Part shown: in pieces, positions 1 through 33,465 of the stretch
Position numbering within the stretch: position 1 is the first letter of the stretch
Layout: every line of letters begins with the position of its first letter
DNA from: Myxococcales bacterium
GTDB taxonomy: Bacteria; Myxococcota_A; Polyangia; DRWM01; JAAZOP01
Length of the DNA: 33,465 bases
Reading direction: 5' to 3'
NCBI GenBank assembly: GCA_012797735.1
Contig: JAAZOP010000175.1
Coordinates: forward strand, 1 to 33,465
Notes under the pieces: generated by a model
Told to the model about the DNA's origin: nothing
Database searches by the model: none
What the model saw: only the letters and a program-made list of their open reading frames with translations
Program-made: the position numbers and the translations under genes

Positions 1-1317
1 GAACCACGAGTTGTAGACGCCGCCCTTGGACCACAACCCCTCGTTCTCCGCCCACGCGTTCCGGGTCCGCTCGGCCAGCAACTCCTCGTACAGGATCAGG
101 CCGACGTTGACATCCGGCCCCGCCGCGCGTCCGCTGAAGTGGCCGTCGGCCGGGTCGGCGTCGCCCGAGGCGTACCCCGCTTCGGCCTTGGCCATGAAGA
201 TCCAGCGCGACCACCCCAACCGCGCGATCCACCCGAGCAGGTCGGCCTCCTTGTACGGGTAGAGGTGCGTCAGGGGGTCCTCGGGCCCGAGCGGAATCGC
301 GTAGGTGCTCCCGTGGATCGCGTAGAGCTCCCCCTCGAAGAACAGGTCCCACAGCCGCAACTTCGCGAACGCGTCGTGGATGAAGACCTCCGACGAGGTG
401 CTCGGCTGCTCCCGGTAGACGAAGTGGTAGCCCGCCGTCAGCGCGTCGGTCTCGGCGAACCAGTCGAGCCCGTCCTGCTTCCAGACCAGGCCCAGGAACC
501 ACTCGTCGACATCGTCGTCGTCCCCGGCCAGCCACCCGCTGTCGTAGGGCGGCCGGATGCGGCCCTGCTCCAGGAAGTCCTCGACCAGTTTCTCCCAGGC
601 CACGACGAGGATCAGCGGCGTGTCCTCGGCGGGCAGCCCGGCGATCGCCCGCACGATCGAGATCGGCTTGGTCGCGAACAGCAGCCGGTCGCACGTGGAA
701 CCGTAGTGGTTGTCGCCCAAGTCGTCGTCGAAGCCGTCGCCGTCGTCGCTGAGCAGCCCGAGGCCCCAGTCGGAGGGCTGGCGGCCGACGCGCAGCACCC
801 CGACCGGCAGGTTCGATTCGACCCAGGCGTGCCGCACGTAGACCCAGGGCGCCTCCTCGCCGCTCGCCCGCGTGCGCGACGGGTCGCCGGCGAACAGCGG
901 GGTGGAGGACAGCCCGGCGTTGTCGCCCCAGAGCACGTCGTCGAGCAGGTCGAGCGTGACGTAGAGCCTGACCCACTCGCCGTAGCCCACCTCCGGCTTC
1001 AGCCGCAGCCGCTGCGTCATGTACCGCAGCGTCTGCGTCCGCTGGTCCGCGGGGTTGAGCGGGTACATCACGTTCCCCAGGACGTGGGCGCGGGCGCGGT
1101 AGTAGCCGTGCAAAGCGTAGTGGAACCCGTCCTCCTCCCCTTCCGCCGGCGCCCCGCCGTCCTCGCCGGCGGCCGCCTCGTCCCGGTCCGGCGGTTCGAC
1201 CTCGCGCGGCGTGCCGTCGTCGACGGTCCAGGCCGGGTCCACCGCCGGACGCTCGGCCCGGGCCGGCGGAGCGGCCACGGAAACGACCAGCAACAAGGTC
1301 GGGGTGAAACGGATCAT
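1..1317 (-). CDS. Outer-membrane beta-barrel-like protein (C-terminus truncated by window edge)
   Basis: Manual reverse-strand reading: ATG at 1317, SD-like GAGGTGAG upstream, signal peptide MIRFTPTLLLVVSVAAPPARA, open to base 1. Contains 'LRVGRQPSDWGLGLLSDDGDGFDDDLGDNHYGSTCDRLLFATKPI', resembling the barrel at 12069-13991. Not in the ORF track because there is no stop inside the window. Confidence 0.85.
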   Translation of the reverse strand, partial: MIRFTPTLLLVVSVAAPPARAERPAVDPAWTVDDGTPREVEPPDRDEAAAGEDGGAPAEGEEDGFHYALHGYYRARAHVLGNVMYPLNPADQRTQTLRYMTQRLRLKPEVGYGEWVRLYVTLDLLDDVLWGDNAGLSSTPLFAGDPSRTRASGEEAPWVYVRHAWVESNLPVGVLRVGRQPSDWGLGLLSDDGDGFDDDLGDNHYGSTCDRLLFATKPISIVRAIAGLPAEDTPLILVVAWEKLVEDFLEQGRIRPPYDSGWLAGDDDDVDEWFLGLVWKQDGLDWFAETDALTAGYHFVYREQPSTSSEVFIHDAFAKLRLWDLFFEGELYAIHGSTYAIPLGPEDPLTHLYPYKEADLLGWIARLGWSRWIFMAKAEAGYASGDADPADGHFSGRAAGPDVNVGLILYEELLAERTRNAWAENEGLWSKGGVYNSWF

Positions 1318-1498
1318 GCGCCACCTCACCTCGCGGGACGGACCGGGGCACCGGCAGGCGCCGCGGGGACCCCCCGGGCGCGGACCGGCCGAGAGTACCC
1401 GGAGCGCCGCGCCGACACAACCGTCGCCTGCGCGGGGGCGGCGCGGCCGGCGCGGCAATTCACCGCCCGACCCGTTCCGATCGTGGCATACTGCAACC

Positions 1499-4021
1499 AT
1501 GCGACGATGCACACGACACGGTCCGGACGCATGGGTCCCCGTCGCCGTCGCGGCGATCCTCGCGCTCGCCGGAGGCTGTGCCGAAGGCGCCGCCGCCGGC
1601 GAGGCCGGGCCGGAGGGCGGGACCGACGCCGAAGGCCGCCACGACGCCGACGCCGGGACCGACGCCGGCGGGGATCCCGGCCCGGACCCCGGCCTCGACG
1701 CGGAGGCGGGCGACCCCGGCATCGACCTCCCGCCGTTCGACGGCGCCGACGGGGAAGAGGACGGCGGCGGCGAGGCCGACGCCGACGCGGGGCCCTGGTG
1801 CGGCGACTTCTGCGACCCGTTCTCGATCGTGCTGCTGCCCGACACGCAGTACTACACGAGCAAGCAGTCCTGGGGCCCCGACAACACGTATCGCAAGCAG
1901 ATGCAGTGGATCCTCGACCACCGCACCTCGCACAACATCCGGTTCGTCGTCCACCTGGGCGACATCACGAACAACAACACCGTCGACCAGTGGGAGATTG
2001 CGGACCGGGCGCACCGGATGCTGGACGATGCCGGAGTGCCGTACAGCGTCGTGCCGGGCAACCACGACTACCTCAGCCCGTTCTCGCGGAGCGGCACGCG
2101 GTTCAACGACTACTTCGGCCCGACGCGGTTCGCCGGCCGCCCGTGGTACGGCGGCCACTACGGCGGCGGCAACGAGAGCAACTACGCGCTGTTCGAGGTC
2201 GGACCGATGCGGTTCCTGGTGCTGAACCTCGAGTACGGTCCGCGCAAGGACCCGCTGTGCTGGGCCGAGGAGGTGATCGCCGCGCACCCGGACCGCCAGG
2301 TGATCGTGGTCAGCCACTGCGTCCTGACCCACGGCGGCGCGTACGACCACAACTGCCCGAACGTCGACTACCTCGTCCCGGGCGGCCACGGCGAGACGAT
2401 CTGGGACGAGCTGGTCGCCCGGCACAGCAACGTGTTCCTGGTGCTGTGCGGGCACGTCGGGGACTCCGAACTGGTGCCGCGCGCCGGCAACGGCATGAAC
2501 CTCGTGCACCAGATGCTGGTCGACTACCAGTTCGAGGCCGCGTGCACCGCCGCCGCTCCGGCCTCGTGCACGGCGCACTGCCAGGACGGGACGTACACCG
2601 GCAACGGCTGGATGCGCGAGCTGGTGTTCCACCCGCTCGAGGGGCGCATCGAGGCGCGGACGTTCACCGTCGAGGACGGCAACGCCGCCGTCTTCCCGGG
2701 CGGTCGTCCGTGGTTCTTCTGCTCCCCGGCGGACCCGGTGGGTCCCGAGGGCCACCGCTGGTACCCGTCCGATCCGTCCGACACGGTCCACCAGTTCTCG
2801 TTCGACCACGACCTGCGGCCTCCCGCGACCGACGTCCGGACCGACCTGGGACTGCGGGCCTTCACGGACCGGACGGTCAACGCCGTCGGCACCGGCGACC
2901 AGTTCGCTCCGCGGATCGCCGGCCGCGCCGGCGGCGACTTCGTCGTCGTCTGGGAGGACGACTCGTCGCCGGCCGACGGTGCCGGCAACTACGACCTGAT
3001 GGCCCGCGGCTTCGCCGCGGGCGGCTGCCAGCGGTTCGCCCAGATCGAGGTCAACCCGACGACGGCCGGGCAGCAGCGGGCACCCGCCGCCGGGATGGCC
3101 GCCGACGGTTCGTTCGTCGTCGCCTGGGAGGACGACAACGACGGGAACGGCGTCTACCAGGTCTACGCCCGCGGGTTCCGAGACGACGGCCGCGAGCGGT
3201 TCGCGGTCCGGACGGTCAACAGCGTCGCCGCCGGGCAGCAGCGCCACCCGGCCGTCGCCGTCGCCCCGGACGGCCGGTTCGTCGTCGCCTGGGAGGACGA
3301 CCAGGACAACGACGGCGACCTGCAGGTCTGGATGCGCGGGTTCGAGGCGGACGGTTCCGAGCGGTTCGCGGATCGCAGCGCGCACGACGACGACGCGGGC
3401 AACCGCCGTCGCCCGGCCCTCGCCGCCCTCCCCGACGGCGGCTTCGTCGTCGTATGGGAGGACGACGGCGACGGGAACGGCTACTACCAGATCCACGCGC
3501 GCGGCTTCGGACCCGACGGCGCCGAGCGTTTCGCGCGCCTGACCGTCAACAGCGTGGCCGACGGGCAGCAGGACCGGCCGGCCGTCGCCGCCGACGCCGC
3601 CGGCGGCTTCGTCGTCCTGTGGCAGGACGACCAGGAGAACGACGGGAACTACCAGATCTACGCGCGCGGTTTCGAGGCGGACGGGCGGCCGCGGTTCGCC
3701 GACCTCCGCGTCAACGGCGACGCCGGCGGCCAACACCTCGCCCCGGCCGTGTCCGTCGCCGACTCCGGCGCCTTTGTCGCCGTCTGGCAGGACGACTCCG
3801 ACGGCAACGGCAGCTACCAGATCCGCGCGCGCGCGTTCACCGCGGCCGGGTCCGAGCGGCGGGCGGAGTGGACGGCCAACCGATTCGCCGACGGCCAGCA
3901 GCGCGCCCCCGACGCGTTCCTCGAACGCTCCGGCGGACCGCTGGTCGTCGTCTGGGAGGACGACATGGACGGCAACGGCGCCTACCAGATCCTCGCCGGC
4001 GGCCTCGACCTGTCGCCGTAG
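1499..4021 (+). CDS. Secreted lipoprotein: calcineurin-like metallophosphoesterase fused to seven ~55-aa 'FVVVWEDDxDGNGxYQIYARGF' repeats
   Basis: Part of ORF 1211-4021; ATG at 1499 gives signal peptide/lipobox (LALAGGC). Motifs PDTQYYT, HLGDITNN, PGNHDY, VVSHCV, GHVGD fit metallophosphoesterases. Seven C-terminal repeats. Confidence 0.9.
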   Translation: MRRCTRHGPDAWVPVAVAAILALAGGCAEGAAAGEAGPEGGTDAEGRHDADAGTDAGGDPGPDPGLDAEAGDPGIDLPPFDGADGEEDGGGEADADAGPWCGDFCDPFSIVLLPDTQYYTSKQSWGPDNTYRKQMQWILDHRTSHNIRFVVHLGDITNNNTVDQWEIADRAHRMLDDAGVPYSVVPGNHDYLSPFSRSGTRFNDYFGPTRFAGRPWYGGHYGGGNESNYALFEVGPMRFLVLNLEYGPRKDPLCWAEEVIAAHPDRQVIVVSHCVLTHGGAYDHNCPNVDYLVPGGHGETIWDELVARHSNVFLVLCGHVGDSELVPRAGNGMNLVHQMLVDYQFEAACTAAAPASCTAHCQDGTYTGNGWMRELVFHPLEGRIEARTFTVEDGNAAVFPGGRPWFFCSPADPVGPEGHRWYPSDPSDTVHQFSFDHDLRPPATDVRTDLGLRAFTDRTVNAVGTGDQFAPRIAGRAGGDFVVVWEDDSSPADGAGNYDLMARGFAAGGCQRFAQIEVNPTTAGQQRAPAAGMAADGSFVVAWEDDNDGNGVYQVYARGFRDDGRERFAVRTVNSVAAGQQRHPAVAVAPDGRFVVAWEDDQDNDGDLQVWMRGFEADGSERFADRSAHDDDAGNRRRPALAALPDGGFVVVWEDDGDGNGYYQIHARGFGPDGAERFARLTVNSVADGQQDRPAVAADAAGGFVVLWQDDQENDGNYQIYARGFEADGRPRFADLRVNGDAGGQHLAPAVSVADSGAFVAVWQDDSDGNGSYQIRARAFTAAGSERRAEWTANRFADGQQRAPDAFLERSGGPLVVVWEDDMDGNGAYQILAGGLDLSP
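2868..4018 (+). repeat. Seven tandem ~165-bp coding repeats (protein unit ~55 aa, RFAxxTVNSxAxGQQxxPAVAxxxDGxFVVxWEDDxDGNGxYQIxARGFxxDGxE)
   Basis: Aligned by eye in the 936-aa translation; the nucleotide motif 'gtcgtc(g/t)cctgggaggacgac' recurs. Confidence 0.85.
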
Positions 4022-4025
4022 CCGC

Positions 4026-5558
4026 TCACCGGCAGCGGATCCACACCCGCGACCCCGGCTCGACGCAGGTCTCCGAGCCGACCGTGAAGGAGGCCGCGGG
4101 GCAGCCGAGTTCGCTCTCGCCGGCGGCGCGGTAGAACCACCCGGTCGTCGTCGGGGCGCCGCACGACCCGCCCGCCCATGGACGCTCGGCCTGCCGCACC
4201 AGACAACGCCGCCGCGGCAAGCCGTCGGCGCCGGCGGTGGTGCCGAGATCGCGTTTCAGCGGCTGGCAGGCCACCCCCGTCCGCGGGTTCCGGCACGCCG
4301 GCGGATCGTGGATCTGGGTCTCCATCAACGGCGGACAGCCGTACGCGGGACAGTCCGGATCCTCCGCACACGCCCGGTCGTCGCTCAGCGTCTCCACCAT
4401 CGCACAGTCGACCCGGCACGAGCCCGGCTCCCGGTCCAACGCCCGCCGCAGGCACGCCTCGGAATCCGGGACGACCTCGCCCAGCCGGTCGACGACGCCG
4501 GCGACGAGCGTGTCGCGCCAGTCGCGCCTGCAGATCGAATCCACGTGGGCCTGGCGCCCGAACGCCTGGGCCAGGCGGACCAGCCGGCGGGGCGGGAAGG
4601 CGAGGCCCATCTCGGTGGAGCAGGACGGAAGGAGCTGCGTCGGCACGACGGGATCGATCATCTCGACCATCTCCGGGGCCGAGAGGCATGCGTCCAGCGT
4701 GTCCCCGGGCCCGATGCACTGCGGGGCGTCCGGCGGCACGCCGATGATGAGGTTGAGGACGAGCCGGCCAGGGTCGGAACGCAGCCCCCGGAACGCCGCG
4801 ACGAACGTCTCGACGTCGGTGACGAACTCGGGCCACAGGAAACAGCGGAGGTTGGGATGGCCGAGGTCGGTGCGGTCCTGGTCGAACATCTCGGGGTGTT
4901 CGGGCCGCACCGAGCAGTCGTCCTCGTCGGTGACGAACAACAGGACCAAAATCGAATCCGGCCGCAGGAACCCGGCGTTGCAGCCGCTGGACCCGCTGTT
5001 CGGCGGCGTCAGCGCGGCCTGCATCGCCGCCAGCGGCTGTTCGAAGCCGCAACCGCTCGTCCCCAGCGTGGCGACACAGGCGAAGTCCGCGGCGAGCCGC
5101 GACACCGGATAGGAGTCCGCGTTCGACGGATTGCGCGAGAGGAACGCCGGATACGCCGCAGCGCACCCGGGGAGCCGCGGCTCGTGCAGGAAGCAGCCCT
5201 GGTCCCCGCCGAACGGCCGGCTACAGGTCCAAAGCTCGTGTCCGGCCGTCCCCATGTCCGGGGAGATCACCGCCAGGTTCAGGTCCTCGACCGGCGGGTG
5301 CGTCGGACGGCCCGTGTACGGATCGAGAGGCGGGTCGAGCAGTTCGGCGAGGGCGTCCGCGAACCGCAGCGCCAACACCGCCTGCTCCTCGGCCATCGAA
5401 CCGGAGTTGTCCACGAGCACCACGATATCGATCGGAGGCGTGCCGGACGGCTCGAAATCGAGGACCACGGTCGGGTCCTCCCCCGTGCCGTCGACGTCCG
5501 AGTACGACCGGAAGCAACCGGCGGCCAGCCAGGCACAGATCCACAGGGTCCGCCGCAT
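4026..5558 (-). CDS. VWA-domain Cys-rich lipoprotein
   Basis: ORF 4026-5558; lipobox CAWLAAGC; MIDAS-type 'DIVVLVDNSGSM'. Confidence 0.9.
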   Translation of the reverse strand: MRRTLWICAWLAAGCFRSYSDVDGTGEDPTVVLDFEPSGTPPIDIVVLVDNSGSMAEEQAVLALRFADALAELLDPPLDPYTGRPTHPPVEDLNLAVISPDMGTAGHELWTCSRPFGGDQGCFLHEPRLPGCAAAYPAFLSRNPSNADSYPVSRLAADFACVATLGTSGCGFEQPLAAMQAALTPPNSGSSGCNAGFLRPDSILVLLFVTDEDDCSVRPEHPEMFDQDRTDLGHPNLRCFLWPEFVTDVETFVAAFRGLRSDPGRLVLNLIIGVPPDAPQCIGPGDTLDACLSAPEMVEMIDPVVPTQLLPSCSTEMGLAFPPRRLVRLAQAFGRQAHVDSICRRDWRDTLVAGVVDRLGEVVPDSEACLRRALDREPGSCRVDCAMVETLSDDRACAEDPDCPAYGCPPLMETQIHDPPACRNPRTGVACQPLKRDLGTTAGADGLPRRRCLVRQAERPWAGGSCGAPTTTGWFYRAAGESELGCPAASFTVGSETCVEPGSRVWIRCR

Positions 5559-5628
5559 CGCGACCTCCCGCCGCCAGCATAGGCGAGGGAATCGACTAGG
5601 TCGAGCGCGACGGGCGTCGGGGAGGGGG

Positions 5629-6624
5629 TCAGTCGGGGAGTTCGGCGAGCGGGTTGACGTCCACGATCACGATCGCGTCCGCGATCGCGTGGACCTCCTT
5701 GCGGCCCAGGAGGTCGTAGGGGAACTCGGTGGTCGCGGCGGTCAGGCGGCCGCGGATCTCGAGCACCCAGTCGCCGGGCGGGACCTGGGCGATCGCGTAC
5801 AGGCCGTCCGGGCTCGAGTACGGCTGGTTGTCGATCCGCGAGGGGAACTCGTCGACGAAGTACCGCGCGTAGCACTCGCGCGGATTCAACACGTGGCAGT
5901 CCTGGCGGGAGGCGTCGAGCAGCCGCGCCACAATCCCCTCGACTTCGTCGGGAGGATCGGCGCAGTCCTGGAAGGCGCCGGCGATGATCGCGTGGTCGGC
6001 GTCCGGCGTGATGCCGAGGATCGTCGGGATGAGGCGGTAGGTCGAGTCGGAGATCGAGAGCGCCCGGACCCGGCCTCCGTCCGCGTCGGGGCATTCGACG
6101 TCGTACTCGACCGTCGTCCGCTGCGCCGCGCCGGTGGTGGGCGACGTCCCGCCGGTGGCCCGGTACGCGATCAGGCCGCGCGCCGGCAGCCCGGCCACGC
6201 CGGACACCTCGCCCGAGGCGTCGGTCGGCCCGACCGTCAGGTCCGGCGTCTCGTCGACCACGTTGTCGAAGAACAGCTCCAGCGTGACCCCCGGAACGCG
6301 GTATTCGTCCTCGAAGTCCTCCACGTAGAGCGTCGCCGTGACGGTGCCGGGAAGCGGCGGGATCGGCGGGTTGTTCCCGAGGCAGCTCATGTCGGCCCCC
6401 GTCTCGGCCAGGGTCGGCAGCCGCATCTCGCAGACGTGCGACTCGGGCACGCACACCGACCCGATCGGACACTCGTCCGTCCGGCTGCAGTGGCCCGCCG
6501 TGTCGCCCGGCGTGTCGCCCGCCGTGTCGCCGGCGTCCGGGTTGCCGCTGTCGTCGTCGCCGCAGGCGAAGGCCAGCCCCAGCACCAGCCCCGCAAGACC
6601 CAGGCCCAATCCGATGCGCTTCAT
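5629..6624 (-). CDS. Small lipoprotein with a Cys-containing segment and a carboxypeptidase-regulatory-like middle region (function unknown)
   Basis: In-frame part of ORF 5629-8340; ATG at 6624, MKRIGLGLGLAGLVLGLAFACGDDDSG..., then 'CSRTDECPIGSVCVPESHVCE'. Confidence 0.8.
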   Translation of the reverse strand: MKRIGLGLGLAGLVLGLAFACGDDDSGNPDAGDTAGDTPGDTAGHCSRTDECPIGSVCVPESHVCEMRLPTLAETGADMSCLGNNPPIPPLPGTVTATLYVEDFEDEYRVPGVTLELFFDNVVDETPDLTVGPTDASGEVSGVAGLPARGLIAYRATGGTSPTTGAAQRTTVEYDVECPDADGGRVRALSISDSTYRLIPTILGITPDADHAIIAGAFQDCADPPDEVEGIVARLLDASRQDCHVLNPRECYARYFVDEFPSRIDNQPYSSPDGLYAIAQVPPGDWVLEIRGRLTAATTEFPYDLLGRKEVHAIADAIVIVDVNPLAELPD

Positions 6625-6647
6625 CTCCGTCTCCCTCCTCTCCTCAC

Positions 6648-8354
6648 CTAGGGCCGGCGCTCCAGCATCTCGAGCACCGTCCGTTCGATCGTCGGCCAGC
6701 CGTTCGGGCCGATCGAGTTGGTTTCCTCGTAGTGGTCGCCGAACGCGTCCTCGACGTACGGCTGGAGTTCGTCCACGAAGTAGTCGTAGGCGGGGATCAT
6801 GTATCCGAGCATGTCGTTGGTCAGGCCCCAGGCCATCGGGTAGTCGGCGCCCTCCAGCCGGTCGAACAGGTAGGGCGGACCCGGCGCGCGGGTGAGGTCG
6901 GGCGGATGGGGCTGGTCGGGCGCCACGATCGGCCAGACGTCGGGGGTGTAGCGGCCGTCGTAGCCCCCGAGGAACAGTTCCGGGCACGGTTCGCCGCCGA
7001 AGGTCAACACCTGGGCGCGACCCAGCTTGATCCACGATACCTCGCTCCAGAGGTGCGGGAAGTTGCCCGACTCCAGCGGCAGGGTCGGGTCGTAGCCGTG
7101 GATCTCGCGGTCGCGGAACGTCTTGTTCAGCAGCATGGCGTGGTAGGCGTAGTTCTCGACCACGAGGTCGAACCGGGCGCGGACCCAGGCCAGGTCGAGC
7201 GTGTCTTCCGGCGCGGTCGCCTCCGACAGCGCGCGCAGGGCGCCCACGGCCAGGATCCGGCCGACCTCCTGCGCCCCCTCGATGCTCCGCAACACGTCGT
7301 GCGGCAGATCGACCCCGTCCAACCCCGTGCACTGGACCCGCCCGGGGCCGATCTGGCTGCCGAGCGGCCCCTGGACGAAGACGGCGGTGCCGCCCACGCC
7401 CGGCACGTCCACCGGCCCCTCGGTCACCCCTTCCTCGATGCCGACGCGCAGAGCGTGCACGTAGTCGGCGGTCAGCGAGTTGATCTCGTCCGAGGAGTAC
7501 TCGGCATGGGACGTGAAGTGGACCAGCGTGGCGATCGTCGAGCCGTCGGCGGCGTCCTGGAAGCCGAGCACGGTGAGGTACGGGTCCAGGATCACCGGGT
7601 CCCGCGCGTCGGAGACGACGTTGGCGATCCCCTTCGTCGGGTGTTCGCCCGGGATCGTGCGCCCGTAGCGCACGCGCGCGGGACGGAGGTCCGCCACCGC
7701 GTCGCGCGTCGCCTGCTCCATCTGCGCCAGCAGGAACTCCATGTACGCCGGATCGGCGCCGCACGTCACCTCGTCGAGCCCCCAGATCCCGATCGTGTCC
7801 GGACCCTCGTGGTTGTGGCTCGCCGCCACCAGCAGGTAGTCGATCCCCAGGTCCGCGACCGACCGGCGCAGCGCCTCCACGTCGTCGTAGAAGAGGCCGA
7901 CGATGTCGGCGGTGACGATCGCCAGGAGCTTTTCCCCCGAGCGGATCGCCAGCGTGCGCACCTCGATGTCGTCGTGGATGTCGTTGGCCGGCCGCGGGTT
8001 GCCGAAGCCGGCGATCCACACGCCGTCGAACCGCCCGTTGCCGTTGGTGTCCTGGTACTGGTCGCCGTCCCGCGGGTCGTACTCCCCGTCGCCGTCCACG
8101 TCGACCGTCATCGGCTCGGTGATCGTCGGATTGGCCAGCCGCACGCCGACCCCCACCTCGAACGACGACGGCGTCTCCGCGGGGCAACCCGGGTCGCCCG
8201 GACAGCGCCAGAAGGTCGTCGGGAACGGGACGTCCCCGTCCGCCTCGTCCGCATCCGCATCCGTCCCGCCGTCGTCCGCGGCGGACGTCGTGCCGTCGCC
8301 GCACGCCGCCATCGCCAGCGGCAACATTGCCACCCACCAACCTCTGCCGTGCAT
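6648..8354 (-). CDS. Neutral/alkaline non-lysosomal ceramidase-like lipoprotein
   Basis: In-frame part of ORF 6648-11990; ATG at 8354, lipobox PLAMAAC; 'WIAGFGNPRPANDIHDDIEVRTLAI', 'VTADIVGLF', 'AASHNHEGPDTIGIWG' resemble the neutral ceramidase N-terminal domain. Confidence 0.75.
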   Translation of the reverse strand: MHGRGWWVAMLPLAMAACGDGTTSAADDGGTDADADEADGDVPFPTTFWRCPGDPGCPAETPSSFEVGVGVRLANPTITEPMTVDVDGDGEYDPRDGDQYQDTNGNGRFDGVWIAGFGNPRPANDIHDDIEVRTLAIRSGEKLLAIVTADIVGLFYDDVEALRRSVADLGIDYLLVAASHNHEGPDTIGIWGLDEVTCGADPAYMEFLLAQMEQATRDAVADLRPARVRYGRTIPGEHPTKGIANVVSDARDPVILDPYLTVLGFQDAADGSTIATLVHFTSHAEYSSDEINSLTADYVHALRVGIEEGVTEGPVDVPGVGGTAVFVQGPLGSQIGPGRVQCTGLDGVDLPHDVLRSIEGAQEVGRILAVGALRALSEATAPEDTLDLAWVRARFDLVVENYAYHAMLLNKTFRDREIHGYDPTLPLESGNFPHLWSEVSWIKLGRAQVLTFGGEPCPELFLGGYDGRYTPDVWPIVAPDQPHPPDLTRAPGPPYLFDRLEGADYPMAWGLTNDMLGYMIPAYDYFVDELQPYVEDAFGDHYEETNSIGPNGWPTIERTVLEMLERRP

Positions 8355-8386
8355 GAGCGCCTCCCCTCCCCTCGTCGTCCCGGCCG

Positions 8387-11300
8387 CTACGGCGCGGGCG
8401 TGGGCCAGTCGGGTCCGAACGGCCACTCCGGCAGTTCGGGACAACTGTTGTCCTCGAGGCAGAGCCGGTAGTCGAGGACGCGCCCCTGCGTGCCGAAGTA
8501 GCGGCCGATCATGTTGATCATGAAGGTGTTGACGTCGAACGGCAGAGTGGGGTCGGGCACGTAGAACCCGTGGTCGCCCGCGGCCGAGATGTAGGGGAGG
8601 ACGAGGGCCGAGGCGCCCTGCGGGCATTCGACCATCTCCAGCACCCCTTCCCCGTCGCGCGTGACCTCGCACTCCGAAACCGGGGCGCCGCGCGACGGCT
8701 GCCAGGCGCGCAGCGGGAGGAACGGCTCGGAGTAGGTCTGCGGCCGGAGCTGGCCGAAACCGTCGGTGCCGCGCGACAGGTCGTCGATGTCGAACAGGGC
8801 CGGCGTCCCCCATTCCGGCGGGTTGAGACGCTCGAGGCCCATGTAGACGCCGAAATCGATCAGCGCCCGGTTCGGGGTCCGGCCGCCCAGGTCGGGCGAG
8901 CGCGACGCGGCGTCCCAGCGGAGGGCGCCGGCGCAACGGGCGATCGAGATGCCGGTGTTGGTCGGGACGTTCATGTCGCCGACGGTCACGATCGTCATCG
9001 AGTTCCGGTAGTGCGGCGCGTAGACCGCCGGGTCGCCGGGGTCGAGCACGAGCTGGGCCAGGCCCATGAAGCGACGGATGTCGGGGGTGCCCCGCCGCAA
9101 CCCGAGCCCCTCGGCCGGCGCGACCAGGTCGTCGCCCACCCCCCAGTCGTCCCACTCGAACGGCGGCGGGTCGATCTCGAAGGTCCGGATCGGCGCCGCG
9201 CGTCCGTCGGCGTCGGCGGTGCGCGGCCGCACGCCGGGGGCCAGCGCGCAGGTCTCGGCATCGACCAGCGGGTAGGCGCCGCCGGTGGCGGAGGCGCCGT
9301 CGTAGATCATGATCTCGAGGTGGTCGTGGAGGTTGGCGGGAATGCCGATGCGCACGCGCGGCTGGGCGCACTGCGGGTCGTCGTCGTCGGTGGCCCCGTC
9401 CCCGTCGTTGTCGAGGCCGTCGTGACAGTCGAGCGACATCAGGTTGCCGTTCTCGGCCGCCTGGGCCACGAAGCAGCGTGGTTCCTCGGGCCGGCGCATG
9501 TTGCGCAGCACGACCACGTCGCCCGGCCGGATCGTGCGGTCGGTGTCGGTCGCCGCGTCGGAGTTCAGACACGCGAACTCGACCTCGCCGGTGTTGTTGA
9601 GCTGCGGGATCAGGAAGCGGGCCGAGACGACGCTCGGGTCGCAGGCTTCCGCCGCCGGATCGCAGCACGCCGTCCGGTTGCGGCGGGCGTCGGTGTTGTA
9701 GCGCGAGGCCGCCGGGACGAACAGCACGATCGGCCCCATCATCCGGAGGATCACCGCCTCCTTCACGCCGCCCTGCGTCGACCGGATGCCGACGTCGCCC
9801 AGCCCGCCGCCGCCCGAGACGGGGGCCACGGCGCGGATCGAGGGATGGGTGCCGCCGAGCACGCCGGACATGATCCCGCCGAGCGACTGGCCCCAGACGT
9901 AGTAGTCGTTGTCCGGGCCGCCGAAATCGATGTCGCCGTCGCCGTCGAAGTCCCCGGCGAAGTCGTTGCGACCGTCGGCGTTGAAGTCGTACGGCTCGCG
10001 CTCGCCGTCGCCATCGATGTCGAACTCCGCCGCCCGGCGGCCGTCGAACGACCGGAAGATCTGGATCAGGCGAATCAGGTCCAGGGCCGACTGGCGGACC
10101 ACGTCGCGGGTATGGAACAGGTAGGAGGTCCAGAAGTCGCCGGCCGAATCCTCCACGTCGTCCTCGTAGCGCACGTTCGACCAGCGCTGTCCGTCCCAGC
10201 TCCCGAGCCACGCGTTGGGCTCGCCGGTCGCCGTTCCCCCGGGCAGTTCCGCCACGTCCTGCGCGTAGCCGCTGAACGGCACGTCGAAGTGCATCGTCGG
10301 GAAGCACGGGTGCTTGCCGCACGGGGCGGCCTCGAGGTCGGCCGGGTCGCTGCCCGAGCCGGAGTATTTGTCGTTGTCCATGTCGACCGCGCGATCGTCG
10401 AGCAGCGCGAGACCGGCACCGTGCAGATCCTCGTTGTTGAAGATCCCCATCGCCACGTCCTTGAGGATCGGATCGATGGCGATGCCGTGGTGGACGCAGT
10501 CCCAGGTGACGGTCGTCAGACCGAACTTGGCCAGCGAGCCGGCGAAGCCCAGTCCCTCGATCTTGAAGCCCGTGTAGCCGTGGCCGTAGAAGACCACCGG
10601 CGCCGGGGCGTTCTCCGGCTTGCCGTTGTTGCGGTTGTACTGCCGCACGAACTCGTCCTTCGGCACCATCGCGATGAAGTTCACGCGCCCCGGCGTGTAG
10701 CGCCCGCGGCCCGTCTTCCAGTTGACGTCCCAGGACTCCTCCTCCCAGCCGTCGCCGTCGCTGTCGAGGAACTGGGGCGAGACGAACCAGCCGAAGACGA
10801 AGCAGTCGATGAACTGGTACGTGTTGACCAGCGGCGCCGCCTCGGCCGGATTGAGGTCGAACACCTCCGTCGCGGCGCGCAGCAGCGTGGGCGCGAGGAA
10901 CTCGGCCTTGATCGTGTAGATGTTCGCCGGCAGCTCGCGACGGCAACCGCCGTACGGATTGCAGATGTGCAGCGGGAAGATGTAGGCCTCCGGCGGAAAC
11001 TCGTCGTGCAAACGCGCGAACGGCCCCGTCCCGTCCTCCAGCCCCTCGATCATCTTCAGGATGTCCATCCGCACGCTCTCGGTCCCGTACGTCCAGGCGA
11101 ACGCCACGTCCTCGATCCGCAGCCCGCCGTAGATCTCGGGATGTGCCGCCAGGATCCCCTCCAGCGGCGCCAGGTCCGCCGTCTGGTCGACGTGGTGGAA
11201 GTAGGGGAAGGGCGAGCGCACCGGCTGGCCGCGCGTGTTGACCAGCCGCTTCGTCAGCACCACGGCGTACTGCGTCTGCTCCTCGAGCGGCACGATCGGT

Positions 11301-12043
11301 CGCGCCATCAGCGTGTTCGTCTCCCGCTCGTAGAACGTCAACAGGTCCGCCGTCCGGTCCGGACTGGGATTCACCGCGGACGGATCGATCACGTTCGGAT
11401 GGTCCAGCACGCCGTCGAAGTCGGTGTCCTCCTCCGGCTGCAGGATGCCGTCCCCGTTCCGGTCCTCCTCGTAGGTCTCCAGCAGCAGGCTGCTCGAGCC
11501 GCCCCGGGTGTCGTTCTCGTAGTAGCGATCGGTCTGCTGCAGCACGATCGGGAAGTCGCCCTCGCCCAGGTCGAGCGGCACGGGGAGGCCGAACTTGTCC
11601 GAATCGGGGTCGATGTTGATCAGGTAGATCGCGTCGTCCGCGAAGTCGAAATCGTCCCCGACGTGGCGGGCGATGATGTTCTGCACGTCCAGCACCGCCG
11701 CCTCCGGGTCGGTGGGATGCGTGAAGCCGACCGAGATCGGCGAGTAGACGCCCCACCCGTCCAGCTGGTCGATCTTCGCCCGCGAGTTCGCTTCCATCTC
11801 CGTGGGAGCGACCTTCGAGGCGTTGATGCGGCGGCCGGTGGGCGAGTTCGGGTCGGGACGCGTCGCCGCGTCGTTCGGCAACGGCACCTCGGGCAGCGGT
11901 TTCGCGAACAGGTTCCACTTCACCACCGGCCCGTCGCCTTCGTGGCGGTCCGGCGTGCCGAGCGAGGGCGGGAGGCCGCCGCCGTCGCACGCCGCGAGCG
12001 TCGCGGCCAGTCCGAGCGTCAGGATCGTCGTCGTGATGCGCAT
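8387..12043 (-). CDS. Large (1218 aa) lipase-like alpha/beta-hydrolase lipoprotein
   Basis: ORF 8387-12043; lipobox LAATLAAC; 'VVFYGHGYTGFKIEGLGFAGSLAKFGLTTVTWD' oxyanion-type region and 'YYVWGQSLGGIMSGVLGGTHP' nucleophile elbow (GxSxG). Confidence 0.8.
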   Translation of the reverse strand: MRITTTILTLGLAATLAACDGGGLPPSLGTPDRHEGDGPVVKWNLFAKPLPEVPLPNDAATRPDPNSPTGRRINASKVAPTEMEANSRAKIDQLDGWGVYSPISVGFTHPTDPEAAVLDVQNIIARHVGDDFDFADDAIYLINIDPDSDKFGLPVPLDLGEGDFPIVLQQTDRYYENDTRGGSSSLLLETYEEDRNGDGILQPEEDTDFDGVLDHPNVIDPSAVNPSPDRTADLLTFYERETNTLMARPIVPLEEQTQYAVVLTKRLVNTRGQPVRSPFPYFHHVDQTADLAPLEGILAAHPEIYGGLRIEDVAFAWTYGTESVRMDILKMIEGLEDGTGPFARLHDEFPPEAYIFPLHICNPYGGCRRELPANIYTIKAEFLAPTLLRAATEVFDLNPAEAAPLVNTYQFIDCFVFGWFVSPQFLDSDGDGWEEESWDVNWKTGRGRYTPGRVNFIAMVPKDEFVRQYNRNNGKPENAPAPVVFYGHGYTGFKIEGLGFAGSLAKFGLTTVTWDCVHHGIAIDPILKDVAMGIFNNEDLHGAGLALLDDRAVDMDNDKYSGSGSDPADLEAAPCGKHPCFPTMHFDVPFSGYAQDVAELPGGTATGEPNAWLGSWDGQRWSNVRYEDDVEDSAGDFWTSYLFHTRDVVRQSALDLIRLIQIFRSFDGRRAAEFDIDGDGEREPYDFNADGRNDFAGDFDGDGDIDFGGPDNDYYVWGQSLGGIMSGVLGGTHPSIRAVAPVSGGGGLGDVGIRSTQGGVKEAVILRMMGPIVLFVPAASRYNTDARRNRTACCDPAAEACDPSVVSARFLIPQLNNTGEVEFACLNSDAATDTDRTIRPGDVVVLRNMRRPEEPRCFVAQAAENGNLMSLDCHDGLDNDGDGATDDDDPQCAQPRVRIGIPANLHDHLEIMIYDGASATGGAYPLVDAETCALAPGVRPRTADADGRAAPIRTFEIDPPPFEWDDWGVGDDLVAPAEGLGLRRGTPDIRRFMGLAQLVLDPGDPAVYAPHYRNSMTIVTVGDMNVPTNTGISIARCAGALRWDAASRSPDLGGRTPNRALIDFGVYMGLERLNPPEWGTPALFDIDDLSRGTDGFGQLRPQTYSEPFLPLRAWQPSRGAPVSECEVTRDGEGVLEMVECPQGASALVLPYISAAGDHGFYVPDPTLPFDVNTFMINMIGRYFGTQGRVLDYRLCLEDNSCPELPEWPFGPDWPTPAP

Positions 12044-12068
12044 CGTGCTTCTCCCTTCGCCCCGACCG

Positions 12069-13991
12069 TCAGAACTTCATCGCGACCCGGCCCTCGACGA
12101 GCCAGATCGGGTCCAGACCGTTCCCGTCCGCGTCCTCGAACGCATCGCCGGGGAACAGGCAGCCGAACTGCAGGCCGCCCTGCAGTTCCACCAGGCGCAG
12201 CGGCACGAAGAAGTCGGTCGCCGCGTCGATCTCCACGCCGAGGTTCCGGCCGCCGGACGGACCGCCCATGAAGTTCCGCGGCACCCCGTTCACCTTCTGC
12301 TCGAACGGACTCACCACGTCCGACGTCGCGTAGCCCCAGAGCACGCCGAGCGACCCCTGGAACCAGGACCAGGGACGCGCCCGGAACGTCGGGTTCAGGT
12401 ACAACGCGCCCGACACGCCGCCGTTCGTGGACAACAGGTCGAGCCCCGGCACCGGCTCGCCCGCCAGGCCGGGATCGCCGGCCAGCGTCGCCGCCCGCGC
12501 GTACTGCCAGGCCCACAACTCCTCGAACAGGACCAACCCGACGTTGTAGTCCGGGTCGAACGTGAACCGGAGCTGCTGGTCGTCGTAGGTGTTCGCGTCC
12601 CCCGTCGCCGCCCCCAACTCGAGCCCCGCGAAGTACTGCCCCTCGTAGTCGGCCGTGGCCCGCAGCGCGCCCCCGAACTGCAGGATGTCGTGCTCCGGCG
12701 CCGTCAGCGAACGCGCCGCATCGGTCGTCCCGAAGACGCCGACCCCCTCCCCCGCCACCTGCAGGTTCCACGACGGCGCGAGTTCGAACGTCCAGTCCCC
12801 CGCCAGGTCGATCGCGACCACCTCGAGCGTGTCGCCGTCGTCGAACGTCTGGTTGCGGTAGGCCACGTACATCCCGGCCGAGTTCCGCTCCTGCCGGTAG
12901 AGGAACGCCAGGATCCCCTGCCACGCCAGGTCCCCGTTCCACAGATCGGCCAGATGGTCGCGGTACACCAGGTCCGCGCCCACGATCGTCACCAGGTCCT
13001 TCCAGAAGGTGTCGGTCACCGTGTGGAGCGGTTTCGTCGCGAAGACGACCCGCTCGACCAGATCGCCGTAGCGGTTGTAGCCCCACGTCTGCGGCCGGTC
13101 GCCGTCGTTCGCCAGCAGCCCCAGCCCCCAGTTCGACGCCTGCTGCCCCGCCCGCAGGATCCCGTAGCCCGTGTCCCACTCGACGTAGAGCTGCCGGAAG
13201 TCGAACGGCCGGATCCCCACCAACTCGCCGCTCGAACCGTCCTCCCCCGCCGGCGCCTCTCGCATCCGCGGTTCGAGCGCCGCATCGACCCCCACGGTGG
13301 AATCGCCGAAAATCGTGCCGGTCATCACGTCGAACTGGCCGCGGATCTTCACGGACGAGATCGAGATCTCCGGCGACGCCCGCAGCCGGCTCCAGCCGTA
13401 GAAGTTCTGCCCCAGGTTCCGGCCGAACGGCCGCTCGCCCGCCGGGTCCGCCGGCCCGAGCGGCATGTCGGCGAGACCGAACATCGAGAGCTGGTAGTAG
13501 CCTGGAATCGCGACGTGCAACCGCCCGGTCTCCCCCTCCAACTGCACGTCCGCCTCGCCGCCCGCGGTCGCCCCCTCCCCCGCCGACTCCTCGGTCGCCG
13601 CGTCCGGCTCCACCGCACGGCCGCCGGCCAGCAGCAGCTCGCTCGACGGCCCCGCTTCCTCCCCCGGCTCCTCGACGACCGATTCGCCCTCACCCGCCGC
13701 CGCCTGGGCTTCCGCCTCGACCGCTTCCCCCGCCGCCGGCGCGCCGGCCGGCGCCTCGCCCCCGGCCGAAACGGCGCCCTCGGCTTCGGCTTCCGCCGGC
13801 TCGCCGCCCGCCGCCTCCGGCGTGGCCGTCTCACTCTCCGCCGGGGCCGGAGCCTCCGCCGCGGACGTGACGGCCGCTTCCACCGCCGTCTGGGCCGCGG
13901 CCGATCCCGCCGCCGACACCGCCGCCAGGACGACGAACGCGGCCCCTGAAACACAAAGACTGAAGCCTGGACGTGCTGCGCGTCGCTTCAT
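12069..13991 (-). CDS. Outer-membrane beta-barrel-like protein with long Ala/Glu/Pro-rich N-terminal extension
   Basis: ORF 12069-13991; signal peptide, ~130-aa low-complexity segment, then a barrel-like region ending 'VEGRVAMKF' (terminal aromatic). Paralogous to CDS 1-1317. SD-like GAGGAG upstream of ATG. Confidence 0.85.
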   Translation of the reverse strand: MKRRAARPGFSLCVSGAAFVVLAAVSAAGSAAAQTAVEAAVTSAAEAPAPAESETATPEAAGGEPAEAEAEGAVSAGGEAPAGAPAAGEAVEAEAQAAAGEGESVVEEPGEEAGPSSELLLAGGRAVEPDAATEESAGEGATAGGEADVQLEGETGRLHVAIPGYYQLSMFGLADMPLGPADPAGERPFGRNLGQNFYGWSRLRASPEISISSVKIRGQFDVMTGTIFGDSTVGVDAALEPRMREAPAGEDGSSGELVGIRPFDFRQLYVEWDTGYGILRAGQQASNWGLGLLANDGDRPQTWGYNRYGDLVERVVFATKPLHTVTDTFWKDLVTIVGADLVYRDHLADLWNGDLAWQGILAFLYRQERNSAGMYVAYRNQTFDDGDTLEVVAIDLAGDWTFELAPSWNLQVAGEGVGVFGTTDAARSLTAPEHDILQFGGALRATADYEGQYFAGLELGAATGDANTYDDQQLRFTFDPDYNVGLVLFEELWAWQYARAATLAGDPGLAGEPVPGLDLLSTNGGVSGALYLNPTFRARPWSWFQGSLGVLWGYATSDVVSPFEQKVNGVPRNFMGGPSGGRNLGVEIDAATDFFVPLRLVELQGGLQFGCLFPGDAFEDADGNGLDPIWLVEGRVAMKF

Positions 13992-14063
13992 GAATTTCTC
14001 CTCGTTCCCTCGGGAACCACGACCCCGCGACTGCCTCGGCCACGAGCGTCCGTTCGGGCGCGC

Positions 14064-14092
14064 ACTATACGGTGGACCCTCCGCGAAGTCAA
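14064..14092 (-). promoter_or_regulatory. Sigma70-like promoter for the leftward cluster (TTGACT-N17-TATAGT)
   Basis: Reverse complement of 14087-14092 (agtcaa) and 14064-14069 (actata) with exactly 17 bp between them; each box matches consensus 5/6. About 70 bp upstream of the ATG at 13991. Confidence 0.55.
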
Positions 14093-14440
14093 AGCTCGAC
14101 GACAGGACGACGACAGGACGACGACGCGACGTCGAAGGGCGAATTCAGGAACGGCGGCACCGTGACCCGGACCAGGTACCGGAGCGGCACGATGCCTCCG
14201 ACCCTCTCTCGATCCCGTGGGTATCCAACGAAAGCGCGACCCCGGACCACAAACTGCACCCGCTCGAGTCGAAGGTATGGATGCAACCGATAAAGTAGCA
14301 CCTCGGTCCACAGGTCGGCACCAGGTACGACCTTGGAACCTTTTCCTTGACAACCTGGGAATTCTGGTGAATACCCCGGCGGAAACAGGGAGCGAGGCAC
14401 ATCCAGCGGGCGGCGGATGTGCGGGAAGGAGAGTAGGAAG

Positions 14441-15901
14441 ATGTCGACCAAGTTGTTCGGTATCGCTCTGGGAGTCGCGCTCCTGGCCGGGTTGGGCGCG
14501 TGGGGCTGCGGCGACGACGACGGCGGGTGTGCGGCCGGCGAGGCGACGTGCAACGGGCACTGCGTGGACCTGAACACGGACTTCAACAACTGCGGCGGGT
14601 GCGGGCGGACGTGTCCGGCCGGCACGATGTGCCAGGGCGGATCGTGCATCTGCGCCGGCGGCCTGACGCTGTGCGGGACGACCTGCGTCAGCACGCAGGG
14701 CGATCCGGCGAACTGCGGGACGTGCGGGCACGTCTGCGCGCCGGGCGAGTACTGCCGGGCCGGCGTTTGCACGTCGGAGTGCACGCCGATCGACGAGAGC
14801 TGCAACAACCGGGACGACGACTGCGACACGATGATCGACGACGGCGTCTCGCGTTCGTGCGACACGGCGTGCGGGGCGGGGACGCAGACCTGCACGAACG
14901 GCGTCTGGGGCGCGTGCACGGCGCCGACGCCGGCGACCGAGGTGTGCGACGGGGCGGACAACGACTGCGACACCTCCACCGACGAGGGGGTGGGCACGAC
15001 GTACTATCGCGACGCGGACGGCGACATGTACGGCGACCCGGCGGTCACCCAGGTGGCGTGCAGCACGGCACCCGCCGGCTACGTCTCGAACGACGACGAC
15101 TGCAACGACGGGGACCGCAACATCCGGCCGGGCAACCCGGAGAACTGCTCGAACACGGTCGATGACAACTGCGACGGTTCGACGGACGACGGCTGCGCCT
15201 GCGCGCCGGTGGGCGGCACCGAGTCGTGCGGCTTCGGCGACACCGGCGAGTGCGTGTTGGGGACGCGCTCCTGCACCGCGTCCGGATGGGGTCCCTGCAG
15301 CGGCGCCGTGATGCCGGCGACCGAGGTCTGCGACGAGCTGGACAACGACTGCGACGGTTCGACGGACGAGGCGCTGCCGCCGGACAGCTACGAGAACAAC
15401 GACACCTGCGCCCAGGCGCGGGCGCTGCCGCGGGCCGACGAGGGTTGGGCGACCGACCCGCTGATCACGGTCACCGACGCCACGCTGCTCAAGAGCGACG
15501 GCAGCGCGGACACCGACTGGTTCACGATCGAGGCCTCGGAGGCGACGCACCTCGACTGCGGCTGGCCGTGGGAGGCGCGCCCCCAGTGCTACTTCGTGCT
15601 CGAGATCAACCTGACCCCGCCGCCGGGCGCCGTGCACACCAACTGGCGGATGTGCGTCTACGCCGGCGACACATGCACCGACCTCGGCACCGCGTACTGC
15701 ACCGACGCCTCGGACTGGAATGCCACGGCCGGCGCGTACCAGATGGCCCTCTCCTGGCAAGGCACCTGCTACCTCGACGACTCGTGGACCTTCCGCGTGA
15801 AGGTGGACTCGACCGGGTCGCCCGCCTCGTCCTGCCGGCCCTACCGCCTCGGCTACCGGTTCTACTTCGAGGGCGGCGCCGGCGAGACGTACTGCGAGTA
15901 G
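14441..15901 (+). CDS. Cys-rich lipoprotein with MopE-type putative metal-binding motifs
   Basis: ORF 14417-15901, likely start at the second Met (14441); lipobox LGAWGC; four motifs: ESCNNRDDDCDTMIDDG, EVCDGADNDCDTSTDEG, ENCSNTVDDNCDGSTDDG, EVCDELDNDCDGSTDEA; 'DDDCNDGDRNIRPGNPENC' typical of the family. Confidence 0.9.
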   Translation: MSTKLFGIALGVALLAGLGAWGCGDDDGGCAAGEATCNGHCVDLNTDFNNCGGCGRTCPAGTMCQGGSCICAGGLTLCGTTCVSTQGDPANCGTCGHVCAPGEYCRAGVCTSECTPIDESCNNRDDDCDTMIDDGVSRSCDTACGAGTQTCTNGVWGACTAPTPATEVCDGADNDCDTSTDEGVGTTYYRDADGDMYGDPAVTQVACSTAPAGYVSNDDDCNDGDRNIRPGNPENCSNTVDDNCDGSTDDGCACAPVGGTESCGFGDTGECVLGTRSCTASGWGPCSGAVMPATEVCDELDNDCDGSTDEALPPDSYENNDTCAQARALPRADEGWATDPLITVTDATLLKSDGSADTDWFTIEASEATHLDCGWPWEARPQCYFVLEINLTPPPGAVHTNWRMCVYAGDTCTDLGTAYCTDASDWNATAGAYQMALSWQGTCYLDDSWTFRVKVDSTGSPASSCRPYRLGYRFYFEGGAGETYCE

Positions 15902-15956
15902 CCGACCGACCGGACCCGCCCGCGCAAACCCCTCGCCGCTCCTTCCGGCGCGCCGG

Positions 15957-17936
15957 CTAGCGCACCGGCAGGATCTCGTCCAGGTAGGCCCGCTCGTCGC
16001 CGCACCACGTCCCGGGCGTCGTCCCCGGCAACTCCGCCCGCTCGGCGAACGGGCGGTACGAACCGGCGTCCATGAGGCAACCGTCCGCCGGCGGCTCGTG
16101 GTGCACGACGTCCCGCGGCCCATAGGGCATCCCGAGCCCCAGGCTGTGGCCGAACTCGTGCGCCGCGGTGTCCCCGATCAGGTTGCCCAGCGCCCGCACC
16201 GCCTCCGCGATCTGCGCCGCGCGCGTCGCGTCCGGACCGCCCGGGTACTCCCCCGCCACCACTTCGCGGGCGCGGACCGGGTCGAACAGCCGATCGAAGT
16301 CCGGGTCGCCCACCCCGTCGGGGCAGGTCAGCCCCGCCGGCGGGTGCGCCGACCAGCACAGGAACGACTCGACGAACACGCCGCCGAACCCCGGGTACCC
16401 GTCCTCCTGCACCTCGGCATTCGCGCCCCCGACCCGGTCGTGCAGTCGCAGGTTGCCCACGTCCTTGCCGGGCGTGTTGTCGTAGCCGAACAGGCCCCGC
16501 CCGTTCGGGTCCGGCCCGCCGATCTCGACCACGGCGTAGCCCCCGGCGTAGTAGTCCTGCGGCTCCCGGTCCCGCACCTCGACGTTCACCCCGGCGTACG
16601 TCCGGCGGAACTTGTCCAGCACCTGCGCCCGGACCTCCGCCTCCACCGCCCGCAACCCGAACTGCCGCAGCGCGTCCGAGAACGCCGCCTGGAACGAGAC
16701 GAACACGACCTGTTTCGTCGGCCCGAGGACGATGTCGAGCGGCATCCCCAGGCCTTCGACCCGTTCCGCGCCGTAGCGCAGCACCGGCGTCGCCGTCCCG
16801 TGGAACATCCCCCAGGCGAAGCCGAAGTCCGCCGCGACCAGCGTGCCGCCCGCCTCCACCGGCACGACCACGTACTCGGCGCTCCCGCCATCGAGGTAGC
16901 GCGGCACCAGCTCCAGGCCCGAGACCGCCGCCGGCGAACCGCCGTTGGGGGTCGCCGTGCCGTCCAGCCGCACCGTCAGCGTCTGGTCGGGCGCCCCGCC
17001 GATGAACCCCGCGCCCCGCAACGTCACGATCGAACCCAACGTCGGGTTGGCCGGCGAGATCCCGGCGATCAGCGAACGGCCCAGCGTGAAGGCGACCGGC
17101 AGCGGCGCGGACGACTCCACGGGACCCGTGGCGTGGTGGTTCTCGACGACGAGCGACCCGGTAAGCACGCCGGGGGCGATGCCGGCGATCCGCGGCGAGT
17201 ACTCGAACCCGGCCCGCCTCCGGTCGTGCGCCTCGACCGGCGTCGCCGGCAGGCGCACCGCCGCCACGGGACGCGGCGACCCGCCTCCCTCCGGCGCGAA
17301 CGTCCCGTCGAGCACCACCTCGCTCCGGCCCTCGGCCCCCTCGAGGAACCCCTCGCCGGCGAGCACGACGATCGCGTTGAGCGTCACGTCGAGGGGCGTG
17401 ACGGACGCGACGCGCGGCGTCATCGTCACCGCCAGCTCGAACTCCACCGGCAGGCTCGACTCGCGCACCGTCCCGTCGACCGCCCGCTGCCGCAGGCCCA
17501 CGTCGCCGGCGAACCGCCCGCGGTCCGCGCCGAAACCGGCCTGCAGATCCACGTCCACCTCGTAGCGCGCCCGCGCCGGCGATTCCACCTCCGCCGGGAC
17601 CTCGACCTCCACCGGGCGGCCGTCCAGCGTGCCGCGGAACAGCACGCTGATCGCCCCGCACTCGACGAGGAAGTTCGTCCCGGACAGTTCGATCGAAGAG
17701 CCGGGCAGCAGCGTGTCGGCCATCCGCACGGCCGCCACCCCCGGCCCGTCGCGGCAGAGGTCGGGGCCGCCGTTCTCCTCCGGACAACCCGCCAGCAGCG
17801 CCGCGACGGCCAGGACGCACGCGGCCCGCCCGCCGCGCAGCGGCCGGAAAGCCGCCCGCCCCGGCCGCCGGTCGCGAAAGCGGCTCAGTAGCACCACCGC
17901 GCCGACACGCCGGGAGCCAGGCACACGAACTGCCAT
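15957..17936 (-). CDS. IPT/TIG-like domain lipoprotein with C-terminal zinc-metalloprotease (metzincin-like) domain
   Basis: In-frame part of ORF 15957-20360; lipobox VAALLAGC; IPT-like repeats (SVTPLDVTLNAIVVLAGEGF, GISPANPTLGSIVTLRGAGF); 'AAHEFGHSLGLGMP' and possible Met-turn 'CLMDAG'. Start uncertain: ATG 17936 or GTG 17897/17894. Confidence 0.8.
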   Translation of the reverse strand: MAVRVPGSRRVGAVVLLSRFRDRRPGRAAFRPLRGGRAACVLAVAALLAGCPEENGGPDLCRDGPGVAAVRMADTLLPGSSIELSGTNFLVECGAISVLFRGTLDGRPVEVEVPAEVESPARARYEVDVDLQAGFGADRGRFAGDVGLRQRAVDGTVRESSLPVEFELAVTMTPRVASVTPLDVTLNAIVVLAGEGFLEGAEGRSEVVLDGTFAPEGGGSPRPVAAVRLPATPVEAHDRRRAGFEYSPRIAGIAPGVLTGSLVVENHHATGPVESSAPLPVAFTLGRSLIAGISPANPTLGSIVTLRGAGFIGGAPDQTLTVRLDGTATPNGGSPAAVSGLELVPRYLDGGSAEYVVVPVEAGGTLVAADFGFAWGMFHGTATPVLRYGAERVEGLGMPLDIVLGPTKQVVFVSFQAAFSDALRQFGLRAVEAEVRAQVLDKFRRTYAGVNVEVRDREPQDYYAGGYAVVEIGGPDPNGRGLFGYDNTPGKDVGNLRLHDRVGGANAEVQEDGYPGFGGVFVESFLCWSAHPPAGLTCPDGVGDPDFDRLFDPVRAREVVAGEYPGGPDATRAAQIAEAVRALGNLIGDTAAHEFGHSLGLGMPYGPRDVVHHEPPADGCLMDAGSYRPFAERAELPGTTPGTWCGDERAYLDEILPVR

Positions 17937-20377
17937 GCGCCCTCCACGTCCTCCACGCACTCGCAGGTGTACCCTTCGGCGAGGCGGCACAGGTCGTCGC
18001 GGAGGAGACAGTCCTTGACGCAGGTGCCGAGCGACCCGCCGACCGAGACGCACTTCGAGCCGCCGGGGCAATCCGCGTTCGCGTCGCACCCCTGCACCGC
18101 GCAGTAGCCGCCGGGCCACGCCAGGCAGGTCCGCGCGCCCGCGCAGCTTCGGAACGACGTGCACGGGTCGCCGTTCTGTCCCGCGCCGCTCACCGCGCAG
18201 CCGGCCGCGGCGGCGAACACCTTGCAGGCGTAGCCGCTGCGGCAGTCGGCGGAGGACGTGCACGGGTCGACGCAGTCGCTCGGACCGCCCGTCCCTCCCG
18301 CCTCCGGACAGAACGTGCCGGCCGGGCAGGTCGAGGCGCCCGGAGTGCAGGCGTCGTCGACGCAGGTCGTCCCGTTGCAGACCGTCCCCGTCGGGCAGGT
18401 GCGGCTGGAGGTGCATCCCGTGCCGCCGCCGAGGTCGTACGACACGAGGTACGCGGCCTCGGCCCCGCGATATCCGAAGACGCGGATGTAGTAGTCCCCG
18501 CTCGCCGGCAGGTCGGCCTCCAGGTGCTCGGTGTCGGTGATGCCGGCGGACGAGGCGAGCCGCCGGATGCCGTCGCGATCGTACAGTTCGAGGTCCAGAT
18601 CGCCGGTGCCCTCGATCACCAGGTCGACCAGCGCCCGGCGACCCGCCTCGCCGTCGAACACGAACCAGTCCTCGTCGCCGGAGCAGATCTGGCCGTCGGC
18701 CATGTCGCCCGGGAAGAGCAGCGGCGTCGCGGCGCGCCAGGTGTCGTTGTCCTCCAGGGCGTCGTCGGTGCAGCACGATCCGCCGGTCAGATCGACCAGC
18801 AGGTCGTACGGACCCTGGTCGTCCAGGATGCCGTAGACCTCGACGTAGTAGGTGCCGGGGGTCACGCAGACCTGGACGCTCTCCGAGCCCTCGATGCCCT
18901 CGGACACCCGCATCGGCGTGCCGTCCCCCCGCAGCACCATCAGGTCCAGATCGGCGGTCCAGGCGTCCCAGCCGTCGATCTGCACGTCGAGCGTCCCGGA
19001 GCTGGAGGCGGAGATGCGGTAGAAGTCGGGGTCGCGCGGGCAGATCTGCAGGCCGGTGTGGATGTCGGGCGCAATCGCGGACGCCGCGGTCCGCGTGTCG
19101 TTGTCCTCGAAGCGGTCGTCCGTGCACGGACCCGCCGCGCGGCAGTTCAGCCCTTCCGGCACGCACGACTCCACGCTGCGGCCCTCCACCGTCGTCACCG
19201 TGCGGCACGACGCGCCGGCCGGGCACGATGGGCAGGCCGCGCCGCAGAACCGGGACACGCCAGCGATGCACTGGCCGGAGTCGCACTGCGCGCTGCTGCT
19301 GCACGTCTCGCAGTACCCGACCCGTTCGGTCCCCGAGCCGGCGCTGACGTCGAACTGCCGCAGCGACGAGTCGGTGCGGTGGTCGCAGCCCGCCCCCGCC
19401 GGGTCGTCGTTGTCCGTGGCCGAAATCACGTAGTAGATCGTCCGCCGCTCGCCCGCCGCCAGCCCGAGGTTCGGGATCGAGGCGTGGTAGTTCTCCCCGC
19501 CGTCGGCGACGAACACCACCTGGTGGAACGCCGTCACGTCCGGCTTGAGCGGGTCGGCGGGCGGGTCGGTCGACCAGTACAGGATCGGAGCGTCCTTGAG
19601 GCCGCGGTCGTCGCGCACCACCGCGGCGACAAGGTAGTCCAGCGACGTGGCGAGCACGTCGGGAGGCGGGGGCGTGCTGGAGACGATCTCCGGCCCCGTC
19701 CCGGTACACTCGGTCCGCCCCTCCCCCCGCAGCACGATCACGTAGTCGTGCGACACCGGCTCGTGCGACTCGTCCCGCGCCGCCAGCGCCAGCGTGTAGC
19801 GGTCCGACGCATCGACCTGCGCCGGCGTCGGACACCAGCGCCAGTCCGCCTGCTTGCCGTTCGGCGTCAGCGTCGCCCCCTCGATCCGCGGGTCCCGCTC
19901 GAAGATCTGGATGCTCGCCGGCAGCGAATCGTCGTCCTTCACCTCCACGTGCACCGCCACGCACGGCTCGCGCGCCAGGTCGTAGGTCCCGCCGGCCCCC
20001 GGCTGGATGAAGACCGGCGCGCTGTTCGCCTGCTGCACGTTGATCGTGATCGTCTCGCTGTCCGACGCCCCGCCGGCGCTCGCGGTGATCGTGCACGAGT
20101 GGGCCCCGGCGTGCGAGGCGAGCGGCGTCCAGCGGAACCGGCCGCCGCTGCTCCCCAGGCTGTAGATCTCCGCCCCGCTGTCCGGCAGGTCCGGCATCGA
20201 GAACGAGAACGACAGCATCCCGCCGCCGGGATTCCGCACGGCGATGTCCAGGTTGAGCGTTTCGCCGACCCGCACCGTCTGGTTGTCCAGCGGCTGGATC
20301 TCCACGCTCGACGAAGCCGGACAACCGGCCGCCGCCAAGCCCAGCGTCGCCGCCATCCACCCGAAGGGCACCCGCAT
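17885..20377 (-). CDS. Lipoprotein with Ig/cadherin-like N-terminus, two PPC-like domains and a Cys-rich C-terminus
   Basis: In-frame part of ORF 17885-20758; ATG 20377, lipobox LGLAAAGC; 'FEDNDTRTAAS...DFYRISA' and 'LEDNDTWRAATP...EDWFVFDG' resemble PPC domains. SD-like GGGAGGA upstream. Confidence 0.85.
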   Translation of the reverse strand: MRVPFGWMAATLGLAAAGCPASSSVEIQPLDNQTVRVGETLNLDIAVRNPGGGMLSFSFSMPDLPDSGAEIYSLGSSGGRFRWTPLASHAGAHSCTITASAGGASDSETITINVQQANSAPVFIQPGAGGTYDLAREPCVAVHVEVKDDDSLPASIQIFERDPRIEGATLTPNGKQADWRWCPTPAQVDASDRYTLALAARDESHEPVSHDYVIVLRGEGRTECTGTGPEIVSSTPPPPDVLATSLDYLVAAVVRDDRGLKDAPILYWSTDPPADPLKPDVTAFHQVVFVADGGENYHASIPNLGLAAGERRTIYYVISATDNDDPAGAGCDHRTDSSLRQFDVSAGSGTERVGYCETCSSSAQCDSGQCIAGVSRFCGAACPSCPAGASCRTVTTVEGRSVESCVPEGLNCRAAGPCTDDRFEDNDTRTAASAIAPDIHTGLQICPRDPDFYRISASSSGTLDVQIDGWDAWTADLDLMVLRGDGTPMRVSEGIEGSESVQVCVTPGTYYVEVYGILDDQGPYDLLVDLTGGSCCTDDALEDNDTWRAATPLLFPGDMADGQICSGDEDWFVFDGEAGRRALVDLVIEGTGDLDLELYDRDGIRRLASSAGITDTEHLEADLPASGDYYIRVFGYRGAEAAYLVSYDLGGGTGCTSSRTCPTGTVCNGTTCVDDACTPGASTCPAGTFCPEAGGTGGPSDCVDPCTSSADCRSGYACKVFAAAAGCAVSGAGQNGDPCTSFRSCAGARTCLAWPGGYCAVQGCDANADCPGGSKCVSVGGSLGTCVKDCLLRDDLCRLAEGYTCECVEDVEGAWQFVCLAPGVSARWCY

Positions 20378-20428
20378 CCCGTCCTCCCGTCGCGCGCTCC
20401 GCGCCGTCGCGCGCACCTCGCGGCGGGC

Positions 20429-20457
20429 AGTATTCGACATCCCCGACCTCGTTGCAA
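20429..20457 (-). promoter_or_regulatory. Candidate promoter for the gene starting at 20377 (TTGCAA-N17-AATACT)
   Basis: Reverse complement of 20452-20457 and 20429-20434, 17-bp spacer, 4/6 matches in each box; lies in the divergent intergenic region. Confidence 0.35.
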
Positions 20458-20508
20458 ATCGCCCGCGTTGGTGGCGCCCCCCGACCGCGCTATGGTTCCG
20501 GTTCGACG

Positions 20509-21231
20509 ATGGCCGACGCCAAGACGACGACCACGGTTTCCGGCGATGACGAACGCGGCGACGGCGGGTCTCGTCCCCCGTCGAGGGTGCTCCTGTTCGC
20601 GGCGCTGCTGGCGGCGGCGGGCCTGCTCTTCGTCGTCGCCTGGTGGCGAGGCTGGATCGGTCCCGAGACGATCCGCAGCGCCGCCCGCGGCGCCGGCGCG
20701 TGGGCCTTCCTGGTCTACGTCGCCGCCGTCTTCGCCGGGGAACTGCTCTGGATGCCACGCCTGTGGGGCCTCGTCGCCGGCGGCCTCCTCTTCGGACCGC
20801 TCGCCGGCGCCCTCCTGTCCCTCGTCGCCGACATCGCCGCCGCCGCGACCGCCTTCCTCCTCGCCCGCAGCGCCGGCCGCGCGTGGGTCGCCGGACTGCT
20901 GCGGCGACGCCCGCAAGCCGACCGCATCGTGCGGCTGCTCGCCGAGCGGCGCGGCGCGGTCACGATTTTCGTGCTGCGCGTCTGCCCGATCGCCCACTAC
21001 ACCCTGGTCAGCTTCGCCGCGGGGCTGGCCGGCGTACGGCCCGCGCCGTTCTTGGCCGGCACCGCCGCCGGCCTCCTCCCCGGCGCCGTCCTCTACCCCC
21101 TGCTCGGCGATTCGATCACCCGACCGGCGAGCCCCGTCTTCCTCGGCGGTCTGGTCGTCCTGGCGGCCTTCCTCGTCGTCACCCTGCGGGTCGGCCGGCA
21201 CCTGCTCCGGGAACCCGACCCGCCGTCCTGA
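20509..21231 (+). CDS. VTT-domain (TVP38/TMEM64/DedA-like) integral membrane protein
   Basis: Part of ORF 20452-21231; 'MPRLWGLVAGGLLFGPLAGALLSLVADIAAAATAFLLAR' and 'VLRVCPIAHYTLVSFAAGLAGV' typical of the VTT fold; multiple hydrophobic segments. Confidence 0.85.
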   Translation: MADAKTTTTVSGDDERGDGGSRPPSRVLLFAALLAAAGLLFVVAWWRGWIGPETIRSAARGAGAWAFLVYVAAVFAGELLWMPRLWGLVAGGLLFGPLAGALLSLVADIAAAATAFLLARSAGRAWVAGLLRRRPQADRIVRLLAERRGAVTIFVLRVCPIAHYTLVSFAAGLAGVRPAPFLAGTAAGLLPGAVLYPLLGDSITRPASPVFLGGLVVLAAFLVVTLRVGRHLLREPDPPS

Positions 21232-21293
21232 AGCCGCGCCCGAAACCGCACGCAGGTTGACGGAACCCCGGGATCCGCCGTAGAGCATCCGGC

Positions 21294-22166
21294 GTGGAAC
21301 GGGTCCGGCCGAGCGACCTCTCCGGCGTCACCGCCGGTGGCCCGACTGCCGGTGCCGCGCGCCCCGCCGCCTCGGCGCTCGCCGGGATGTGGATCCTCTG
21401 CCTGGCCTGCGGCGGCGCCGGAACGGAGGCCGACGAGCCGGGAGCCGGGCCGGCGATCGGCGCCGACCGCCGCTCCGATCTCGCCGTCACCGGCGGACGC
21501 TTCGACGGCGACGCGCTTCCCGGGCGGCCGGGCCGCGCCGCCGAACCGGCGCGCCGGCCGGCGGCCCAGACCGATCCCGTCACCGGCCTGCCCCTGGCTT
21601 CCGTCGCGCCGTGCCCCACGGCCCCCTCCCTCGGGCCGGCGAACGCGCCGCTGCAGGTCGTCGTGTTCACCGATTTCCAGTGCCCGTTCTGCCGCCGGCA
21701 CGCCGGCGACCTGCGGCGGCTCGTCGAACGGTACGGCGACCGCATCCGGCTGGTCTTCCGGAACTTCCCGCTGCCCTACCACGAACTGGCGGTGCCGGCG
21801 GCGGAGGCGGCGATGGAAGCGCAGGCCGAGGGGAGGTTCTGGGAGTTCCACGACCGGCTGATGGACCCGGAAGCGGGCGAGTTGACCCTCGAGCGGATCC
21901 GGCGGGCGGCGGCGGAGGCGGGGCTCGACCCGGGCCGGGTCGAGGCAGCGATGCGCGACGGCACCTTCGCCGGCGCCATCGAACGCGACCTGGCCGACGG
22001 CCGGGCCGCCGGGGTCGACGCGACGCCCCGCACGTTCATCAACCGGCGCGAGGTCGATGGCATGGTGGGCTTCGAGAAGCTGGTCGAGATCTGCGACGCG
22101 CTGCTCGAGGCCGGGTCCGCCGCCGATCGCGGACGGACCGCGACGGACGGCGACGCGGGGAGGTAG
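21294..22166 (+). CDS. DsbA-family thioredoxin-fold exported protein
   Basis: ORF 21294-22166 (GTG start); 'VVVFTDFQCPFCRRH' CPFC active site, 'GVDATPRTFINRREVDG' cis-Pro region; N-terminal hydrophobic segment with LACG. Confidence 0.9.
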   Translation: MERVRPSDLSGVTAGGPTAGAARPAASALAGMWILCLACGGAGTEADEPGAGPAIGADRRSDLAVTGGRFDGDALPGRPGRAAEPARRPAAQTDPVTGLPLASVAPCPTAPSLGPANAPLQVVVFTDFQCPFCRRHAGDLRRLVERYGDRIRLVFRNFPLPYHELAVPAAEAAMEAQAEGRFWEFHDRLMDPEAGELTLERIRRAAAEAGLDPGRVEAAMRDGTFAGAIERDLADGRAAGVDATPRTFINRREVDGMVGFEKLVEICDALLEAGSAADRGRTATDGDAGR

Positions 22167-22171
22167 GGTCG

Positions 22172-24934
22172 ATGCGTTCCATCACGAGTCGGGGTCTCGG
22201 GATGCTGGCGGCGGCGTGCCTCGCCGTCGCGCCGGCCTGCGGCGACGGCGGTTCGAGCGGCGATGGGGGCGTCGAGGCGGATGGACGCGACGTCGCGGAC
22301 GACGCACCCCGCGAGGCGCTCGACTACTGGGTTCCGCCGCCGGGCGACACCGACTGGCCTCAGCTCGCGCACGACGCCCGGCGGACCGGCTGGTCGGCCG
22401 AGTTCGTCGAGGGGCCGTACCGCTTCACCTGGCGGTGGACCGGCGTCCCCTTCGCCTCGCGCGCGCAGCCGGTCGTCGTCGGCGAACGGCTCTACATGGG
22501 CGCGCTGGACGGCGCGATGTACGCCGTCGCGGCGCTCGACGACAACCGCGGCGGGCCGCCCACGATCGCCTGGCGCACCGACCTGGGGAGTCCGATCCGG
22601 GCCGGCGCCGCCGTCGACGGCGACATCGTCCTCGCCGGCACCCACGACGGTCGCGTCGTCGGGCTCCACCGCGGCAACGGCGAGGTGCAGTGGTCGTTCG
22701 CCACCGGCGGCGCGATCCTCGCGTCGCCGGCCATCGACGACGGCGTCGCCTACCTCGGGTCCGCGGACGGCACCTTCTACGCGTTGCGCACGGCCGACGG
22801 TTCCGTCGTCTGGGAACGCCCGATCGGCCCCCCGATCCTCGGCTCGGCCGCCGTCGGCGAAACTGCGGGCGGAAAACGGGTCGTGTTCGTCGCCGAGGAC
22901 GTCGCCGCCCGCGCGCTCGACGCCGCCACCGGCGCCGTGGTCTGGAGCACGCAGCTCGAAGGCCAGAGCGGCGCGGACCGCTGGCCCGTCATCCTCGGCG
23001 ACACCGTCTTCCTCCGCACCCAACCGGTCCACTTCTTCCACACCCTGCTGCACGACGGCGACGACGTGATGGACTCCGCGGGAGAGGTCCGCGCGGACTG
23101 GGCCGAGGACTGGGAGGCGGTGCGGCCGCGGATCCTCGAACACCTGACGAGCCAGCCGACCCGCCAGACGCTGTTCGCGCTCGAACTGGCCACCGGCGCC
23201 TCGCGGGGCGTCGCACCGGTCCTGTACGTCTACGGCAACAACGACGCGCCCGCCCCGCCGGCGGTCTGGCAGTCGGCGCTCTACCTGCCGTATCGCGCGC
23301 GCCACGGCATCGCCACCGACGGCGGTTCGGTCCACGTCTCCACGCGCTACGACGGGGAGCTGGGACGCCTCGACCCGAACACGCTCGACGTGACCGGCCT
23401 GACCTCCCCCGACCCCTACACCTACCAGTGGCGCGCGACGTCCGACGAGCCCGCGACGGTCACCGTCGCCGGCGACCGACTGCTGGTCGACAACTGGGAG
23501 CGCCTGGGAGCGATCTCGCTCGTCGACGGCCGCATGACCGCCATCGCGCAACTCTACAACGGGACCGACCCCGGTTGCGACGCGCCCGGCGTCGGCGGCC
23601 CGATGCCGGCCTTCTACGAGCACTGCGTCCCCGGCTACACCTTCACCTGGGACCCGGTGCGACCGGAGGGCGGTGCGCGGACCGGAGCCGTCGTCGCTTC
23701 CGGCCGCATCTTCTGGAGCCTCGACGCGGCGCTGGGAGCCCTCGCCCCCGACGACGGCACCACCAACCCGCCGCTCGCGCCGTTCGAGCCGCCGCCCGAC
23801 CCGGGACCGCCCCCGTCGGCCGTGCCGGCGAGCGACTACGACCCCTACATCGACACGGAACCGACCCGACCGGCGCCGGCCCCCGACCCCGCGCTCGTCG
23901 AGCGGCTCGAGGCGGAGGTCCTGCGGGTCCTCGAGGCCGACGACCACCTCCTGCCGCTGTACGTCGAACGCGGTTTCCAGGGCACCGGCTCGTGGCCGCC
24001 GGACACCACCAGCCCGCCGGGCCCGACCAGCGTGATGGGCGACCAGGGGTTCTGGTACGACCCCGGCGAGCTGGTCTACTCGCTGGCCATCGCCTACCCG
24101 TACCTGAGCCCGCCGCTCCAGGAGCGCCTCCGCGCGTACCTCGCCGTCGAAATGACCCGCTACCCGCCGCTCGAACCGCTCCCCTACGGCGAGCCGTGGG
24201 ACTGGGTCAACCGCGGGCGTCCGCGGGAGTGGCATCCGCTGTCGATCCGGGAGGAGGTCGACAACTGCTGGCCTCCCCCCGCCCCTCCCCTGCAGACCCT
24301 CTACGCGCTGTGGGCCTACGCCCGCTACGTCGGCGACTGGGACTACCTCGCGGCCCGCTGGGCGGAGATCGATGCGCTGTTCGACGAGAAGCGGACGGAG
24401 ATCGACAGCTACGCGGAGATCGCGGGCGCGATCGGCTACGCCCGCATCGCCGCGCGGCTCGGACACGCCCCGGAGGCCGCGGAAGGACGGGCGGCGGCCA
24501 CGACCGCGATGCAGGCCGGCCTCGCCTTCGCCGACTGGCTCGACGCCGCCAACACGCTGTTCCCGAACGCCGGGGTCTCCGGATCGGCCGACGACGAGCG
24601 CCCGGGGCTGCGGGGGGGCGTGTTCTTCGGCCTGGTCCCCGAGGTCGGCCGGTATCTGCACGACACGAACCTCGCCGCCGCGAGCTGGTACATCGACGAC
24701 GTGAACCGGTACCCGACCGGCGACTACCTGTGGTACGCGACCCGGGCCGGCTGCAACGGCGAACTCACCGAGACGAGCTTCCAGTCGCCGGAACCGGGTT
24801 GGGCCTTCTTCCTGGCCGAGGCGTACGTGCGCGGCGCACCGCGCGAACGGCTGCTGCGGTGGCTGGACCGCCCGTGGGGCCTCGGCGACCCGTGGCACAT
24901 CCAGAAGATCGTCGCCGCGATCGAGGCGCCGTAG
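22172..24934 (+). CDS. PQQ-like beta-propeller lipoprotein with C-terminal alpha-helical (alpha/alpha-toroid-like) domain
   Basis: In-frame part of ORF 21389-24934; ATG 22172, MRSITSRGLGMLAAACLAVAPACGDGG; propeller blades 'GRVVGLHRGNGEVQWSFATGGAILASPAIDDGVAYLGSADGTFYALRTADGSVVWE'; C-terminal helical Trp/Tyr-rich region. Confidence 0.85.
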   Translation: MRSITSRGLGMLAAACLAVAPACGDGGSSGDGGVEADGRDVADDAPREALDYWVPPPGDTDWPQLAHDARRTGWSAEFVEGPYRFTWRWTGVPFASRAQPVVVGERLYMGALDGAMYAVAALDDNRGGPPTIAWRTDLGSPIRAGAAVDGDIVLAGTHDGRVVGLHRGNGEVQWSFATGGAILASPAIDDGVAYLGSADGTFYALRTADGSVVWERPIGPPILGSAAVGETAGGKRVVFVAEDVAARALDAATGAVVWSTQLEGQSGADRWPVILGDTVFLRTQPVHFFHTLLHDGDDVMDSAGEVRADWAEDWEAVRPRILEHLTSQPTRQTLFALELATGASRGVAPVLYVYGNNDAPAPPAVWQSALYLPYRARHGIATDGGSVHVSTRYDGELGRLDPNTLDVTGLTSPDPYTYQWRATSDEPATVTVAGDRLLVDNWERLGAISLVDGRMTAIAQLYNGTDPGCDAPGVGGPMPAFYEHCVPGYTFTWDPVRPEGGARTGAVVASGRIFWSLDAALGALAPDDGTTNPPLAPFEPPPDPGPPPSAVPASDYDPYIDTEPTRPAPAPDPALVERLEAEVLRVLEADDHLLPLYVERGFQGTGSWPPDTTSPPGPTSVMGDQGFWYDPGELVYSLAIAYPYLSPPLQERLRAYLAVEMTRYPPLEPLPYGEPWDWVNRGRPREWHPLSIREEVDNCWPPPAPPLQTLYALWAYARYVGDWDYLAARWAEIDALFDEKRTEIDSYAEIAGAIGYARIAARLGHAPEAAEGRAAATTAMQAGLAFADWLDAANTLFPNAGVSGSADDERPGLRGGVFFGLVPEVGRYLHDTNLAAASWYIDDVNRYPTGDYLWYATRAGCNGELTETSFQSPEPGWAFFLAEAYVRGAPRERLLRWLDRPWGLGDPWHIQKIVAAIEAP

Positions 24935-25064
24935 AGCGACCGCCGGCGTCGCCGGACCGCGCGCGGACGGACGGCGACGCGCCCGGAATCGGGCGGGCGG
25001 CGCCGCCGTCGCGCCGGCCGCCCGCCGGGACGTCCGCCGCAGGGCGGGCGGCCCCGCGATCCAC

Positions 25065-25085
25065 GCTTGACACGGCGCGTCAAGC
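25065..25085 (+). promoter_or_regulatory. Inverted repeat GCTTGAC-N7-GTCAAGC overlapping a TTGACA -35-like box
   Basis: 25065-25071 GCTTGAC, 25079-25085 GTCAAGC (perfect 7-bp arms); TTGACA at 25067-25072; weak -10-like CATCAT at 25092-25097 (19-bp spacer). Confidence 0.4.
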
Positions 25086-25160
25086 CGGTGCCATCATGCC
25101 CGGGTCCAGCGAACGCGCCGTCCCTCGAGGCGCGCCACGGACGGGAGGAGGTGGAGTTCC

Positions 25161-26261
25161 ATGGCCGCTCGCAAGGTGTTGATGACCGGCTATCCGGGGT
25201 TCATCGCGCGCTGGCTCTCCGAGGAGATGCTGCGGCGCCGGCCCGGCACCGGCTTCACGTTCCTGGTGCAGGACAGGTTCGCGGGCCAGGCCCGCCGCGA
25301 GATCGAGGCGCTGCAGGCGAAACCCGTCGCCAAGGGCGCGACGCTGGAGCTGGCGGTCGGCGACATCACCCGCCCGCGCCTCGGCCTGCCCGAGACCGAC
25401 CACGCGCGGCTGCTGGCCGAGACGACCGACGTGTTCCACCTCGCCGCAATCTATGACCTGCACGTCCCCGAACCGATCGCGCGGCAGGTCAACGTCGAGG
25501 GCACGCGGGCGGTCGTCGATTTCTGCCGGGCGGCGAAGAAGCTCGTCTCGCACGTCTACTTCTCCACCTGCTACGTCGCCGGCCGCCGCACCGGCACCGT
25601 GCTCGAGACCGAACTGGAACACTCGGCGGGATTCAAGAACCACTACGAGTCGACGAAGTACGAGGCGGAGCGGATCGTGCGCGCCTCGATGGACCGCGTG
25701 CCGACGATCATCATCCGGCCCGGCATCGTCGTCGGACACTCGAAGACCGGCGAGACCCAGAAGTTCGACGGCCCCTACTTCGGGATGATCCTGATCGACA
25801 AGCTCAAGGTGCTGCAGCTCCCCCTCCCCTATCTGGGACCCTCGTCGGCCGAGGTGAACCTGGTGCCGATCGACTACGTGATCGAGGCCACGACGGCGAT
25901 CTGGGACAAGGAGGGCACGACCGGCCGGTGCTACGCCCTGGCCGACCCGCACCCGATCACGGCGCGGCAGATCTACGCCGAGATCGTGCGGCTGCTGGGC
26001 GCCCGCGGGCCGATGTTCCAGGTGCCGCCCGTCGTCGTCGATCTCCCCCTGCGCCTGCTCGCCGTCCGCAAGCTGCTCGGCGTCCCCCCCGAGGTGCTCG
26101 ACTACTTCAACCACGAGGCGCACTTCGATTGCGCGAACGCGCTGGCGGCGCTGGCGGACACCGGCATCCGCTGCCCGCACCAGCTCGACTACCTGCCGCG
26201 GATCGTCGCCTTCTTCCAGGCGAACAAGGACCGATCCGAGTATCGCTGGAAGCCCTACTGA
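25161..26261 (+). CDS. Extended SDR NAD(P)-binding oxidoreductase (fatty-acyl-CoA-reductase-like, NAD-binding_4 style)
   Basis: ORF 25161-26261; 'VLMTGYPGFIARWL' Rossmann motif, 'YESTKYEAE' YxxxK, 'IIRPGIVVGHSKTG'; strong SD GGAGGAGGTGGAG. Confidence 0.9.
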   Translation: MAARKVLMTGYPGFIARWLSEEMLRRRPGTGFTFLVQDRFAGQARREIEALQAKPVAKGATLELAVGDITRPRLGLPETDHARLLAETTDVFHLAAIYDLHVPEPIARQVNVEGTRAVVDFCRAAKKLVSHVYFSTCYVAGRRTGTVLETELEHSAGFKNHYESTKYEAERIVRASMDRVPTIIIRPGIVVGHSKTGETQKFDGPYFGMILIDKLKVLQLPLPYLGPSSAEVNLVPIDYVIEATTAIWDKEGTTGRCYALADPHPITARQIYAEIVRLLGARGPMFQVPPVVVDLPLRLLAVRKLLGVPPEVLDYFNHEAHFDCANALAALADTGIRCPHQLDYLPRIVAFFQANKDRSEYRWKPY

Positions 26262-26264
26262 GCG

Positions 26265-27248
26265 ATGGAAGTCCGCCTGCTGCGCGTGCCGTCGTCCGGC
26301 GGGGGAACCGCCGCCCTGCTGGTTCGGCCGGCCGAGGGGCCGGGGTCCGGACCGCCGGCGTTGCTCGTCCCCGGCTTCGGCCAGAACCGTCTGACCTGGG
26401 AGGTCGGCGACCTGTCGCTCCCGGCCCGGCTCGCCGCCCGCGGCCGGACGACCTACGTCCTGGAACAACGCGGCACCGGCCTCGCCCGGCGCTTCGGCGA
26501 CCGTCTCGCCGCCTCCGTCGACGAGCTGTTGGAGGACGTGCTGGCCGCAATCGACCTCGCCCGGCGGGATGCAGGGACCGACCGGCTGGTCCTGATCGGC
26601 CACTCCCTCGGCGGATGGCTCGCGCTGCGGGCCGCGGCCGAGCGTCCCGCGGCGGTCGCCGGGGTCCTCACGCTGGCCGCCGGCCTGTTCCTCGGGCGCG
26701 GCTCGCCGCGGCTGGGCGCCGTCCTGCGGCTCACGCGTCTGGTCTTCCCCGCGCCGCTCGCCGCCCGACTCGCCGGCCGGCCCCTGCCGCTCCGCGTCGC
26801 CGGCGCCGTCCTGCTCGCCCTGCGCCCGGTGCTGGACCATCCGGCGGTGCCGTTCCCGCTTCCGGTCTGGGCCCCGGGCGCCTACGCCACGCGGGACCTC
26901 GAGCAGCGTTTCGGCGAGGGGATGGACCGGGTGAGCGTCGGGGTCGCCGCCGCCGTGCGCGACGCCTTCGCCGGCGCGGGGGTTCCGGGACTCGCCGAGC
27001 GGGACGTGCCGGCCTTCCTGGCCCGCGTGCGGTGCCCCGTCCTGCTGGTCCACTCGGCCACCGATCCCCTCTCCCCGCCGCCGGTCGGGGAACCGGTCCT
27101 CGACGCGCTCGCCGCCTCGCCCGACGCCCGGCTGGTCGTCGTCGGGCGTCCCCCCGACCCGCCGCTGGGACACTGCGACTTGGTGGTCAGCGAGCACGCC
27201 CGCGAGCGCGTCTGGCCCCTGCTCTTCGACTGGCTCGAGGCGCGCTGA
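26265..27248 (+). CDS. Alpha/beta hydrolase
   Basis: ORF 26265-27248; 'LLVPGFGQNRLTW', 'LIGHSLGGWLAL' (GxSxG), 'PLGHCDLVV' candidate catalytic His. Starts 3 bp after the SDR stop. Confidence 0.9.
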   Translation: MEVRLLRVPSSGGGTAALLVRPAEGPGSGPPALLVPGFGQNRLTWEVGDLSLPARLAARGRTTYVLEQRGTGLARRFGDRLAASVDELLEDVLAAIDLARRDAGTDRLVLIGHSLGGWLALRAAAERPAAVAGVLTLAAGLFLGRGSPRLGAVLRLTRLVFPAPLAARLAGRPLPLRVAGAVLLALRPVLDHPAVPFPLPVWAPGAYATRDLEQRFGEGMDRVSVGVAAAVRDAFAGAGVPGLAERDVPAFLARVRCPVLLVHSATDPLSPPPVGEPVLDALAASPDARLVVVGRPPDPPLGHCDLVVSEHARERVWPLLFDWLEAR

Positions 27249-27283
27249 AACCGCCGCGGCGTCCGGCGGCCGCGTCTGCCGCG

Positions 27284-27685
27284 TCAAGGGCAGCGGAACG
27301 CGGTGGCGCGGAGCGTGTAGAGGCAGTTGTCGTGCGGGACGTCGGGCGCGATCTCGCGATCGATCCGCACGTAGTTGGCGCCGCGCGAGCCGGCGGCGTT
27401 GCGCAGCACGATCATCGCCCCGTCCCGCGTGCCGGTGCGGCCGAAGGCGTTGCACTGCGTGCCGTGCTTGCCCTCCAGGGGCCCGATCTCGTCGCAGGTC
27501 GCGGGCGGGTCCGTCTCGGCCACCACGACGTGCTCCCCGTCCGGCGTCAACGCCACCGGCAGGTACTCGGTGCTGCAGCCGCACAGCAGCAGCCCGGCCC
27601 CCAGGACCCACCTCCGCCGCCACGTCGCCCCCCGGCGGCGCCCCCCGACCCGCGACCCGATCCCGAGCCGTTGCTTCCGCTGCAC
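27284..27685 (-). CDS. Small lipoprotein, DUF4156-like
   Basis: In-frame part of ORF 27284-28063; GTG at 27685 with GGAGGG upstream; lipobox LLLCGC; 'AMIVLRNAAGSRGANYVRID' resembles DUF4156. Confidence 0.65.
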   Translation of the reverse strand: MQRKQRLGIGSRVGGRRRGATWRRRWVLGAGLLLCGCSTEYLPVALTPDGEHVVVAETDPPATCDEIGPLEGKHGTQCNAFGRTGTRDGAMIVLRNAAGSRGANYVRIDREIAPDVPHDNCLYTLRATAFRCP

Positions 27686-27836
27686 CGCGCGACACCCTCC
27701 TTCCGGCCGGAAGGTAGCAGGCCGGGGACCGCGCGTCGATGGCCGACCGCGGCCGGCATCCCCGCGGCGCCGCGCCGCAATGGTGCAACCGCGGGCGTTT
27801 CGCGCTAGAGTCCGCCGTTCGAAGGAGCGGAGTCGC

Positions 27837-29237
27837 GTGACCGACAAGGCCCGCCGCATGTCGCGCATCGCCTTGGCCTCGGTGGTCGTCGGCGTCGCCC
27901 TGACCGGGATGAAGCTCGTCGTCGGACTCGCCACCGGCTCCCTCGGCATCCTCTCCGAAGCCGCCCATTCGCTCCTCGACCTGGGTGCCGCCCTGATCAC
28001 CTTCTTCGCCGTGCGCGCCGCCACGCGGCCCGCCGACGAGCAGCACCTGTACGGCCACGGCAAGATCGAGAACCTGTCGGCGATGGCGGAAGCGCTGCTG
28101 TTGCTCGCAACGTGCGTCTGGATCGTCTACGAGGCGGTCCGCCGCATCGCGGGCGGCGGGGGCGAGGTCGACGCGTCGGTCTGGTCCTTCGTCGTGATGG
28201 GCGTGGCGCTGGCGCTCGACGTGGTCATCGCCCGCGTGCTGTACGCCGGCGCCCGCAAGTACAACTCCCAGGCGCTCGAGGCGGACGCGCTGCACTACTC
28301 GTCCGACATCCTCTCGTCGGCGGTCGTCATCGCCGGCCTGGTCGGCGTGCGGCTCGGCGTCCCGATCCTCGACCCGCTCGCCGCCCTCGGCGTCGCGGCG
28401 CTCGTCACCGTCGCCTCCATGCGCCTGCTCAAGCGCACGATCGATGGCCTGATCGATCGCGCACCGTCGGGGTTGGCCGAGCGGATCGGGGAGCACGTGC
28501 GGGTCCACTGCGCCGTGCGCGCCGTCGAGCGGGTGCGGGTGCGCCCTTCCGGGCCCGCCGTGTTCGTCGACCTGATCGCCGCCGTCGACCGCAGCCTGTC
28601 CCTCGAACAGAGCCATGCGCTGGCCGACTGCGTCGAGACCGAAGTGCGCCGCGTCGTCCCGGACGCCGACGTGCTCGTCCATTTCCACCCGACCACCGCC
28701 GGCGAGACCCCGGTCGACGCGGTCCGCACGGTGGCCCGCCGCTTCCCCGAAATCGATGACGTGCACAACGTCCGGGGCTACATCGACGCGGAGACGGGCA
28801 GGCGGTTCCTCACGCTCCACGTGCAGCTTCGCCCCGAACTGTCGCTCGAGGCCGCCCACGACGTCGTCGACCGGCTCGAAGCCGCAATCCGCACCGACCT
28901 GCCCGAGGTGGGGGAGATCGCCGCCCACCTCGAGACCGAGTGCGCCGTGGGCGACGGAGGCCGCCGGCAGCAGCTTCCGCCCGAACGGCTGCAGGCGCTC
29001 GCCGCGGCCGTGCGGCGGGACGCGCGCGTGCTCGACCTCCACGACGTGGCCCTCCACACCGGATCCCTCGGCGTCGTCCTCACCTGCCACCTCCTCACCC
29101 GACCCGACCTGTCGCTGGACGAGGCCCACGAGGTGACGACCGGCGTCGAGCGGTGCGCCCGCGAGGTTCTGCCCGAGGTGTCCGAGGTGGTGGTGCACGC
29201 CGAACCCGCCGGGCACGAGGCCCCCCGCCCGGCCTGA
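27837..29237 (+). CDS. Cation diffusion facilitator (CDF) transporter with extended C-terminus
   Basis: In-frame part of ORF 27375-29237; GTG at 27837 with GGAG upstream; 'SEAAHSLLD' and 'ADALHYSSDILSS' (HxxxD in TM2 and TM5), 'YGHGKIENLSAM'. Confidence 0.9.
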   Translation: MTDKARRMSRIALASVVVGVALTGMKLVVGLATGSLGILSEAAHSLLDLGAALITFFAVRAATRPADEQHLYGHGKIENLSAMAEALLLLATCVWIVYEAVRRIAGGGGEVDASVWSFVVMGVALALDVVIARVLYAGARKYNSQALEADALHYSSDILSSAVVIAGLVGVRLGVPILDPLAALGVAALVTVASMRLLKRTIDGLIDRAPSGLAERIGEHVRVHCAVRAVERVRVRPSGPAVFVDLIAAVDRSLSLEQSHALADCVETEVRRVVPDADVLVHFHPTTAGETPVDAVRTVARRFPEIDDVHNVRGYIDAETGRRFLTLHVQLRPELSLEAAHDVVDRLEAAIRTDLPEVGEIAAHLETECAVGDGGRRQQLPPERLQALAAAVRRDARVLDLHDVALHTGSLGVVLTCHLLTRPDLSLDEAHEVTTGVERCAREVLPEVSEVVVHAEPAGHEAPRPA

Positions 29238-29291
29238 CGGCGCCGGCGACCCGCAGAACGATGCGAAGACGACGCCCGGCCAGCGCGCGCC

Positions 29292-30170
29292 TCAGCAGGT
29301 CGGACACGAGCAGGTCAACACGCCGCTGTCGTCGCTGCAGACGTCGAAGATCCCGACGCAGACGCTCGCGCCGAGACAGGCGCAGGTGGCCCGCTCCCCG
29401 CAACCCGCAGGCCGCTCGACACAGTAGGTCGTCGGCCCGCCCCGGCTCAGGTACTGCACGCACGCCTGGCCCGCCGACGCATCGCAGGATGCGCAGTCGT
29501 CCACCGAGACGCACTCGGTGGCCGGCACGCACGGTCCCCAGCACATCCCCCGAACGCTCGGCACCTCCCCCGCCCCGCACCGCGGCGGAAGCATCTCGCA
29601 GGCCACCGCGTCCGTCTCGCAGGTGTAGACCGCGCAGCGCCCCGCGGCACAGGCCACGTCCTCCGCCGTGATGCCGCGCGCCGCGCAGGTCGTGACGAAA
29701 CACTCGGGCAACCCGCAGGGCGGCGGCTCCTCGCGGGGCGCCAACGCCAGGCAGTTGCAGCAGTCGGTGTGCAGCGTGCACCCGGCCGCCTCCGTGCACT
29801 CCGGGGCGGGCGGCGGCGGCACGTCGGGCGACCCGTCCGCCGGTGCGTCCACCGGCACGTCCTCCGCCGCGTCCGCCGACCCGTCCACCGGCACGTCCTC
29901 CGCCGCGTCCGGCGACCCGTCCACCGGAACGTCCTCCGCCGCATCCGGCGACCCGTCCACCGGAACGTCCTCCGCCGCGTCCGGCGACCCGTCCGTCTCC
30001 GGCTCGACCTCCGCGTCGGCGTCCGCCGCCACCTCGCCCGTCACCTCGCCGTCGTCCCGCGTTCCGTCGGCCCCGTCCGGTCCTCCGCCACTGTCGGAAC
30101 AACCCGCCGCCAGCAGGGCGACGGCAAATGCCCACGCCACGACAACGACCGTGAACTTGATCCCACGCAT
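29292..30170 (-). CDS. Cys-rich lipoprotein with Asp-rich repetitive linker (function unknown)
   Basis: In-frame part of ORF 29292-30263; ATG 30170, lipobox VALLAAGC; linker 4x (DGSPDAAEDVPV). Confidence 0.85.
   Translation of the reverse strand: MRGIKFTVVVVAWAFAVALLAAGCSDSGGGPDGADGTRDDGEVTGEVAADADAEVEPETDGSPDAAEDVPVDGSPDAAEDVPVDGSPDAAEDVPVDGSADAAEDVPVDAPADGSPDVPPPPAPECTEAAGCTLHTDCCNCLALAPREEPPPCGLPECFVTTCAARGITAEDVACAAGRCAVYTCETDAVACEMLPPRCGAGEVPSVRGMCWGPCVPATECVSVDDCASCDASAGQACVQYLSRGGPTTYCVERPAGCGERATCACLGASVCVGIFDVCSDDSGVLTCSCPTC
29849..29992. repeat. Four tandem 36-bp direct repeats (in-frame minisatellite)
   Basis: Units begin 29849, 29885, 29921, 29957: ccaccgg(c/a)acgtcctccgccgc(g/a)tccg(c/g)cgacccgt; encodes DGSPDAAEDVPV-type units on the minus strand. 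Confidence 0.95.
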
Positions 30171-30296
30171 GCCGACTCCGCTCCCGCCGCGCGCCGCGGC
30201 CGCCGATCGGACGAGGCGTCCGACCCCGCGCGCGCGACCCGGCGCCATGCTAGCGCGAATCACCGCCGCCGGCCAGGCGCCGGCCGCGGGGACCCG

Positions 30297-30325
30297 TTGA
30301 CATTCGCCGCCCCGCGGCGGACAAC
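30297..30325 (+). promoter_or_regulatory. Candidate promoter for lutA-like gene (TTGACA-N17-GACAAC)
   Basis: TTGACA 30297-30302 (6/6), GACAAC 30320-30325 (3/6), 17-bp spacer; predicted start site falls at or near the ATG (30332). Confidence 0.35.
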
Positions 30326-30331
30326 CCGGTC

Positions 30332-31042
30332 ATGCGCGTCGGCCTGTTCGTCCCCTGCTTCGTCGATGCTTTCCGGCCCCGGGCCGCCCGCGCGACCGTC
30401 GAACTGCTCGAACGGCTCGGCGTGCAGGTCGAGTTCCCCGCCGCGCAGACCTGCTGCGGCCAGCCGCAGTTCAACGCGGGCCTGGTCGAGGAGGCCCGCG
30501 AGCTGGCCGGGCGCTTCTGCCGCGTCTTCGAGCCGTACGACGCCGTCGTCGCCCCCTCGGGCTCCTGCGTTGCGATGGTCCGCCACCACTACGCCGCGCT
30601 CGTCGGCACGACGCCGGTCGCCGCCCGGACCTTCGAACTCTGCGAGTTCCTCGTCGAGCGGCTCGGGGTGGTCGACGTCGGCGCCCGGCTCCCCGGCCGC
30701 GCCGCGCTGCACGTCGGTTGCCACCAGCGCCGCGAACTGCGTGCGGCCGGCCCCGCCGAGCGTCTGGTGGACGCGGTCCAGGACCTCGAGCGCGTCCGGG
30801 TCGCCTCGGACGAATGGTGTTGCGGTTTCGGTGGAACCTTCTCGGTCAAGTTTCCCGAGATCAGTACCGAAATGGGACGACGCAAGCTCGAACCGATCCG
30901 CGCCGCCGAAGTCGACTGGCTGGTCTCCACCGACGTGTCCTGCCTTCTGCACCTTGAAGGGCTTCTGGCCCGGGAGGGAAGGGACCGTCCGCGGGCGCTG
31001 CACGTGGCCGAGGTGCTGGCGGCGCGGGGAGCGGCGCCGTGA
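30332..31042 (+). CDS. lutA: LutA/YkgE-type (Fe-S)-binding protein, lactate utilization
   Basis: ORF 30332-31042; 'CCGQPQFNAG', 'HVGCHQRRELRA', 'EWCCGFGGTFSVKFPEIS' CCG-domain motifs. Confidence 0.9.
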   Translation: MRVGLFVPCFVDAFRPRAARATVELLERLGVQVEFPAAQTCCGQPQFNAGLVEEARELAGRFCRVFEPYDAVVAPSGSCVAMVRHHYAALVGTTPVAARTFELCEFLVERLGVVDVGARLPGRAALHVGCHQRRELRAAGPAERLVDAVQDLERVRVASDEWCCGFGGTFSVKFPEISTEMGRRKLEPIRAAEVDWLVSTDVSCLLHLEGLLAREGRDRPRALHVAEVLAARGAAP

Positions 31043-33099
31043 CCGCCGGGAACCTGCGCCGGCGCGCCCGCGCGGCTGTGGCCGATCGCGGCCTGGGGGA
31101 CAAGGTGCATCGCGCGACGCTGCGCACCGTGGAGAAGCGAGCGCACCTCGTCGCCGGGATTCCCGACTGGGAAGAGCTGCGGCGCCGGGCCCGCGCCCTG
31201 CGCCTCGAAGCGCTCGACCGCCACGACGAGCTGCTCGCGACCTTCCGCCGCACGCTCGAGGCGCGCGGCGCGACCGTCACGCTCGCCGGGACCCCCGAGG
31301 AGGCCGCCGCCCTCGTCGCCCGCCTGGCGCGCGAGGCGGGACGCCGCGCGGTCAAGAGCAAGTCGATGACCTCCGAGGAGATCGGCCTCAACGCGGCGCT
31401 CGAGGCCGCGGGGCTCGAGGTGACGGAGACCGACCTCGGCGAGTGGATCGTGCAGCTCGCGGGGCAGCCGCCGTCCCACATCACCGCTCCCGCGATCCAC
31501 CTCGGCGTCGAGGACGTCGCGCGGTTGCTGCGCGACCGGGCGGGGGTCGAGCTGCCGGCGTGGGTCGAACGGGACGGGACGGCGCCGCCGGCGGAGCGCG
31601 AGGCCCTGGCGCGGGAGTTGTCGCTGGCCGCCCGGCGCATCCTCCGCGAGCGTTTCCTTGCGGCCGAGGTCGGGATCACCGGCGCCAACTTCCTGGTGGC
31701 CGAATCCGGGACGATCGTCCTCGTCGAGAACGAGGGGAACATCCGGCTCACGACCTGCCTGCCGCGGCGCCACGTCGTGCTGGCCGGCATCGACAAGCTG
31801 ATCGCCCGCGACGAGGACCTGGGCGTGCTGCTGCGGCTGCTGCCGGTGTCGGCGACCGCGCAACGCCAGAGCGGCTACGTCTCGCTGCTCGCCGACCGCC
31901 ATCCCGACCTGCACGTCGTGCTGCTGGACAACGGCCGCCGGCGACTGATGGACGACCCCGAGCAGCGGGACCTGCTGGCCTGCATCCGCTGCGGCGCCTG
32001 CCTGAACGCCTGCCCGGTCTACCGCTGCATCGGCGGGCACGCCTACGGCGGCGCCTATCCCGGTCCGCTCGGCGCCGCGCTGCTGCCGCAACTCGGCGGC
32101 GGCGGGCGCTTCTCCGACCTGCCCTTCGCCTCGTCGCTCTGCGGCGCCTGCACCGACGCCTGCCCCGCAGGCATCCCGCTCCACGAACGCCTGCTGCAGC
32201 TCCGGGCGCGGCTCGTCCGCGCCGGCGCCGCCCGCGAGCTGGGCACGACGCTGCGCGCCGCCACCCGGGCGATGCACGACCCGCGCCGACTGCGCCGCGC
32301 CCTCCGCCTGTACCGCCTCGGCCGCCCGCTGCTCGGACTCCTCCCTCTCGCCCGGCGCTGGAGCCGCTCGCGCGCCTTCCCGCCCGCCCCCCGCCGGACC
32401 TTCCACGACGAATGGGCGGACGCCCGCGGCCGGTCGCACGGGAACACCCCGCCGTCGCCTCCCCGCACCCCGGCGCACGACCCCGCCCCTCCGCCCGCTC
32501 CCGGCGCCTCTCCGCAGCAGCACTCTTCCCCTCCTTCTCCTTCGAATCGCGACGTCCCGGCGCATGACCCCGCCCCTCCGTCCGCTCCCGGCCCCTCCCC
32601 GCAGGACCTGGACCTCTTCGCCCTGCGCTTCCGCGAGCTCGGCCCGGCCGGCGAGACGGAGTTCCACCGTTTCGCGCGGGCACCCGACGCGCGCGCCTTC
32701 CTGCGCGACCTGTTCGCGGGAATCCCGGCCGACGAGGTGGTCCGCCCGGAGGCGCCGCATCCCCGGCGCGAGGTCCGTTTCGGTGTGACCGGCGCGGACG
32801 CCCTGATCGCCGAGACGGGCACCGTCGCGCTCTCCCTCGCCGACCGCGCCGCGGCGCTCGCCTCCCTGCTGGTCGACACGCACGTCGTGCTCGCGCACCC
32901 CTCGCTCGTATTGCCGGACCTCGCGACCTACCACGCCCGGCGCGCCGCGCGGCCGGCGGCACCCGGCGGGCGGCTCGACATCCTGGTCACCGGCCCGAGC
33001 CGCACGGCCGACATCGAGAAGACGCTGGTCATCCCGGCGCACGGCCCGCGCCGGATGATCGTCGTCCTGTGCGACGAACCGCTCGACCCCGCGACGTAG
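31039..33099 (+). CDS. lutB: LutB (LUD + 4Fe-4S) fused to LutC-like C-terminal LUD domain
   Basis: ORF 31039-33099; 'VKSKSMTSEEIGLNAALE', 'CIRCGACLNACPVY', 'CGACTDACPAGIPLHERL', then a Pro/Ala linker and 'VRFGVTGADALIAETGTVALSLADR...PSRTADIEKTLVIPAHGP' typical of LutC/LUD. GTGA overlap with the upstream gene. Confidence 0.9.
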   Translation: MTAGNLRRRARAAVADRGLGDKVHRATLRTVEKRAHLVAGIPDWEELRRRARALRLEALDRHDELLATFRRTLEARGATVTLAGTPEEAAALVARLAREAGRRAVKSKSMTSEEIGLNAALEAAGLEVTETDLGEWIVQLAGQPPSHITAPAIHLGVEDVARLLRDRAGVELPAWVERDGTAPPAEREALARELSLAARRILRERFLAAEVGITGANFLVAESGTIVLVENEGNIRLTTCLPRRHVVLAGIDKLIARDEDLGVLLRLLPVSATAQRQSGYVSLLADRHPDLHVVLLDNGRRRLMDDPEQRDLLACIRCGACLNACPVYRCIGGHAYGGAYPGPLGAALLPQLGGGGRFSDLPFASSLCGACTDACPAGIPLHERLLQLRARLVRAGAARELGTTLRAATRAMHDPRRLRRALRLYRLGRPLLGLLPLARRWSRSRAFPPAPRRTFHDEWADARGRSHGNTPPSPPRTPAHDPAPPPAPGASPQQHSSPPSPSNRDVPAHDPAPPSAPGPSPQDLDLFALRFRELGPAGETEFHRFARAPDARAFLRDLFAGIPADEVVRPEAPHPRREVRFGVTGADALIAETGTVALSLADRAAALASLLVDTHVVLAHPSLVLPDLATYHARRAARPAAPGGRLDILVTGPSRTADIEKTLVIPAHGPRRMIVVLCDEPLDPAT
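32470..32604. repeat. Two 48-bp in-frame direct repeats (87-bp offset) in the LutB-LutC linker
   Basis: 32470-32517 and 32557-32604: ccggcgca(c/t)gaccccgcccctccg(c/t)ccgctcccggc..., encoding PAHDPAPPxAPGxSPQ twice. Confidence 0.85.
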
Positions 33100-33270
33100 C
33101 CGAACCCCGAGCCGCATCCCGTCGGAGACACGCCTCCACGACGGCCCGCACGCGGCACGCCGCTCGCGCACGTCCGCGCCGCGGAATCCGGTTGCGACGC
33201 CGCACGCCAACACGCTGAAACAACAAAGCAATCCAGGCCATTGCCTCGTCGTGGACGAATTCGCTTGTGC

Positions 33271-33290
33271 GTAACTCACGAATGAGTTAC
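33271..33290. promoter_or_regulatory. Perfect inverted repeat GTAACTCA-CGAA-TGAGTTAC, candidate operator
   Basis: 33271-33278 and 33283-33290 are perfect 8-bp arms with a 4-bp spacer; 29 bp upstream of the ATG at 33320. Confidence 0.55.
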
Positions 33291-33319
33291 TAGTCGCGCC
33301 GGCACGACGGAGGTCGGTC

Positions 33320-33465
33320 ATGACGCGACGCAGCTTCTCCCGGATTCTTCCTGTGGCGGCCCTGCTGTTCGGCACGGGCTGCGTGGCCGAGGACGGCGCG
33401 ACGGAGGCGGTCGCCGCCGCCGCCCCGGCGCTCGGCACCGCCGACGGTCTCGACGTCGCCGACCA
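33320..33465 (+). CDS. Lipoprotein N-terminus (truncated by window edge)
   Basis: ATG at 33320: MTRRSFSRILPVAALLFGTGCVAEDGATEAVAAAAPALGTADGLDVAD, open to window end; lipobox LFGTGC. Confidence 0.75.
   Translation, partial: MTRRSFSRILPVAALLFGTGCVAEDGATEAVAAAAPALGTADGLDVAD

Follow-up and report, generated by a model that had tools for sequence, protein, structure and literature searches.

A modular cell-envelope locus with VolA-like and ceramidase-related lipoproteins and two outer-membrane barrels in a Myxococcales bacterium

Layout of the locus and its promoter

The window, meaning the whole stretch of DNA analysed, comprises 33,465 nucleotides of a Myxococcales bacterium (contig JAAZOP010000175.1). 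Five minus-strand genes, designated A to E, occupy positions 4026-13991 with successive gaps of 25, 32, 23 and 70 bp (Table 1; gene starts are those of a simple ORF caller). This layout, with a sigma70-like promoter ahead of it, had been described in a reading of the sequence alone, and both were confirmed. The sequence-only reading took the five genes as the whole anatomy. The cluster is real, but a second barrel gene, A2, and the division into A-B and C-D-A2 modules had been missed. The remaining 99 residues of A2 are encoded at the start of contig C377 (C377:1-300).

Table 1. Positions of genes and promoter at the locus, in window coordinates
Feature	Position	Strand	Description
Gene A	12069..13991	-	640 aa outer-membrane beta-barrel (A type)
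Gene B	8387..12043	-	1218 aa lipoprotein, VolA/Pla-1-like alpha/beta hydrolase
Gene C	6648..8354	-	568 aa lipoprotein, neutral-ceramidase superfamily
Gene D	5629..6624	-	331 aa lipoprotein, beta-sandwich-like; putative partner of A2
Gene E	4026..5558	-	510 aa VWA/MIDAS-like lipoprotein
Metallophosphoesterase lipoprotein gene	1499..4021	+	between E and A2; PF00149 4e-10
Gene A2	1..1317	-	second outer-membrane barrel, incomplete at contig end; TIGR04551 6.4e-23
Sigma70-like promoter	14064..14092	-	TTGACT-N17-TATAGT, about 70 bp ahead of A

The promoter is the single site of its kind in 12.5 kb, where 0.2 were expected from shuffles, and all four genomes of the genus carry TTGACT-N17/18-TATAGT ahead of A. 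In the three sisters, the block GCTTTGACT...CGTATAGT, in which the hexamers are spaced by 17 or 18 bp, stands out from flanks that have largely diverged. This phylogenetic footprint is the strongest argument for a genuine promoter. A single operon-like unit with conserved synteny is supported at the sequence level, and its genes are presumably co-transcribed. On the plus strand, window positions 14441-15898 encode a cysteine-rich lipoprotein with MopE-type metal-binding and STIG1-like motifs, a homolog of which flanks the locus in genomes G001 and G002.

Families and predicted folds of the encoded proteins

The best family for B is that of the VolA/Pla-1 phospholipases, TIGR03502 (4.6e-13, 48.3 bits). 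B does not reach the curated cut-off of 383.9 bits, nor does any of 144 genomes in the class. Weaker matches link B to PHA depolymerase and to esterases (dienelactone hydrolase, chlorogenic acid esterase). The GxSxG motif recognised earlier is GQSLG at residues 718-722, and it belongs to an intact Ser-Asp-His triad. In an alignment of 23 proteins (B and 22 relatives, VolA-like proteins among them), S720, D1023 and H1158 are each at least 90% conserved, and the HG at residues 488-489 is conserved as well, in the VolA-like proteins too. At three loci (L131, L132 and L134) a VolA-like gene is directly followed by a FadL gene (PF03349 by Pfam). The class therefore has both lipase-FadL and lipase-A-barrel pairs.

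Taken by itself, C has no PF04734 match in Pfam, and a plain PDB sequence search likewise misses it. A PF04734 search of its own genome came back empty. As C itself, a remote member, escaped it, the empty result is no proof of absence. C homologs match PF04734 below the cut-off, and distant paralogs match above it. A profile built from 32 C homologs, which takes in some distant paralogs closer to ceramidases, matches the neutral ceramidases 2zws (7.6e-20) and 4wgk (7.2e-18). The predicted structure of C (pLDDT 89.5) gave Foldseek matches to 2zxc (1.3e-21) and 4wgk (1.5e-19) with a probability of 1.00, and below an E-value of 0.001 only neutral ceramidases match. The ceramidase-like motifs reported from the sequence are borne out. 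The HxH...H...E...Y set is present as H180, H182, H283, E455 and Y542, the zinc ligands being mapped by profile alignment with the Glu and Tyr placed via partial alignments and motif, and these residues are retained in 97-99 of 100 distinct family proteins.

The substrate assignment to ceramide or sphingolipid fared less well. The GDxSP/GNLSP serine motif occurs in 9 of the 100 family proteins, mostly distant paralogs, and is missing from the C-type proteins, in which G-x-[LV]-G-[GS]-[QLM]-x-[GT] replaces it. In human ASAH2, Ser354 of the GDxSP motif holds the catalytic Arg257 (PMC6952831). The motif serine was equated with Ser274 of the Pseudomonas enzyme by profile alignment and our own residue numbering. 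Since the C subfamily lacks this motif, ceramide need not be the substrate of C; from the sequence, ceramide is possible but not indicated. C is likely a zinc hydrolase whose substrate pocket has changed. Compared with the neutral ceramidases of Pseudomonas aeruginosa (2zws/2zxc) and human (ASAH2, 4wgk), C shares the predicted fold and the zinc-ligand set, but it is only about 14% identical, lacks the Ser354/Ser274 motif, is extended at the N-terminus by a region that contains CPG...C and segments rich in D, N and G, and lies in a two-barrel operon context. At the column of the lost serine, residue 336 of C, Gly is found in 47 and Thr in 37 of the 100 proteins, and the Thr-bearing members may keep a hydroxyl at this position.

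D alone matches no family, Pfam included, and gives only weak CarboxypepD_reg and transthyretin-like hints. CarboxypepD_reg is matched by 6 of 20 D homologs (best 2.8e-6), which indicates a beta-sandwich domain. The fixed place of D before A2 suggests a barrel partner and, going by gene position, perhaps a substrate-binding lipoprotein. E has a weak VWA match and matches a MIDAS adhesin model at 2.6e-4. The lipoboxes noted earlier are confirmed as lipobox-like cysteines in B (LAAC), C (MAAC), D (AFAC, weak) and E (AAGC). Lipoproteins of the M. xanthus inner membrane tend to have Lys at position +2, and those of the outer membrane follow no rule (PMC3222651). Lys at +2 is absent from all four lipoproteins here, the +2 residue of B being Asp. 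The four are putatively exposed at the surface.

Barrel A carries an acidic low-complexity N-terminus and a Sec-type signal ending in AAAQ. A (2.5e-19, 69.6 bits) and the incomplete A2 (81.4 bits) match the N-terminal half of the uncharacterised NCBIfam family TIGR04551, both far under its curated cut-off of 300 bits; a literature search on TIGR04551 found no paper naming the family. The sequence-only reading had proposed a FadL-type barrel, to be checked by structure prediction. The predicted structure of A consists of 18 long strands behind the disordered acidic N-terminus, with a mean pLDDT of 68 overall and mostly 80-95 within the barrel. Its best Foldseek matches are AlgE (1.1e-15), Campylobacter MOMP, OprD/Occ channels and chitoporin, and FadL is absent among the 50 best PDB folds. 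A has no Pfam match at E<=1, FadL PF03349 included, and a PDB sequence search with the barrels matched no solved barrel. The 18 predicted strands, the missing Pfam FadL match and the AlgE and OprD/Occ fold matches contradict a FadL-type barrel. For Alginate_exp (PF13372), one A2 homolog scores above the cut-off (34.4 vs 25.2 bits), and the window's A and incomplete A2 are unmatched. The likeness to AlgE and OprD/Occ lies in the predicted fold of A and in this A2 homolog. The locus differs from theirs in having no alginate machinery, in barrel genes that are paired with hydrolase and lipoprotein genes, and in barrels that resemble no solved barrel in sequence. A bona fide FadL is encoded elsewhere in the same genome, and the locus is therefore dispensable for ordinary fatty-acid uptake.

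Other barrels were met along the way. At L162 (G000:C393), a further gene of the same barrel superfamily at 2122-4718 overlaps by 4 bp with a gene for a 341-aa protein of alpha/beta-hydrolase-like sequence, which has no Pfam match. At L161 (G000:C442), positions 1021-5348, a fourth barrel gene is convergent with what appear by eye to be electron-transfer flavoprotein subunit genes.

Synteny and modules across the class

The survey of C, one scan of named genomes, yielded 80 loci, which were mapped by a simple ORF caller and purpose-built profile HMMs; the genomes compared are mostly MAGs with broken contigs. The sisters G001 and G003 carry A-B-C-D-A2 on a single strand, D being followed directly by A2. 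In G002 and the window, E and the opposite-strand metallophosphoesterase gene separate D from A2, and among the mapped loci both genes occur at this place solely in those two. Because the sisters have D and then A2 directly, E is a lineage-specific insertion, and it probably lies outside the core of the system to which it had been assigned. A relative of E lies near a C paralog in G003. The genome-neighbourhood check proposed in the sequence-only reading upholds conserved synteny for A, B, C and D, but not for E.

In the window's genus, B is placed between A and C. G004, of the same order as the window's genome, has B-C-D-A2-C on a contig that starts within B. Sandaracinaceae and related MAGs have A-C-D-A2 without B (L057, L060, L063; G047 as L026; L059 partly), and a C-(DnaJ-like)-D-A2 arrangement is found in L075, L086 and L095, with the same layout in L094. 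In these Myxococcota loci the intervening gene, with a DnaJ-like N-terminus, lies at 11673-12728 in L075, 11702-12673 in L086 and 11683-12636 in L095. Other C loci hold C-D alone, and many C homologs are solitary. D and A2 thus form a second conserved pair, mostly accompanied by C: they are paired with C in L057, L060, L063, L059, L075, L086, L094, L095 and L105, and without C in L179, L180 and L183, the genomes with a C-less pair being G005, G056 and G028.

For the other module, an A-type barrel gene lies immediately upstream of B on the same strand in at least 15 of the 26 B-carrying genomes of the class, among the matches listed (G000-G003, G009, G016, G021, G030, G067, G068, G074 twice, G081, G094, G100 and G114). 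This count was made by hand, comparing the positions of B matches, strong in 26 genomes, with those of barrel matches wherever a genome was covered by both searches. No same-strand barrel stands beside B in about 11 of the 26, among the matches listed; in G005 the barrel is divergent from B. Gene maps confirm most of the pairs and add G182 and G222. With about 1-8 barrel matches per genome and thousands of genes, adjacency by chance would be far below 1% per B gene. Synteny in several families rules out a chance neighbourhood. The locus is a real, conserved and modular envelope operon, with A-B and C-D-A2 as its modules, insofar as its genes are co-transcribed as their arrangement suggests.

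A tree of 41 barrels splits, with full support, into the A2 type, whose genes accompany C-D or D, and the A type, whose genes accompany B or precede C. A single clade uniting the A barrels from A-B-C-D-A2 loci with those from A-C-D-A2 loci was rejected with a p-AU of 2e-7, a value to be read with care as this grouping was picked after the tree was seen. The A barrels not being one clade indicates that an A-type barrel was probably placed before C-D-A2 more than once.

Proposed function and competing explanations

The closest known system is VolA-FadL of Vibrio. VolA of V. cholerae releases fatty acids from external lipids and FadL takes them up (PMC12208996, PMC9496633). VolA, a lysophospholipase lipoprotein at the cell surface, is related to B (TIGR03502) and acts together with a channel of the outer membrane. 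Here, in contrast, the barrel is AlgE/OprD-like with 18 predicted strands rather than FadL, B is distant (48 vs 384 bits), and a second module, C-D-A2, is joined to the first.

The reading that we favour, with about even confidence, is that of a cell-envelope lipid-scavenging unit of two modules, in which lipid hydrolysis is coupled to uptake through dedicated barrels. In the first module, the VolA-like lipoprotein hydrolase B would cut ester-linked acyl lipids, and A would be its dedicated 18-stranded barrel. In the second, the zinc hydrolase C would cut acyl amides or related bonds, the beta-sandwich lipoprotein D would accompany the A2 barrel, and A2 would serve as the channel of the module. 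Substrates would be hydrolysed at the outer membrane or beyond it, and A and A2 would import the products. Gene content, synteny, the conserved promoter and the catalytic residues were directly shown, and the folds are predicted; to these the scavenging reading adds surface exposure, the substrates, the direction of transport, co-transcription and contact between barrels and lipoproteins. Several observations weigh against it, among them the FadL encoded elsewhere in the genome and the roughly 11 of 26 B-carrying genomes in which the listed matches show no same-strand barrel beside B. The best fold matches of A are an exporter (AlgE) and channels for hydrophilic solutes, with no lipid channel among them; B falls far short of the VolA family cut-off; and C by itself does not reach PF04734.

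Scavenging of esters and amides other than lipids is an alternative that we consider rather unlikely. B would then act as a depolymerase or an esterase, and C as an amidase, on prey or environmental polymers or on acylated small molecules, and the barrels would import hydrophilic products. Occ channels transport hydrophilic acids, and their presence among the fold matches of A fits such a role, as do the weak depolymerase and esterase matches of B and the loss of the ceramidase serine motif in the C subfamily. VolA/Pla-1 is nevertheless the top-scoring family of B, and the VolA-like relatives in the class adjoin FadL genes.

The direction of transport is reversed if the locus serves envelope remodelling or export, an explanation that we also regard as improbable. 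The barrels would export an acylated or polysaccharide product, and B and C would trim the cell's own acyl chains en route or in the outer leaflet. Glycosyltransferase, inner-membrane exporter and periplasmic scaffold genes are not evident in the locus or in the loci of relatives, the OprD/Occ uptake channels match the fold too, and the VolA precedent is one of uptake. In its favour are AlgE, an alginate exporter, as the top fold match, the A2 homolog above the Alginate_exp cut-off, the fact that all the enzymes are lipoproteins on the same envelope, and the FadL encoded elsewhere in the genome. Foraging on ceramide or sphingolipid by five genes acting together with a FadL-like fatty-acid barrel, as first proposed, is very improbable: C does belong to the neutral-ceramidase superfamily with its zinc site intact and the synteny is real, but the barrels are not FadL-like, GDxSP is replaced in the C subfamily and E is an insertion, so that of the single lipid system the cluster and the lipid theme stand, the barrel type and E were wrong and ceramide was over-specific.

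If the two-module scavenging reading is correct, it would define a route for external lipid use in these relatives of predatory bacteria. Should the barrels serve lipases as in VolA-FadL, a function could be assigned to a widespread uncharacterised barrel family, and for one branch of the neutral-ceramidase superfamily the genomic setting would make the substrate amenable to testing. A broader proposal, which we put forward tentatively, is that outer-membrane lipid uptake in Myxococcota includes a class of its own. In it, 18-strand barrels of the AlgE/OprD type would stand in for FadL as partners of surface lipases, and a second, acyl-amide-specific unit would be made up of a serine-less branch of the neutral-ceramidase superfamily, its dedicated barrel and a beta-sandwich lipoprotein.

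In M. xanthus, 34 peptides of the outer-membrane proteome belong to a putative lipoprotein whose locus tag adjoins that of FadL (MXAN7039/MXAN7040; PMC3222651). The two are possibly a pair of the VolA-FadL type.
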